64,000 bases of DNA, taken from Treponema sp. GTDB taxonomy: Bacteria; Spirochaetota; Spirochaetia; Treponematales; Treponemataceae. The translations under genes were made by a program, and so were the position numbers. The DNA lies in assembly GCA_024695475.1 (NCBI GenBank), contig JAILIC010000095.1, forward strand, positions 1 to 64,000, given 5' to 3'. The notes under the pieces were generated by a model. That model saw only the letters and a program-made list of their open reading frames with translations, searched no databases and was not told the DNA's origin. Positions 1-64,000 of this stretch are shown here, piece by piece. How positions within the stretch are numbered: position 1 is the first letter of the stretch; each line of letters begins with the position of its first letter.

Positions 1-165
1 AATGGCACAGAGAGTTTCAGCTTGAGTTTTGCCGAAATAGAAAATATAGAAGGATTTCCGATAGACCACTCTTTTTTGACATTTAAAAAGGAACTTTCTG
101 AATATGGCTTCAAAGTCGGCAAAATCTCGCTGAAAGAAAAAACTGTAGCTTTTGAAAAAATTTAG
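1..165 (+). CDS. C-terminal fragment of a protein truncated by the window edge; hypothetical, possibly ACT-like, possibly frameshifted
   Basis: Frame 1 is open from base 1 to TAG at 163-165 (NGTESFSLSFAEIENIEGFPIDHSFLTFKKELSEYGFKVGKISLKEKTVAFEKI*). Protein-like text continues in another frame to 229. Confidence 0.5.
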   Translation, partial: NGTESFSLSFAEIENIEGFPIDHSFLTFKKELSEYGFKVGKISLKEKTVAFEKI

Positions 166-318
166 GAGATTTTATTCCTCTTATATTCTTGTCAAAAAGG
201 AGAACTTTGACCGAGCAATAGAATTTCTTGCTAAAGCAGATTATAGTATTGAAGATTGATATAATTAAAATCGTACCGATCGGTTTGAGGTAACGAAATT
301 GACTGGGAGAGTTTAAAA

Positions 319-804
319 TTGAAAAAGTTGATTGTTTATTATTCACTGGAAGGAAATACGCAGTACATAGCAGAAAAACTGGCTGAACGGCTTTCTGCTG
401 ATACATTGCGGCTTGTTCCAAAAAAGGCTTATTTGGATAAAGGCTTTGCAAAGTATGTCTGGGGCGGAAAAAGTGCCATAATGGGTGAAAAACCTGAGCT
501 TGAACCGTATTCTGTAGATCTTTCTCTTTACGATGAAATCATTATAGGTTTTCCTGTTTGGGCAAGCACATTTGCTCCTCCAATCAGAACTTTTGTCTTT
601 GAAAATAAAGAAAAATTGCAGAAAAAGAAAATAGCTGTTTATGCCTGTCAGGCTGGTAGAGGTGCCGAAAAAGCAATATCAAAATTAAAGACTTTACTTG
701 ATATAGCTGATTTTTCTGCAACAGCGGTGTTTATTGACCCAAAAACAAAACTATCAGAAAAAAATAACAATATACTTGATGAATTCTGCAATAAGGACAA
801 ATAA
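319..804 (+). CDS. Flavodoxin family protein
   Basis: MKKLIVYYSLEGNTQYIAEKLAE FMN-binding loop; flavodoxin-like GFPVWASTFAPPIRTF. Confidence 0.85.
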   Translation: MKKLIVYYSLEGNTQYIAEKLAERLSADTLRLVPKKAYLDKGFAKYVWGGKSAIMGEKPELEPYSVDLSLYDEIIIGFPVWASTFAPPIRTFVFENKEKLQKKKIAVYACQAGRGAEKAISKLKTLLDIADFSATAVFIDPKTKLSEKNNNILDEFCNKDK

Positions 805-807
805 ATT

Positions 808-1338
808 ATGTGGAAAGATTTTATACGTCCAGTGACAAAAGCTGATGCTGCTCAGCTCGTAGATATTTATTCCTATTATGTAAAAAATACAGCAATTACA
901 TTTGAATATGATGTTCCGTCAGTTGAAGAATTTGAAAACCGGATTGAATCAATTACGAAGAAATATCCCTATCTTTGTGTTGAAAAAGATGGAAAAATTC
1001 TTGCCTATGCGTATGCCAATACTTTTAAGGCCCGCGAAGCATATAAATGGAATGTAGAACTTTCAATTTATGTTGAAAAATCTGCCCGAAAAACGGGCCT
1101 TGGTCGTGCCTTATATGAAACTCTTGAAGCTGAGCTTAAAAAACAGGGAATCATCAATCTTTATGCCTGTATCGGCGTTCCGAATGAAAAGGAAGATGAG
1201 TACCTTAACTTCAACAGCCAGAAATTCCACGAGCACATGGGGTTTAAGACAGTCGGAACCTTCCGTAATTGCGGCAAAAAGTTTAACCGCTGGTATGCCA
1301 TGATATGGATGGAAAAAAGTATCGGCGAGCATAAATAG
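808..1338 (+). CDS. GNAT family N-acetyltransferase (phosphinothricin acetyltransferase-like)
   Basis: ELSIYVEKSARKTGLGRALYETLEAELKKQG acetyl-CoA binding motif. Confidence 0.85.
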   Translation: MWKDFIRPVTKADAAQLVDIYSYYVKNTAITFEYDVPSVEEFENRIESITKKYPYLCVEKDGKILAYAYANTFKAREAYKWNVELSIYVEKSARKTGLGRALYETLEAELKKQGIINLYACIGVPNEKEDEYLNFNSQKFHEHMGFKTVGTFRNCGKKFNRWYAMIWMEKSIGEHK

Positions 1339-1348
1339 CCTGAAAACG

Positions 1349-1384
1349 GGGGTGCCTGAAAATACATCAGACACCCCTTTTTTT
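1349..1384 (+). terminator. Intrinsic terminator after GNAT gene
   Basis: GGGGTG...CACCCC stem with inner CTGA/TCAG, followed by T tract. Confidence 0.8.
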
Positions 1385-1976
1385 ATTCGTTTACAATCCA
1401 GTTATCTAAAAATGCCATCTGCTCTTTAGTATGAAACCAGTGTTCACCGCCTTTCATCATCGTAAGGCTTGCCTTGTGGCTGTCCGCAAAAGCCTTCATG
1501 GTTTCAAAAGATGTAAGATTATCCTTTTCGCCATAAAGAATTTTTGTGGGCACATTCCAGTTTACAGGATGATTTTTCACATATTGTAGATAATCCCAAG
1601 ATAAATCCTCTCCAAAATCCGTAGAAATAACTTTACGTCTTTTAAGCTCTTCTTCTGAAACAGTTGCCCAGCTCATCATGTTGCAGATGAGTTTTTCCAT
1701 GTTCACAATCGGTGAAATGAAATATGCCTTTTTAATCAGATTTTCGATTTGTGCATTCATGCTGAAAAAGGCTCTGATACTGTTTGCAATCAAAATAATG
1801 TTTTCGTATTTTGATTTTAAATCTTTTACAGTCTCGTGGATTTCTTTTCCTGTTTCCCATGGAGTGAAAGTTTTGTAGTCCAAGCCCAGAACTTCGTATT
1901 CTGGAAAAAGATTTGTGTAGTGATCGCTTTCGGCGGCAGATCCGCCTTTTCCGTGAATGTATAAAACTAAATTCAT
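1383..1976 (-). CDS. Alpha/beta hydrolase
   Basis: MNLVLYIHGKGGSAAESDHY...ILIANSIRAFFS...ILYGEKDNLT...GGEHWFHT. Confidence 0.8.
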   Translation of the reverse strand: MNLVLYIHGKGGSAAESDHYTNLFPEYEVLGLDYKTFTPWETGKEIHETVKDLKSKYENIILIANSIRAFFSMNAQIENLIKKAYFISPIVNMEKLICNMMSWATVSEEELKRRKVISTDFGEDLSWDYLQYVKNHPVNWNVPTKILYGEKDNLTSFETMKAFADSHKASLTMMKGGEHWFHTKEQMAFLDNWIVNE

Positions 1977-2377
1977 TTTTTTGCCTTCTTTTTGCTTTGT
2001 CTTAAAAGATATTTTTCCCTCTCTTCAAGTTTCTTCTGTTTTCTGCCAAGTATTTTACGCTCTTTTGCATATTCTTTTTGAGCATTTGAAAATGCGATGA
2101 GTGATTTTGGAATTCCTGCACCGTCAGCTTTAGATTTTGATTTAGCATTTGCAAGCTTTTTGTAGCGGATTTTTGTCCGTCCTTCTACCGGCAAAAGAGG
2201 AACATTGTCAAAAGCATTTACCATCCAGTTTAGAATTTGAGGATTTGTTGGCTCAGCTCCAAAAACATAGCGACCGGCAAAGTTCTTCCCATTACGGCAC
2301 TGCTCGATAAGGGCACACCAGAACTGCCCGTCAAAATAAATCGTGGTTATCGTAAAATTATCTTCTGTGATTTTCAT
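1973..2377 (-). CDS. yjdF: YjdF family protein (DUF2992)
   Basis: Family-like text FTIYFDGQFWCALIE...GRYVFGAEPTNPQILNW and Lys-rich coiled C-terminus; overlaps downstream hydrolase by 4 nt. Confidence 0.75.
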   Translation of the reverse strand: MKITEDNFTITTIYFDGQFWCALIEQCRNGKNFAGRYVFGAEPTNPQILNWMVNAFDNVPLLPVEGRTKIRYKKLANAKSKSKADGAGIPKSLIAFSNAQKEYAKERKILGRKQKKLEEREKYLLRQSKKKAKK

Positions 2378-2473
2378 ACATCTTCCTTAAGCGTGAATAT
2401 GCCGAAGTTAAAATACGGCAGTCAGCCTGAAAAGAGGAGAGTGAGATATGGGCCACAATTATGAGCGTAAAGT

Positions 2474-2540
2474 CATCTTGCAACCCGGAAAGTAAGATTC
2501 AAACCGCCCGAACAGGGCAATCAGAATCTCTCGAAAGATG
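2474..2540 (-). ncRNA. Candidate yjdF-type (azaaromatic-sensing) riboswitch aptamer in yjdF leader
   Basis: Three nested helices on the minus strand: CATCTT/AAGATG (2535-2540 with 2474-2479), AGATTC/GAATCT (2524-2529 with 2495-2500), GCCC/GGGC (2515-2518 with 2506-2509), about 100 nt upstream of yjdF. Confidence 0.55.
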
Positions 2541-2702
2541 TATTACTAGTTTTTACTATTCTAACATAACGATTGTCGGAAAAAATAGCAAGTAACGATG
2601 TATGCATTTCATCGGGATAAACCTGCATCTTGTCTGAAAAGCATTCCATATACTTTTTCTTTGAAGTATGCTTTAGTCATTCGTAAGATGGAGGACGGAA
2701 TT

Positions 2703-3476
2703 ATGAAAACATTGCGGAATTATGTCATTGCGACGTACCTTGTATTCTGGGTAATGGTTCTGGGACTGTGCGGAAGTGCCAGTATGGTTTTTCATTGTCC
2801 TCCTGTCGTTATGAGGATTCTTTCGAATGTCTGCGCTTGGTCTCCTACACTTGTCTTGCTTGCAGGTTTCAAATATTTTATGCCTGGTAAAAGCATCAAG
2901 GAATTTTACAAGACGGCCTTTGGTGGGGGAGTTACCTCCTTTTCTCTTGCCGAGGCCTGCCTGCTTACACTTTCTGCCACCCTTCTTTCGGTTTTTATCC
3001 TTTCGCTGATTGAAGGGAAGGTATTTTCTTCCTACTGGAGTCTAGGCTCATATCCCTTATGGGCTTCACTTTTGTTTTCAATAACAAGCGGCCCAACAGG
3101 CGAAGAATCAGGCTGGCGCGGTTTTGTACGCCCTTGCCTTAACGCACGCTACGGGTTCTTTAAAGCTTCGGTAATTCAGGGGCTTATCTGGGCTTTTTGG
3201 CATACGATTTTGTGGTTTGTGGATTCGGATTTTTTTGGCAGGCAGATGATTCCGTATGTGCTTTCAAACATCATTGTAATGACAGGACTCTGCTTTATCA
3301 TGAATTACTTTATGAAAAAGCATGACAATCTGATCTACGGAATTGCGGTTCATTTTTGCTTTAATTTCCTCTACTGTTTTCTGAAGGTTGATATTCTCTT
3401 TTATGTAATTCTTTCAAGTGTTTATCTTGGAATTATTGGGGTACTTTGTTGGAGAAATATAATCCAATATGATTGA
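2703..3476 (+). CDS. CPBP family intramembrane metalloprotease
   Basis: SGPTGEESGWRGFVRP and FWHTILWF motifs, multiple TM segments; start chosen at 2703 rather than ORF start 2598. Confidence 0.85.
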   Translation: MKTLRNYVIATYLVFWVMVLGLCGSASMVFHCPPVVMRILSNVCAWSPTLVLLAGFKYFMPGKSIKEFYKTAFGGGVTSFSLAEACLLTLSATLLSVFILSLIEGKVFSSYWSLGSYPLWASLLFSITSGPTGEESGWRGFVRPCLNARYGFFKASVIQGLIWAFWHTILWFVDSDFFGRQMIPYVLSNIIVMTGLCFIMNYFMKKHDNLIYGIAVHFCFNFLYCFLKVDILFYVILSSVYLGIIGVLCWRNIIQYD

Positions 3477-4371
3477 AAACCAGATTATAAACAGGGCAAT
3501 AGATTTTATTTTTTCTCATGCAAGCAAAGAAGAAATTAATGTAAAAACTGTCGCAGATTACTGCGGATATTCAAAGTTTTATCTGGAACGACTTTTCAAG
3601 GCCGAAACTGGCGAAAGCATCTACAGCTTTATAAAACGTTGTAAAATTGAACTGAGTGCTTTCAGGCTTAAGATTGAAAAAGACCGGAGCATTACGGAAA
3701 TCGGTAGCGATTACGGTTATTCAGCTTCGAATTACGCCACGCTTTTCCGAAATCATTTTGAAAAAACTCCGGCACAGTTCAGAAAAGACATTGTTGAACA
3801 TTCATTTTTCCATCCGTTTTTCTACGGAGCAGAAAACAAGCTTGAAACTTATGAAGAATGCGCAAAGAAAATCAGAATTGAGATGCTGCCTGACTTTTTT
3901 GTACTTTACGAACGGCGCAAGGGGAATTACCACCAACTGGAAGATGACTGGTGCAGTTTTATGAATCATTACGGAGATTTTTACACGAGCGAAAGCATTT
4001 TTATTGAATGCACAAAAAATGATCCTTCAATCACTGATCCAGACGAATGTATTTATGATGTGTGCATGACGGTAGACCCGAATGATCCTCGGCTAAAAAA
4101 TGTCGTACAAAAAACTGCTGCAGCAGGAATTACAAGCAGAGCTGGAGTTCTGGCTTTACCAAATACTATGACAATAAAGGGCGGAAAGTTTGCAATTTAC
4201 CGCTACGAAGGGTATCCTCAGCAGATTTATAGCGCTTACCAGAGTTTTTTCTGTAGATGGCTTGCAGAAAACGGAAATCGCGTAGACAACCGCATGGGCT
4301 TTGACATCTACCGTCGTATTGACAAAGACACACTTTACATGGAGCTGGACATCTGCATCCCGATTGTGTAA
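3469..4371 (+). CDS. AraC family transcriptional regulator with GyrI-like effector-binding domain
   Basis: N-terminal AraC HTH pair (VADYCGYSKFYLERLFKAETGESI; ITEIGSDYGYSASNYATLFRNHFEKTPAQFRK), C-terminal GyrI-like domain; overlaps CPBP gene. Confidence 0.88.
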   Translation: MIENQIINRAIDFIFSHASKEEINVKTVADYCGYSKFYLERLFKAETGESIYSFIKRCKIELSAFRLKIEKDRSITEIGSDYGYSASNYATLFRNHFEKTPAQFRKDIVEHSFFHPFFYGAENKLETYEECAKKIRIEMLPDFFVLYERRKGNYHQLEDDWCSFMNHYGDFYTSESIFIECTKNDPSITDPDECIYDVCMTVDPNDPRLKNVVQKTAAAGITSRAGVLALPNTMTIKGGKFAIYRYEGYPQQIYSAYQSFFCRWLAENGNRVDNRMGFDIYRRIDKDTLYMELDICIPIV

Positions 4372-4494
4372 TTAGTTTTTTTCACATATTCCAAATAGCA
4401 CGAATTCAGAAGTGTTTTTTAGTCTCATATTTTATATTTGCCTTATCACGATTTACATAACAAAAATCAGTCAATCGCGATAAGGAGTTAAATT

Positions 4495-4968
4495 ATGATT
4501 TTTCAGGTAAAAGAAATTGGTAAAGTAAAACATGGCGAAAATGGTTCATTCATTCAGATGGAAAAGCAGTACATCCCTGGATTAAAAGCACTGGACGGCT
4601 TCAGCCATGTAAATGTATTCTGGTGGTTCAACGGATGTGATAATGAGGAATGCAGAAATGAACTGCAGGTTGAACAACCTTACAAAAACTCACCTGAAGT
4701 GATGGGTGTGTTTGCGACAAGATCCCCATGCCGCCCGAATCCGATTGCACTTACAGCTGTCGAAGTAACCGACATTGATTACAGTAGTGGAGTTATAGGA
4801 GTAACATTCATCGATGCAAACGAGGATACTCCTGTTCTTGATATCAAGCCGTATACACCGAGTCTGGACCGCGTGGAAACACCGAGTGTTCCATACTGGT
4901 GCAGTCATTGGCCAAAAAATACGGAAAGTTCAGGTGACTTTGACTGGAGCAATGTTTTTAATTTTTAG
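4495..4968 (+). CDS. trmO: tRNA (N6-threonylcarbamoyladenosine(37)-N6)-methyltransferase TrmO (TsaA/YaeB family)
   Basis: GVFATRSPCRPNPIALTAVEV and DIKPYTPSLD motifs. Confidence 0.9.
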   Translation: MIFQVKEIGKVKHGENGSFIQMEKQYIPGLKALDGFSHVNVFWWFNGCDNEECRNELQVEQPYKNSPEVMGVFATRSPCRPNPIALTAVEVTDIDYSSGVIGVTFIDANEDTPVLDIKPYTPSLDRVETPSVPYWCSHWPKNTESSGDFDWSNVFNF

Positions 4969-4989
4969 AACTGACATTATTTTTTAAAG

Positions 4990-5016
4990 AAATTAGGGGA
5001 AAATTTCCCCTAATTT
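4990..5016. terminator. Bidirectional terminator between convergent trmO and uvrA-like gene
   Basis: AAATTAGGGGAAA/TTTCCCCTAATTT near-perfect palindrome. Confidence 0.85.
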
Positions 5017-5026
5017 TACTTTTGTC

Positions 5027-7276
5027 TTATTTTCTCAAATATTCCGCGGTAATTGTCTTGCCGTTTTCAATCATCTGTTTTGGTGTGCCTGTGAAGACAA
5101 TTTCGCCTCCTGCTTTTCCTCCGTCTGGGCCAACATCGATGATGTAATCGGACAGTTTCATGACGTCGGTGTTGTGCTCGATTACAATCACCGTGTTCCC
5201 TCGGTCAACAAAATGTTCAAGAAGCTCCATCACCGGTTTTATGTCACTTGCATGAAGTCCCGTAGTTGGCTCGTCAAGAATAAAAATGCTTCCAGCCCTG
5301 TGAAGATTTTTTGCAAGCTTTACCCGCTGTCGCTCGCCCCCACTCAAAGTTGAAAGCGGCTGTCCCAAGCTCAGGTAGGGAAGACCAACCTCAATTAGTG
5401 AAAGAAGATTTTCAATTACCTTTTTGACAGACCTGTTCTCGCGGTCGCGTGAAAGACAATCCTCAAAAAAGACCAGAGCATCCTCTACACTCATATCAAG
5501 AATCTGGACGATGTTCCTGCCATTGTAGAATTTGTCCAGTGCCTTTTTGCTGTAACGCTTTCCCTCACATTCCTCGCAGGTCGTCACAATCGGATCCATA
5601 AAGATCAGCTCGGTCACAATTACGCCGCGTCCCTTGCAGGCCGGGCACTTTCCCTTGCCATTGAAAGAAAAAAGTCCTGAATCAACATTGTTTACCTCTG
5701 CAAAAAGCTTACGGATTTCGTCAAAGAAGCCCAGATATGTACAGGCAGTTGAGCGGCCAGTTACGGTGATTGCAGTCTGATCAATAAGCACAACCTTATC
5801 TTCATTTTCTTTTGCAAAGACTTTTGTAATCAGCGTCGATTTTCCGCTTCCTGCAACGCCAGTGACGCATGTAAGCACACCAAGCGGAATATCCACGCTG
5901 ACGTTCTTGAGATTATGAAGATTTGCACCCCGCACAGAAATCCAGCCCTTTGGCTTTCGCGGATTTTCCTTTGGAAGAACAATTTCTTTCATTGCGTTGC
6001 CGGTCTTTGTTCCGCTCTTGAGCAGCTTTTTGTAGCTTCCTTGAAAAAGAATCTGTCCGCCGTTTTTTCCAGCGAAGGGCCCCACATCAATAATTTCGTC
6101 CGCAATCTGAATTATGTCCTTATCGTGCTCAACTACAAGAACAGTGTTTCCTTTGTCTCGAAGGCTCTTTAAAAGCCGTGACATTCTGTAAACGTCACGC
6201 GGATGCATTCCGGTTGAAGGCTCGTCGAAAATGTAGGTCATGCCGGTGAGGGAGCTTCCCATATAGCGCACGAGTTTGAGTCTCTGTGATTCGCCGCCGC
6301 TCAAAGTTACGGATTCGCGGCTCATGTTGAGGTAGGGAAGTCCGATTTCTATCAGACGGTCAAGACTTGCAATCAGACTGTCCGTTACGGTGCGGACACG
6401 CTCATCGCTTATGCCAGCAATAACTTCACGCAGCTTTGAAAATTCCATCTCGGAAAGCTCGTAAATGTTATAGCCTGCGATTTTGCTTGAAAGAGCCCTT
6501 TCGTTGAGCCGCTTTCCGCCGCAAAGAGGACAAGTTTCTTCAGAAGCAAAAGATGCAATGCGCTCAGAGTTCATCTCGCTTTCGTTTTCACTTTTTTTCA
6601 TCAGGCAGAGGCGTTCAAAATGATTTGCGATTCCTTCCACCTTGTCGTTTCCCGGGATTCCGTACAAAAGCAGATTTTTTTCTTCTTCGCTATAGTCCTT
6701 GAACTTTTTGTTCAAATCCCATTTTCCGCTTGAAGTGTACTGTCTGAAATACCATTTCCCCGGAGCAAAGGCTGGCAGCAGAACCATTCCGTCGTTCCAG
6801 GACTTTTCTTTGTCCACAGCCTTGTCCAAATCCAGTTTCATGATTTTTCCAATGCCGGAACACTTTGGACACATCCCGTTGGGATTATTAAAAGAAAAAT
6901 AAGAAGCCGAACCAACCTGCGGAAGTCCGATCCGGCTGAAAAGCAGGCGTAAGAGCGAATACATATCCGTGATTGTTCCTACGGTTGAGCGCATGTTGCC
7001 GCCAAGCCTGCTCTGGTCAATTACTACGCTTGCCGTAAGGTTGTCTATATAATCTGCGTGCGGCTTTTCGTGCTTTGGAAGCCTTGTGCGCACAAAAGCC
7101 GGGTAAGTCTCGTTCATCTGTCTCTGGCTTTCCGCAGCAATCGTGTCAAAAACAATGCTTGACTTGCCGCTACCTGAAACACCTGTAAATACAACGAGCT
7201 TGTTCTTCGGAATCTCGATGCTGATGTTTTTGAGGTTGTTCTGCCTCAGTCCCTTGATAATAATTTTGTCGTTCAT
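5027..7276 (-). CDS. UvrA-like ABC protein (short, about 750 aa; drug-resistance/excinuclease-like subfamily)
   Basis: Two ABC modules (GVSGSGKSS, GVAGSGKST; LSGGESQRLKL, LSGGERQRVKL) and Cys-pair zinc motifs; shorter than canonical UvrA. Confidence 0.85.
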   Translation of the reverse strand: MNDKIIIKGLRQNNLKNISIEIPKNKLVVFTGVSGSGKSSIVFDTIAAESQRQMNETYPAFVRTRLPKHEKPHADYIDNLTASVVIDQSRLGGNMRSTVGTITDMYSLLRLLFSRIGLPQVGSASYFSFNNPNGMCPKCSGIGKIMKLDLDKAVDKEKSWNDGMVLLPAFAPGKWYFRQYTSSGKWDLNKKFKDYSEEEKNLLLYGIPGNDKVEGIANHFERLCLMKKSENESEMNSERIASFASEETCPLCGGKRLNERALSSKIAGYNIYELSEMEFSKLREVIAGISDERVRTVTDSLIASLDRLIEIGLPYLNMSRESVTLSGGESQRLKLVRYMGSSLTGMTYIFDEPSTGMHPRDVYRMSRLLKSLRDKGNTVLVVEHDKDIIQIADEIIDVGPFAGKNGGQILFQGSYKKLLKSGTKTGNAMKEIVLPKENPRKPKGWISVRGANLHNLKNVSVDIPLGVLTCVTGVAGSGKSTLITKVFAKENEDKVVLIDQTAITVTGRSTACTYLGFFDEIRKLFAEVNNVDSGLFSFNGKGKCPACKGRGVIVTELIFMDPIVTTCEECEGKRYSKKALDKFYNGRNIVQILDMSVEDALVFFEDCLSRDRENRSVKKVIENLLSLIEVGLPYLSLGQPLSTLSGGERQRVKLAKNLHRAGSIFILDEPTTGLHASDIKPVMELLEHFVDRGNTVIVIEHNTDVMKLSDYIIDVGPDGGKAGGEIVFTGTPKQMIENGKTITAEYLRK

Positions 7277-7396
7277 GGCTTGATTCTGGCATCAATGGAA
7301 GGAAAAGACTTCTGAATTCGTGCTAATTTAAAATGGCACGTTTTCAGAAGTTTTTATTGCTGTCAGTCCCTATACTCCCTTGCAAGAGGTGTAAAT

Positions 7397-8731
7397 ATGA
7401 ATATTCAAGAAATCAAAAATCACAAGGTTGGGAGCATTCTGCAGTTTGCAATCCCAAGTACAATCGGAATGGTGCTTTCCTGCATGATAACGATTACCGA
7501 CGGTTTTTTTACTGGGAACTTTATCGGTTCTGGCGGACTTGCGGCTGTGAATCTGGGACTTCCCGTACTGTATTTGTATCTTGCGGTCGGACTGATGATT
7601 GGCGTTGGCGGTAGCGTAATCTGTGGAATTGAAAACGGTAGCGGAAATCACAAAAAAGCGAATGAGGTTTTCAACCAGAGCATGATTCTGAGTCTGCTGG
7701 TTTCTGTGGGAATTTCCCTGCTTTTTGGACTTTTCTTTAATCCTGTGATGAAGTTGCTTAAGGTGCCGGCAGAGCTTTGTCCGCTTTTTAAGGATTATTA
7801 TTCGGTTTTTTTGATTTTCTGTCCGCTTATGGTGCTTGATTCGGTTTTCGGAATGTTTTTGCGGGCAGACGGAAAGCCACAGGTTTACATGATGATTAAT
7901 ATTCTGACTGTAATTTTGAACGCAGTCTTAGATTATGTTTTTGCGGCAAAGCTCGGTTTTGGAATCAAAGGAATTGCATTCGCTTCTCTTGGAACGCTTC
8001 TGCTTTCGGTGATTTTCTGCTCGCTGTATTTTTTGAGAACCGGAAAATCAAATCAAGCTGAATGCGGCTTGAAGTTCGGAATATTCAGCTGGAACAAGGA
8101 AGAAATTGCAAAGACTTTCTTGAACGGAAGTTCTGAGTTCATCGGGGAGCTTGCGGGCTGCATCAGCATGTACTGCTACAATTTTGTTCTTCTGAAATAT
8201 TCTGGTCAGGACGGAGTAGCGGCTTTTACGATTCTGGGCTACTCAATCTTTATTTTCAGCATGATTACAATCGGCTTCGGCGAAGGAATGTGCCCGCTTG
8301 TGAGTTTTTGTTTTGGTGCAAAGGAAGAAAATCTTTGTCGTGATCTTCGGAAAATCACCAACCGCTTTATCTTTGTCTTTGGCGTAATTTTTGCAGCGGG
8401 ACTTTTCTTTGGAGCTGAAATCTATGCCCGAATCTTCGTAAAGGAAGGGCAGGTTATCGGAATGGTCACTCACGGTCTAAAAATCTTTGTGCCAGTATTC
8501 TTGCTTCAGGGCTTCAATATGATTGGCTCGATGTATTTTACTTCCTGCGGCATGGCAAAAGAGTCTGCGATAATTTCAGCTGCCCGAGGAATTGTAATCC
8601 TGCTCATTACAATCTTTGTATTCTCCGCTCTCTGGGGCTTGGATGGAATCTGGCTCACGGCTCCCGTAACGGAAGCCATCACGCTGGGAATCTCGATGTA
8701 TTTTATCAGTAGAAAAGTACATCTTGTCTGA
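7397..8731 (+). CDS. MATE family efflux transporter
   Basis: 444 aa, 12-TM pattern, FAIPSTIGMVLSCMITITDGFFTGNFIGSGGLAAVNLGLP. Confidence 0.92.
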   Translation: MNIQEIKNHKVGSILQFAIPSTIGMVLSCMITITDGFFTGNFIGSGGLAAVNLGLPVLYLYLAVGLMIGVGGSVICGIENGSGNHKKANEVFNQSMILSLLVSVGISLLFGLFFNPVMKLLKVPAELCPLFKDYYSVFLIFCPLMVLDSVFGMFLRADGKPQVYMMINILTVILNAVLDYVFAAKLGFGIKGIAFASLGTLLLSVIFCSLYFLRTGKSNQAECGLKFGIFSWNKEEIAKTFLNGSSEFIGELAGCISMYCYNFVLLKYSGQDGVAAFTILGYSIFIFSMITIGFGEGMCPLVSFCFGAKEENLCRDLRKITNRFIFVFGVIFAAGLFFGAEIYARIFVKEGQVIGMVTHGLKIFVPVFLLQGFNMIGSMYFTSCGMAKESAIISAARGIVILLITIFVFSALWGLDGIWLTAPVTEAITLGISMYFISRKVHLV

Positions 8732-8745
8732 ACGTTATCAAAATT

Positions 8746-9924
8746 TTATTTGATTGCTTGCGCCAGATCTTCTATCAAATCTTCTGCCTTTTCTATTCCT
8801 ACGGAAAGACGTAGCGTACATGGTGTGATTCCATTTTTAAGTCGGATACATTCCAGGACATCGGCATGAGTCTGCGTTATAGGATAAGTGATGAGTGTCT
8901 CTACTCCCCCAAGGCTTTCGGCAAATTGAATGAGTTTTACTCGGTTCAAAATGGACTTTGCTTTTTTTTCGCTTGTAACATTAAACGTAAGCATCGCACC
9001 AAATCCACGGCTCTGTTTTTTCTGGATATTGTATCCTGGGTGATCGGAAAATCCTGGATAGAGAACTTTTGTAACTTCTTTTTGGGATTTGAGCCACTCT
9101 GCAATTTTGACGGCGTTACTTTGAGATTTTTCCATTCGGACTGAAAGCGTCTTGATTCCTCGGAGCGTAAGCCAGGAGTCAAAAGGAGAAAGACCTGCTC
9201 CTGTTGTTTTGATGAGGAATCGGAGCCTTTCTGCAATTTCAGTCCGGTTTGTTACGATAAATCCTGCAAGGGTATCATTGTGACCTGCCAGATATTTTGT
9301 TCCAGAGTGAATTACAATATCTGCTCCCAGTGTAAGCGGATTTTGAAAATATGGTGACATAAAAGTGTTATCCACAATTAAAAACACATTATGTTTGTGG
9401 GCAATTTTTGCAGCTTGGGCGATGTCTGTAATATTCATCATGGGGTTGGTTGGGGTTTCTATATAAATTGCCTTTGTTTTTTTTGTAATAAGGGATTCCA
9501 ACTGTTCAGCAGTTAAAGACGAAATGTTTTTCCGAGTAAAAGAAATTCCGTTTTTTGCAGAAACATTGTCAAAAAGACGGATTGAGCCACCGTACAGGTC
9601 TGAATCTGCAATGATGTGGTCGTTAGGGGAAAATAGTTCCATTACTAAGGTGATTGCCGCCATTCCGCTAGAAAGTGCCAGTGCGTCAATTCCACTTTCT
9701 AGTTGACATACAACTTTTTCAAGCTGCTCACGAGTTGGATTTTGCAAACGGCTGTAGTCAAAACCTGTTGATTGTCCAACTGCAGGATGTGCGTAGGTTG
9801 CGGTCTGGTAAATAGGAAAACTTATCGACCCGTAGTGGCTACAGTGAGTAGGGGTGACTTCCCCTTCTGTGGTAGTTTCGGTTTTTTCTAAGTGTAGACA
9901 TTTTGATTCTAGTGAAAGTGACAT
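8746..9924 (-). CDS. PLP-dependent trans-sulfuration enzyme (cystathionine gamma-synthase/gamma-lyase family)
   Basis: YIETPTNP, IVDNTF, DIVIHSGTKYLAGHND PLP-lysine motif, SLGGVETLITYP. Confidence 0.92.
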   Translation of the reverse strand: MSLSLESKCLHLEKTETTTEGEVTPTHCSHYGSISFPIYQTATYAHPAVGQSTGFDYSRLQNPTREQLEKVVCQLESGIDALALSSGMAAITLVMELFSPNDHIIADSDLYGGSIRLFDNVSAKNGISFTRKNISSLTAEQLESLITKKTKAIYIETPTNPMMNITDIAQAAKIAHKHNVFLIVDNTFMSPYFQNPLTLGADIVIHSGTKYLAGHNDTLAGFIVTNRTEIAERLRFLIKTTGAGLSPFDSWLTLRGIKTLSVRMEKSQSNAVKIAEWLKSQKEVTKVLYPGFSDHPGYNIQKKQSRGFGAMLTFNVTSEKKAKSILNRVKLIQFAESLGGVETLITYPITQTHADVLECIRLKNGITPCTLRLSVGIEKAEDLIEDLAQAIK

Positions 9925-9933
9925 TTTTTCCCC

Positions 9934-10698
9934 CTATATTGCTTCTGCGTACGTAATGCGTTTTTCAAATTTAAATGCTTCTAAAAATCTTTTAGCCCGT
10001 TCTGTTTTGGGATGAGTAAAGAATTCTTCAGGATTATCATCCTCTAAAACGACACCGCCATCAATAAAAACAATTCTATCAGCTACTGCCCTCGCAAATT
10101 CCAATTGATGAGTTACCATAAGCATGGTGCGGCCTTCTTTTGCTAAGTCCATAACAACATCCAAAACCTCACGAACCATCTCAGGGTCAAGAGAGGCTGT
10201 TACCTCATCAAATAAAAGAATTTCTGGGTTCATACAAAGGGCGCGAACAATAGCAACTCGCTGTTTTTGACCACCGGAGAGTTCACGGGGATATGCATCT
10301 TTTTTATCTAAAAGACCTACACGCGCCAAAAGTTTTTCTGCTTGAGCCATAACTTCCGCTGTATCCTTTTTTTGTGCCTTTACTGGTCCCAAAAGTATAT
10401 TTTTCATAACAGTCAAATTGGGGAATAAGTCGTAATTTTGAAAAACCATTCCAATTTTCTGTCTGATTTTATGCATATCTTTTTTTCGATTGCTGATAAC
10501 TTCATCATGCAATAAAATTTCGCCTTCCTGAATTGATTCCAGACCATTTATACAACGGAGTAATGTTGACTTACCGCAACCAGAACTTCCTAAAATGACA
10601 ACAACTTCGCCTTTATAGACTTTAAGAGAAATGCCTTTTAATATCTGTTCCTCGTTTTTATATGCTTTTTTTACATTGTGTATAGTCAATAATGCCAT
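9934..10698 (-). CDS. Amino acid ABC transporter ATP-binding protein (likely cystine/cysteine)
   Basis: Walker A GSSGCGKST, LSGGQKQRVAIVRAL, polar amino acid uptake subfamily. Confidence 0.92.
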   Translation of the reverse strand: MALLTIHNVKKAYKNEEQILKGISLKVYKGEVVVILGSSGCGKSTLLRCINGLESIQEGEILLHDEVISNRKKDMHKIRQKIGMVFQNYDLFPNLTVMKNILLGPVKAQKKDTAEVMAQAEKLLARVGLLDKKDAYPRELSGGQKQRVAIVRALCMNPEILLFDEVTASLDPEMVREVLDVVMDLAKEGRTMLMVTHQLEFARAVADRIVFIDGGVVLEDDNPEEFFTHPKTERAKRFLEAFKFEKRITYAEAI

Positions 10699-10715
10699 AT
10701 GTACTCTCCTATTTT

Positions 10716-11390
10716 TTAGATTTCATTTTTCTTTTCAAGTTTGCCTGCAACAAAGGAAAGCGGAAAGCAAACTATAAAGTACATAAAGAAAATCACTCCA
10801 TAAACCGCAATGCTGGCAGTAGGTATGGTAAGACGATTTGCTTCAATAATTTGCTGCCCAATTTTTACCACTTCTATTACACCTACAAAAACTACAAGAC
10901 TCGTAGTCTTAACCATTCTGGTAATTAAATTCATGCTTAGAGGAATGATTCTTTTTAAGCTTTGCGGAATAATGAGATATAAGAAAATTTGTTTTTCTGT
11001 AAGTCCAATCGCTCTTCCGCTTTCATACTGATGATTAGAAATTGATTCAAGTGAACTTCTTACAAGTTCTCCCATTTCTGCTGTACCCCAAAGTGTAAAA
11101 ACCAAAATGCTTGCAAATTCCCCTGAAATTGAAATATCAAAAGCGTGGCTTAGTCCAAAATAAGCCAGAAAAAGCAAAACCATCTGTGGCATTATTCTCA
11201 TAAACTCAAGATATATGTTTGAAATTATTTGTATACATTTATTTTTTCTTGTTAAAATAATTCCAAACACAAATCCAAGAAGTATGGAAAGTAGGACAGA
11301 AACGAGGGCAATCCAAATGGTTACCCAAAGACCTCCCAAAAGGCGAACAAAATTTCTTCCCCTAAAAAGAACACTGACTGCTGCACTCAT
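10716..11390 (-). CDS. Amino acid ABC transporter permease
   Basis: HisM/GlnP-type EFMRIMPQMVLLFLAYFG; EAA-like loop ESGRAIGLTEKQIFLYLIIPQSLKRIIP. Confidence 0.9.
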   Translation of the reverse strand: MSAAVSVLFRGRNFVRLLGGLWVTIWIALVSVLLSILLGFVFGIILTRKNKCIQIISNIYLEFMRIMPQMVLLFLAYFGLSHAFDISISGEFASILVFTLWGTAEMGELVRSSLESISNHQYESGRAIGLTEKQIFLYLIIPQSLKRIIPLSMNLITRMVKTTSLVVFVGVIEVVKIGQQIIEANRLTIPTASIAVYGVIFFMYFIVCFPLSFVAGKLEKKNEI

Positions 11391-12046
11391 TTTTTGCCTC
11401 TGTACTGTGAAAGTCTTTTTTCAAGAACGCGCGAAATAACTGTAATCGGAAGGAGCATAATGAAATATGCCACAACCAAAAGAAACAGTGATTCTTCTGT
11501 TTTGTAATACAGACCAATCAAATCCTTTGCAACAAACATGACATCTGCCAAAGCGACTGCACTAAAAACTGAAGTTTCCTTTAGTAAGAAAATAATGTTT
11601 GCAACTACTCCTGGAATTGCGACACTTAATCCTTGCGGAAACACAACATAACGTGCAATCTGAATCGTATGTAAGCCAATGCAAAGTCCGCTTTCCACTT
11701 GAGATTTGCTTACTGTTTCAAGTGCACTTCGGAAGGTTTCTGTCATATAGGAAGATCCCAAAAAAACAACTCCGATGAGTGCACATTGCTCACCGGTAAG
11801 TCGGATACCAATGCGCGGTAATGCAAAATACAAGAAAAAAAGTTGAATCAAAAGAGGCGTGTTTCTTGAAATTTCTGTGTACACAATCACTGCTAGGTTT
11901 AAAATAGGAAGTTTCCAAAATCTGATAAGTGCAAACAAAACTCCAAAAAACAAAGAAAGAACTATACCTGTAAAACCAATTCTCAAAGTAAGAACCGATG
12001 CCTCTACATACAATGGAATTACTTGTTTTATAAATTCTAAATCCAT
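11387..12046 (-). CDS. Amino acid ABC transporter permease
   Basis: YTEISRNTPLLIQLFFLYFALP; ESGLCIGLHTIQIARYVVFPQGLSVAIPG. Confidence 0.9.
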   Translation of the reverse strand: MDLEFIKQVIPLYVEASVLTLRIGFTGIVLSLFFGVLFALIRFWKLPILNLAVIVYTEISRNTPLLIQLFFLYFALPRIGIRLTGEQCALIGVVFLGSSYMTETFRSALETVSKSQVESGLCIGLHTIQIARYVVFPQGLSVAIPGVVANIIFLLKETSVFSAVALADVMFVAKDLIGLYYKTEESLFLLVVAYFIMLLPITVISRVLEKRLSQYRGKK

Positions 12047-12071
12047 TCCTTGCCCCTAATATGCAAAAATA

Positions 12072-12107
12072 CCCCGAAAGGTGAGCTTTGTCGCTTTAGT
12101 TTCGGGG
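12072..12107 (-). promoter_or_regulatory. Intercistronic hairpin between binding protein and permease genes
   Basis: CCCCGAAA ... TTTCGGGG inverted repeat, no long U tract. Confidence 0.6.
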
Positions 12108-12126
12108 ATTGGTCTTAAAAGATCTT

Positions 12127-12972
12127 TTAGAGTTTTCCACCTTCAACTACAAGACTGTCTGCGTCACTATCTGCACCATAAACAGTACGGAGTGTTGCTT
12201 CATAATTTTTGTGGAAGAAGTTTTCTTTTCCTAGTTCTGCAATTTCATTATTGAGCCAGTTAAGTAAATCTGTATTACCTTTTGTAACTGCTCCTGCAAT
12301 TGCATCAAGACTTCCTATAGAATCAGCTCCTGCACCTACTGCAAAGGAAGGATTTTCGATTGCCCAAGCTAGGACTTCTGTATTGTCTGTAGAAAGACCA
12401 TCACCACGACCATCTAAAAGCGCGTTATATGCTTCTGAATACTGGTCAAATTTTAAGAGCTTAATTTCTGGATAGTTTTTTGAAAAATAACTTTCTGCGG
12501 TGGTTCCTTTTGCAATAATCAAGGTTTTTCTATTAAGCTGAGCCGGATCTGTTATTAAAGCAGATTTTGGAGAAACGATACCCAAAGCAACCTTCATGTA
12601 TGGAAGTACAAAATCAACCTTTTCTGCTCTCTCTGGGGTTACGGTAAAGTTTGCAAGAACAAGATCTACTTTGCCTGTTGTCAAAACTTCTACGCGATTT
12701 GCAGCTTCAACAGGAACATATTTTACTTTTACGCCCAGATCTTTTGCTATGCGGTTTCCGTAATAAACATCGTATCCTTGATATTCACCTTTTTCGTCAA
12801 CATAACCAAATGGTTTTTTGTCACTAAATACAGCTATCTTAATGGTTCCGCTTTTTTTAATTTGTGCAACTGTTCTTCCTGTTTTTGATTTTGCAGAAAG
12901 GGGTGAAAGTGAAGCTGTCAAAATGGCTGCCAACGCAACTGTTTTTGTAATTTTAGAAAATGATTTAAACAT
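12127..12972 (-). CDS. Amino acid ABC transporter substrate-binding protein (likely cystine/cysteine)
   Basis: Signal peptide; SBP family 3 text GTIKIAVFSDKKPFGYVDEKGEYQGYDVYYGNRIAKDLG. Confidence 0.9.
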   Translation of the reverse strand: MFKSFSKITKTVALAAILTASLSPLSAKSKTGRTVAQIKKSGTIKIAVFSDKKPFGYVDEKGEYQGYDVYYGNRIAKDLGVKVKYVPVEAANRVEVLTTGKVDLVLANFTVTPERAEKVDFVLPYMKVALGIVSPKSALITDPAQLNRKTLIIAKGTTAESYFSKNYPEIKLLKFDQYSEAYNALLDGRGDGLSTDNTEVLAWAIENPSFAVGAGADSIGSLDAIAGAVTKGNTDLLNWLNNEIAELGKENFFHKNYEATLRTVYGADSDADSLVVEGGKL

Positions 12973-13017
12973 AATAATACCTCTGTAATTGTTTTTGAGA
13001 AATGTACTCTATACCAA

Positions 13018-13136
13018 AACTTTGCAACAAAGTTATTAAAGATAGAGATTAGGATATCTCTAAAAACCCACCTCTGGCGTTTTTTTAGAGAATAACTGTA
13101 TGTAAAAAGAGATTTTTGGCTAAAGAACTTTTAGCC
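13018..13136 (-). promoter_or_regulatory. Candidate attenuator hairpins downstream of Cys leader ORF
   Basis: Perfect or near-perfect inverted repeats: 13118-13124/13130-13136, 13058-13066/13082-13090, 13043-13049/13056-13062, 13018-13024/13028-13034; the second and third share bases and are mutually exclusive. Confidence 0.6.
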
Positions 13137-13213
13137 TAACAAAGACAACAACAGAGGCACATACGTCCGTTGCGGAAATTTTCACGAACAAGTTTTTCAA
13201 AATAAAATTTCAT
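13136..13213 (-). CDS. 25-aa Cys-rich leader peptide MKFYFEKLVRENFRNGRMCLCCCLC (candidate cysteine attenuator)
   Basis: ATG at 13213-13211 preceded by GGAGGT; last 7 codons Cys-Leu-Cys-Cys-Cys-Leu-Cys before TAG; upstream of cystine-type ABC/trans-sulfuration operon; below the ORF-track size cutoff. Confidence 0.75.
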   Translation of the reverse strand: MKFYFEKLVRENFRNGRMCLCCCLC

Positions 13214-13291
13214 TATGTACCTCCAAAAAAAGTTATAATCGTCGTGAATCGACAATGTGATTCGATATATTCCTATCGAATTAATAGGTTA

Positions 13292-13320
13292 AATATATAT
13301 TTTATTACCCACTATGTCAA
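13292..13320 (-). promoter_or_regulatory. Sigma70-type promoter for leader peptide/cystine operon
   Basis: Minus strand TTGACA (13320-13315), 17-nt spacer, TATATT (13297-13292). Confidence 0.7.
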
Positions 13321-13444
13321 TAGGTAATACATGTCTTTTATAATAACAGCAAGATGAAAGTATATATTATCCTCATGCACAACCTATACATTCACTGATG
13401 GAAGCTTTGTAAGGTTACAAAAAACTTGTGGTAGAGAAGTATAA

Positions 13445-13481
13445 AAAAAAGACCACCTGAAATAAACATCAGATGGTCCTT
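13445..13481 (-). terminator. Terminator after Fbp/Afu-type binding protein gene
   Basis: GGACCATCTGA...TCAGGTGGTC followed by T8 on minus strand. Confidence 0.8.
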
Positions 13482-13512
13482 GCTTTTAGATAAATTGTTT
13501 TATCCTGATAGC

Positions 13513-14544
13513 TTATTTGTGGATAGATGTGTATAAGCTGTTCCAGTGCTCGAGTACAGCCTTTTTGTGTTCAATTAACCAATCAACATCACGAATAACC
13601 CATTTTACATCTTTGCTGTCTGGCAGGTACTTTGAAGTATATGTTGCCTTTGAGTTGGTAAGACGCAATGTCTGTAAAGCATTACCCAGGTCAGTTTCGC
13701 CTTCTGGGCTCATTAAGAAGTTAATCAACTTTTTTGCACCTTCTGGGTTTTTGCATCCTTTGATCATAGCACAACCGAATGCAGAAGCTGATGTACCTTC
13801 AGCTGGATATACCATCTTGATGTTTGTAGCACCTGACTTAAGCAGGGTAGATGCACCATCTTCATAAGTGAGACCAACTACATATTCACCAGTCTGTACA
13901 CTCTTAAAACAAACAGATGATGAAGTAGAAATAACGATATCATTCTTTAATAGTTTTTCGATGTAATCCCATGAAGCGGCTGAGTCATTTCCATAAACTG
14001 ACATAATGTTACAAACATTGTTCCATGCTGCTGAAGAAGAATTTGGATCAGAAAGAACCATTTTGCCTTTTAGTTTTGGATCAAGCAAATCTGCATAACC
14101 TTTAATATTTAAACCGAGCTGTTTTTCTAGATCTGTGTTAACGCAGAATACAACAGTTGAAAGGTGGTCAAGGTTATAAAATCCATTATTTGATTTATAA
14201 CCTTCCATAATATCAGGTTCATACTCTGTTAAGTAATTTTCAAACAAGTCAGCATTTGCCATACCATCGCTGTTTCCTAAACCGCCCCACATGACATCGC
14301 CTTGAGGATTGTTTTTTTCTGCACGGATACGAGCAGTTAATTCACCTGCAGAACCATTAACAACTTCAATAGTCATTCCAGGATTCTTTTCTTCAAAAAG
14401 GCGAGTTAAGTTACCTATGTCATTTTCAGTCATAGAGGAATAGAGAACAACGCGATTATTCTTTTTATCACTACCGCCAGCTGCAAATACTGCCATGCTC
14501 ATTGCAGCAAGAGCCATGGCACAAAGTCCAACAATTTTTTTCAT
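13513..14544 (-). CDS. ABC transporter substrate-binding protein (Fe3+/thiamine/2-AEP-type family)
   Basis: MKKIVGLCAMALAAMSMAVFAAGGSDKK signal; NRVVLYSSMTENDIGNLTRLFEEKNPGMTIEVVNGSAGELTARIRAEKNNPQGDVMWGG; start moved to 14544. Confidence 0.88.
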   Translation of the reverse strand: MKKIVGLCAMALAAMSMAVFAAGGSDKKNNRVVLYSSMTENDIGNLTRLFEEKNPGMTIEVVNGSAGELTARIRAEKNNPQGDVMWGGLGNSDGMANADLFENYLTEYEPDIMEGYKSNNGFYNLDHLSTVVFCVNTDLEKQLGLNIKGYADLLDPKLKGKMVLSDPNSSSAAWNNVCNIMSVYGNDSAASWDYIEKLLKNDIVISTSSSVCFKSVQTGEYVVGLTYEDGASTLLKSGATNIKMVYPAEGTSASAFGCAMIKGCKNPEGAKKLINFLMSPEGETDLGNALQTLRLTNSKATYTSKYLPDSKDVKWVIRDVDWLIEHKKAVLEHWNSLYTSIHK

Positions 14545-14600
14545 TTTTCGCTCCTTAGTATATATATTACATCCGGTATTGCTCCGGACAAAATACCTGT

Positions 14601-16253
14601 TTACATTTTGATGTCTTCTGCACCACTTATCTTTAAGTACAGTAATAACGACAAGAATGTTAATACCGTTAAAATTGAAGAAAAGGCACAAGCCATTCCG
14701 TAGTTACCCATAGCAATTGACACATAGGCTGACATCGTTAAGGTGATGGTACTGTTGTTGTACAAAATGATTGAACTGGACAATTCCGTAACTAAGGATA
14801 CCCAACTTAAAATAGCTCCGGACAAAATACCGTTGGTCATCATAGGTACCGTTACTTTGCGGAATGTTTTAAGCTTAGAGGTACCAAGACTTATGGAGGC
14901 TTCTTCGATGCTCATTGGTATTTGCATGAGGTTTGCCGTTGCCGAGCGTATAGTATAGGGCATTCGGCGTATGACAAAAGACATGACCATAATAATCATA
15001 GTACCAGTGAGGGCTAAAGGTTTGTTACTAAAGGCTATGACCAAGGCAATACCAATGACTGCACCAGGAATGATATACGGTATCATTGAAATGGTATCGA
15101 TCATATTATTCCAGAGGCTTGGACGACGTACAACCAGATAGGCAATGAATATTGACAGCAATATGATGATGGCAAGTGCCAAACCGCTTATGACCAGTGA
15201 GTTTGTCAGAGAGCGTGACAAAAGATGGCGGGATGCTGCCTTGTAGCTGTCAAGTGAAAAGCCCGGTTTAAATACTGCCATATCGCATTTCTTGAAAGAC
15301 AGGAAAATGACATAGAGCTGTGGCAAAAATGAAAAAGCAATAACGATGTAGCAATACGCATTCATTATAATAGCACGGATAAGTCCAGGTTTTTTCTTTT
15401 GTACCGGATGCAGGGCATTGATAGAAAACTTAAACTTATTGGTTCCCCATTTTTGCAGGGCAAAAACCAGGGCCGTAATAATGATTGCTATAACACTGAT
15501 GGTAGCAGCAAAATGGAAGTCTGTTCCGTTTTCTCCCAAGTATTGGTTATAGATCTCTACCGGGAATGTTCTAAAGCCTTCACCGAGCAATAACGGTGTT
15601 CCAAAGTCTGCGAATGAACGCATAAATACCAGTAACGAAGCGGCAAGAATAGTTGGCATACACAGACGCAGTGTTACCTTAAACACACGTTTGATACCGA
15701 CACATCCTAGGTTTGCAGAAGCTTCGAGCAGGCTGTTGTCGATGTTCTTAAAGGCACCGTTCATATAGATAAATACGAGCGGAAAGAGCTTTAAGGTCTC
15801 AACTAAGACTATGCCGCGAAGCCCATAGATGCTGCCTATCTTGATATGGAGTAGGCGTTCCAAAAAGACGGTCAAAACTCCAGAACGGCCAAGCAACAAA
15901 ATCCATGCATAGGCACCGATAAAGGGAGCTGACATACAGCACAAGATGCTCAAAATAAAGATCATCTTGGCACCTTTGAGTATGTAAAACGAATAGCAGT
16001 ACGAAAGGGGAATACCAACAGCTAACGAAAAGAACGTAATCAGTATGGCAAGCTTTAGACTGTTTAATATCGTTTTACTATAATACGGTTTTGAAAAAAA
16101 GGTGATGAAGTTACTCATCGTAAAGTGTCCGTTGCTGTCAAGAACCGCTAAACGGAATATCTTGATCATCGGATAGAGCAGACACAGAATAAACAACCCC
16201 ATAATGGCAATGGAGACAATTGTCCAGACATCAAATTTCCATTTCTTTGACAT
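14601..16253 (-). CDS. ABC transporter permease, FbpB-type (duplicated permease domain)
   Basis: 550 aa, two binding-protein-dependent permease halves (LLEASANLGCVGIKRVFKVTLRLCMP; SIEEASISLGTSKLKTFRKVTVPMM). Confidence 0.9.
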   Translation of the reverse strand: MSKKWKFDVWTIVSIAIMGLFILCLLYPMIKIFRLAVLDSNGHFTMSNFITFFSKPYYSKTILNSLKLAILITFFSLAVGIPLSYCYSFYILKGAKMIFILSILCCMSAPFIGAYAWILLLGRSGVLTVFLERLLHIKIGSIYGLRGIVLVETLKLFPLVFIYMNGAFKNIDNSLLEASANLGCVGIKRVFKVTLRLCMPTILAASLLVFMRSFADFGTPLLLGEGFRTFPVEIYNQYLGENGTDFHFAATISVIAIIITALVFALQKWGTNKFKFSINALHPVQKKKPGLIRAIIMNAYCYIVIAFSFLPQLYVIFLSFKKCDMAVFKPGFSLDSYKAASRHLLSRSLTNSLVISGLALAIIILLSIFIAYLVVRRPSLWNNMIDTISMIPYIIPGAVIGIALVIAFSNKPLALTGTMIIMVMSFVIRRMPYTIRSATANLMQIPMSIEEASISLGTSKLKTFRKVTVPMMTNGILSGAILSWVSLVTELSSSIILYNNSTITLTMSAYVSIAMGNYGMACAFSSILTVLTFLSLLLYLKISGAEDIKM

Positions 16254-16256
16254 GGT

Positions 16257-17375
16257 CTATGCCTCCGGCTGTTCGTTGTCATTTTTGACGCCAGTGAGAA
16301 TGTTTGTAGAGCCGTCAAGTGTAAAAATATTTATCTTATTAATATCAAGACCGAGTTTTACTTCTTTGCCTTTTTGTAGTAAGTCGTCGATACGAGAGAC
16401 TTGGATAGTTTCAAAACGCATACCGTTTTCGAGTTCGATAATAATATGTGTATTTAATCCAAGGAATATACAATCATGCACCTTTGCACTTATGCCGTTG
16501 AAATCATCTGGCTGCATAAGGAACTCTTCCGGGCGTATAGAAACCAATACGTCCTGATCCTTTTTGTATTGTTCCTGAATGTTGGCAATCTCAACAGTGT
16601 AGTTTAAAATGGTCAGCATACATTTGTTATCCTGCATTTTAATAGAACCTTGGATAAGATTGTTATGTCCGATAAACGAAGCAACAAACGTATTTGCAGG
16701 GCGTTGATAAATTGCTTTTGGTGTACCTATCTGCTGGATAGTTCCGCTATTTAAAACGGCAATTCTATCTGATACTGCCATGGCTTCTTCCTGATCATGG
16801 GTAACATAAATAGTTGTAATACCTATTTGCCTTTGCAGTTCCCTAATTGCAGAGCGCATTTCAATACGAAGTTTTGCATCGAGGTTTGATAACGGTTCGT
16901 CCATGAGTAGTACGTGTGGTTCTATACAAAGAGCACGTGCAATTGCAACGCGTTGCTGCTGACCACCAGAAAGCTGGGCTGGCATACGATTTGCAAACTG
17001 ATCGATTTGCATCAGTTTTAAGAATGACTCTGCTTGCTCATGTATTTTTGTACGATCCATTTTAAGGTTTTGTAGACCAAACTCAACATTTTTACGGACA
17101 CTCAAATGAGGAAAAATAGCATAGTTTTGAAATACCATACCAATATTTCGTTTGGATGGGTCAAGATCGTTAATTCGTTTATCATTAAAATAAAAATCAC
17201 CGCCTTCGATAGAATTAAAACCGGCAATCATTCGCAATAATGTGGTTTTACCACAACCTGATGGACCAAGCAGTGTAAAAAACTCTCCTGGTTTTATGGT
17301 TACATTTAACTTATCAATGATTTTTTTTCCATCAAAAATTTTAACCGCATTCTTTATGCGTATTCCAACACTCAT
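16257..17375 (-). CDS. ABC transporter ATP-binding protein, FbpC/PotA-type
   Basis: GPSGCGKTT, LSGGQQQRVAIARAL, TOBE-like C-terminus. Confidence 0.92.
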   Translation of the reverse strand: MSVGIRIKNAVKIFDGKKIIDKLNVTIKPGEFFTLLGPSGCGKTTLLRMIAGFNSIEGGDFYFNDKRINDLDPSKRNIGMVFQNYAIFPHLSVRKNVEFGLQNLKMDRTKIHEQAESFLKLMQIDQFANRMPAQLSGGQQQRVAIARALCIEPHVLLMDEPLSNLDAKLRIEMRSAIRELQRQIGITTIYVTHDQEEAMAVSDRIAVLNSGTIQQIGTPKAIYQRPANTFVASFIGHNNLIQGSIKMQDNKCMLTILNYTVEIANIQEQYKKDQDVLVSIRPEEFLMQPDDFNGISAKVHDCIFLGLNTHIIIELENGMRFETIQVSRIDDLLQKGKEVKLGLDINKINIFTLDGSTNILTGVKNDNEQPEA

Positions 17376-17518
17376 GATATACCCTCCTTTTTTTTACATG
17401 GAAATATATATATAAGCTTAACCCCTGCTAAAATATTCTGTCAAGAAATTTTAAAATGAGATACATATCTGTATTAAGAATAAAGTATAAGGTCTGTATA
17501 TAAAGAGAGAAGAATTTA

Positions 17519-18430
17519 TTAAGGAACTATTGAGTAGCTGACGCTGGCACTGGACTCATGTATTGTCACCAAAGCCCAGTGACCCTCAAGATAGGTGGGT
17601 ACATTGAGCTCTTCAAAATCACCAAAGTTAAAATGATGAAACTGGTGCGAGTGTCCTGCCATATAAAACTTGGTGTTGCGTTTTGCAAGAATCGTTATCA
17701 GTTTATCTCGCTCATATGTGTTTTGGAGGACATAATATATTTGACCATCTGCATATACAGGGTAATGAGTACAGATGATTTTGGGAGCAGACGAATCTGC
17801 AGCAAGAGCTCTTGAAAATGCTTCCATTTGTTCGGTCCCCATAGAACCGCTTGCAGTATCCAAAAAGTACCAATGAAAGGTATTTGTATCAAATCGATAG
17901 AAAGAAGTAGGGAATACATATTTGGTATAATTGTTCCATCCAGAATTATAGACGTCATGGTTGCCTAAAACTGTATACACCAGATTTGCACCTGTAGTTG
18001 TCAGTTTTGCACTGAGTTTTGTACAAAAGGCTACATACTCTTGAAACTCGGACTCCCAGCCATGTTGTACGACATCACCTAAACAGATGCAAAACGCTGG
18101 CTTTTCATGTGAGGCTATGTAATTGTCGAGCCAATTAAAAAAGGTGTTGTCCAGATCGTCATGATCTATGGCCCTGCCAAAGCCATCTTTATATCCAAAA
18201 TGAATGTCAGTGAGGACAATGACGGTATAGTCATTAGGCAGTGTTTGTACTGATGCGGGACCTGCAACTTGTGTGATAGAATCTGCTCGATCGTGGACGC
18301 TTTCTCCGTGAGAAAAAAACTCGTCTAATCCATACCCTCCAAACAGAAACTCGCATGAGGTTAATAGCAGGGCGACAAGGATGAGAAAAACGGTGTTGCA
18401 TGCCAGTTTGGTATTAGAACGTAAATCCAA
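17519..18430 (-). CDS. Metallophosphoesterase, putative lipoprotein
   Basis: VIVLTDIHFG, CLGDVVQHG, VLGNHDVY, CTHYPVY, AGHSHQ metal ligands; LLTSCEF lipobox-like. Confidence 0.85.
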   Translation of the reverse strand: MDLRSNTKLACNTVFLILVALLLTSCEFLFGGYGLDEFFSHGESVHDRADSITQVAGPASVQTLPNDYTVIVLTDIHFGYKDGFGRAIDHDDLDNTFFNWLDNYIASHEKPAFCICLGDVVQHGWESEFQEYVAFCTKLSAKLTTTGANLVYTVLGNHDVYNSGWNNYTKYVFPTSFYRFDTNTFHWYFLDTASGSMGTEQMEAFSRALAADSSAPKIICTHYPVYADGQIYYVLQNTYERDKLITILAKRNTKFYMAGHSHQFHHFNFGDFEELNVPTYLEGHWALVTIHESSASVSYSIVP

Positions 18431-19142
18431 AAAATGCCCTCACTTCTGTGCAGTCATAATACGATGATAAGGTAAACTGGTCGATGTATCGTGGAACCAG
18501 CTCTGCTCCTAAAAATAAGCCGTTGTTCCAATGATAAAATCCACCAAATGTATATGAGGGAGCAAAGAACAGCATGTATCTAAAATACTCATATGAGGCT
18601 ATTTCGGCATATAGCTGTGACTTGTTGGTACATTGATAGATCAATCGAAAACGTAACGCAGGATTCCAGTTATCGAGCCACGGTGTATGTCGTTTTATTG
18701 CGAAAATTTGTGCTTTTTTATACTGTACGTCCAAATCGCAATCGACAATGATATGACGGAATGCACCAATTTGCATGTGTATTCCTGCCATAAAATCATT
18801 GGTACTGCTGATATCTTCATATAAGAGATAATGATAGAGTCCACCGAGGCCAATCTTTTTAGGATTGTCTTTTTGTGTGGTCGTGTTGTAAAACCACCAG
18901 ACGGCATCAGCGGTAAAATCAAAGGTGTGCTCTGTCAGCTGCCAGCCTGTTCCTGCACTGCAGGTGTCTCCTGTATATGCAAACTGGTATTGGGCTGTAT
19001 TACGGAAGGGCTCAAATCCTGTGCCATTGTTGCGCCCAAGACTATACCGAAAGGTATACTCTTGAGATACTCCCTGTAATGTGGCGCAGAGAGCAAAAAG
19101 AGTGACAAGGAAACTGCAGCGTGTGCGCGACATTCGCGACAT
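18414..19142 (-). CDS. Hypothetical secreted, possibly outer-membrane beta-barrel protein
   Basis: Signal peptide-like N-terminus, aromatic-rich alternating pattern, terminal Phe (FFGFTF); overlaps both neighbours. Confidence 0.55.
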   Translation of the reverse strand: MSRMSRTRCSFLVTLFALCATLQGVSQEYTFRYSLGRNNGTGFEPFRNTAQYQFAYTGDTCSAGTGWQLTEHTFDFTADAVWWFYNTTTQKDNPKKIGLGGLYHYLLYEDISSTNDFMAGIHMQIGAFRHIIVDCDLDVQYKKAQIFAIKRHTPWLDNWNPALRFRLIYQCTNKSQLYAEIASYEYFRYMLFFAPSYTFGGFYHWNNGLFLGAELVPRYIDQFTLSSYYDCTEVRAFFGFTF

Positions 19143-20641
19143 TAGAGTTGTTTTTTCTCCCGTCCTGTATCACGGATAGAGCCAGATACAAAGCCGGTGT
19201 CCTTGACACGGATCAGTGCGCCATCAGGTAATGATTCATTGGTGTACAGCATACAGCTGTGGCCATTACATACCCATGGTAAAATGGTACCATCTTTAGG
19301 ATCAACTAATGTCCAGGTTCCTGCTTCAGCCTTTTTACTTGCAACATCGGGAGTGATGTATTCTAACTCTGTAGAAAGATCAAACTTATTGAGAGCTTCT
19401 ATCTCATACATATACCAATTGTCTTTTTGCTCTGCGACAGGTGGTATTTTTTCTGGATGGGCTGCATAATCACGTTCGGTTGCAGCACGTGCCTGCGGGT
19501 GCATGTCATCGAGTTTTTTCTGACGATCTGCCAGTGTCTTTTTACCAGCTGCAATGATATTTGCAACATCAGATGCTGGTAATCGGTTTTTGATGAATGC
19601 AGTCAGTTCGTAAGGACTATCTGATGCACCAATTGTCGTTTTATCGGCATCACCCCTGTTATAATAAAAACCTGTGGTAGACTCGCGGTGGCTGACGTTG
19701 TCTAGCTCTGCTATAAATGGTTGAGCCTGTTCTTGTGAAATCTTACCTTCAAGAATATCGAGTGCTTTTCGATATGCACGAGTGACGAGAGCAACATAAT
19801 AGATGCTCTTCATGCGGCCTTCGACTTTTATGGCATCAACGCCGGCATTTTTCATATCATCAAGATGCTCTATCATGCGCAGATCTTTGCTTGATAATAC
19901 TGCTGTAAATGTATCTCCCTCGTAGACGGGGAAATACTCATTGCTGCGTTCATGCTCTCGTAAGACCAATGCTCCAGACTGTGCCAGTGAAGTAGGATCA
20001 GTAGCCGTGGTAATCTTTTTGCCATCGAGCAATACATCATAATTCCATCTGCAGGATTGTGAACAGAACCCGCTGTTTGCACTACGGCCAGTCAAATAGG
20101 CACTCATTAAACATCTGCCGGAATAGGCAATACACATGGCTCCATGTGCAAATGCTTCTAATTCCATGTCGGGGACTGCGTCTTTTATTTCTTTTATTTC
20201 ATCAAGTGTTGTTTCGCGACCGAGTACGACACGCTTAAATCCCATCTGCTGATACATCTTTACCGCACCGCTGTTAATACAACTTGCCTGTGTACTTAAA
20301 TGTAATGCAGCATTAGGAAAGTATTTTTGTAATACGGGAACAATTCCTAAATCTTGTACGATGAATGAGTCTATAGGATATAGCTTAAAATAATCGATAT
20401 TCTTCATAAACTGTGCAATATCATGGTTATGGAATGAGATATTCAAAGCACAGAATAGTTTTTTTTGTGGATATTTTTCTTTAAGTGCTATTACCTGTTT
20501 GTATTCATCTTCATAAAAATTATCAGCTTTGATACGTAAAGAAAAACGTTTAAGACCGATGTAAGAGGCATCGGCACCATACGTGTATGCATAATACAAC
20601 TTGTCAATATTGCCAGCAGGCGCTACTAATTCCATGTACAA
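19142..20641 (-). CDS. Peptidase U32 family protein
   Basis: MELVAPAGNIDKLYYAYTYGADASYIG; HGAMCIAYSGRCLMSAYLTGRSANSGFCSQSCRWNY; DAIKVEGRMKSIYYVA. Confidence 0.92.
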   Translation of the reverse strand: MYMELVAPAGNIDKLYYAYTYGADASYIGLKRFSLRIKADNFYEDEYKQVIALKEKYPQKKLFCALNISFHNHDIAQFMKNIDYFKLYPIDSFIVQDLGIVPVLQKYFPNAALHLSTQASCINSGAVKMYQQMGFKRVVLGRETTLDEIKEIKDAVPDMELEAFAHGAMCIAYSGRCLMSAYLTGRSANSGFCSQSCRWNYDVLLDGKKITTATDPTSLAQSGALVLREHERSNEYFPVYEGDTFTAVLSSKDLRMIEHLDDMKNAGVDAIKVEGRMKSIYYVALVTRAYRKALDILEGKISQEQAQPFIAELDNVSHRESTTGFYYNRGDADKTTIGASDSPYELTAFIKNRLPASDVANIIAAGKKTLADRQKKLDDMHPQARAATERDYAAHPEKIPPVAEQKDNWYMYEIEALNKFDLSTELEYITPDVASKKAEAGTWTLVDPKDGTILPWVCNGHSCMLYTNESLPDGALIRVKDTGFVSGSIRDTGREKKQL

Positions 20642-20672
20642 TCCTTTTCTTTTCTGAGAGAGTTACAAAATG

Positions 20673-21674
20673 CTATGCATCTGCATTAAGACTTTTTTCG
20701 ATTTTGAACTTATAAGAGGCGTAGTTATCTTCAGGATCTTTTGGACGTGCAGTAATCATTTTGCCGATACGCTCGATGGCAAGGTGTGACTCGGGCAAGT
20801 AGGCGTCAGCAAACTGGAACATATACATCATGTTTGGCCAGATATCAAGCGTACAGGTATTACCTGTATTTATCAGCTTTGTCTGAAAACGCTTTGCATC
20901 AGCTAAGAGGAGCTCTTTTTCGCCAATCTGAATGTACACTGGAGGAAAGCCTTTGAGTAAGTCATCACTTGCATTCATCGGGGATACATAGGGGTTGTCG
21001 AGATTAGAGGCAAATGTATATACTTCACTGCTTTTTCTGAGACTTTCGCCAGTTAATACTTCATCACTGCTCTTTTTGTCCATGATGACTGGAGATGAGG
21101 ATGATAAATCAAGCCACGGTGAAAGTAAAATAACATGTTTGATAGCTTTTCTGTACCGTTCTTTTAAGTTCAATAAAAATGCCAATGCTTGTGACGCGCC
21201 GGAACCATCTGCTGCAATAATGATGTCAGGATCTTTTTTGTCACCACTATCTGCATCAAGAGTACAGGAAATTTCTTCTTCACTAAACAGGGCTGTAAAA
21301 ACTGCTTGAATATCTTCGAGTGCAGCTGGGTAGGGATGTGCTGGTGCCAGTCTTATTTCTGGTAATACCACTCGACATGAAGAAACTGTTGCAAGCGATG
21401 CACACAATGATCTCCATGAAGCACGTGAACCACCTATAAAACTACCACCATGGATATACAGCATGATGCGATGCGATGCATATAGTGTCGGCTCGAGCAT
21501 GTCACAAATAATACCACCATAATTACGCTCGGTGCGCTGGACATTATTTGCGAGGATAGGAACTGACAAAGCATCTTCAATTTTTAAGCGGAAAGTCTCT
21601 GTCTCTGATTTAGGAGTAAAAATAAGCTGCTTTAGCATTTTAATGGCAGCTTTCCGGTTAGTAACCATTGACAT
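20673..21674 (-). CDS. Alpha/beta hydrolase (HSL-like esterase)
   Basis: YIHGGSFIGGS oxyanion-hole motif; IIAADGSGASQAL. Confidence 0.82.
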   Translation of the reverse strand: MSMVTNRKAAIKMLKQLIFTPKSETETFRLKIEDALSVPILANNVQRTERNYGGIICDMLEPTLYASHRIMLYIHGGSFIGGSRASWRSLCASLATVSSCRVVLPEIRLAPAHPYPAALEDIQAVFTALFSEEEISCTLDADSGDKKDPDIIIAADGSGASQALAFLLNLKERYRKAIKHVILLSPWLDLSSSSPVIMDKKSSDEVLTGESLRKSSEVYTFASNLDNPYVSPMNASDDLLKGFPPVYIQIGEKELLLADAKRFQTKLINTGNTCTLDIWPNMMYMFQFADAYLPESHLAIERIGKMITARPKDPEDNYASYKFKIEKSLNADA

Positions 21675-21720
21675 ACCGATAGTATAGCAGTTTAAACCAA
21701 GATTTGCTATACTCTTTGAT

Positions 21721-22632
21721 ATGCCTGTAAAAATTCAATCTGATTTACCAGCTCGTAAAATTCTTCAACAAGAAAATATCTTTGTGATGACCGATGAACG
21801 GGCTATGACACAAGATATTCGTCCTCTTAAACTTGCTATAGTCAATTTGATGCCTACTAAGATTGCAACAGAGACACAATTGCTGCGGCTCTTATCAAAT
21901 ACTCCACTTCAGGTTGAGATTTCCCTGGTACGCATGGAGCATCATGTTTCAAAGAATACCGGTGAAGAGCATCTTGAAAAGTTTTATATCGGTTCAGAAG
22001 AACTGTTTAAGCATAACTATGACGGTATGATAATAACGGGTGCACCAGTTGAACAAATGCCTTTTGAACAGGTTGATTACTGGCAGGATTTGACAAAAAT
22101 AATGGACTATGCCCGTAAAAACGTCTATTGTACCTTGTATATATGTTGGGGTGCACAGGCAGGACTGTATCATCACTATGGCATACAAAAGCAGTTATTG
22201 TCAAAAAAACTGTTTGGTGTTTTTAGCAATACGCGCAAAACACAGGCAGATCCACTTTTACGTGGTTTTGATGATGTATTCCCTATTCCTCAATCACGAC
22301 ATACAACTATCAAGTATGGCGATGTTGCTTCTCATGATGATTTGGTGATATTAGCTCAGTCATTGGAGTCAGGCGTTTCCATCGTAAAATCAAAAGATAA
22401 TCGTAGTGTCTTTATTACTGGTCATCTGGAATATGATACCAATACACTTGCTGATGAGTATTGGCGTGATAAGGGTAAGAACCTGCCTATTGATATTCCT
22501 GTTCATTATTTTCCTGATGATAATCCAGAGGAGCAGCCATGTTCTTCTTGGCGTAGTACCGCTCATTTGTTCTATAGCAACTGGCTCAACTACTATGTCT
22601 ATCAGGAAACTCCATATAACTTTGCCCAGTAG
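21721..22632 (+). CDS. metA: Homoserine O-acyltransferase (MetA family)
   Basis: [24 protein letters not shown]-type text; [26 protein letters not shown]. Confidence 0.93.
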
Positions 22633-22651
22633 TTGTTATATAACAAACGAT

Positions 22652-23542
22652 TTATTTTCTTCCTTGGGTCAGGCGCAACTGTCCTGCTAGGTCGCAGAAA
22701 GTTTGTACGTCTTTAAATCCTTGTTGTCTCATAAGATCGGCAGTGGGGATTGCATTGTATTCCCCTGTTTCGATAAGAAATAATCCACCTTGTTGTAAAT
22801 GCTCATATACTTGTGGAATTAATCTGCGGATTATTGCTAATCCGTCTGTACTGAAATTGTCTCCAACATCACCATCTAAAGCAAGTCTTGGTTCCCCACG
22901 CCCGTCACGCAATAATTCTGTCACTTCATCATGAGGAATATACGGAGGGTTTGTTACGATAAGAGGATACTCCTGCTGTATGTGTTCTAACAGGTCGCCT
23001 TGTACAAATTGTACTTGAGCGTGTGTGTCAAGTAATCGTGCTGCATTTATTTTTGCAATGGCTAGAGCCTCGTTACTGATATCGGTTAGACACGTCTGTA
23101 TACCCGTGATGCCATAGAGCTCTGCAACCTGCTTGATAATACTGATACCGATACAAGCACTACCGGTACACACATCAAGCAGTGAAAAAGCGATATTTGA
23201 TGTATGATGGGTACAGCGTGAGGCGACTTCAGCAATTGCATGTTCTACCAGTAGTTCTGTATCAGGCTTGGGAATAAGTACTGCGGGGCTTACTGTAAAA
23301 TCGTAGCCGTAAAACTCTTTGTGCCCGACAATATATGCAATAGGTAATCCAGTCTGGCGTTTTGCTAATGCAGCATCAAAATCATGTTGCTGTTGGTCTG
23401 AAAGTAGGTTTTGGCGGTTCAGTAACAGGTGTGTCCTGTCCTGGTGTGTAACATACTCCAACAAACAGTCGACATCGAGCGCTGGTGTTGGAGATGATAC
23501 CAATTGTTTTATGCCCGCGAGGCGGGCATCATGAATAGTCAT
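22652..23542 (-). CDS. prmC: Peptide chain release factor N5-glutamine methyltransferase
   Basis: VLIPKPDTELLVE, DVCTGSACIGIS, IVTNPPYIP; adjacent to prfA. Confidence 0.92.
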   Translation of the reverse strand: MTIHDARLAGIKQLVSSPTPALDVDCLLEYVTHQDRTHLLLNRQNLLSDQQQHDFDAALAKRQTGLPIAYIVGHKEFYGYDFTVSPAVLIPKPDTELLVEHAIAEVASRCTHHTSNIAFSLLDVCTGSACIGISIIKQVAELYGITGIQTCLTDISNEALAIAKINAARLLDTHAQVQFVQGDLLEHIQQEYPLIVTNPPYIPHDEVTELLRDGRGEPRLALDGDVGDNFSTDGLAIIRRLIPQVYEHLQQGGLFLIETGEYNAIPTADLMRQQGFKDVQTFCDLAGQLRLTQGRK

Positions 23543-23548
23543 ACAATG

Positions 23549-24631
23549 TTATAAAGTAGAAACATCAGCTGCAAGCTGTTCTTCTTTTGCATAGACATTT
23601 AATGCATCAAGCATATCATCCATATCACCCATCATAAAACCTGGGAGGTTATGAGCTGAATAATTGATGCGGTGATCGGTTACGCGGTCTTGTGGAAAGT
23701 TGTAGGTTCTGATTTTTTCAGAGCGGGCACCACTACCGACCATGCTCGAACGTGCAGCGGCACGTTCTGCCTGTTTTTTGCTTTCTTCAAGATCAAAAAG
23801 GCGTGCACGTAAAACACGAAAAGCCTTGTCTTTGTTTTTGATCTGAGATTTTTCATCCTGCTGGATAACAACAATACCTGTCGGAATATGAGTTAAACGA
23901 ACTGCAGAGTCGGTTGTGTTAACGCACTGTCCACCAGGGCCACCAGCACGCATGACATCAATACGAACATCGCCTGGTTTAATTTCGATTTCGGTTTCTT
24001 CTGCTTCTGGTAAAACAGCAACTGTCGCTGTAGATGTTTGCAATCGTCCCTGACTTTCTGTAGCAGGAACACGCTGCACACGATGAACTCCAGACTCCCA
24101 TCGTAATGTTCCGTATACAAACTTTCCACTAATAGAAGTTACAATTTTATTAAAACCACCAACTTCGGTTTCCTGAGCTTCCATGGTTTCAGTTTTCCAA
24201 CCCTTGCGTTCTGCAAGATGGGTATACATTTCCCAAAGGTCACGAACAAAAAGTGAAGCTTCATCTCCACCAGCAGCTGAACGAATTTCCAAAATAATGT
24301 TCTTTTCATCAAGAGGATCAGGAGGAATAAGCTTGAGCTTAATTTCTTCTTCGAGTTTTGGCTGGCGTTCCTCTAATTCTTTGAGTTCTTCGCGGGCCAT
24401 TTCTTTCATATCTTGATCATCTTCGTTAGTAATCATTTCAGTATCATCTTTGATACCTTGGAGTATTTTTTTATACTCATCATACAAAGCCATTAGTTCA
24501 CTTAAATGACCATGTTCCCTCATGGTGTCTTTGTATTTTTTTGCGTCTTTTACCAGGTTGGGATCCATAACCTGCTTTTCAAGCTCTGCAAAGCGTACTG
24601 CGCAGTCTTCGAGTTTTTTCAACAAATCCAT
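23549..24631 (-). CDS. prfA: Peptide chain release factor 1
   Basis: AGGPGGQCVNTTDSAVRLTHIPTGI (GGQ motif); start chosen at MDLLKKLEDC. Confidence 0.95.
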   Translation of the reverse strand: MDLLKKLEDCAVRFAELEKQVMDPNLVKDAKKYKDTMREHGHLSELMALYDEYKKILQGIKDDTEMITNEDDQDMKEMAREELKELEERQPKLEEEIKLKLIPPDPLDEKNIILEIRSAAGGDEASLFVRDLWEMYTHLAERKGWKTETMEAQETEVGGFNKIVTSISGKFVYGTLRWESGVHRVQRVPATESQGRLQTSTATVAVLPEAEETEIEIKPGDVRIDVMRAGGPGGQCVNTTDSAVRLTHIPTGIVVIQQDEKSQIKNKDKAFRVLRARLFDLEESKKQAERAAARSSMVGSGARSEKIRTYNFPQDRVTDHRINYSAHNLPGFMMGDMDDMLDALNVYAKEEQLAADVSTL

Positions 24632-24716
24632 AAGGAGCAATATAGTATATATAATAGAAAAAAGCAATCACAAGTACTGTATCCCTTTTTATTGTAATGT
24701 GTTATCATATATAATT

Positions 24717-25655
24717 ATGGAAAAGAAAATACCAATTATAATAGATTGTGATACAGGTACTGATGATGCTATTGCATTGATTATGGCTTGTGCTGCCAAA
24801 AAATTGTCACTTAAAGCAGTAACTACTGTTGCAGGAAATCAAACTGTTGATAAAACAACGCTTAATACACTCAAAGTATTGAGCTTTTTGGGTGCTCACA
24901 AAGTGCCTGTCGCCCGTGGTGCCGATCGTCCTTTGATAAAACCATTGTATACTGCTGCGCAGGTACATGGTACAACAGGTTTAGGCGGGGTTATTCTTCC
25001 TGATCCTAAAATGCATGAGGAAGAACTGTCTGCGGTACAATTACTCTATAGTGTTTTAACAAAATCAAGTGAACCGATAACCATAGTCTGTACTGCTCCG
25101 CTTACTAATATTGCCTTGCTGTTACGCACCTACCCAGAAGTAAAAAAACACATCGAAAAACTGGTGGTGATGGGTGGAGGTTTTGATCACGGTAATGAGA
25201 CAGTCGCTGCAGAATTTAATATTTATGTAGATCCTCATGCGGCTGATATTGTCTTTAAAAGTGGGGTACCAATCGTACTCTGTCCACTTGATATGACAGA
25301 GACCGCAATGATTACGTTTGATGAGATTGATGCCTTTGCACAGCAAAAGGGTAAAGTATGTCGTCTTGCTGCTGATATCTTCCAGTTTAATGCAAAATAC
25401 TATACCTCAATTGGTGCAAGAGGGATTGCCATGCATGATCCGACAACAATTGCCTATTTGATCAAACCAGAAATGTTTACGACAGAACAAGCTTATGTTC
25501 AAATTGAAACATCTGGCTCTATTACCGAAGGTATGACGATTGCTGATCATCGTCTTGCTGTTGACAAGGAGCAGCCAAATACTACGATTTGTACAGGCAT
25601 TGATCGTAATGCATTTGTACGTCTGGTAGCAGAATGTTGTAGTTCTTTCGATTAG
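24717..25655 (+). CDS. Nucleoside hydrolase
   Basis: IPIIIDCDTGTDDAIALIMA; start at 24717 rather than ORF start 24522. Confidence 0.93.
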   Translation: MEKKIPIIIDCDTGTDDAIALIMACAAKKLSLKAVTTVAGNQTVDKTTLNTLKVLSFLGAHKVPVARGADRPLIKPLYTAAQVHGTTGLGGVILPDPKMHEEELSAVQLLYSVLTKSSEPITIVCTAPLTNIALLLRTYPEVKKHIEKLVVMGGGFDHGNETVAAEFNIYVDPHAADIVFKSGVPIVLCPLDMTETAMITFDEIDAFAQQKGKVCRLAADIFQFNAKYYTSIGARGIAMHDPTTIAYLIKPEMFTTEQAYVQIETSGSITEGMTIADHRLAVDKEQPNTTICTGIDRNAFVRLVAECCSSFD

Positions 25656-25741
25656 AAGAAATAAACATACTCCTTTTTACAGAATATTTAAAAATTGCGG
25701 ATTGCTGTTTTATATAGTAGAATAAGAAAAAAAGGAGTAGT

Positions 25742-27913
25742 ATGAAAAGTTCTAAGCATAAGAAATCAATAGGTTTTAAATTAGTTTCTGGAATTGTCGC
25801 TCTGTCCGTATTGTTATTGCTCATACTTGGTGGCACTATTTATATCCGTATGAAAAAACAGAACGAGCAGCAATTTAATGGAGCGGTAAATAGTACTATC
25901 GCAATGCTTGATAGTTCTATTACGATGTATTTGAAGAGCATTCAGAATGCTGTTAATTTATTTTCCGATGTGGAACTTGTTCGTACAAATGATGAAAGTA
26001 TAACATCATATGTTGATCTTACTGGTCCTGGCGGAAAGGTTCCTATGAAACCGCTTGAAGCCTCACCCTATGAAGCTGATGTATATAAATTGGCTCGTTC
26101 TTTGGCTACTACTACTCCGGAGCTTACCGGTGTAGGTTTGGCACTTGAGTCAAATGGTGCTTTTGTCCGTTATCCAGAAGAACCTCGTTCTGATCATTAT
26201 GACTCCCGTGTACGCTCTTGGTACAAGAATGCGGTAAAAGATAATGGAGCGGTCCATTTTTCTGATGCATATACGACATCAGCTGGCGAAATGGTTATTG
26301 CTGTATCAAAAATTGTCAAAGGATTGGATAATAGGATGCGCGGTGTTGTCACCCTTGATGCTGACCTTACTAACCTAAACAGTTTATGTTTGGATATTCT
26401 TAAGCAAGGATCTGCAGGAATGAAAGTTCTGCTTGTTGATAGTACTGGTGCAATTCTTATTAACAATATGGATGACGCTTTGTCATTTAAAAAAGTGCAG
26501 GAAATTGGTATAAAATCCCTTGAAGGGTATACACCAGGAGTTACAGCATCCTATCGGGAAAAGGTTTCTGGGCAATATTGTACGCTACGTACCGTGCCTT
26601 CTAGTAACGGCATATTGACACTTAATTATATCATCATTATTCCTGAAAGCTTGGTGTATGCAAGCAATAGACAAATTATCCAAATATTGGGAGTGCTCCT
26701 TGTTGTGGGTATTGTTTTGTCAATGTTGATGGCTGGTTTTATGACACGAGTTATTGCTAAACCTTTGTCAAATGTTACGAGCATTCTTAAAAACATCTCA
26801 GAAGGTGATGGCGATCTTACACAACGTTTACCTATTTTATCAAATGATGAGATTGGAGAGTTGAGTGGGTATTTTAACGAAACCATGCAAAAACTTGCTG
26901 ATACCATTAAGTCTATCATTTCAGAATCTTCTGTAATGGAACATGTTGCAAAAACGTTGGCTGGTGATACCACTGATACGGCAAGTGCTGCCAATGAGAT
27001 TCGTGCTAATATTTCAAGCATAAAAAATCAAATATTGAATCAGTCATCAAGTGTTTCACATACTTCTGAAGTTATGGAGCATATGACTGATAGCATTAAT
27101 AAGCTTAATGAAAATATTGCTGTACAGGCAAGCAATGTTGTACAGTCTTCTGCCTCGATAGAGGAAATGGTTGCCAATATCCGCTCTGTAAACAGTATTT
27201 TGGAAAAAAATGCTCATTCTGTTGAGGAATTGACCAGCAGTGCCGATGCAGGTCGTACCTTAATAGAAAAAACGGTTGAAGTTACCAAAAATATCAGTGC
27301 TGATTCAGAAGGTTTGCTTGAAGCTACTAAGATTATCCAGAACATTGCTAGCCAGACAAATCTGTTGGCAATGAATGCGGCAATCGAGGCTGCCCACGCT
27401 GGTGAGTCAGGTCGAGGCTTTGCTGTCGTTGCTGACGAAATCAGAAAGCTCGCTGAAGATTCTAACACTCAGGGTAAGAGAATTTCTGAAGAATTGGATC
27501 GCCTCCGTACTCTTATAGTATCCGTTTCTTCTGGTGCACAGGAAATTCAAAAACAGTTTGACGTTATCTTTAACAATACCCAGACGGTATCAGGTCAGGA
27601 AACTGTCATTAAGAATGCTATGACAGAGCAGGCAGCTGGCGGTCAACAGGTAATCGATGCCATCCATCGTATAAATACTATTACTACCGAAGTTAAGGAT
27701 GGGGCTGAAGAAATGATGAAAGGTAGTGCTGATGTTAAAAATGCAATGAACAATCTGTCAACAGTAACCACTGAAATTACAAATAGTATGGGTGAGATGA
27801 CAGAAGGAGTTAATGATATAACCAATGCATTGCAGAACATCAAGCAAAGTTCTGATGAAAATGCTAACAGTATTCAAAATGTGGGTACTGCAATCAGAAA
27901 ATTTAAAGTGTAA
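25742..27913 (+). CDS. Methyl-accepting chemotaxis protein (Cache sensor, HAMP, MCP signalling domain)
   Basis: [41 protein letters not shown] after second TM. Confidence 0.95.
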
Positions 27914-27941
27914 CGCACTGTGAGATATCATAGGTAGATGT

Positions 27942-27993
27942 AAAGGGACCTCTTAAAGCATCTGAAGACAGATGCAGAGAGGTTCCTTTTTTT
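27942..27993 (+). terminator. Terminator after MCP gene
   Basis: AAAGGGACCTCT...AGAGGTTCCTTT with inner GCATCTG/CAGATGC, then T-rich tract. Confidence 0.85.
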
Positions 27994-30061
27994 ATTTTAA
28001 ATACACCATGAGCAGCATGATATCGCTGTTGCGTATACCAGATATACGGCTTGCTTGTCCTAACGTGAGTGGACGGACTTTTTCAAGCTTTTGGCGGGAC
28101 TCTGCTGAAAGGGATACAATCTTGCCGTAGTCAAAGTCTGGTGGAATATGAAAACCTTCCATTTTATGTAGTTTTTCAACACGTCTGTCTTGTCGTGCAA
28201 TGTAGTATTGATACTTAAAGTCTGTTTGTGCCATCTCCCATTCTTTTTGACTATAGCCGGGATTTGAGGCCTTTGGATCTTTTGCAAGCAAGGCAAGTAT
28301 CTGTGCTTCACGCTCGTACTTTTCATTTGTTTTATCAAATTGAGACTGTGTTTTAATACCAGCTTCATAGCCATAGTGGCACAAGCGGTGATCAGCTGTA
28401 TCATAGCGTAGTTTAAGGCGGTATTCCGCACGGGCAGTAAACATGCGATATGGCTCTTTTGTACCAAGAGTGACCAGATCATCGATAAGTACACCGATAT
28501 AGGCTTCATCACGTCCTAATATGAGCGGTGTATACGTAGGTATGCTATGGAAGTTGGTAAAGCCAGCGTTCTTTTGAGCTTCTTCTTCGGCACTGTTGAG
28601 GGCTTGTGTTTGACGGGCGCTCAGTGTTGCAAATTCTTTTAGTTCCTCTGGCGAAAAGTTTGGTTTCATTTGTAAACAACCACCTTCTGCAGAGCAGGGA
28701 ACACCGCCCATCGCATCGGATGACTCACACAATGGTCCACAGAAGGTGCGATGCTCACGGGCATAATAACCTGCGTTGATACCAGCAACGAGTCCTTGTC
28801 CCGCAGCTTCTTCATATCCAGAGGTACCGTTTATTTGACCTGCATTAAAAAGACCTGCTACACGCTTTGTCTCGAGAGAAGGATAGAGCTGTGTTGGCTC
28901 TACATAGTCGTATTCGACAGCATAGCCGGGACGGCTTGCAACCGCATGTTCAAAACCTGGCAGTGTATGCATAAAGGCGATTTGGACAGGTTCTGGCAAT
29001 GAAGAAGAAAAACCGTTGAGATACATTTCTTCTGTTGCTAAACTTTCTGGCTCGATAAATATCTGATGGCGCTCGCGATCAGCAAAGCGCATAACTTTAT
29101 CTTCGATGGATGGACAGTAGCGAGGTCCTACACCGTGTATTTTACCGCTGTACAAAGGAGAGCGGTTTATATTGGCACGGATGATATCATGTGTGGCGTT
29201 GTTGGTATATACAACGTGACAAGGTATCATTGGTCGGTCTACCGTTTCATTGTCAAATGAAAAAGGAATGATCTCTTCATCAGAGGGTTGTTCTTCTAAT
29301 ACTGAAAAGTCTATTGTGTGTTTGAGTACGCGTGGAGGAGTACCTGTTTTAAGCCGTCCCGTAGTAAAACCGAGTCTTCTGAGGGATTCTGTTAAGCCAA
29401 ATGCGCCAGCTTCGCCAATGCGTCCGCAAGGAGCATCATAGTCACCAATAAAGATTCTGCCCCCTAAGAAAGTGCCTGTTGTCAGTACTACAGCTCTAAC
29501 AGGGATGATACGTCCGCGTTCTGTGACAACTCCAGTTACCTTTTGTCGCATGCCGGATCGGGCAGCCTCTGTTGCATTTGTATCAACATAGCCTCGTGTT
29601 TCGCCTGGAATGGAGCCAGATGCGGCCGCTGAGTCAGCGTCTCCTGGTAACTTGGTATCACTGGCAGTCGTAAGGATATCGACGACGGTATCCATTAATG
29701 TATAGAGATTTGGTTGTTGTTCAACGGTATGTCTGGCAAGCTCTGAGTAGAGAATTTTGTCTGCCTGTGAGCGTGGTGCTTGTACCGCAGGACCGCGGCT
29801 TTTGTTAAGCAGACGAAATTGTATCATGGATTTGTCGATAAGTTTACCCATCTCTCCACCAAGGGCATCTATCTCTTTTACAATGTTACCTTTAGCAATA
29901 CCTCCGATTGAAGGATTGCACGACATTCTTCCAATAGAGTCGATTGTTTGAGTGATGAGAACAGTTTTGAGTCCCATACGTGCTGCTGCAAGTGCTGCTT
30001 CAATACCTGCATGTCCGCCTCCAGCAACAGCTACATCATAATAATCATAAAAACCAGCCAT
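27992..30061 (-). CDS. mnmG: tRNA uridine-5-carboxymethylaminomethyl modification enzyme MnmG (GidA)
   Basis: DVAVAGGGHAGIEAALAAARMG; SCNPSIGGIAKGNIVKEIDALGG; RPGYAVEYDYVEPTQLYPSLETK; start at 30061. Confidence 0.94.
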   Translation of the reverse strand: MAGFYDYYDVAVAGGGHAGIEAALAAARMGLKTVLITQTIDSIGRMSCNPSIGGIAKGNIVKEIDALGGEMGKLIDKSMIQFRLLNKSRGPAVQAPRSQADKILYSELARHTVEQQPNLYTLMDTVVDILTTASDTKLPGDADSAAASGSIPGETRGYVDTNATEAARSGMRQKVTGVVTERGRIIPVRAVVLTTGTFLGGRIFIGDYDAPCGRIGEAGAFGLTESLRRLGFTTGRLKTGTPPRVLKHTIDFSVLEEQPSDEEIIPFSFDNETVDRPMIPCHVVYTNNATHDIIRANINRSPLYSGKIHGVGPRYCPSIEDKVMRFADRERHQIFIEPESLATEEMYLNGFSSSLPEPVQIAFMHTLPGFEHAVASRPGYAVEYDYVEPTQLYPSLETKRVAGLFNAGQINGTSGYEEAAGQGLVAGINAGYYAREHRTFCGPLCESSDAMGGVPCSAEGGCLQMKPNFSPEELKEFATLSARQTQALNSAEEEAQKNAGFTNFHSIPTYTPLILGRDEAYIGVLIDDLVTLGTKEPYRMFTARAEYRLKLRYDTADHRLCHYGYEAGIKTQSQFDKTNEKYEREAQILALLAKDPKASNPGYSQKEWEMAQTDFKYQYYIARQDRRVEKLHKMEGFHIPPDFDYGKIVSLSAESRQKLEKVRPLTLGQASRISGIRNSDIMLLMVYLK

Positions 30062-30197
30062 AGTAAAAAGAGTATAGCGTTTATACGGCAAGAGGGCAAT
30101 AAATAATTGTGCTCTGTACTCATGTTGTATAAGGGTTTTTCGGTCTCTATAATGACGAGAATGCCTTGGTGCAGTATACTGGTGATAAGATAAAGAT

Positions 30198-31226
30198 ATG
30201 AAAAAGTATAGTATTGCGTTGCTTTGTATCATGTTGTACCTGTGTCAATTTAGTGTTGCACTGGGTACAAAAGATATTGCATATACTGAGGAGGTATCAG
30301 ATGATATTCAGGAAGATTATGGGTTTTCTGAAGGAACTGTTACCTGGATTGTTCCTGGTAAGGCCGGTGGTGGCTCAGACCTTGCAATCCGTTGCTATTC
30401 AGAAGCAATGATGAAGCTTTTGGGGATCTCTAATTTTGTGGTCAACTGCGATACCAATACGGAGGCTCATTCACTCATTGCACATGCAAAACCAGATGGC
30501 TCGTATCTCATGCTTGCAACAGCGGCATTAAATATTCAGTTTATTACATATCATGCGACTGTAAATCCTAAAACAGATCTTACTTTGATAGCAGCAATGC
30601 AAGATAATGGCTTTGCAGCTTTGTGCGCACCAGTAAAAGCTCCCTATAATACTTTTGATGAAATGGTTCAGTATGCCAAAGAGCATCCTGGAAAACTTAA
30701 GGCTGGCTTTCCTGAGGCGGGTAATAATTCCTTTCAATTTGCTCTTATCGAAAAAGAAACAGGTGCTGTATTTTCAAAAGCTGATTGTCCTTCTGAGGCA
30801 GATCGTCTGGTTCATCTTGCCAGTAGGTTTATCGATTTGGGATTTGTGACGCTCCAAAATGCAATAAAGTATGAGCGCGACGGTAAACTAAAAGTGATTG
30901 CTACTATGGCGGGGGATGGAAAACGTATTATAGATTATGAACGTGCTTTACCTGATAATTACAAGACAATGCAGGAACAAGGCTATAAAGGATGCTTTTG
31001 GAATGTACAGCACTATGTCTATGGACCAGCTGGTATGGATGCTGTTCTGGTAGATAAAATAAATCGCACACTTAAAGTGTTGTACGATGACGAAACATGC
31101 AGAAATAAGATAGCAAGCCTCGGTCAGATACCTGAATGGCACGATATTGCGGAATCACTTATCATCCGCGATGCTGAGTATGATGCAGAAGTTGCTATTG
31201 CTAAGTTTCTTGATTTTATACCATAA
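30198..31226 (+). CDS. Tripartite tricarboxylate transporter substrate-binding protein (TctC/Bug family)
   Basis: VTWIVPGKAGGGSDLAIRCYSEAM; no TctA/TctB neighbour. Confidence 0.8.
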   Translation: MKKYSIALLCIMLYLCQFSVALGTKDIAYTEEVSDDIQEDYGFSEGTVTWIVPGKAGGGSDLAIRCYSEAMMKLLGISNFVVNCDTNTEAHSLIAHAKPDGSYLMLATAALNIQFITYHATVNPKTDLTLIAAMQDNGFAALCAPVKAPYNTFDEMVQYAKEHPGKLKAGFPEAGNNSFQFALIEKETGAVFSKADCPSEADRLVHLASRFIDLGFVTLQNAIKYERDGKLKVIATMAGDGKRIIDYERALPDNYKTMQEQGYKGCFWNVQHYVYGPAGMDAVLVDKINRTLKVLYDDETCRNKIASLGQIPEWHDIAESLIIRDAEYDAEVAIAKFLDFIP

Positions 31227-31272
31227 ACGGCAAAGAATAACTGTAAGCACCGACTCAGCATGAGCTGTGTGT

Positions 31273-32313
31273 TTACGGCATCAACTGCTTGTTAAGTTCT
31301 CCATTCCAAGCAGCATCTTCAGCTTGCAAGTATTCTTCTTTTTGAGTCTTTGGTATAAAAGCAGCTTTGAATGCATTTTGAATTAAAGTGTTGATTTCTT
31401 CCATAGAAAAGTGCAACTCAGTATGCAAATTCCATAGCTCATCAGTCAAAGATACTTTGAAAAACACTGGGTCATCGGTATTAACCGTTACGTGTACTCC
31501 AGCATCAAACAACTGCCTGATAGGATGTTTTTTCATTTCGGTTACAATCTTTTTGGTAAAAGTGTTGCTTGTTGGACAAACTTCCAGAGGCAGCTGTTTT
31601 TCTGCAAGGTAGGCAATGAGCTTTGGATCCTGTATAGAGGTAATACCATGTCCAATACGCTCTACATGCAGATAATTGATGGCATCCCACATTGATTCGG
31701 GACCAACATCTTCACCAGCATGAGCAACAACATGAACTCCATCTTTTATTGCCTGGTCATAGACAGGTGCAAAGTCTTTTGCAGGACCTTTTTGCTCAGC
31801 ACCACCTAAACCGATCCCGATAAAATGCTCATTGATATTTGCCTTAAACAGCTTGTAATTGTTCATGGCATTGTCGCAACCAAAGGTACGAGAAACATCA
31901 ACAAGCATTTTGATGGTTCTACCAGTTTCTTTTTTAATTTTTTCGATATTACGAGAAATAACTGCTACCATCTCAGCATAGTCAAATCCCTTTTTAAGGA
32001 ATGCAGTAGGAGCTATAAAGGCTTCGCAGTACACGATATTGTTTTCGATCAGATAGTTTTTGAAGTCCTCAAAAACTAAGTTAAAGTCATCGGGAGACTG
32101 GAATAGATCCTGTACTTTCAAAAAAGCCTGAATAAAGCCGTTCAAATCAGAGTAAGAAAAAAGATCGTGCTGTTCTTGCTCGGTTATAGGCGTACCAAAA
32201 CGTTTGAGGTACAACTTTTTTACGGATTCAAGTGAGATAATAGCTTCTATATGAATATGAATCTCAGCCTTTGGAATACTTCTTAAAAAAGAATAAAACG
32301 CTTCCTTTTTCAC
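31273..32313 (-). CDS. Adenosine deaminase family protein
   Basis: PKAEIHIHIEA, VVAHAGEDVGPESMWDAI, RIGHGI, CPTSN, VTVNTDDP. Confidence 0.93.
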   Translation of the reverse strand: MKKEAFYSFLRSIPKAEIHIHIEAIISLESVKKLYLKRFGTPITEQEQHDLFSYSDLNGFIQAFLKVQDLFQSPDDFNLVFEDFKNYLIENNIVYCEAFIAPTAFLKKGFDYAEMVAVISRNIEKIKKETGRTIKMLVDVSRTFGCDNAMNNYKLFKANINEHFIGIGLGGAEQKGPAKDFAPVYDQAIKDGVHVVAHAGEDVGPESMWDAINYLHVERIGHGITSIQDPKLIAYLAEKQLPLEVCPTSNTFTKKIVTEMKKHPIRQLFDAGVHVTVNTDDPVFFKVSLTDELWNLHTELHFSMEEINTLIQNAFKAAFIPKTQKEEYLQAEDAAWNGELNKQLMP

Positions 32314-32376
32314 GATCTACTTCTCCTCATCTTTGTATCTATTTTCTATATCGACATAAATTACTTTTATTTTAAT

Positions 32377-34188
32377 TTATACGTGCAATAGTTGTTCCAA
32401 TTGAGTAACCAGCTGTGCAAACGTATCCAATGCCGCCTGTACCGGCTCTGGTGATGACATATCAACACCTGCAACTTTGAGCGAATCTATTGGATAGCGT
32501 GATCCACCTGACTTGAGGAACTTGTAATAATCTTCACGTTCTTGCTCTCCGCCATGTATGACTCTGTTTGCCAGTGCAAGAGCGGCAGAAATACCGGTAG
32601 CATATTTGTATACATAGAATTCTCCGTAGAAATGTGGAATACGTAAACCTTCCATGTCGCTGTTTGACTCAAAATGCATTTCTGGACCAAAGTACTGTTC
32701 CAGCAGAGAGCGATAGGTACTACGTAATACTTCAGCAGTCAAAGGAGTTCCTTGCTCAACCAGTTCATGGGTTTTAAGCTCATATTCGGCAAACATGGTC
32801 TGTCGATGTAAAGTTGCTAAAATGTCATTTGCCCGCATTGCCAAGAGATACGCTTTCATGTCGTCTGTTTTTGCATTTTTAAACAGATACTCGAATACCA
32901 GTTCCTCATTAAATGTTGAGGCAACTTCGGCTTCAAATATCGTATAGTTATACTGCATGTACGGATTATTGTGTGCCGAATACCAGGAGTGCATGGAGTG
33001 TCCACCTTCATGTGCCATGGTAAAAACATCTCTGATGACGGAATCCTTGTAATTCAAAAGAATGTAGGGATATCCTGTGTAACAGCCACTTGAAAAAGCA
33101 CCGCTACGTTTGCCTTTATTTTCATAACGATCTACCCAGCCATTTTTGAGACCATTACAGAGTATGTCGGTATAGGCAGTCCCTAATGGTGCGAGTGCAT
33201 TGCGGCAGATTTCAACAGCCTCATCATATGACGTTTTGGTTGAGACATTTTTTACTAAAGGAACATAAACGTCATAATGGCGCAACTCGTCAACGCCCAA
33301 TACCTTTTTGCGTAGCGTATAAAAACGATGTAGTGGGGAAAGGTTTTTGTGTACGGTATCGATTAAATTATGGTAGACACTTGTTGGTACTTTATTGCCA
33401 TACAGCGCCATTTCAAGACAAGAGTTGTAGCCTCGTGCCTGCATCTCAAAAACGTCCTGATTAACGGAACCTGCATACAGACTGGCAAGTACATGCTGAT
33501 TTTGCTCAAATACACCGTAGAATTGTGTATATGCCGTCTTTCGGATTTCTCTGTCAGGATTATCCATAAATTGGCTCCAGGTTGACTGGGTAAGCGGTTG
33601 CTGTTCCCCGTGGACATCGATAGTACCAAAACTCATGTCGACATTTGTCAGTTGCTCAAAGGTTTGTCGTGCAACTTGTGATGGTTGAGCCTGGAGTGCC
33701 AAGAGACGCTCTTCTTTTTCGCTCAGTGTGTATGGTTTTTGATGTAAAATCTTTTCTATATAAATACGGTAATCGTTAAACTCTGGCTTTGTGATCCATG
33801 TACAGATACTATCATCAGGAATGGCAAGAATTTCTGTTTCAAAAAAACTCAATGTTGCTGATGCTTTTGCATAGGCCATTTGAACTCTGCCTTCGCGGTC
33901 GAGAGCCTGGGCATCACTTTGGTCCTGACAGTTTTGTAAGCTGGCATAGTTCCAGACAAGCTCTATATTTTTTGAAAACTGCTCATACGCTTGTAGGGCT
34001 GATAATAATATATCTGATGAGGTTGCGAGCTTTCCCTTAAAAGCTGCAATTTTAGATACTTGTTCATCGACTTGAGCGAGGCTTTTTTCCCATTCGTCAT
34101 TAGTTTTAAATAGGGTCGTTAAATCCCATTTATCAGAATCGGGAATATCTTTTCTTTCTGGTATTGTTTTTGTATTTAAAGTAGACAT
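32377..34188 (-). CDS. pepF: Oligoendopeptidase F
   Basis: MAHEGGHSMHSW zinc motif; WDLTTLFKTNDEW; start at 34188. Confidence 0.94.
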   Translation of the reverse strand: MSTLNTKTIPERKDIPDSDKWDLTTLFKTNDEWEKSLAQVDEQVSKIAAFKGKLATSSDILLSALQAYEQFSKNIELVWNYASLQNCQDQSDAQALDREGRVQMAYAKASATLSFFETEILAIPDDSICTWITKPEFNDYRIYIEKILHQKPYTLSEKEERLLALQAQPSQVARQTFEQLTNVDMSFGTIDVHGEQQPLTQSTWSQFMDNPDREIRKTAYTQFYGVFEQNQHVLASLYAGSVNQDVFEMQARGYNSCLEMALYGNKVPTSVYHNLIDTVHKNLSPLHRFYTLRKKVLGVDELRHYDVYVPLVKNVSTKTSYDEAVEICRNALAPLGTAYTDILCNGLKNGWVDRYENKGKRSGAFSSGCYTGYPYILLNYKDSVIRDVFTMAHEGGHSMHSWYSAHNNPYMQYNYTIFEAEVASTFNEELVFEYLFKNAKTDDMKAYLLAMRANDILATLHRQTMFAEYELKTHELVEQGTPLTAEVLRSTYRSLLEQYFGPEMHFESNSDMEGLRIPHFYGEFYVYKYATGISAALALANRVIHGGEQEREDYYKFLKSGGSRYPIDSLKVAGVDMSSPEPVQAALDTFAQLVTQLEQLLHV

Positions 34189-34332
34189 ACTACTAAGTAT
34201 ACCGCAGTCTGTTTGTAGGCTCAACAAAATTCATATAAACTCCTTTAAAGTTACGCAGATTCTCTTATAGCTCATTGTAATTTTTATGATTTGGCATATA
34301 CTTTAAGCATCAAAAACTATGGAGGAATAGGA

Positions 34333-35922
34333 ATGAAAAAGTACACAGCATTGTTAGCTGCCATTTCATTGGCGGTGGCAACATTGTGGACAGGTTGTCT
34401 ATCTAATAGTGGAACCGATGCAGAAACAAAACTGGTTGTTCTGCATGTAAATGATCATCATGGTTCTGTTACCAGTCGTAAAGACAAGGATGGTGTTGGA
34501 CATGGTGGTCTTGCTGAAAGAGCTACGTTTATAAAACAGGTACGTTCAGCCTACGACAATGTATTGGTATTGGATTCTGGCGATATCAATACTGGTATGG
34601 CTGTATCAAACATGTTTGATGCAGCACCTGATTTGGCTGCTCTCGATGCAATGGGATATGATGCCACAGTATTTGGCAATCATGAGTTTGATAAATCACT
34701 TGCCGTGCTAAAAAAGCAGATGGAGAGTACCAAATTCCCTTGGTTGTCAGCAAATATCAAATATAAAGATAACGGCAAGTATCTTGGTACTCCTTATATT
34801 ATCAAAAAATATAAAGGATTTACCGTTGGTATTTTTGGATTGACAACTCGCCGTACAGAGATTCTTGAAAATCCTGATGAAAGTCTTGAGTTCTTTGACG
34901 AAATCGAAACTGCAAAAGAAATGGTTTCATTCCTGCGCAACAAGAAAAAGGTTGATATCCTTATCGAGTTGGGACATCTTGGAGATGTTGAAGAAGTAAC
35001 TGGACATGAAACTTCTATAAAGCTGGCACAGGCTGTTGAAGGTATCGATCTTATCATCGATGGTCACTCACACTCATTCTTTGGTGAGCCAAAGGTAGTC
35101 AATGGAACTCCTATTGTTACTTCAAATGAGTGGGGTAAATATGTTGGACAGGCTGTCCTTACCATTAAGAATAAAAAGATTGTAGATTTTGCATGGAGCC
35201 CAGTAGAAATTACTGATAAAGCTTTCCCACCTGATGCAGAGGTATCAGCATTGCTTAAGCCATACTTGGACAAGGCTGCTGCAGAATTGCAGACCATACA
35301 GATGACCACTAGTGAGGAATTCCCATTTGGTGCTAAATTGCCACGTTATATGGAAATGGCAATAGGTGACTTGGTATGTGATGCAACTGTTGCTCAGCTG
35401 GAAAAACTTGGCGTTGATGTAGACTTTGCATTCCATGGTGGCGGAACAATCCGTACAGGTTTGCCACAGGGTCCGGTAACAAAAGAGCAGATTATTACTA
35501 TGCTGCCATTTGAAAACTATATCTATGTTATCACCCTCAAAGGCTCTACTTTAAAAGAACTGTTTGAGTACATCGCTACCCTTAATCAGGGTGCTGGTGG
35601 CTTTGCTCAGGTATCAAAAGAAGTAAGCTATACGCTTACCTATGATGAGCAGGGACGTAACGGTAAAATCTCTGATGTCACTATCAATGGTAAACCAATT
35701 GATGACAATAAAATCTATCATGTTGGTACTACCGACTATAATGCAGAAGGTGGTGACGGTTATGTAATCCTGAAAAACAAGCGTGAAGAAGCTCCATATA
35801 ATTCTTCATTGTTGTTGAGTGATATGTTCATTGAATACGTAAAGAGTTTGCCACAACCTATCGCACCAAAAACTGATGGTCGTATCAAGGTTATTGGCGG
35901 TACGTTGCCTAATAAAAAATAG
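34333..35922 (+). CDS. 5'-nucleotidase/2',3'-cyclic phosphodiesterase family lipoprotein
   Basis: Lipobox LWTGC; VLHVNDHHG, GDINTG, FGNHEFD, DGHSHS; start at 34333. Confidence 0.92.
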   Translation: MKKYTALLAAISLAVATLWTGCLSNSGTDAETKLVVLHVNDHHGSVTSRKDKDGVGHGGLAERATFIKQVRSAYDNVLVLDSGDINTGMAVSNMFDAAPDLAALDAMGYDATVFGNHEFDKSLAVLKKQMESTKFPWLSANIKYKDNGKYLGTPYIIKKYKGFTVGIFGLTTRRTEILENPDESLEFFDEIETAKEMVSFLRNKKKVDILIELGHLGDVEEVTGHETSIKLAQAVEGIDLIIDGHSHSFFGEPKVVNGTPIVTSNEWGKYVGQAVLTIKNKKIVDFAWSPVEITDKAFPPDAEVSALLKPYLDKAAAELQTIQMTTSEEFPFGAKLPRYMEMAIGDLVCDATVAQLEKLGVDVDFAFHGGGTIRTGLPQGPVTKEQIITMLPFENYIYVITLKGSTLKELFEYIATLNQGAGGFAQVSKEVSYTLTYDEQGRNGKISDVTINGKPIDDNKIYHVGTTDYNAEGGDGYVILKNKREEAPYNSSLLLSDMFIEYVKSLPQPIAPKTDGRIKVIGGTLPNKK

Positions 35923-35935
35923 TTTTTAGCTATTG

Positions 35936-35967
35936 AGCAGAAGGGGGATTTTTCCCTTCTGCTTTTT
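35936..35967 (+). terminator. Terminator after 5'-nucleotidase gene
   Basis: AGCAGAAGGG...CCCTTCTGCT followed by T5. Confidence 0.85.
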
Positions 35968-35973
35968 GCTTTT

Positions 35974-36573
35974 TTAATCTTGCGGTACTACACAGGCTGT
36001 CGAATCCATGACGATACGGCCTTTCATTTTTATGCCGACTGCACAGCAGGGAATACAGTATTCCTTGTATTTGCAGGTTTTACAATTGCTTTCAGGGCTG
36101 TCTTCTACACTGCGTAATTGAGCAAGCGTAGGTGACTCATTCCAGTAAGATGCAATCGATGTATAGTTTTCTTCGATTTCGATATGGCGGCATGGAGTAA
36201 GCTTGCCATCAACACTGACAGAAATACCGTCTCTACCTGCTCCACATCCCTTTAATATTCCCCTGTTTGTATTCATAAAAAAAGTATGTCCAAGCATTGC
36301 CTTTAATGGTGAGTAGCAAGATTCTACTCCTATAGAGACTGGCCCGTCATAGTTTTTTATGATTGAGCGTATTGCTTGCATTTGTTCATATGTTGGTATG
36401 CTTGTTAAGTGATGAGTAGAGTCTGGCTTAAAAACAAGTATTGCCAATCCTTTGACATCAAACTTCTCGGCGAGCTTTATCATTTCAGTAAAATCATCAG
36501 CGTTATAAGAGTGCATGACCCAGTTGATGTAGCGGTTTTCAAAGTGGAGATCGACAAGATTTTTGTAGTGCAG
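35974..36573 (-). pseudogene. 5'-truncated radical SAM/SPASM domain protein (lacks the radical-SAM CxxxCxxC region)
   Basis: C-terminal SPASM-like Cys cluster (CGAGRDGISVSVDGKLTPCRH...CKTCKYKEYCIPCC); protein-like sequence LHYKNLVDLHFENRYINWV extends upstream of the only ATG to an in-frame TAA at 36576-36574. Confidence 0.75.
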
Positions 36574-36661
36574 TTAGAGCAAGGTCATAACTATATTATA
36601 AATGATATCTATTTTGATGTAAAATAAAAAAATATATACATTTTTCCAGTAATAAAATAGT

Positions 36662-36691
36662 TTGACGACTTTGCAGTGTGAATGATATAAT
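36662..36691 (+). promoter_or_regulatory. Sigma70-type promoter for the NHLM export operon
   Basis: TTGACG (36662-36667), 18-nt spacer, TATAAT (36686-36691). Confidence 0.65.
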
Positions 36692-36711
36692 TTATTAAGT
36701 GTATTTAAATT

Positions 36712-37644
36712 GTGAAACAAAAACTGTCAGGTAAAAACGTGTTGCAGGCACTTGCTGACCGATATTATCAGCTGTATATAACACCTGCTAGCGGTATGAG
36801 TTCATCTCCTCTTTATAAAGCTATCGTCGCTCGAGGCGAGGTGCCTGATGAAATTTCTGGTGTTTTAAAAACGTTTCCTGATGGTTTTACTGGTTGTGAA
36901 TATGACCAGTTGTTTATGATAGATACTCCTGTTGGAGAAATTGAAGGGGTGTATCTGTATACCCGAAGTGACTTTGAGCGCTTTATCCAAGTACTTGCTT
37001 ATAAATGCGAAGATAAAACAGTACCTCCGACTATGGGTTCTTGTGCCATTATGGGTATAACTAACTGGCGCAAGATAGAAGCACATAAAAAAAAGTTTTT
37101 TGATGATGGTGGTTTTGCCTTGCAGTGGTTTAATGAATTTGAAAGGTTTACCGCTGATAAAAAAAATTATCAAGATAGAATCATTGTCATAAGCCGTGGT
37201 AATTACAGTGCAGTTCCTGCATCTGCAGTCAATATAGAAGAAAATACATGGCTTGATAAGTCCATGACCATACGCTTGTATCATGAGAGCACGCATATCA
37301 TTTGCAGGGATCGCTTTCCTAAACAAAAACATGCCGTATGGGATGAGCTGTTGGCAGACTGCATAGGTTTAACTGCTGCTTTTGGTTTTTATGACAGGAC
37401 TGTCGCACTGCGCCTGCTGGGTATTGATGCCCGTGGTGAGTATATTGGTGGGCGGCTTGAAAATTACCTGGCACCAGGACAGACTATTGCAGATTTGCTG
37501 CCAGATGTATTTGCATGGACGTCCTATCTTGAAGCCGCTCTGTCCCATGACAGGGATGTACAAAATCAAGATGAATCGTTATTTGAAGTTTGTTTGAGTT
37601 TAGAATCTACATTTTGGAAAGAGGTATATCATGGCAGCAAATAA
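36712..37644 (+). CDS. Zincin-like protein of unknown family (HESTH motif) encoded in NHLM export operon
   Basis: MTIRLYHESTHIICRDRFPKQKHAVWDELLADCIGL (HExxH followed by DELLAD); GTG start; overlaps next ORF by 14 nt. Confidence 0.65.
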   Translation: MKQKLSGKNVLQALADRYYQLYITPASGMSSSPLYKAIVARGEVPDEISGVLKTFPDGFTGCEYDQLFMIDTPVGEIEGVYLYTRSDFERFIQVLAYKCEDKTVPPTMGSCAIMGITNWRKIEAHKKKFFDDGGFALQWFNEFERFTADKKNYQDRIIVISRGNYSAVPASAVNIEENTWLDKSMTIRLYHESTHIICRDRFPKQKHAVWDELLADCIGLTAAFGFYDRTVALRLLGIDARGEYIGGRLENYLAPGQTIADLLPDVFAWTSYLEAALSHDRDVQNQDESLFEVCLSLESTFWKEVYHGSK

Positions 37645-38911
37645 TCTATTTAGAAAGTCAGTTCTTGATAAACTGTCATCTCCTGAGCAATTGGACTTAA
37701 CGCTTACTGTTGTAAAACCTTCTGGTTGGGTGGCACTGGGAGCCATCGGTGTACTTTTGGTTGCAGTATTGGTATGGGGTATTTTTGGTAGTATTCCTGA
37801 AAAAGTAAATGGCAGCGGGCTTATTATGAATTCTGGTGGTTTGGTCAGCATTACCTACGGATCAGGTGGCGTTATACGTAATGTATTTTTGGAGCCTGGT
37901 TCTACCGTAAGGGTTGGTCAGATTATTGCCCGTATAGAGCGACAGGACTTGCTTGAGCAAGTACAGGCTGCTGCACAGCATCTTTCCAATTTGCAGCAAA
38001 ACTATGAGTCAACGGCTAACCTGACAGCCCGTACTACCGGTCTTTCCAATGAAATGATGAGCAAGTCAGAACGTGATTTGCGTGAACAAATTGCTACGCT
38101 TACTTCGCAGATACAGGATTCGCAACGGCAGGAACAAGGTATGAAGTCGTTGTATGAGGAAGGCTTGATAACAGAGACATCTTATTTGTCCACTCGTAAT
38201 CAGCTTTTGACGTTACAAAAACAAAAACAGGATCTTGAGCAGCAACTGCTTAATGTTGGTGTAAATCGTGTTAAAAGCTCTGGCGAAACAAGTCAGCAGC
38301 TTCTCTCCTTGCAACATCAGATAGATGAGGCCCGCAAACAGCTGGAAGTACAACAGGCCTCTTATAATGAAGCTACCTGTATTATTTCAAATGTAACTGG
38401 CAAGGTATATGAAGTTTCTATTGCTTCTGGTGGCTATGTGTCGCCAGGAGCTACTATTGCTGTCATCGAGCCATATCGTAGTGATGGTGTCTCGTTACAG
38501 TCGACCGTATATTTTTCTGTCCGTGATGGTAAGCGTATCAAGCGTGGTATGAATATTGCTATAAGTCCTTCTACGGTAAAGCAGGAGGAATATGGATATA
38601 TTCAAGGTATTGTTACCTCTGTTTCTGCATATCCTGTGACAAGTATGTTTTTGCAGACATCATTGCAAAATACGACTATGGCCCAAAAGTTTATTGAAGA
38701 ATTAGGTACTCCTATAGAAGTAAAAGTAAGTTTGATACCAGATCCTTCAACTAAAACAGGATTTCGGTGGTCATCTTCAAAAGGTCCTGACAGCACGCTT
38801 GAAACAGGTATTATGTGTACAGGGGCTGTTACGATACGTAGTCAGCGGCCAATTGAGTTAGTGATTCCTATCATAAAGAAAAAACTATTTGGAATAGGGG
38901 TAGGTGCATGA
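37631..38911 (+). CDS. NHLM bacteriocin system secretion protein (HlyD-like periplasmic adaptor)
   Basis: LFRKSVLDKLSSPEQLDLTLTVVKPSGWVALGAIG N-terminal signature; coiled coil and lipoyl-like halves. Confidence 0.85.
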   Translation: MAANNLFRKSVLDKLSSPEQLDLTLTVVKPSGWVALGAIGVLLVAVLVWGIFGSIPEKVNGSGLIMNSGGLVSITYGSGGVIRNVFLEPGSTVRVGQIIARIERQDLLEQVQAAAQHLSNLQQNYESTANLTARTTGLSNEMMSKSERDLREQIATLTSQIQDSQRQEQGMKSLYEEGLITETSYLSTRNQLLTLQKQKQDLEQQLLNVGVNRVKSSGETSQQLLSLQHQIDEARKQLEVQQASYNEATCIISNVTGKVYEVSIASGGYVSPGATIAVIEPYRSDGVSLQSTVYFSVRDGKRIKRGMNIAISPSTVKQEEYGYIQGIVTSVSAYPVTSMFLQTSLQNTTMAQKFIEELGTPIEVKVSLIPDPSTKTGFRWSSSKGPDSTLETGIMCTGAVTIRSQRPIELVIPIIKKKLFGIGVGA

Positions 38912-41136
38912 GTATGAGTGATCATGCGGAAAAAGCAAAACCACAGTTTGAGTATACCCATAAGCGCGTACGAAGTCCTACTATCCTTCAAATGGAAGCT
39001 GTAGAGTGTGGGGCGGCAAGTCTTGCCATGATATTAGGCTATCACGGATCTTTTATTCCCTTGGAACAGCTGCGTGTTGAGTGTGGTGTATCTCGTGATG
39101 GTAGCAAGGCATCCAAGATGCTGCAGGCGGCTCGTAAATTTGGACTGGAGGCAAAAGGATATCGTTATGAGCTGAGCGATCTGGCAAAAGTGGAGTTTCC
39201 TGCAATTATCTTTTGGAATTTTAACCATTTTGTCGTACTTGATGGATTTTCTAAAAATAAAGCTTATATAAATGATCCTGCAGATGGCCGTCGTGTCATT
39301 TCGTATGAAGAGTTTGATAGTTCTTTTACGGGTGTAGTACTGTGTTTTAAAAAAACAGAAAACTTTGTAAAACAAGGTAAAAAGCCTTCTATTATACCGT
39401 TGCTAAAAAAAAGAACTGTTGGTATGAAAGATGTTCTGTCCTATGTAATACTTGTCGGGCTCTTTTTGTTGGTTCCTGGATTTATTATACCTTCGTTCAG
39501 TCGTTTTTTTGTTGATAACATTCTTGTTGGTGGCATGAAAGGCTTTTTAAAGCCTCTACTTTTTGCAATGGCGTTTACGGCCTTGTTGCAAGGATGTTTG
39601 ACCGCCATACAACAAAATTATTTACGCCGTTTTCATATAAAATTGGCATTGTCTTCTTCCGCACGGTTTTTAGATCATGTATTTAAGATGCCTGTTGAGT
39701 TTTTTACTCAGCGTATGCCGGGAGAAATTTGTAATCGTATTCAGACAAATGATAGCGTTGCCACACTTATATCGACAAAGCTGACAGGCGCTGTTGTTAA
39801 TCTTATTTGCGTGATTTTTTATGCAGCCATTATGTTTAGTTATGATGTACCGTTGACTTTGCTCTGTATTATTGTTGTGGCGTGTAACTTTACCTTGCTA
39901 AAAGTGACGGCAGAAACTATTAAAACATTTAGTTTTAAGAGTCAGATGGAACTTGGTAAGCTCTACGGGCAAACGATGTCTGGTATTGAGATGATAGAAA
40001 CGCTTAAGGCATCTGGCCTGGAAAATGACTTTTTTCAGGAATGGGCAGGACAGCATGCCAAAGTAGTATTGCAAAATCAAAAACTGAGTAAAGTATCTCA
40101 GGCTATTACGCAGATTCCGCAGTTTTTGAGTAAATTGCTTAATCTGGCAGTGCTTGCTGTCGGTGCACTTCGTGTCATGCATGGCGACCTGACAATGGGT
40201 ATGCTGGTAGCATTCCAAAGCTTACAGTCAAGCTTTATCGGTCCTGTAAATGAGTTTTTGCAGATGGGTAATGAGATGCAGTCAGGTCAGGCTGATATGC
40301 AGCGTCTTGATGATGTCATGAATTATCCCGTTGAAAAGCGCTATAAGGATGATTATGAGCAAAAACAGGCTGATGCAGTGCAAGAAGAATCTGCTGCTTC
40401 ACAAAAGATAGAAAAACTGCAAGGCTATATTTCGCTTAAAAATGTGACATTTGGTTACAGTCGTCTTGCTCCACCGCTTATTACTGATTTAAATCTGGAG
40501 TTAAAGCCTGGCACTCGTGTTGCTCTTGTTGGTGGTTCTGGTAGTGGAAAATCTACCATCGGCAAGCTGGTCAGTTCTTTATATAAGCCTTGGTCTGGAG
40601 AATTATTATACGATGGTAAGCCATTGTCAGAAATTAATAGAATGCAGTTTACTAACTCTGTTGCTGTTGTTGATCAAGATATATTCCTCTTTGAAGGTAC
40701 AGTACGTGAAAACTTGACGATGTGGGATACTTCAATACCTGAGTCAGTATTTGTACAGGCTGCAAAAGATGCCTGTATCCATGATGTTATTGCTGTCAGA
40801 CCAGGCGGATATTACAGCAAAGTCGATGAATTTGGTAAGAACTTTAGCGGTGGACAGCGTCAGCGTCTTGAAATTGCTCGTGCCCTTTCGTTAAACCCGC
40901 GTATATTAATTATGGATGAGGCGACAAGTGCACTTGATCCAGTGACGGAACAAATCGTTGATGAGAATATCCGTCGGCGTGGTTGTACGTGTATTGTTAT
41001 TGCCCATCGTTTGAGTACTATCCGGGATAGTGATGAGATTTTGGTATTGGACAAAGGTCAGATAGTACAGCGTGGTACCCATGATGAGTTGATGGCAGCT
41101 GGTGGGCTGTATAGCGATTTGATAAAGACGATGTAG
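38908..41136 (+). CDS. NHLM-type peptidase/permease/ABC transporter (C39 peptidase domain)
   Basis: ILQMEAVECGAASLAMILGYHG, NHFVVLDG and NDPADGRR give an intact C39 Q/C/H/D set; ABC domain with SGGQRQRLEIARAL. Confidence 0.92.
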   Translation: MSMSDHAEKAKPQFEYTHKRVRSPTILQMEAVECGAASLAMILGYHGSFIPLEQLRVECGVSRDGSKASKMLQAARKFGLEAKGYRYELSDLAKVEFPAIIFWNFNHFVVLDGFSKNKAYINDPADGRRVISYEEFDSSFTGVVLCFKKTENFVKQGKKPSIIPLLKKRTVGMKDVLSYVILVGLFLLVPGFIIPSFSRFFVDNILVGGMKGFLKPLLFAMAFTALLQGCLTAIQQNYLRRFHIKLALSSSARFLDHVFKMPVEFFTQRMPGEICNRIQTNDSVATLISTKLTGAVVNLICVIFYAAIMFSYDVPLTLLCIIVVACNFTLLKVTAETIKTFSFKSQMELGKLYGQTMSGIEMIETLKASGLENDFFQEWAGQHAKVVLQNQKLSKVSQAITQIPQFLSKLLNLAVLAVGALRVMHGDLTMGMLVAFQSLQSSFIGPVNEFLQMGNEMQSGQADMQRLDDVMNYPVEKRYKDDYEQKQADAVQEESAASQKIEKLQGYISLKNVTFGYSRLAPPLITDLNLELKPGTRVALVGGSGSGKSTIGKLVSSLYKPWSGELLYDGKPLSEINRMQFTNSVAVVDQDIFLFEGTVRENLTMWDTSIPESVFVQAAKDACIHDVIAVRPGGYYSKVDEFGKNFSGGQRQRLEIARALSLNPRILIMDEATSALDPVTEQIVDENIRRRGCTCIVIAHRLSTIRDSDEILVLDKGQIVQRGTHDELMAAGGLYSDLIKTM

Positions 41137-41140
41137 GTGA

Positions 41141-43726
41141 ATGATTATGAGCAAAAAAGAACAAGAAACCATTGTGTTACATAATAGTACACCGTTTGAA
41201 GTTGATACCACAAAATCAGATGCTCCTTTGTCTTATCGTGTCGTAAAAGGAACCGCGTATGTATTCGCAGTTGAGCGCCAGCCAGATGGTAAAGATGGTG
41301 CACGGTATGCCGTAGGTACTTTTAAGGCTGGAGAGTCCATTGCAGTATTACCTGCTGTTGGTTCTATTCACTTTGTATGTACTGGTGCACTACATACGGA
41401 GATTGTTCCAGAACCGTTAGAGAATTTGTCTGATGAGGAGCAAAGAAAACAACGCTCACTTCTGCAGGAAAAAGCAGAAGCTTTTGTTGCAGCCCGAGAG
41501 GCAGAATTACAGGCAGAAAGTAAGCGTATTGCCTTACGACAACATACAACCGAGAGCATATATAGTGCAGCTATTGAAGAAATTGCTTCTGTTTTAAAAG
41601 GCGAGTCCGTAACTAAAAGTTCCGCTGATGATGCTCCTATAGTACGTGTGGCATTTCTTGTATGCAAGCATAATGATATAAAAATTCAGGCACTTACAGG
41701 TAAAGATTATACGGGTGCCGATGCTCTTAATGAGCTTGCAAAAGATAACAATATACGCATGCGTGCTGTCACACTAAAAGATGCGTGGTGGAAGCATGAT
41801 AATGGAGCCTTGTTTGCCTATTATATAGAAAACGGTGATGATATTGATAATACGGAAGCTGCTAGAATTCCTGTTGCATTGCTACCGCAAAAAAATGGTA
41901 GATATCTGCTGTCTAATCCAGAAACTGGTGTTACAACGTGGGTTGATGAATCTGTAGCCTATCATATACATCCCAAGGCATACATGTTTTATCGTCCTTT
42001 TAGTGGTAAAACAATTACATTAAAAGATTTAGTTGTTTTTACTGTAAAGGGATTTGCTCAGGATGCAGCTTTTTTTGTCATATTGGGTTTTTTGTCTGCA
42101 CTTGTTGGTCTTTTAATTCCTGAATTGACACGCGTATTTATGGACAGCATTATTCCGCAGGCTGCTAAAAGTATGGCTGTGCAAATTTCACTGTTGGTTT
42201 TGCTGTGTACGTGTTCAGCCGCGGTTTTTGATTGCGTAAAGTCATTGTGTTTGCTTCGTATGCAGATACGTGCAGATGCATCATTGCAGTCTGCTGTCAT
42301 GGATCGGTTGTTAAAGCTACCTGTCATCTTTTTTAGGGATTATACGGCAGGAGATCTTGCACAAAAAACAATGGCAGTTACCCAGATACAGAATTTGATA
42401 TTTGGTACGATCATTTCTAGTATCATGTCCTTTGTGTTTGGGCTTGTGTACTTGTTCCAGTTGTTTAGATATAGTTCCTACCTGTTACGGTGGGCTGTGG
42501 TATTTTGTCTTATTCCTGTAACTGTTACGGTTATTGTATCTCTCATTAAGTATAAATGGAATAAGCAACTTATCGAAATAAGTTCTCGAATTTCGGGTGT
42601 GCTTTTTCAATATATAAGTGGTGTAAACAAACTGGTAATGACGGCTTCTGAAAAACGTGCTTTTGCGGTGTGGGGAGGCATGTTTTCAAAACAGAATGCG
42701 TGTGTAAATAAGTCTGGTAAAATCGACGGCGTGTATGCAACTTTTTCTGCGATTCTTTCGCTTGTGGTAACCTTGCTCTTTTATGCCATTTTTATGAACG
42801 CAATTGCTAAAAATAAAATGGATGCTTTGACAACAGGTAGTTTTATGGCGTTTATGGCAGCGTTTTCGTCATTTCAGGGTGTATTGATTTCTATGGCGAA
42901 TTCCCTTACTGAATCAATACAGATTATCCCCTTGTACGAGCAAACCAAAACTATTTTGGAGTGTGCCCCTGAAATTCAAGAGTCGAAGCCTGCAGTTTCG
43001 TCTTTGTCTGGTGCTATCGAAATTGACCATATCAGTTTTCGTTATGAAAAGGATGGCCCTCTTATCTTAAAAGATGTATCGATGAAAATAGAACCGGGAG
43101 AGTTTGTTGCGATTGTTGGTGGATCTGGATCCGGTAAGTCAACATTATTACGCGTATTGCTTGGCTTTGAAACGCCGGAGGCGGGCTCTATCTTTTTTGA
43201 TAATGAAGATTTGTCTGCAGTTGATTTGAGCAGTGTGCGACGTAATATGGGTGTTGTGTTGCAAAACAGTACAATTATGCAGGGATCTATTTTTACAAAT
43301 ATAGTTGGTAGTTCTGCATTGACAATGGTTGATGCTTGGAAAGCTGCTGAAATGGCAGGTCTTGCTGATGATATCCGCGAAATGCCGATGGGGATGCATA
43401 CGATGATATCTGCTGGTGGCGGTACTATTTCTGGTGGCCAGCGCCAGCGTCTTATTATTGCACGTGCAATTGCCCGTCATCCTAATATATTGGTATTTGA
43501 TGAAGCAACTAGTGCCCTTGATAATCGTACTCAAGCGCAGGTAAGCGAAAGTTTGGAGTCACTTAAAGTTACTCGTATTGTTATTGCTCATCGTCTGAGT
43601 ACGATTATCCATGCGGATCGTATCTATGTGTTAAATAATGGCGTTATTGAAGAATCTGGTACGTATGAAGAACTGATGAAAAAAGACGGCTTTTTTGCAG
43701 AACTTGCTCGCCGTCAGCAGGTATAA
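41141..43726 (+). CDS. NHLM-type ABC transporter permease/ATP-binding protein (second, non-C39 exporter)
   Basis: 861 aa; long soluble N-terminus, ABC domain GGSGSGKSTLLRVLLGFE, ISGGQRQRLIIARAI. Confidence 0.9.
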   Translation: MIMSKKEQETIVLHNSTPFEVDTTKSDAPLSYRVVKGTAYVFAVERQPDGKDGARYAVGTFKAGESIAVLPAVGSIHFVCTGALHTEIVPEPLENLSDEEQRKQRSLLQEKAEAFVAAREAELQAESKRIALRQHTTESIYSAAIEEIASVLKGESVTKSSADDAPIVRVAFLVCKHNDIKIQALTGKDYTGADALNELAKDNNIRMRAVTLKDAWWKHDNGALFAYYIENGDDIDNTEAARIPVALLPQKNGRYLLSNPETGVTTWVDESVAYHIHPKAYMFYRPFSGKTITLKDLVVFTVKGFAQDAAFFVILGFLSALVGLLIPELTRVFMDSIIPQAAKSMAVQISLLVLLCTCSAAVFDCVKSLCLLRMQIRADASLQSAVMDRLLKLPVIFFRDYTAGDLAQKTMAVTQIQNLIFGTIISSIMSFVFGLVYLFQLFRYSSYLLRWAVVFCLIPVTVTVIVSLIKYKWNKQLIEISSRISGVLFQYISGVNKLVMTASEKRAFAVWGGMFSKQNACVNKSGKIDGVYATFSAILSLVVTLLFYAIFMNAIAKNKMDALTTGSFMAFMAAFSSFQGVLISMANSLTESIQIIPLYEQTKTILECAPEIQESKPAVSSLSGAIEIDHISFRYEKDGPLILKDVSMKIEPGEFVAIVGGSGSGKSTLLRVLLGFETPEAGSIFFDNEDLSAVDLSSVRRNMGVVLQNSTIMQGSIFTNIVGSSALTMVDAWKAAEMAGLADDIREMPMGMHTMISAGGGTISGGQRQRLIIARAIARHPNILVFDEATSALDNRTQAQVSESLESLKVTRIVIAHRLSTIIHADRIYVLNNGVIEESGTYEELMKKDGFFAELARRQQV

Positions 43727-43739
43727 GAGGTAGGATAAA

Positions 43740-44921
43740 ATGAAAAAGCGTTTATATGAAATTGTTGCAATTGGTGCAATGCTGCTTGGTACACTCTGTA
43801 TGACAGCTTGTGTCCACAGTGATAATCCTGTAACTCGACGACATAGAGCGACTACACGCTTGCTAAAAAAAGAGCACCGCATAAAGATTGCCGTTGCTGC
43901 TCCTTGGTCACAGCGTCGTGATCATATTATGGAAGGTTTGGTGCTTGCCCGTGATGAGATAAATGAGTCTGGTGGCATACTTGGTGCTGAGATTGAGCTG
44001 GTGCCTTTTGATGATGGCTCAAATATCGATACGGGTTCTCGTGTAGCTTATGAGATTGCTTCTGACGAAGGAATTTGTGCGGTTATCGGTCACGCCACGT
44101 CTAGTATTTCTGTTTCTAATTCACTTATCTACCATTATTATGGGATACCGATGTTTAGTCCTCTTTCGACAAGTCAGACTTTGACACAGCAAGGATTGGA
44201 TATGGTATTCCGTAATATTCCTAATGAGGATGAGTTTGCAAAAAAAGCTGTAGATTTTTGCAGAAAAATGAACTGGAATCGTGTTGTCATTTACTGTTTA
44301 CAGACCGTGTATGGTATGGGTATGGCAGATGCCTTTGGAATGGAATCTGTTGAAAATGGCATAACAGTTATTGATCGTATGAGTTATGAAGATGTGTATG
44401 ATATTTATGATTACTCCAATGTGGCTAAGCGGTGGCGTGATAATTATTCCTTTGATGCGGTATTTATTGCAGGTACCCTTCCTCAAGCTGCTGAAATTAT
44501 TACGGTTTTTCGTCAAAACGGTATTACTCAGCCTATTATCGGGGGCGATACCTTTGATAGACCGTCGTTTTTTTCAAGTGGCAATAATAAATCTGAGGAT
44601 AATGTCTATGTCATTTCAAACTTTGATGTAAACTCTGAAAAAGAAGCTTTTGTTAAGTTTAAAAAAGCATTTACCAGTCTTCATCTCTACGATGTTGATC
44701 AGGGAGCCTATCAGGCCTATGATGCGCTTAAAGTGCTTGCAAAAGCTATAGAGAAGGCCGGATCGGTAAAAGGAACTGATATAGCTAAAACATTGCATGA
44801 AAATGAGTTGTGGGATGAGGTAGCGGGACCTTACAGTTTTGAGGAAGACGGCGATATTACGGGTCATGATCTGATAGTAAAAAAAGCAGGAAACGGTGAG
44901 TTTACCAGGATTTCCTATTAA
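43740..44921 (+). CDS. LivJ-type (Peripla_BP_6) substrate-binding lipoprotein
   Basis: Lipobox-like LCMTAC; IKIAVAAPWSQRRDHIMEGLVLARDEINESGGILGAEIELVPFDDGSN. Confidence 0.85.
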   Translation: MKKRLYEIVAIGAMLLGTLCMTACVHSDNPVTRRHRATTRLLKKEHRIKIAVAAPWSQRRDHIMEGLVLARDEINESGGILGAEIELVPFDDGSNIDTGSRVAYEIASDEGICAVIGHATSSISVSNSLIYHYYGIPMFSPLSTSQTLTQQGLDMVFRNIPNEDEFAKKAVDFCRKMNWNRVVIYCLQTVYGMGMADAFGMESVENGITVIDRMSYEDVYDIYDYSNVAKRWRDNYSFDAVFIAGTLPQAAEIITVFRQNGITQPIIGGDTFDRPSFFSSGNNKSEDNVYVISNFDVNSEKEAFVKFKKAFTSLHLYDVDQGAYQAYDALKVLAKAIEKAGSVKGTDIAKTLHENELWDEVAGPYSFEEDGDITGHDLIVKKAGNGEFTRISY

Positions 44922-44933
44922 TGTGAGTAAAGT

Positions 44934-46535
44934 ATGAAAAAAAATAGTGTGTATTTTGTTTTTGCAATTGTATCACTGATTTATGGTATCTTAAGTGGCA
45001 GTATGGTATATGCCATTAGTTTTGAAGATGCGTTGAATACCGCTGTGGCTCATAGTTATGAAATTCAAAATCAACACTATGCCTTGCAAAATGCCTCGGG
45101 ACAGTTGCGTTCTGTAAAAGGAACGACGGATATTACGGTAGGTGCTTCTTCCCAGTATTCAGATTCGTATACTCCTTATGATCCTGACGATCCGTACTAT
45201 GGTAAGGCAGGAAATTTAGATAACACAGAAACAAAATCATTACAAAGTTCAGTTTGGCTTCAAAAATTATTTTCATTCGGATTGCAGTCAAAGCTTTCCT
45301 TGGGGTTAAATCGTAACGTTAGTTTATATACCTATCGAGATGGTAGTCTTAATATGGGAGAAAATGCAGGTTATGGTAAGGAGTACACCAATACAGGAAC
45401 GGTGCAATTGGAGTTGAGCTTACCTCTGTTTAAATCGTTTAATGCATCGGTAACCTCACATAATATCAAGGCTGCTCAAGCGTATTATGACCAGATGGTA
45501 CATACTTTTGAAGACTCTCTGTGCAAGCTTGTCATGAATACTGCCGATGCGTACTGGAAGTATTTGCTTGCCCATAATAATTTAGTCCAGCTTGAAAAAA
45601 TACATGGCATCTTGCAGGATCGTTATGCAGGAATGGATAAGCTGATAGCTGCAGGTGTCCGCGCAAAAAATGATTTATTAAGCATGCAGGTTGATGAGAT
45701 TAATAATGATCGTGAAATTCTATCTGCAATGGTTGCCTATGACGATGCAAAAATGGCTTTGAAGGATGCAATGGGGGTCAGTGGTGATGTTGAGATTGGT
45801 GATCCTGCATATGATTTTCCTACGATTGATTTTTCAGAAATTGTGTTGCCCCAAAATGCGGATATTGATGATGCCTATATTGCACAGCTTGTTGCTTCTC
45901 GTCCTGATATGAGAGCTTTGCAAAAGCAGGTAGAATCAGCCTATGAAAAGCTAAAGGCTGTAAAATCAAACTCTCATCCTGACGCTGCCATTAATTTTTC
46001 TGTCGGCTCTACAGGGACAGTATATTCTGATAAAATTCGTGAGTATCTGTTTGCTACAAATAAGAATACTGCTGGTAAAAATATCGGTGGAGGTATTTCT
46101 TTTTCTACCTCCTTGCAACGGAATGAAGGCAAGGGATCTGTTGAAAGTGCTGAGGCTTCATACAAACAGGCAGAACTTGCTTTTAAGCGTGCAAAAGAGT
46201 CTCTTGATATGCAATTACGTAACGTGGTCATTTATTTGAACAAATATCGAACACACATGGTACAAGCAGAAGATTCTCTTGCATTGCAGGAAAAGTTATA
46301 TAGTAATGAACGCAAGCGGTTTGAAGCTGGTTTGATAACGATAAATGATATCTCTGATCAGGATACAAAGTATTTGAATGCTCAATTGCAATATTATCAA
46401 ATGTTTGTTTCTTATTTACAATATGCAATGAAGTATAAGTATTATACAGGAGCTCTTGTAGGAGTGACTGACTCTGACCGTATTACTATTTCAAAAGACT
46501 CTCTGTATACTGTTGCTATACCTGCAAAGAAGTAA
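44934..46535 (+). CDS. TolC family outer membrane efflux protein
   Basis: Signal peptide; duplicated coiled-coil repeat pattern; SFEDALNTAVAHSYEIQNQ. Confidence 0.87.
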   Translation: MKKNSVYFVFAIVSLIYGILSGSMVYAISFEDALNTAVAHSYEIQNQHYALQNASGQLRSVKGTTDITVGASSQYSDSYTPYDPDDPYYGKAGNLDNTETKSLQSSVWLQKLFSFGLQSKLSLGLNRNVSLYTYRDGSLNMGENAGYGKEYTNTGTVQLELSLPLFKSFNASVTSHNIKAAQAYYDQMVHTFEDSLCKLVMNTADAYWKYLLAHNNLVQLEKIHGILQDRYAGMDKLIAAGVRAKNDLLSMQVDEINNDREILSAMVAYDDAKMALKDAMGVSGDVEIGDPAYDFPTIDFSEIVLPQNADIDDAYIAQLVASRPDMRALQKQVESAYEKLKAVKSNSHPDAAINFSVGSTGTVYSDKIREYLFATNKNTAGKNIGGGISFSTSLQRNEGKGSVESAEASYKQAELAFKRAKESLDMQLRNVVIYLNKYRTHMVQAEDSLALQEKLYSNERKRFEAGLITINDISDQDTKYLNAQLQYYQMFVSYLQYAMKYKYYTGALVGVTDSDRITISKDSLYTVAIPAKK

Positions 46536-46573
46536 TAAGTGACTTTTTTATTGGTTTTTGATATGCTATTGCT

Positions 46574-47881
46574 ATGAAACATGCAGTAGGATTCTTCATT
46601 TTTCTTGTTGTTGCTCTTTGTTTATTCCATGTCATATCAAGTTCTCAACTTGCTGGATATAGTATGTTGCTATGGGATGTTCCTGAGCACAATTTGCAAG
46701 ATGGTGATATTGTTCCTGTATATATTAAGTCAAATATTTCTCAGGTATATGTTGTCGGGATTCCCCATACTGAAGATAAAATAGAAGTTCCCCTTTGGAA
46801 GGTTACGGATCCTAAGTCAAAGCATAAGACAAAAAAACTTGCAGTACAGTATGCAGATTATCTGCACCGATATGCTCATGTTGCTTTGGACGGTTTGCCG
46901 GTACGTAGTGAACCAGTAAATACCTCTAAACAGGTATACCGCCTGCGAAAAAATGAAACAATCAAGATCTTGTATAAGGGTAAAGGCCAACCTGTTATGG
47001 TTGGTAATAAGCCTTTAGAGGGCGATTGGTTGCGTATCCTTACCCAGGATGGTACACAGGGGTGGTGCTTTTCTAATAATCTTAAATTGTTTTCTAGTAA
47101 CGAAACGGAAAGTGATATTGCTGTAGAAGATGAGGTTATTCAAGAAGAGGATGATACCATTAAAGGTATGCTTACTTCTCGTTGGTATCCGAGCTACTAT
47201 AGCGTGATGATAAAGAGTAAGCGTATTGATTTGACGATGATGAATACGACGTATGGATTTGATACAGGGGCTTCATCAGGTTCTGTCAGTTTGAATATGC
47301 CTGATATCCAGATTTCATGGCCATATGGTGGTATCTCTAAAGTTTCGGGTACTACATATAAATATGATGATATTCCGTTGCAGGTTACGGTAAAACGTCC
47401 TGACTTTATAGTTGTTCGCTATACCGATCAAAATGGTAAACCTCAGGATTATGAGTTTGTCACGATCGAAGAAAATATTTCTGATTTGATTATAGATGAA
47501 GTATCTCGCCGTAATACAGAATTGAGCCGTATCTGTCAGAATGCTTCGATTTTTATGAGTTCTAATTATGGTGAATTGACTTTTAGTAGTGATAATTCCT
47601 TTATGTGGACAGGCTATAAGTTGTTGGTACCTTCATTGATACCTCAAGGTGCAGGGAATTCTGGTACGGTAAGTATTGAGTATTTTATGGCTGACTCATT
47701 AAAGGGGCAATTTGATGGTGTATTAACCTTTACCTTTGATCGAGGAAATAAAAAAATTAATTTCTTGTACAAACTGGAGGAATCTGGTATCCGTCTGGAA
47801 GATCTTTCTAATGTAGTGATTAAAAATAAGACGGTATCTTCACGTGCATTAAGTCCTCTTGTGTTGTTCTTTGCAAGGTAA
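46574..47881 (+). CDS. SH3-domain-containing membrane-anchored protein of unknown function
   Basis: N-terminal TM; SH3_3-like GLPVRSEPVNTSKQVYRLRKNETIKILYKGKG...WLRILTQDGTQGWCFSN. Confidence 0.75.
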   Translation: MKHAVGFFIFLVVALCLFHVISSSQLAGYSMLLWDVPEHNLQDGDIVPVYIKSNISQVYVVGIPHTEDKIEVPLWKVTDPKSKHKTKKLAVQYADYLHRYAHVALDGLPVRSEPVNTSKQVYRLRKNETIKILYKGKGQPVMVGNKPLEGDWLRILTQDGTQGWCFSNNLKLFSSNETESDIAVEDEVIQEEDDTIKGMLTSRWYPSYYSVMIKSKRIDLTMMNTTYGFDTGASSGSVSLNMPDIQISWPYGGISKVSGTTYKYDDIPLQVTVKRPDFIVVRYTDQNGKPQDYEFVTIEENISDLIIDEVSRRNTELSRICQNASIFMSSNYGELTFSSDNSFMWTGYKLLVPSLIPQGAGNSGTVSIEYFMADSLKGQFDGVLTFTFDRGNKKINFLYKLEESGIRLEDLSNVVIKNKTVSSRALSPLVLFFAR

Positions 47882-47886
47882 TTTAT

Positions 47887-49821
47887 ATGGCATTTGTTCA
47901 GTTTTCTAAAGTTTCTCTGGCGTTTGGTGATCGTGATATATTAAAGAATGTTACTGTCAATTTACAAACTGGCACTAAGGCAGCCCTTACTGGTGCAAAT
48001 GGTGCAGGTAAATCAACATTGATAAAGATTATGGCTGGTCTTGTTGCCCCTGATAGCGGTACACGATCGACACAAAAAGATGCTCGTATTGCATATTTGC
48101 CGCAGTCTGGATTGACTCATCATGGCTGTACATTAAAAGAAGAAGCTGATCGAGCTTTTCAGTTTGGCTATGATATGCAAAAGAAAATTGATCGCATTGG
48201 TGATGAGCTACAGAAAAATCCATCTAATATGCAGTCTCTTTTGGAACAGCATGATGCATTGCTGACAAAACTGGAAGAAAGCGGTTGGTATCGCCGTGAG
48301 GCACAAGCAGAATCGGTATTACTTGGTCTTGGTTTTTCTCGAGAGGATTTTGATAAACAGACAGAGTTGTTTTCTGGTGGTTGGCAGATGCGTATTGCAT
48401 TGGCAAAAGCGTTGATGCAAAATCCAGATATTTTATTACTTGATGAGCCTACTAACTATCTTGATTTAGAGGCTCGAACATGGCTGGAGCAATTTTTACA
48501 AAACTATAAGGGTGGTTTTTTGCTCGTAAGCCATGACCGATATTTTCTTGATGTGACTATCAATGAAGTGTATGAGCTGTTTGGTGGAGATCTCAAACGC
48601 TATCCTGGAAACTTTTCGCATTATGAAAAGGTTCGAGAGGTTGAGCTGCAAACATTAATTGCTCAGTATGAGCAACAGCAACAAGAAATCCAGCATCTGG
48701 AAGATTTTATCACGCGTTTTGGAGCTAAGGCAACAAAAGCAGCTCAAGCTCAGGAGCGGCAGAAGATGTTGGATAAAATGGTTCGCATTGAGATTCCTGA
48801 GTCTCTTAAAAAGATTCATTTTACCTTTCCTAAAGCTCCTCATGCAGGGCATTTGGTATTGCGTACACATGGGCTGACAAAGTCCTATGATGGAAGTCAT
48901 GCAGTTATTGATAATCTTGATTTAACGTTGGAAAATGGAGAACGTCTCGTTGTTGTCGGTCGTAATGGTGCAGGTAAATCAACATTATTGCGTATGATTG
49001 CAGGTGTAGATACGGCATATACAGGCGAAATTGTACCTGGTGCAGGAGTGCAAATAGGGTATTTCTCTCAGGATAGTGCTGAGACTATCACAGGTACTGA
49101 AAGTATTGTAGATTATATCGAGAATGAGGCTCCTCTGGAACTGATTCCTAAAGTACGTGATATGCTGGGCGCATTTTTGTTCCGTGGTGATGATGTCTTT
49201 AAGAGTTTGCAAGTGCTGAGTGGTGGTGAAAAAAGCCGTATTGCTTTGCTACAATTGCTTCTTCGTCCTATAAATTTGTTGATTCTTGATGAACCGACAA
49301 ACCATCTTGATATGCATTCAAAAGATGTGCTCATGCAGGCATTGAAAGATTTTGGCGGAACTGTTGTATTTGTTAGTCACGATCGTGGTTTTATCGAAGG
49401 TTTGGCGACACGGGTTTTGGAATTAAAACCTGGCTTGTATCGTGAATTTCCTGGTGATTATACGTATTATCAGGAACGTATTCAGGCCGAAAGCGAAGGC
49501 GTTGTTCCGTCTGTGGAGCAGACTAAGATTTCAGATGTTACTATTGAGCAGCCTACAAATAAAGCTGGACAGTTGAGCTGGGAAGAAGAAAAAAAACTAA
49601 AAGCTGAACGTCGTAAAAAGGAGAAAGAAGTTGAACGGCTTGAGGCTGAAATTGCACAGGTGGAACAACAACAAAAAGAACTGGAACAGAAACTTGCTGA
49701 TCCAGTAGTCTATAGTGATGGTGCAAAGAGTGCTGCCGTACAAAAACAGATTACCCAAATCCAAGAGAAACTCAATGATTTGAACGAACAATGGGAACAA
49801 GCTGCTGAAGCGTTATCTTAA
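47887..49821 (+). CDS. ABC-F family ATP-binding protein
   Basis: Two ABC domains without TM, GANGAGKST and GRNGAGKST, coiled-coil C-terminus. Confidence 0.93.
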   Translation: MAFVQFSKVSLAFGDRDILKNVTVNLQTGTKAALTGANGAGKSTLIKIMAGLVAPDSGTRSTQKDARIAYLPQSGLTHHGCTLKEEADRAFQFGYDMQKKIDRIGDELQKNPSNMQSLLEQHDALLTKLEESGWYRREAQAESVLLGLGFSREDFDKQTELFSGGWQMRIALAKALMQNPDILLLDEPTNYLDLEARTWLEQFLQNYKGGFLLVSHDRYFLDVTINEVYELFGGDLKRYPGNFSHYEKVREVELQTLIAQYEQQQQEIQHLEDFITRFGAKATKAAQAQERQKMLDKMVRIEIPESLKKIHFTFPKAPHAGHLVLRTHGLTKSYDGSHAVIDNLDLTLENGERLVVVGRNGAGKSTLLRMIAGVDTAYTGEIVPGAGVQIGYFSQDSAETITGTESIVDYIENEAPLELIPKVRDMLGAFLFRGDDVFKSLQVLSGGEKSRIALLQLLLRPINLLILDEPTNHLDMHSKDVLMQALKDFGGTVVFVSHDRGFIEGLATRVLELKPGLYREFPGDYTYYQERIQAESEGVVPSVEQTKISDVTIEQPTNKAGQLSWEEEKKLKAERRKKEKEVERLEAEIAQVEQQQKELEQKLADPVVYSDGAKSAAVQKQITQIQEKLNDLNEQWEQAAEALS

Positions 49822-49825
49822 AATA

Positions 49826-49854
49826 TTGTCTAGTTTTGCCTGGGATGGTATACT
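49826..49854 (+). promoter_or_regulatory. Sigma70-type promoter of galE
   Basis: TTGTCT, 17 nt, TATACT; inverted repeat GATGGTA-TAC-TACCATC overlaps the -10. Confidence 0.6.
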
Positions 49855-49875
49855 ACCATCTTAGAGGAATATAAT

Positions 49876-50871
49876 ATGAACGTTTTGGTAATTGGTGGTG
49901 CTGGTTATATTGGTAGCCACGTTGTAAAAGAGCTGATGAAGAATGGTCATCAGATTACTGTATTTGATAATCTTTCTACAGGATTAGTACAAAATCTTTT
50001 TCCAGAAAATGAGTTTATTGCTGGAGATATCATGGTACCTGAGCATCTTGATGAGGCTTTTGCCCGTGGTTTTGATGCTTTTATTCATCTAGCTGCATAT
50101 AAGGCTGCTGGTGAATCAATGATACTCCCAGAAAAGTATTCTTCGCACAACATTACAGGAACTATTAATATATTGAATGCAGCCATGGCTCATGGTTGCA
50201 AAAAAATGGTCTTTTCATCATCTGCAGCTGTTTTTGGCGAACCTCAATATTTGCCAATCGATGAAAAACATCCAACAAACCCAGAAAACTATTATGGATA
50301 TACAAAGCTTGCAATCGAACAGATTATGAAGTGGTATGATCAGTTAAAAGGATTGCGATTTGCGGCACTGCGTTATTTTAATGCTGCCGGTTATGATCCA
50401 GAGGGTGTATTATTTGGTTTGGAGCGTAATCCAGCAAACTTGTTGCCTGTTATCATGGAAGTGGCATGTGGTATGCGCGAAAAATTAAAGATTTTTGGTA
50501 ATGACTATCCTACCCGAGATGGTACCTGTATCAGAGATTATGTTCATGTCACCGATTTGGCTATTGCTCATGTAAAAGCTTTGGATTATATCTCTGAGCA
50601 TGATCAAAGCATTACCTGTGGTTTGGGTAGTGAGACAGGTATTACCGTTACAGAAATGTTGGATGCTGCTCGTCGTATTACTGGCAAAGAAATACCTGCT
50701 GAATATGTTGCAAGACGGCCTGGAGATCCTGCAACTTTGGTTGCGACTTCAGCATATGCCCATGAAAAGCTCGGTTGGAAGGCTCAGTATTCTGACGTTG
50801 ATACATTGCTTGGCTCTACTTGGCAAGCATATCAAAAATATCTGGCAGTACACAAAACGGCAAATCGCTAA
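49876..50871 (+). CDS. galE: UDP-glucose 4-epimerase
   Basis: MNVLVIGGAGYIGSHVVKEL; YYGYTKLAIEQ; RDYVHVTDLA. Confidence 0.92.
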   Translation: MNVLVIGGAGYIGSHVVKELMKNGHQITVFDNLSTGLVQNLFPENEFIAGDIMVPEHLDEAFARGFDAFIHLAAYKAAGESMILPEKYSSHNITGTINILNAAMAHGCKKMVFSSSAAVFGEPQYLPIDEKHPTNPENYYGYTKLAIEQIMKWYDQLKGLRFAALRYFNAAGYDPEGVLFGLERNPANLLPVIMEVACGMREKLKIFGNDYPTRDGTCIRDYVHVTDLAIAHVKALDYISEHDQSITCGLGSETGITVTEMLDAARRITGKEIPAEYVARRPGDPATLVATSAYAHEKLGWKAQYSDVDTLLGSTWQAYQKYLAVHKTANR

Positions 50872-50904
50872 CTAAAAAAGAGATTACATAAAAAGGAAAT
50901 TACT

Positions 50905-52131
50905 ATGGCTGAAACATTAGATACATTACGTTCATATATTAAACAGAGTCGATCTGCCATGATTGATTTGGAATCTTTGCTGACAAGTATTAAAGCACTT
51001 GCTCCTGAGTCTGGTGGCGATGGAGAATCTGAAAAGGCTGCTGCTTTGGAAAAATGGTTGATTGAGCAGGGATTTAAAGATATCAAACATTATGATGCTC
51101 CTGATGCTCGTGTAAGCAGTGGTGTGCGTCCAAATATTGTTGCTACGATCCCTGGTAAGTCAGACGATTTTACGGTATGGGTTATGGCACATATGGACGT
51201 TGTACCTGTAGGTGAACTTTCTATGTGGAATACCGATCCATGGACTGTTGTTGAAAAAGACGGAAAACTCTATGGTCGTGGTGTTGAAGATAATCAACAG
51301 GGACTTGTCTCTGGCGTATTTGCGGCACTCGCATTCTTAAAAAATGGTGTTACTCCAGCTCATACTGTCAAATTGCTCTTTATGGCAGATGAAGAAGTTG
51401 GTTCAAAATTTGGTATTCAGTATTTGCTGACACAAGATTTATTCCGTAAAAATGATGTTATCATCATTCCTGATGGAGGTGATCCACAGGGAGAGACAAT
51501 CGAAATTGCCGAAAAGAATATTTTGTGGCTTCGTGTTCATGTAAAAGGAAAACAGTCACACGGCTCTCTGCCAAATCTTGGTAGAAACGCATTCCTTGCT
51601 TCTTGTGATTTGGCATTGCGCCTTCATGATCTGGAAAATGTATTTAATAAACATGATGCATTGTTTAACCCTGATTATTCTACATTCTCACCAACGAAGT
51701 GTCAGGCAAATGTTGACAGTATAAATATTATTCCTGGCGACGGTGTCTTCTATATGGATTGCCGTATCTTGCCTTGCTATACCTTAAAAGAAGTAATGCA
51801 GGAAATTGATGTCCGTTGCAAAGAAATTGCTAAAAAACATGATGTAGTTATTGAGTATGATACTCCTCAGGCAGAACAGTCTCCAGCTACTCCGAAAGAT
51901 GCACCTGTTGTAAAAATGATCGCTGATGCTGTGAAGCTTGTTCATGGTAAAACTGCTCGTACCGTTGGTATTGGCGGTGGAACTGTTGGTGCTTATCTAA
52001 GAAATAAAGGATATCATGCAGCAGTGTGGAGCTCTCTAGATGAGACCTGCCATCAGCCTAATGAGTATTGTGTAATTGATAATATGGTTGCAGATGCAGA
52101 AACTCTTGCAGCTATATTTCTTGCGGAGTAG
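50905..52131 (+). CDS. M20 family metallopeptidase (PepV/Sapep-like)
   Basis: MAHMDVVPVGELSMWNTDPW; YGRGVEDNQQGLVSG; FMADEEVGSKFG. Confidence 0.92.
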   Translation: MAETLDTLRSYIKQSRSAMIDLESLLTSIKALAPESGGDGESEKAAALEKWLIEQGFKDIKHYDAPDARVSSGVRPNIVATIPGKSDDFTVWVMAHMDVVPVGELSMWNTDPWTVVEKDGKLYGRGVEDNQQGLVSGVFAALAFLKNGVTPAHTVKLLFMADEEVGSKFGIQYLLTQDLFRKNDVIIIPDGGDPQGETIEIAEKNILWLRVHVKGKQSHGSLPNLGRNAFLASCDLALRLHDLENVFNKHDALFNPDYSTFSPTKCQANVDSINIIPGDGVFYMDCRILPCYTLKEVMQEIDVRCKEIAKKHDVVIEYDTPQAEQSPATPKDAPVVKMIADAVKLVHGKTARTVGIGGGTVGAYLRNKGYHAAVWSSLDETCHQPNEYCVIDNMVADAETLAAIFLAE

Positions 52132-52139
52132 TGGAGTAG

Positions 52140-52703
52140 GTGGAATCAAGTATAGTTTCTCATCCAATAGAGCGGACTGATTCTAAAACAGTCAGGGATA
52201 CCAAGGAACATATTGCTGAAGTTCAGAAAAATATGTCTCTCATCATTGATGAGTTAAAGAAGCGAGCATCTAATCATGATAGGTCTAAATTGGAAGAACC
52301 AGAACGATCTGGTTTTGAAGCAATGGATGCCTATTGTTCAGCACATCCTTCTGCAGCTCAATATGGTAGTGAGGCATATTTTGAAAAACTGCAAAAATTT
52401 AATTGGGTAATGGACCATCATTACAAACATAATAGACATCATCCAGAGTATTATTCCAATTTTTACTCAGAGATGGATGTCATCGATATTATTGAACTGA
52501 TTTGTGATTGGTGGTCACGTAAAGAGTTTAAGGATTTTCGAGAAGCTGCAGAGTTGGTGGAACAGCAGAGTAAGCGTTATAACTTTCCGCCGATTTTGAC
52601 CAGTATCATTCTTAATACGGTAAATAGATTTTTAGCAGTAGGGGATTTTCCACAGGAAGATGAGCCTTTAGGTGTTTTTCTTATACGAAATGTCCGTTTT
52701 TAA
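52140..52703 (+). CDS. DUF5662-like protein
   Basis: RASNHDRSKLEEPE...MDHHYKHNRHHPEYY...DVIDIIELICDWWS; GTG start. Confidence 0.75.
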   Translation: MESSIVSHPIERTDSKTVRDTKEHIAEVQKNMSLIIDELKKRASNHDRSKLEEPERSGFEAMDAYCSAHPSAAQYGSEAYFEKLQKFNWVMDHHYKHNRHHPEYYSNFYSEMDVIDIIELICDWWSRKEFKDFREAAELVEQQSKRYNFPPILTSIILNTVNRFLAVGDFPQEDEPLGVFLIRNVRF

Positions 52704-52715
52704 TTGGTGCTAATC

Positions 52716-52767
52716 AAAAGGGTTGTCCGAAAAGTTGTTTTAACTTTCTTTAGGGCAACCCCTTTTT
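52716..52767 (+). terminator. Terminator between convergent genes
   Basis: AAAAGGGTTGTCC...GGGCAACCCCTTTTT, inner AAAGTT/AACTTT. Confidence 0.85.
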
Positions 52768-52828
52768 ATATTCATGGCTTTTCCGTATCGGCTTTGCCTC
52801 GACGAATTTTGTACGAAGCTGTTTGTTC

Positions 52829-53905
52829 TTAGCGTACTTTGAAAATGATACCGATTAATGCAACGGTTATCAAAAGTTGCATAATCATGAACTTTATCAG
52901 TACCTGTGTCGGTGACCATCCGTGATTTTTGCGCATGTGGTCGTGTAACGGAAAGCGTACATTTTCAAAAATATGAATCTTGAAGAATCTGAGCAGAAAG
53001 ACCTTCATTAATCCCATACCACCGTTAATAAAGATAATCGATGATGTAGCAAGAATAATGAAAGGATTGCCCGTAATCAATACTGCGGTTCCGATAAAAA
53101 AACCGAGCGCTCTGCTGCCAGCATCTCCCATAAGTACATGACTGGGGAACGCATTGTGCCATAGGTATCCCATAAGTACACCTGCAAGTGCAAAAGTTAT
53201 GACTGCCCAAGATGCGCCGTCAATGAGATGCGGAACCAACAGATACGCTGCAATTTTGGTATGACCTAAAACAAAATAGAACAAAGAACCCAGTGTAATT
53301 AGTGCGATTAATACGAGTGTACTGGAGAGTCCATCGACTCCATCAGTACAATTTGTGGTATTAATTGATGCCCATAGCAGGATTGTTGCAAATACAACAT
53401 AGACTGGCATAGGTATACGGATGAGATGGGTGATAAATGGAAGCCAAAATGATACAGTTCCCTCTGTATTTGTTGCTGCAAATGTACAATAGAGCAAAAA
53501 TGCAGCTGCCAAACTAATGAGTAAATCTAGGAGACCCTTTTTGTATTCTCCCCAGCTGGTAATACTGTTATCGTCTAGAAAACCAGTGAGCATAGTAAGC
53601 CAAGTTAATACAACAATACCTACTTGTTGTATTGTCATTGGCACTACAAGAAAGCACTCGACAACAAAAATGGTAATAAAAATGCACCCTGATCCTGTTG
53701 GTTTACCCTTTGCGGCTTCTGCCGTTAAAGTAAACTCTCTGCCACGATCTGATGGCAAAAAGCGGTACATATGTGGCAATAGTTTTTCGGTAACTAAAAA
53801 GCCTGTATACAATGCTATGACAATAAGCACCGTATAGGATTGCAAAAGACGTGCAGGACCAAAGTCAAAAGCGTTTTGGAGAATCTCTCCTAAATAATAC
53901 AACAT
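52829..53905 (-). CDS. mraY: MraY-like glycosyl-1-phosphate transferase
   Basis: NTTNCTDGVDGLSSTLV; HVLMGDAGSRALGFFIG; FPLHDHMRKNHGWSPTQVLIKF resembles the MraY C-terminus. Confidence 0.75.
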   Translation of the reverse strand: MLYYLGEILQNAFDFGPARLLQSYTVLIVIALYTGFLVTEKLLPHMYRFLPSDRGREFTLTAEAAKGKPTGSGCIFITIFVVECFLVVPMTIQQVGIVVLTWLTMLTGFLDDNSITSWGEYKKGLLDLLISLAAAFLLYCTFAATNTEGTVSFWLPFITHLIRIPMPVYVVFATILLWASINTTNCTDGVDGLSSTLVLIALITLGSLFYFVLGHTKIAAYLLVPHLIDGASWAVITFALAGVLMGYLWHNAFPSHVLMGDAGSRALGFFIGTAVLITGNPFIILATSSIIFINGGMGLMKVFLLRFFKIHIFENVRFPLHDHMRKNHGWSPTQVLIKFMIMQLLITVALIGIIFKVR

Positions 53906-54369
53906 TAGTCTAAATCTTCACCTGGATAATCGAGTACTTCTACCTGTTTGATCAATGCCTGCAATTTGTTAAGCATGTCTTGACCATCTTCGGTATTAAG
54001 ATTTGCTGCACAGACAATTTTAGTAGGAATTTGTGCACATTTGCGCTTTAGAGCCTTGCCTTTATCAGTTAAAGAGATGATAACGGTACGTTCATCTTTT
54101 TTAGAACGTGTTCTGGTAAGTAATTCCTGCTTTTCCATTTTCTTAAGCAATGGTGTCAATGTTCCTGAATCAAGATATAAGCGCTCTCCTAATTCATTTA
54201 CGGAAACATTATCTTTTTCCCAAAGAGCCATCATGGCTATGTAAGAAGTGTAAGTAAGGCCCAATGGACCAATAAGTGGTTTATAAAGTCGGATAATTTC
54301 TTTTGAGCAGACGTATAAAGCAAAACAAAGTTGCTTATCCAACTGCAATGTATTATTTGTTTCTTTCAT
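53905..54369 (-). CDS. MarR family transcriptional regulator (OhrR-like)
   Basis: LGERLYLDSGTLTPLLKKMEKQELLTRTRSKKDERTVIISLTDKGKAL. Confidence 0.9.
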   Translation of the reverse strand: MKETNNTLQLDKQLCFALYVCSKEIIRLYKPLIGPLGLTYTSYIAMMALWEKDNVSVNELGERLYLDSGTLTPLLKKMEKQELLTRTRSKKDERTVIISLTDKGKALKRKCAQIPTKIVCAANLNTEDGQDMLNKLQALIKQVEVLDYPGEDLD

Positions 54370-54399
54370 GAGGCTAGTATAACAATCTTTTTGTAATTA

Positions 54400-54420
54400 A
54401 GTCAACTCTAACTAATAGAG
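54400..54420. promoter_or_regulatory. Candidate MarR operator at marR promoter
   Basis: ACTCT-AACTAAT-AGAGT inverted repeat abutting minus-strand -35 TTGACT. Confidence 0.5.
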
Positions 54421-54469
54421 TACAATGAATATTGACACGCTGTTGTCATGTCGATAAAGTAAGTGTCAT

Positions 54470-54715
54470 ATGAAAGAGTATACATATAAAACCCATGGTA
54501 CATGTGCTACAACTATTTATTTTACCAAGTCTGATGATGGTATTGTTACCAATGTTCGCTTTGAAGGTGGCTGCAATGGTAACTTAAAGGCAATCGCCAA
54601 ATTGGTAGATGGTATGACTGCACAGCAAATTCATGATACGTTGATTGGCAATTTGTGCGGACGTAAGAATACAAGTTGTGCTGATCAGTTGGCAAAAGCT
54701 GTTATTTCGGAATAA
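54470..54715 (+). CDS. TSCPD domain protein (TIGR03905 type)
   Basis: THGTCATTIYF...VRFEGGCNGNLKAIAKLVDGM...LCGRKNTSCADQLAKAV. Confidence 0.85.
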   Translation: MKEYTYKTHGTCATTIYFTKSDDGIVTNVRFEGGCNGNLKAIAKLVDGMTAQQIHDTLIGNLCGRKNTSCADQLAKAVISE

Positions 54716-54814
54716 TGATTGCTGGATGATTTTATGTGGCATTGTTCATTTGCCGTAAAATAACTATAATCATACCGTACTTTTAAATAAAAACTATTCA
54801 TAAGGATTGTATAT

Positions 54815-55945
54815 ATGGCATTATCTTGTGGTATCGTTGGACTTCCTAATGTTGGTAAGTCAACTATTTTTACAGCACTTACAGCAGCTCCTGCATCTGC
54901 AGAAAATTTTCCGTTTTGTACGATAGACCCTAATATTGGTATTGTTGATCTGCCAGATGAGCGTCTTGATTTTTTGTGTAGTGTATTTCAACCGAAAAAA
55001 AAGACTCCTACTTCAGTAAAGTTTGTAGATATAGCAGGGTTGATAAAGGGTGCTTCAAAAGGTGAAGGATTAGGTAACCAGTTTCTTGCAAATATTCGTG
55101 AAGTGACTTGTATTGCACATGTTGTCCGTTGCTTTGATAACCCTGATATTATGCATGTGCGTGAGAGTGCAAATGAAGCTGCTCCAATTGATCCAGAAAG
55201 TGATATTCTTACTATAAATATGGAGCTTGCTCTTGCGGACCTTGATACCATTTCTAAACGTCAGGAAAAAGTAACTCGTGCCTGTCGAGCTTTAGGTAAG
55301 GAAGAAGAAAAAAAGTGGGCTTCCTGGAAAAGTGCTGTACAGAAGATTGTTCCGTTATTGCAGGAAGGTAAATGTGCTCGTATGGCTGATTTATCTGATG
55401 AAGAAAAGAACGCTATTCAAGATATGTTCCTTTTGACGATGAAGCCGACTTTCTATGTTTGTAATATTGATGAAGATTCTATAGCAGAGGGGACCAACGA
55501 ATATGTATCTGTAGTAAAGAAATATGCTGCAGAAGAAAATTCTGAAGTTGTTGTTCTGTGTGGAAAGTTTGAATCTGATTTATCAGAAATTAAGGAAGAA
55601 GCTGATCGAAAAGACTTTATGGAATCAGTAGGATTAAAAGAGTCAGGTCTTGCTACGCTTGCTCGTACTGCTTACCATTTGATGGGACTTCGTACCTTCT
55701 TTACTGGTGGCTCGGATGACTGCCATGCTTGGACAATCCGTAATGGTGATACTGCACCAAAAGCTGCAGGTGCTATTCATACAGATTTTGAAAAAGGTTT
55801 TATTAAAGCTGAAGCCTACACCATTGATGATCTTCGCACCTATGGTACTGAAGCAAAGATTAAAGAAGCTGGTAAATATCGTCTTGAAGGTCGTGACTAT
55901 GTGGTCCAAGATGGCGATGTCCTCTTCTTTAAGTTTAATGTGTAA
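54815..55945 (+). CDS. ychF: Redox-regulated ATPase YchF (Obg-family)
   Basis: CGIVGLPNVGKSTIFTALT; DIAGLIKGASKGEGLGNQFL; C-terminal TGS. Confidence 0.96.
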   Translation: MALSCGIVGLPNVGKSTIFTALTAAPASAENFPFCTIDPNIGIVDLPDERLDFLCSVFQPKKKTPTSVKFVDIAGLIKGASKGEGLGNQFLANIREVTCIAHVVRCFDNPDIMHVRESANEAAPIDPESDILTINMELALADLDTISKRQEKVTRACRALGKEEEKKWASWKSAVQKIVPLLQEGKCARMADLSDEEKNAIQDMFLLTMKPTFYVCNIDEDSIAEGTNEYVSVVKKYAAEENSEVVVLCGKFESDLSEIKEEADRKDFMESVGLKESGLATLARTAYHLMGLRTFFTGGSDDCHAWTIRNGDTAPKAAGAIHTDFEKGFIKAEAYTIDDLRTYGTEAKIKEAGKYRLEGRDYVVQDGDVLFFKFNV

Positions 55946-56015
55946 AAAAAACTGCTAAAATTTTTCATTCTGTTATACAAAATGTCCTAAAACAGACGTT
56001 TCTTTGTTATATAAG

Positions 56016-56058
56016 AGCAGAAGATAGTGTGCTTTGCACATGTGTCTTCTGCTTTTTT
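56016..56058 (+). terminator. Terminator between ychF and endonuclease/exonuclease/phosphatase gene
   Basis: AGCAGAAGA...TCTTCTGCT with inner TGTGC/GCACA, then T6. Confidence 0.85.
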
Positions 56059-56074
56059 GTTTTGGAGGTTGCAA

Positions 56075-57046
56075 ATGAAAAGTCGTCTGTTTTATTTCAT
56101 TGTTTGGATATGTACCTGTGCCTATGCAACAGAGGTAAAAATTGCCAATTGGAATGTGCAAACCTTTTTTGACAGCACCAGAGATGGTACAGAACTCGCA
56201 GAGTTTACAAAAAAGACGGTATGGACTGATGACCTGTATAAGCAGCGCTTACAGTATCTTGCTAAAGCATTGCTTATAATTGATGCTGATATTGTTGTAC
56301 TTGAGGAGATTGAAAAAGCTGCCATACTTTATGATATTTCTAATGCACTTTCGCAAAACACTCTTTTTACACGCAAGCGGTATCGTTGGGCATGTTTTGG
56401 AAAGGCTGAAGATGCTGCTTTTGGTATAGCTGTTCTGTCTTGTTATCCTATAACAGCTTCGTATGTACATGCTCTTGATATCCGTACGGAATCAATACAG
56501 CAGCCCTTATTACGACCTTTGCTTGAAGCACATATAACTGTTACGACGCGTACTGGTGAAAAATCTCTTGTGATTTATGGAAACCATTGGAAGTCAAAAC
56601 GTGATGGTACGACAGCAGCAAGTGTATGGCACCAGTGGCAGGGTAAACTCTTGTTGGATAAGATGGAACAGATGGCAGTATTAGAGCCCTTGTCATTATT
56701 TGTTGTTTGTGGTGATTTTAATACAGATGTCTGTAGCGACTCAATGTATGGATTAGCTGGGCAAACGCTAAAAACTGCAAATACCGATATGTATAATCCT
56801 TGGCGGGATCAGTCATGTTTACCCGGAAATGCGAATCATGGCAGCTATTACTATAACAACATATGGAGTCGTCTTGATCATATACTCATCGCTCCATCGA
56901 ACCATTATGTACCGTCAAGTTTTGCAGTCGAACGTAATGAGCTGTGGGCTTTTTCAGATGGCAGACCAAAAGCCTATCGTATATCTGATGGATCAGGATG
57001 TTCAGATCATCTTCCTATTTCGTGTCGTATTAGGATTGATGATTAA
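56075..57046 (+). CDS. Endonuclease/exonuclease/phosphatase family secreted protein
   Basis: VKIANWNVQTFFD, VLEEIEK, YGNHWKSK, GDFNTD, SDHLPIS; start at 56075 after GGAGG. Confidence 0.88.
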   Translation: MKSRLFYFIVWICTCAYATEVKIANWNVQTFFDSTRDGTELAEFTKKTVWTDDLYKQRLQYLAKALLIIDADIVVLEEIEKAAILYDISNALSQNTLFTRKRYRWACFGKAEDAAFGIAVLSCYPITASYVHALDIRTESIQQPLLRPLLEAHITVTTRTGEKSLVIYGNHWKSKRDGTTAASVWHQWQGKLLLDKMEQMAVLEPLSLFVVCGDFNTDVCSDSMYGLAGQTLKTANTDMYNPWRDQSCLPGNANHGSYYYNNIWSRLDHILIAPSNHYVPSSFAVERNELWAFSDGRPKAYRISDGSGCSDHLPISCRIRIDD

Positions 57047-57105
57047 AACTGTGGTAAAGCACGGGAGCTCTGTATATCTTATATAAGACAAAAACAGCTT
57101 TTTAA

Positions 57106-58059
57106 CTACCGTTTTATGGGACCGCTGTTGCGCTCATAAAATACCGTTCCATCAAAACCTTGGATGGTTGTATCCTTGTCAGCTCGTGCTAGGCGAGCCT
57201 CTGTCCAGGCGCAATACTGAGGGTTTTGTTCAATAGCACACCAGTGTCGTTTGAGTTTTTTAGCGGTAACAGACGTACTGCCAGATCCTACAAACGGATC
57301 AAAAACGATGTTGCCTGGATTAGAACTTGCAAGGATTAATTTTGCCAAAAGTTTTTCAGGCTTTTGTGTTGGATGATCGGTATTTTCACTCATTGACCAA
57401 TAGGGGATAGAAATATCATCCCAAAAATTAGGAGGGCAGGTGTCTCTAAAAGAACCTTCACTGGTTTTTTGCCAATCTTTTGGAGTGCCATTAATGGTAT
57501 ATGGGGCAATAACTTTCCGTCTGATTTTTACGGCATCGAGATTAAAGGTATAGTCGCTGCTTTTAGTAATAAACCAGATATCTTCAGAAGCGTTTTTCCA
57601 ATTGTGTTTTGCACCTCTTCCTTTTTCGCGCTCCCAGGTAATACGATTTTGGATGAGTAATGCATTTTGTGAAGCAAAGTGGGTAAGTACATCTGCAATG
57701 ATGATGCTGCTTTGCCAGTCACAACAAATATAACAGGAAGCATTTGGTTTAAGTAGTGGTAATAGCAACGATAGCCATTGCTGTGTATACGTATGGTATT
57801 CTTGTGGTTTTTGTTTAGTAAAGGTATTTCCGCTGTAATTTTTAGTCAGATTATATGGTGGATCTACGATGGCTAAATCTACCCAAGCTTGCGGCAGTTT
57901 TTCCAAGGTTGTAAATGTATCTGCACAGATGGTTTTATCAATGATATCCGCCTGCTGTACAATTTGTGGAAGTGTAGTAAGGCAGTGTGAAAAAAAGTCC
58001 TTTTCCTCCTGGGGACTGAGTGTCAGTGTTTTGTTTCGTGGAGATCTTGTTGTGGACAT
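57106..58059 (-). CDS. Site-specific DNA methyltransferase (adenine-N6, DPPY type)
   Basis: DLAIVDPPYNLTKNYSG; HPTQKPEKLLAKLILASSNPGNIVFDPFVGSGSTSVTAKKLKRHWCAIE; no nuclease gene adjacent. Confidence 0.9.
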   Translation of the reverse strand: MSTTRSPRNKTLTLSPQEEKDFFSHCLTTLPQIVQQADIIDKTICADTFTTLEKLPQAWVDLAIVDPPYNLTKNYSGNTFTKQKPQEYHTYTQQWLSLLLPLLKPNASCYICCDWQSSIIIADVLTHFASQNALLIQNRITWEREKGRGAKHNWKNASEDIWFITKSSDYTFNLDAVKIRRKVIAPYTINGTPKDWQKTSEGSFRDTCPPNFWDDISIPYWSMSENTDHPTQKPEKLLAKLILASSNPGNIVFDPFVGSGSTSVTAKKLKRHWCAIEQNPQYCAWTEARLARADKDTTIQGFDGTVFYERNSGPIKR

Positions 58060-58175
58060 GTAAAAAAGCATATCGCAATATGGACGTAGTGTCCATAATC
58101 AACATACCTCGACGCAAGCGTATGTTTCCAGCGGAAACACGTATTACCCCTCCGCATGAATAAGAGATAAAAAAA

Positions 58176-58206
58176 GCCCTGTACTAGACTATGCTATGTA
58201 CAGGGC
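58176..58206 (-). terminator. Terminator after pckG
   Basis: GCCCTGTAC...GTACAGGGC then T7 on minus strand. Confidence 0.85.
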
Positions 58207-58240
58207 GTGTTTTATCTCAGGCTAAGCCCGGGACAGGAAC

Positions 58241-60094
58241 TTATGCCTTAAGTCTTTTCTCCAAATCATCAAGACAATCGCTCAATTCTTTTGGCAGGTG
58301 TTTGCCGAACTTAGGATAATGGTTTTCACGAATATCCTTAACTTCTTTTAACCAGCCTTCAGTATCAACTTTGAGAATCTCTGGAAGAGTCTTCTTGTAG
58401 TAGTCTGCAAGACCTTCTGTGTTGATTGCACCATCTTTTGGCATAAAGCCGATTGGTGTATCTACGCAGTTATCTTTTCCATCGCAGCGATCGAAGATCC
58501 ATGCGAGAACGCGGCTGTTGTCGCCATAACCTGGCCACATAAATCCGCCTGGAAGATCCTTGTTGTTTTCGTCCTTGCGGAACCAGTTAACGTAGAAGAT
58601 TTTTGGCAACTTGTCCTGATCTGCTTTTTTACCAACGTTAACCCAGTGACCAAAGTAGTCGCCCATGTTGTAACCACAGAATGGGAGAATAGCGAATGGG
58701 TCACGGCGGATCTTACCAACTTCAGCAGCGTTGATTGTAGATGCAGCAGTGATTTCAGAACCAACGATAGAACCAAGGAATACACCGTGATTCCAGTTGC
58801 GAGCCTGATGTACGAGAGGTACAGTTGATGGGCGGCGACCACCAAAGAGGATAGCAGAAATAGGTACACCTTTTGGATCTTCCCATTCAGGAGCGATACA
58901 AGGACACTGCTTTGCAGGTGCTGTAAAGCGTGCGTTTGGATGTGCAAATTCTTCACCCTTAGGTGATTTATCCTTTGGCAATGCATCACGAGACTGACCT
59001 TTCCAGTCAACCAGTTTGCCCTTTGCAGGATAACCAATGCCTTCCCACCAGACGTCGCCATCTTCGGTAAGAGCACAGTTTGTATAAATAGTATTCTTTT
59101 CTGCTGAAACAAGAGCATTCTTGTTTGATTCTGCAGATGTTCCTGGTGCAACACCAAAGAAACCTGCTTCTGGGTTGATAGCATACAAGCGGCCATCTTC
59201 ACCAAACTTCATCCAAGCGATATCATCACCGATTGTTTCAACCTTCCATCCTGGGATAGTAGGAATCAACATTGCGAGGTTTGTCTTACCACAGGCACTT
59301 GGGAATGCACCTGTTACATACTTAACTTTGCCTTCTGGGTTTGTCAGCTTGAGGATGAGCATGTGTTCAGCCAACCAGCCTTCATCACGAGCCAGTACAG
59401 TAGCAATACGGAGAGCAAAGCACTTCTTGCCGAGCAATGCGTTTCCGCCGTATCCAGAACCGTAAGACCAAATCAAACGTTCTTCTGGGAACTGAGAAAT
59501 ATATTTGTGTTCAACATCAGCACAAGGCCAGATGCCGTTATCTTTTTCGCCATTGTTAAGAGGCTTACCAACAGAGTGGAGACATGGAACAAATTCTGCA
59601 TTCTGATCTGCATTGAAGATGTCTAAAACTTTCTTTCCGGCACGAGTCATGATGTCCATGTTGAGAACAACATATTCAGAATCTGTGATTTCGATACCGT
59701 TTTTAGAAATTGGAGAACCAAGTGGACCCATGCAGAAAGGAATGATGTACATAGTACGTCCGTGCATACAACCTGTGTACAAACCTTTCATGGTTGCCTT
59801 GAGTTCTACAGGATCAATCCAGTGATTTGTTGGACCTGCATCTTCTTCTTTAACAGAAGAGATAAAAGTACGAGATTCAACGCGTGCAACATCGCTCGGA
59901 AGTGAGCGGAACAAAAAGCTGTTCGGTTTTTTTGTAAGAGGAGTGGCGAGACCTGCGTCTACGCATTTCTTCATAAGACGGTCATATTCTTCTGTTGAAC
60001 CATCACAGACGTAAACGTTATCTGGTTCACACATCTTGATACATTCTTCAACCCATGCTTTGATTTTTGCATGTTTAATGTCGTTAATTGTCAT
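58241..60094 (-). CDS. pckG: Phosphoenolpyruvate carboxykinase (GTP)
   Basis: [47 protein letters not shown]. Confidence 0.96.
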
Positions 60095-60276
60095 AACGAT
60101 TTTCCTCCAAAGAAGTAATACCGGAAAGCTTTTTTTTTGATTAAAGTCGAAAACCGGTTTGCCTTACAAGATAGCAGATTTTTAGTAATTATTCAATCAA
60201 CAGAGCTCTTGCTTGTAAAGCTGGTAAATCATTTTCCCCACTCGTACATGATAAGACTATTTGATATACTTACTAT

Positions 60277-61227
60277 ATGTTTTCAGGAATTCAGGTTACC
60301 CTTATGGGTACTGGTACAAGCCACGGTATTCCAGTTATTGCCTGTGATTGTGCAGTTTGTCAGTCTCTGGATAAGCATGATACTCGTTTGCGATGTAGTG
60401 CATATGTTACAAAAAAAGACTCAGATGGTGCAGAATCTCACATAGTTGTTGATACAGGACCAGAGTTTCGTATACAGGCATTACAGAATCATATTACATC
60501 TTTAGATGCAGTATTGCTTACTCATGGACATGCAGATCATTTGCACGGTCTTGATGATGTACGGGTATTTAGCCATACAAAATCATGTACAGAACTTGAA
60601 GAACAAAAAAAGAATCCAGATTTAGTATTTCAAGAAGATATACTTCCACCATTGTCTATTTATACAAACAAAGAAACGCTTCATAGTGTAGAACATCATT
60701 TTGATTATGTGTTTAAGAAAACGCAGCTTGGAGGAGGTAAGCCTCGTCTCCAATTGGTAGATTGTTCTTGCTATTGTGCAAACAATCCATTACTAATTGG
60801 ATCAATCCAAATTATACCGGTACCCATGTGGCATGGCGCGCTTGCTACTGTTGGATGGCTTTTTTCAGAAATAGCAGATGATGGCAAAAAACACTCGATT
60901 GCCTATTTGACAGATTGCAACATTATTCCAGATGAGTCTATCAATCTTATAAAAAATACCGCAGGCTGTCTTGATCATGTAGTAATAGACGGGTTACGTC
61001 CAAAACAACATGAAACACATTGTTCTTTTGATGAAGCATTGCATTACGGTGATTGTTTGATGGCTCGACATACTTGGCTTACACATATCACTCATGATAT
61101 GTGTCATGAAGATATAAAGGTGTATATTCAGGAAAGGTTGTCACAGTATCCACAGTTGAAACGTATCGTTGAAAATGGTGGTACTGTACTTCCCGCCTAT
61201 GATGGACTCATATTACGTACTCGCTGA
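60277..61227 (+). CDS. MBL-fold metallohydrolase (PhnP-like)
   Basis: LMGTGTSHGIPVIACDCAVC; LLTHGHADHLHGLDDVR. Confidence 0.9.
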   Translation: MFSGIQVTLMGTGTSHGIPVIACDCAVCQSLDKHDTRLRCSAYVTKKDSDGAESHIVVDTGPEFRIQALQNHITSLDAVLLTHGHADHLHGLDDVRVFSHTKSCTELEEQKKNPDLVFQEDILPPLSIYTNKETLHSVEHHFDYVFKKTQLGGGKPRLQLVDCSCYCANNPLLIGSIQIIPVPMWHGALATVGWLFSEIADDGKKHSIAYLTDCNIIPDESINLIKNTAGCLDHVVIDGLRPKQHETHCSFDEALHYGDCLMARHTWLTHITHDMCHEDIKVYIQERLSQYPQLKRIVENGGTVLPAYDGLILRTR

Positions 61228-61235
61228 TCATCGTT

Positions 61236-62273
61236 TCACGACCGAGGAATATCTGTAGTTCCTCTTGCTATTAATTTGCTTTTGTATTCGATTCTGGTAA
61301 CGGTTTCCCCCTCTTCTGGATATCCCAGTCGTGAAATCAGAAGATTTACTGCTTTTCGGCCTTTTTGCGTAATGCAGTGGTCGATGGTAGTTAAATGTAA
61401 ATCATTAAATTTAGACGGAAAGATATTATCAAAACCGCAAACACTATAATCTTGCGGAATTTTAAATCCACAATCTTGGATGGCATTAATTACACCATAG
61501 GCAACCATGTCATTAGTTGCAACGATTGCCGTAATTTCTGGTGATTTTTTTATACATTCTTTGGCCAATTCATACCCAGTCTCGTATTCAACATTTACGT
61601 TTTGTAATTCATAACTAGGGCTGATGTCTTTTGAATATACTTTTATTGCCTTTACGTCTGGAGATGCTTTGCAGGCTGCTTCTAATCCTTCAAGCCGACG
61701 TGTTCTTGCAGAATGCTGATTATTCAAACTGGTAGAGACAAATGCAATGTGTTTATGACCGAGTTCTATCAAATGATTACCGATGAGGGAACCGGCATTA
61801 TAGTTATTTATATCAACGCCATCTAACTGAATGTTTTCGTTATAATCCCCTACGGCTACCACTGGTATTTTACTATTAAGCAAGAGAGCAGTTTCATGCT
61901 GTTGCGGAATCATCGCAAAAATAACTCCGCATACAGACGGGTTTTCGGCAAAATTCAAGACAGCTTTTTCGCGTTCAACATCCCAGTAGGTATTGTAGAC
62001 CATTGTGGTCATTCCATGAGCAAAAGCTTCGCTGTCAATTCCTTGTATAATAGTAGAGTAGTAAGGATTAAAAACGGTAGGACAGACTTCAATAATAGTT
62101 CTTCCCGTTTTTGCTTTTGTATAACCTAACTCTTTTGCAACAGAAAGTACCTTTTGAATTGTTTCTTCGGAAAAACGAGTCAGTTTTTTACCAGATAAAA
62201 TCATGGAAACTGAAGCAGTAGAAACTTCTGCTTTTTCTGCAATTTCTTTTATTGTTGGAACGTTCCGTTTCAT
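61236..62273 (-). CDS. LacI family transcriptional regulator
   Basis: PTIKEIAEKAEVSTASVSMILSGK HTH; periplasmic-binding-like core. Confidence 0.94.
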   Translation of the reverse strand: MKRNVPTIKEIAEKAEVSTASVSMILSGKKLTRFSEETIQKVLSVAKELGYTKAKTGRTIIEVCPTVFNPYYSTIIQGIDSEAFAHGMTTMVYNTYWDVEREKAVLNFAENPSVCGVIFAMIPQQHETALLLNSKIPVVAVGDYNENIQLDGVDINNYNAGSLIGNHLIELGHKHIAFVSTSLNNQHSARTRRLEGLEAACKASPDVKAIKVYSKDISPSYELQNVNVEYETGYELAKECIKKSPEITAIVATNDMVAYGVINAIQDCGFKIPQDYSVCGFDNIFPSKFNDLHLTTIDHCITQKGRKAVNLLISRLGYPEEGETVTRIEYKSKLIARGTTDIPRS

Positions 62274-62314
62274 TTTACGTACTTTCTCCTTGCCTCGCCA
62301 GATTGTTTGGTTTC

Positions 62315-62337
62315 TTGTTTAACAAATTGTTAAACAA
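62315..62337. promoter_or_regulatory. Candidate LacI-family operator
   Basis: Perfect 23-bp palindrome TTGTTTAACAA-A-TTGTTAAACAA. Confidence 0.7.
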
Positions 62338-62547
62338 TGGTAGGTTTGATTTTAACAGCTCATTCGAAAAAAAGCAAATAAAATATTATATTTTAACAAA
62401 ATAAAATCCATAAAAAAGAATTTGACAGATACATATTTACCACTTAGAATAAGTGCTAGGTTAAGTTATGTCTTTTTGTTTACTAAAAAGATAAACAAAA
62501 AGTTAAACAAACGTATAAAAGAAATGGCATTTTTTAAAGGAGGAAAC

Positions 62548-63576
62548 ATGAAAAAAATGTTAGCTGTAGCAATGGTAGGACTTGCTCTTACTTCTGCTAC
62601 ATTCGCTGGTGGTGCTAAGGATGCAAAAATTAGCCCTGAAAATCCATTGGTATTAAAGATGAGTCACGTATTTGCTCCAAATGAGCAGCTTACAAAGTCT
62701 CTTGCAATCGTTTGTGACAACATAAAGGCTCGTTCGAAAGGTGCTATTGAAATTCAGCAATATCCTCAGAGCCAGCTACCTGTATACAAAGATGGTGTTG
62801 AGCAAGTTGCACAGGGAGCAAAATTTATTTCAGTTGAAGATCCATCATACATTGGTGACTATGTAGGTAACTTTAATGCGTTAGCTGGACCAATGCTTGT
62901 AAATAGTTTTGATGAATATCGCTGGTTGACCAAGAGTGACCTTGTTGCTGGCATGAAGAAAGAACTTGAAGAAAAACATAGAATTAAGGTTCTTTCTCTG
63001 GACTATATCTTTGGTTTCCGCAGCATGATGACAAACAAAGTTATCACAAAACCAGAAGACCTTAAGGGAATGAAAATTCGTACTCCAGGTTCTAAGCTGT
63101 ATGTAGAGACATTGAATTACATGGGAGCTACTGCTGTTCCAATGGGATTCAGTGAAACAATTTCTGCTGTTCAGCAGGGCGTTGTAGATGGTCTTGAAGG
63201 AACAGTTGATGCATATGCTTCTAACGGATCTGCAGAAGTAGCAAAAAATATGGCATTTACCAACCATCTTTTAGGTGTTTGTGGTGTTTACATCAATGCT
63301 GACTTGTTTAATTCAATTCCAAAAGAATATCAGACAATCATTATAGAAGAATTTAACAAAGGTGCTGACCAGATGGTTAGCGAAGTTACAAACAACTACG
63401 AAGCTACAAAGAAAAAGCTTGAATCAACAATGGGTATCAAATTCAACGAAGTTGATCATGATGCATTTGCAGCACGCGTAGCTCCTGTTTATGAAAACAA
63501 AGACATCATGAAAGGTGCTGATGCTGATATTCTTAAGAAAATCCGTGCAGAAATTGCCAAAATGCCTAAAAAATAA
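62548..63576 (+). CDS. TRAP transporter substrate-binding protein (DctP family)
   Basis: KMSHVFAPNEQLTKSLAIVCDNIKARSKGAIEIQQYPQSQL; KIRTPGSKLYVETLNYMGATAVPM; start at 62548. Confidence 0.93.
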   Translation: MKKMLAVAMVGLALTSATFAGGAKDAKISPENPLVLKMSHVFAPNEQLTKSLAIVCDNIKARSKGAIEIQQYPQSQLPVYKDGVEQVAQGAKFISVEDPSYIGDYVGNFNALAGPMLVNSFDEYRWLTKSDLVAGMKKELEEKHRIKVLSLDYIFGFRSMMTNKVITKPEDLKGMKIRTPGSKLYVETLNYMGATAVPMGFSETISAVQQGVVDGLEGTVDAYASNGSAEVAKNMAFTNHLLGVCGVYINADLFNSIPKEYQTIIIEEFNKGADQMVSEVTNNYEATKKKLESTMGIKFNEVDHDAFAARVAPVYENKDIMKGADADILKKIRAEIAKMPKK

Positions 63577-63677
63577 GTCTTTATAAAGGCATGGCTCGTT
63601 TACGGAGTATGGATTACAGACACTAAAGTCTCCATCTGTACTCCGTAACTTTACTTCCGTAATAGAGAGATCTTTTT

Positions 63678-64000
63678 ATGAAAAGCAATATAAAAAAATT
63701 TTTCAGTAATTTTGAAGAAATCTTTGCTTCACTCTTTTTATGCGCAACAACACTTATAGTAATAGCTAATGTTTTTTTGCGCTATTTTTTTAAGAGCCCC
63801 GTTTCATGGTCAGAAGAAGTGGCAACAGGGTGTTTTGTATGGGGTGTTTTTTTAGGTGCTGCAGCATGTTATAAAAGAAAACTTCATGTAAGTGTTGATT
63901 TTCTTATTAAATATATTCCCGACAATGGTAAAAAAGCATTTAAGTTTGTAATCAATTTTATCTTATTTTTAATTAATGCCTATATCATTTATATGGCTGT
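63678..64000 (+). CDS. TRAP transporter small permease (DctQ), truncated by window edge
   Basis: Open from ATG 63678 to window end: MKSNIKKFFSNFEEIFASLFLCATTLIVIANVFLRYFFKSPVSWSEEVATGCFVWGVFLGAAACYKRKLHVSVDFLI. Confidence 0.88.
   Translation, partial: MKSNIKKFFSNFEEIFASLFLCATTLIVIANVFLRYFFKSPVSWSEEVATGCFVWGVFLGAAACYKRKLHVSVDFLIKYIPDNGKKAFKFVINFILFLINAYIIYMA

Follow-up and report, generated by a model that had tools for sequence, protein, structure and literature searches.

We found a family of short leader peptides, shared by gut treponemes and Clostridia and apparently undescribed so far, that is encoded ahead of sulfur genes. We consider it likely that the leader is a sulfur-responsive translational attenuator. 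This reading is based on comparison and combines the leader itself, its conservation, the selection for Cys codons, two RNA pairings and the sulfur context. Ribosomes stalled at the end of the leader would probably switch on sulfur uptake and synthesis; that they stall, what makes them stall and which way the operon responds are predictions from sequence. In the literature that we searched, no sulfur control of this kind has been described before for spirochaetes or Clostridia; here it would govern how abundant bacteria of the gut and rumen assimilate hydrogen sulfide and take up cystine.

A leader ORF precedes a cystine-type uptake operon

The window was the whole stretch of 64,000 nucleotides analysed, from contig JAILIC010000095.1 of a Treponema sp. 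genome, and all features described below lie on its minus strand. The leader ORF, MKFYFEKLVRENFRNGRMCLCCCLC-stop, has 25 codons (13213-13136) and was recognized from its sequence and its homologues. It is preceded by a sigma-70-like promoter, TTGACA-17-TATATT at 13320-13292, which matches the consensus at 11 of 12 positions, and by a Shine-Dalgarno (SD) sequence, GGAGGT, at 13224-13219. The predicted 5ʹ UTR of the window leader is about 70 nt and a GGAGG-type SD precedes most leaders of the family, so the ORF is not leaderless. Cys occupies five of the final seven codons; at the 1.27% Cys found locally, this would arise by chance with a probability of about 7e-9. The ORF consists of a conserved core, YFEKLVRENFRNGRM (13204-13160), whose residues are kept while its codons vary freely and whose last residue is a Met (M0, 13162-13160), and of a Cys-rich tail, TGC CTC TGT TGT TGT CTT TGT (13159-13139). 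The tail shows in-frame Cys enrichment in the family and doubles as an anti-SD, complementary to both the leader SD and the SD of the downstream gene.

Comparison with NCBIfam models placed five genes after the leader: a family-3 substrate-binding protein (SBP) of cystine type (12972-12127), for which the top matches were polar amino-acid/cystine SBPs, all under the curated cut-offs; two ABC permeases of the polar amino acid family (12046-11387 and 11390-10716); a GlnQ/TcyN-like ABC ATPase (10698-9934); and a cystathionine gamma-lyase/synthase-type PLP enzyme of Cys/Met metabolism (9924-8746). An earlier note on this DNA had described this gene order, the consensus-like promoter, the GGAGGT ribosome site and the 25-codon ORF with five Cys near its end, and all of its sequence claims hold. 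As judged from the sequence, the window leader is genuine and amounts to more than a run of Cys codons.

Upstream of the leader, an adjoining ABC operon of 2-aminoethylphosphonate/iron type (SBP, fused permease and ATPase; 13513-17375) was observed, and no copy of the leader was found there. An Rfam scan of 11500-14500 with E values up to 10 gave unrelated chance matches only, with no riboswitch or T-box family. The leader matched no NCBIfam model, and a profile search of the PDB with the leader found no similar chain. Literature searches with the core string found no paper, and those with leader peptide plus Treponema or plus O-acetylhomoserine sulfhydrylase (OAHS) found nothing relevant.

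Leaders of this family lie upstream of sulfur genes in two phyla

Among 394 genomes of the order, about 60 carried the leader, all of the same family as the window, and treponeme genomes held as many as four or five copies. Contig C158 of the window's own genome carries another leader, MVIYFEKLVRENFRNGRMCLCCLSK, upstream of an OAHS gene; this leader and gene (L002; G000:C158:49559-52621) are oriented divergently to a response regulator/histidine kinase pair. When the DNA pattern of the core was searched over GTDB genomes, it was found mainly in treponemes and also in about ten Clostridia, including Blautia schinkii. Profile searches extended the family to one further spirochaete family and, in Clostridia, to 43 of 295 genomes of one order, 5 of 392 of another and 32 of 341 class-wide. 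Weak matches (L111, L113, and matches with E of 0.02-0.1 in other families) were judged to be due to chance and set aside. No plasmid match was found. Treponemataceae contributed 106 unique leaders to the collected set, and Clostridia 56. A poly-Cys leader, of which the earlier note knew no case in spirochaetes, is present in this group; it is not restricted to it, since the family also occurs in Clostridia.

The short ORF is found immediately 5ʹ of cysteine and other sulfur genes. Downstream of all but a few leaders were genes for OAHS, CysK, MetQ/MetNI, a cystine ABC transporter, MalY-like enzymes or related proteins, and the short leader signature makes unannotated sulfur operons recognisable. 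Several gene arrangements recurred. In three treponeme loci (L035, L087, L105) and one clostridial locus (L225), the leader preceded NifB-, NifH-, NifX- and NifD/E/K-like operons, some with CysK; such operons may represent nitrogenase-like sulfur salvage of the methylthio-alkane reductase type in gut treponemes. A LanC-like protein followed the leader at L043, L047, L050, L056 and L070; at the first four of these loci CysK came next, and at L047 and L050 it was followed by an OAHS-cluster gene and a MalY-like enzyme. At L034, L053 and L072 a URO-D-type methyltransferase followed the leader, with SBP and ABC genes after it at L034 and L053, possibly an operon for uptake and use of methylated sulfur. 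Recurrent insert-like repeats (GGGTTT..GGGGC..GAGGGTAGC..GGGGGAGACTTCCCCC) were seen between leader and gene at L036, L045, L049, L055, L062, L089, L092 and L100.

The core is conserved as a peptide

Among the 106 treponeme leaders, eight positions of the core F..L.R.NFR.G.M were invariant or nearly so: F-13, L-10, R-8, N-6, F-5, R-4, G-2 and M0. The same eight positions were kept in the 37 clostridial leaders examined likewise. At the nucleotide level the core was free to drift: in treponemes, the Leu, Val, Arg and Gly codons of the core differed synonymously in about 50-75% of sequence pairs. Because the amino acids are invariant while the codons drift, selection in the core acts on the peptide and not on the RNA, and this combination is what is expected of an arrest peptide. 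A core that serves as an RNA element was rejected for treponemes, since synonymous changes are free. The length is also fixed, with the initiator Met 17 residues before M0 in 91 of 106 treponeme and 31 of 37 clostridial leaders. Given that two phyla share its core, this peptide of about 18 residues makes a strong candidate for a new nascent-chain sensor.

The codon directly before M0 was CGA in all 56 clostridial leaders (L215-L285), and it possibly has a role in pausing there. In treponemes this codon was mostly GTC (58/106), with CGA in 8.

Cys codons of the tail are selected in frame

In the tail, TGY made up 52% of codons in frame versus 2% in the other frames in treponemes, and 34% versus 2% in Clostridia; Cys accounted for 46% and 32% of the codons after M0, respectively. 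This strong in-frame enrichment in both phyla shows that the Cys codons are under selection, and it supports the reading of the earlier note that the ORF is a Cys-rich leader peptide of sulfur genes. The expected conservation of C-terminal Cys in relatives was seen in 99 of 106 treponeme leaders, which had Cys within the first six tail codons; it was not universal, because it was missing from 7 of 106 leaders in treponemes and from 23 of 56 in Clostridia (33 of 56 had it). Of the 23 clostridial leaders without Cys, 20 stop right after M0, 19 of them at UGA. The C-terminus of the leader was very variable. Since many clostridial leaders have no Cys and place UGA right after the core, counting of Cys codons is by itself insufficient for the family. 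Because UGY and UGA alternate after the core, the relation between codon starvation and nascent-chain arrest can be tested directly in this family.

These data bear on nascent-chain arrest as the sole mechanism, in which the core would stall the ribosome at M0 in response to a sulfur metabolite (O-acetylserine, O-acetylhomoserine, SAM or cysteine, with TnaC or SpeFL as precedent) and the Cys codons would merely tune the response. The conservation of the core as amino acids in two phyla, its fixed spacing from the start, its retention in Cys-free leaders and the invariant clostridial CGA all favor this explanation, and UGA directly after M0 in 19 of 56 clostridial leaders is compatible with arrest at termination. 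We nevertheless regard it as unlikely in this pure form, because a metabolite sensor would not need the Cys codons that are so strongly selected in both phyla.

The tail is complementary to two Shine-Dalgarno sequences

In the window, the leader SD together with its flank (13225-13214) is complementary to the tail (13163-13152) over 12 positions. Across the loci compared, the M0-tail DNA paired with the leader SD of its own locus at a mean of -13.4 kcal/mol, versus -11.3 when loci were mispaired (permutation z of about -7.1 to -7.5). Pairing with the ribosome binding site (RBS) of its own downstream gene was likewise better than with that of other loci (mean of -9.4 versus -8.2; z of about -4.7 to -4.8). 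Control segments gave no signal in the same test. The loci are not independent, owing to gene exchange and shared ancestry; both pairings persisted without near-duplicates and within one gene family (p of 0.001 or less), and after near-duplicate removal the z for tail and downstream RBS was -3.4 to -3.8 (p of 0.0005 or less). In a sliding scan, the best partner was nt 0 to +17 after M0 for the downstream RBS, and -6 to +11 for the leader SD. Against shuffled intergenic sequence the mean effect of tail and RBS was modest (z of about -0.8), and other leader segments were near zero.

Covariation was also observed between the base that opens the tail (T for Cys, C for Arg) and the base two positions past GAGG in the SD of the leader, with counts of 39 for T/A, 5 for T/G, 8 for C/A and 18 for C/G (Fisher p of 1e-6, kinship ignored). 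In Clostridia the leader-SD pairing was absent, and the downstream pairing was weaker and more spread out. Computationally, the Cys tract pairs with the downstream RBS as an attenuator would. Masking of nt -6 to +15 around M0 raised the predicted accessibility of the downstream SD by 0.12 on average over 69 treponeme loci, and masks placed farther upstream in the leader brought no gain at these loci. In Clostridia (n=34) the region in which masking raised accessibility was wider, from -27 to 0.

The pairing was retained in leaders with little or no Cys. L110, which ends in GRM-stop, and L107 and L108, which end in RMC-stop, have no Cys run, and yet AACTTCTTGAA pairs with TTCAAGGAGTT in the former and TAAAAAATCTCT with GGAGATTTTTTA in the latter two; in all three, the anti-SD lies beyond the stop of the leader. 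In the 19 leaders with at most one Cys after the last FR, the tail paired with its own RBS at -8.6, versus -6.3 for mispaired loci. Conversely, the idea that the Cys codons are a by-product of the anti-SD was rejected, because TGY is enriched in frame only and because Cys is enriched in Clostridia, where the leader-SD pairing is absent.

A leader that only counts Cys codons, as in the mycobacterial polycysteine type, would have a core with no sensing role, conserved for some other reason. In-frame Cys enrichment and the location of the anti-SD fit such a counter, and mycobacterial cysteine genes are described as translation-attenuated in the available text of PMC13236596. The invariant non-Cys core speaks against it, as do the core and anti-SD kept in leaders such as L110, L107 and L108, and we consider this explanation improbable as well. 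The picture of a Cys leader drawn in the earlier note stands as far as a conserved sulfur leader is concerned, and needs revision in that the non-Cys core is its most conserved part and the tail is an anti-SD.

The predicted fold closes the downstream RBS and terminators are almost entirely absent

The RNA from 13240 to 12960 had a minimum-energy fold of -66.9 kcal/mol (z of -4.06 versus shuffles). Both this fold and the centroid fold contained a predicted 26-bp stem, missed by the earlier note, in which the Cys tail on the 5ʹ side (13168-13140) is held against the 3ʹ side (12997-12967) with the SBP SD, ACAGAGGTAT (12986-12977), and start codon ATG (12972-12970). A hairpin overlapping the leader stop, GGCTAAA/TTTAGCC at 13136-13118, had been noted before; it was present in the minimum-energy fold, inside the long stem, and recurred at 24 of 76 treponeme loci versus 3.4 expected by shuffling. 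The hairpin at 13090-13058 was also in the minimum-energy fold. A switch between it and the hairpin proposed to be mutually exclusive with it was not supported, because both lie in intergenic sequence that is not conserved between loci.

Intrinsic terminators, that is a hairpin with a U tract, were absent at 112 of 113 loci, and none was found between leader and gene in the window. A trp/his-type switch is therefore unlikely. The comparison with trp/his/leu leaders in the earlier note is not supported, for this reason and because the hairpins that it named are not conserved, while its caveat that control might be translational is favored by the evidence. Transcription attenuation, by a trp/his-like terminator or by Rho, would account for regulatory codons in the leader, and a Rho-dependent route was proposed, in the text available of PMC1262725, for actinobacterial Cys leaders that have no terminator. 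Besides the missing terminators, the pairing targets the downstream SD and start codon, and some gaps between leader and gene are just 21-60 nt. We thus judge transcription attenuation to be very unlikely.

Operator-like palindromes overlap the promoter

The palindrome ATTACCTATTGACATAGTGGGTAAT spans the -35 element in the window (13328-13304) and recurs in the family, which makes it a candidate for a CymR/Rrf2-like operator. A second operator-like sequence, ACCTATTAATTCGATAGGA, lies near the expected transcription start (13289-13271), with similar ones at several loci. By regular-expression search of the regions upstream of leaders, ACCTATTGACATAGTAGGT-like palindromes over the -35 element were found in 73 of 106 treponeme and 18 of 56 clostridial regions, where about 1 was expected by shuffling, and Rrf2 genes were close to several leader copies. 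A palindromic operator over the promoter is as in CymR/Rrf2 regulons, and Rrf2 would be the candidate to bind it. From the palindromes at -35 and the nearby Rrf2 genes, initiation is probably also under the control of an Rrf2/CymR-like repressor.

The Rrf2 genes near some copies could also suggest that the leader is a small trans-acting protein, for example one acting on Rrf2 or a CysK-type partner, and conservation at the amino-acid level would agree with this. It is hard to reconcile with genomes that carry as many as four or five leaders, every one placed immediately ahead of a sulfur gene, with a tail fitted to its own downstream RBS, or with the highly variable C-terminus, and we regard it as highly improbable.

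The leader was probably exchanged between treponemes and Clostridia

A tree of 87 leader-linked OAHS proteins showed treponeme and clostridial sequences interleaved, with at least six forced switches. This indicates gene exchange between treponemes and Clostridia, in which the leader probably moved along with the OAHS gene. Treponeme genes within clostridial clades (L064, L078, L107, L108, L110) had no CGA before M0, which indicates that this codon follows the host. Such behavior would fit a role in decoding speed.

Proposed mechanism

According to the attenuator model, a transcript would be made from the Rrf2/CymR-like promoter, and a ribosome starting at the leader SD would synthesize the core peptide of fixed length, fMet-x16-Met, and then the short Cys-coding tail. 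If the ribosome runs through and leaves, the free tail would pair either with the SBP gene at its SD and start codon or with the SD of the leader itself, and the operon would be closed; by closing the leader SD too, the tail may halt further translation of the leader. If the ribosome is held with M0 in or near the P site, the tail would be covered and the downstream SD would open. The ribosome would most likely be held because Cys-tRNA is in short supply at the Cys codons, with the conserved core helping or gating the hold from within the exit tunnel. Scarcity of Cys-tRNA would explain the in-frame Cys codons, and the invariant core together with the UGA-ending members argues that the nascent peptide takes part.

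More tentatively, at somewhat below an even chance, the core F..L[LV]R.NFR.G.M may be an arrest peptide of a new kind that senses sulfur and has passed between gut treponemes and Clostridia. It would stop the ribosome on its final Met, ahead of UGY or UGA, and the Cys tail would serve both as an added sensor and as an anti-SD. If so, the genes for OAHS, CysK, uptake of cystine and methionine, and sulfur salvage would be coordinated by one leader family.

Comparison with known systems

In erm/cat-type attenuators and with the arrest peptides ErmCL, TnaC and SpeFL, a conserved short peptide holds the ribosome at a fixed place and the downstream RBS is switched by RNA. The logic shared with our leader would be these same three elements, with the arrest predicted here; the leader differs from them in its Cys-coding tail and in having no similarity to PDB chains. 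The trp/his/leu transcription attenuators also carry regulatory codons in a leader peptide, but the present leader has no pair of terminator and antiterminator. Polycysteine short ORFs that are leaderless were reportedly found in mycobacteria by Canestrari et al. in 2020.

Actinobacterial cys leader peptides without terminators were predicted in 2005 (PMC1262725). In the available text of that report, they resemble our leader in their Cys runs near the stop and their lack of a terminator, but they belong to another phylum and a shared core is not described. For the mycobacterial polycysteine ORFs, the available text of PMC13236596 describes translation attenuation, in which the SD is masked by pairing with the uORF and exposed when a ribosome stalls. 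As far as that text goes, the two systems share a short Cys-rich ORF before cysteine genes and the logic of translational attenuation. The mycobacterial ORFs are leaderless and actinobacterial, whereas the ORF described here is led by an SD that also pairs with the tail, has a conserved 15-residue core and Cys-free members ending at UGA, and is hosted by Spirochaetota and Clostridia. The leader would thus work like the mycobacterial attenuators, minus the leaderless feature and plus a conserved peptide.
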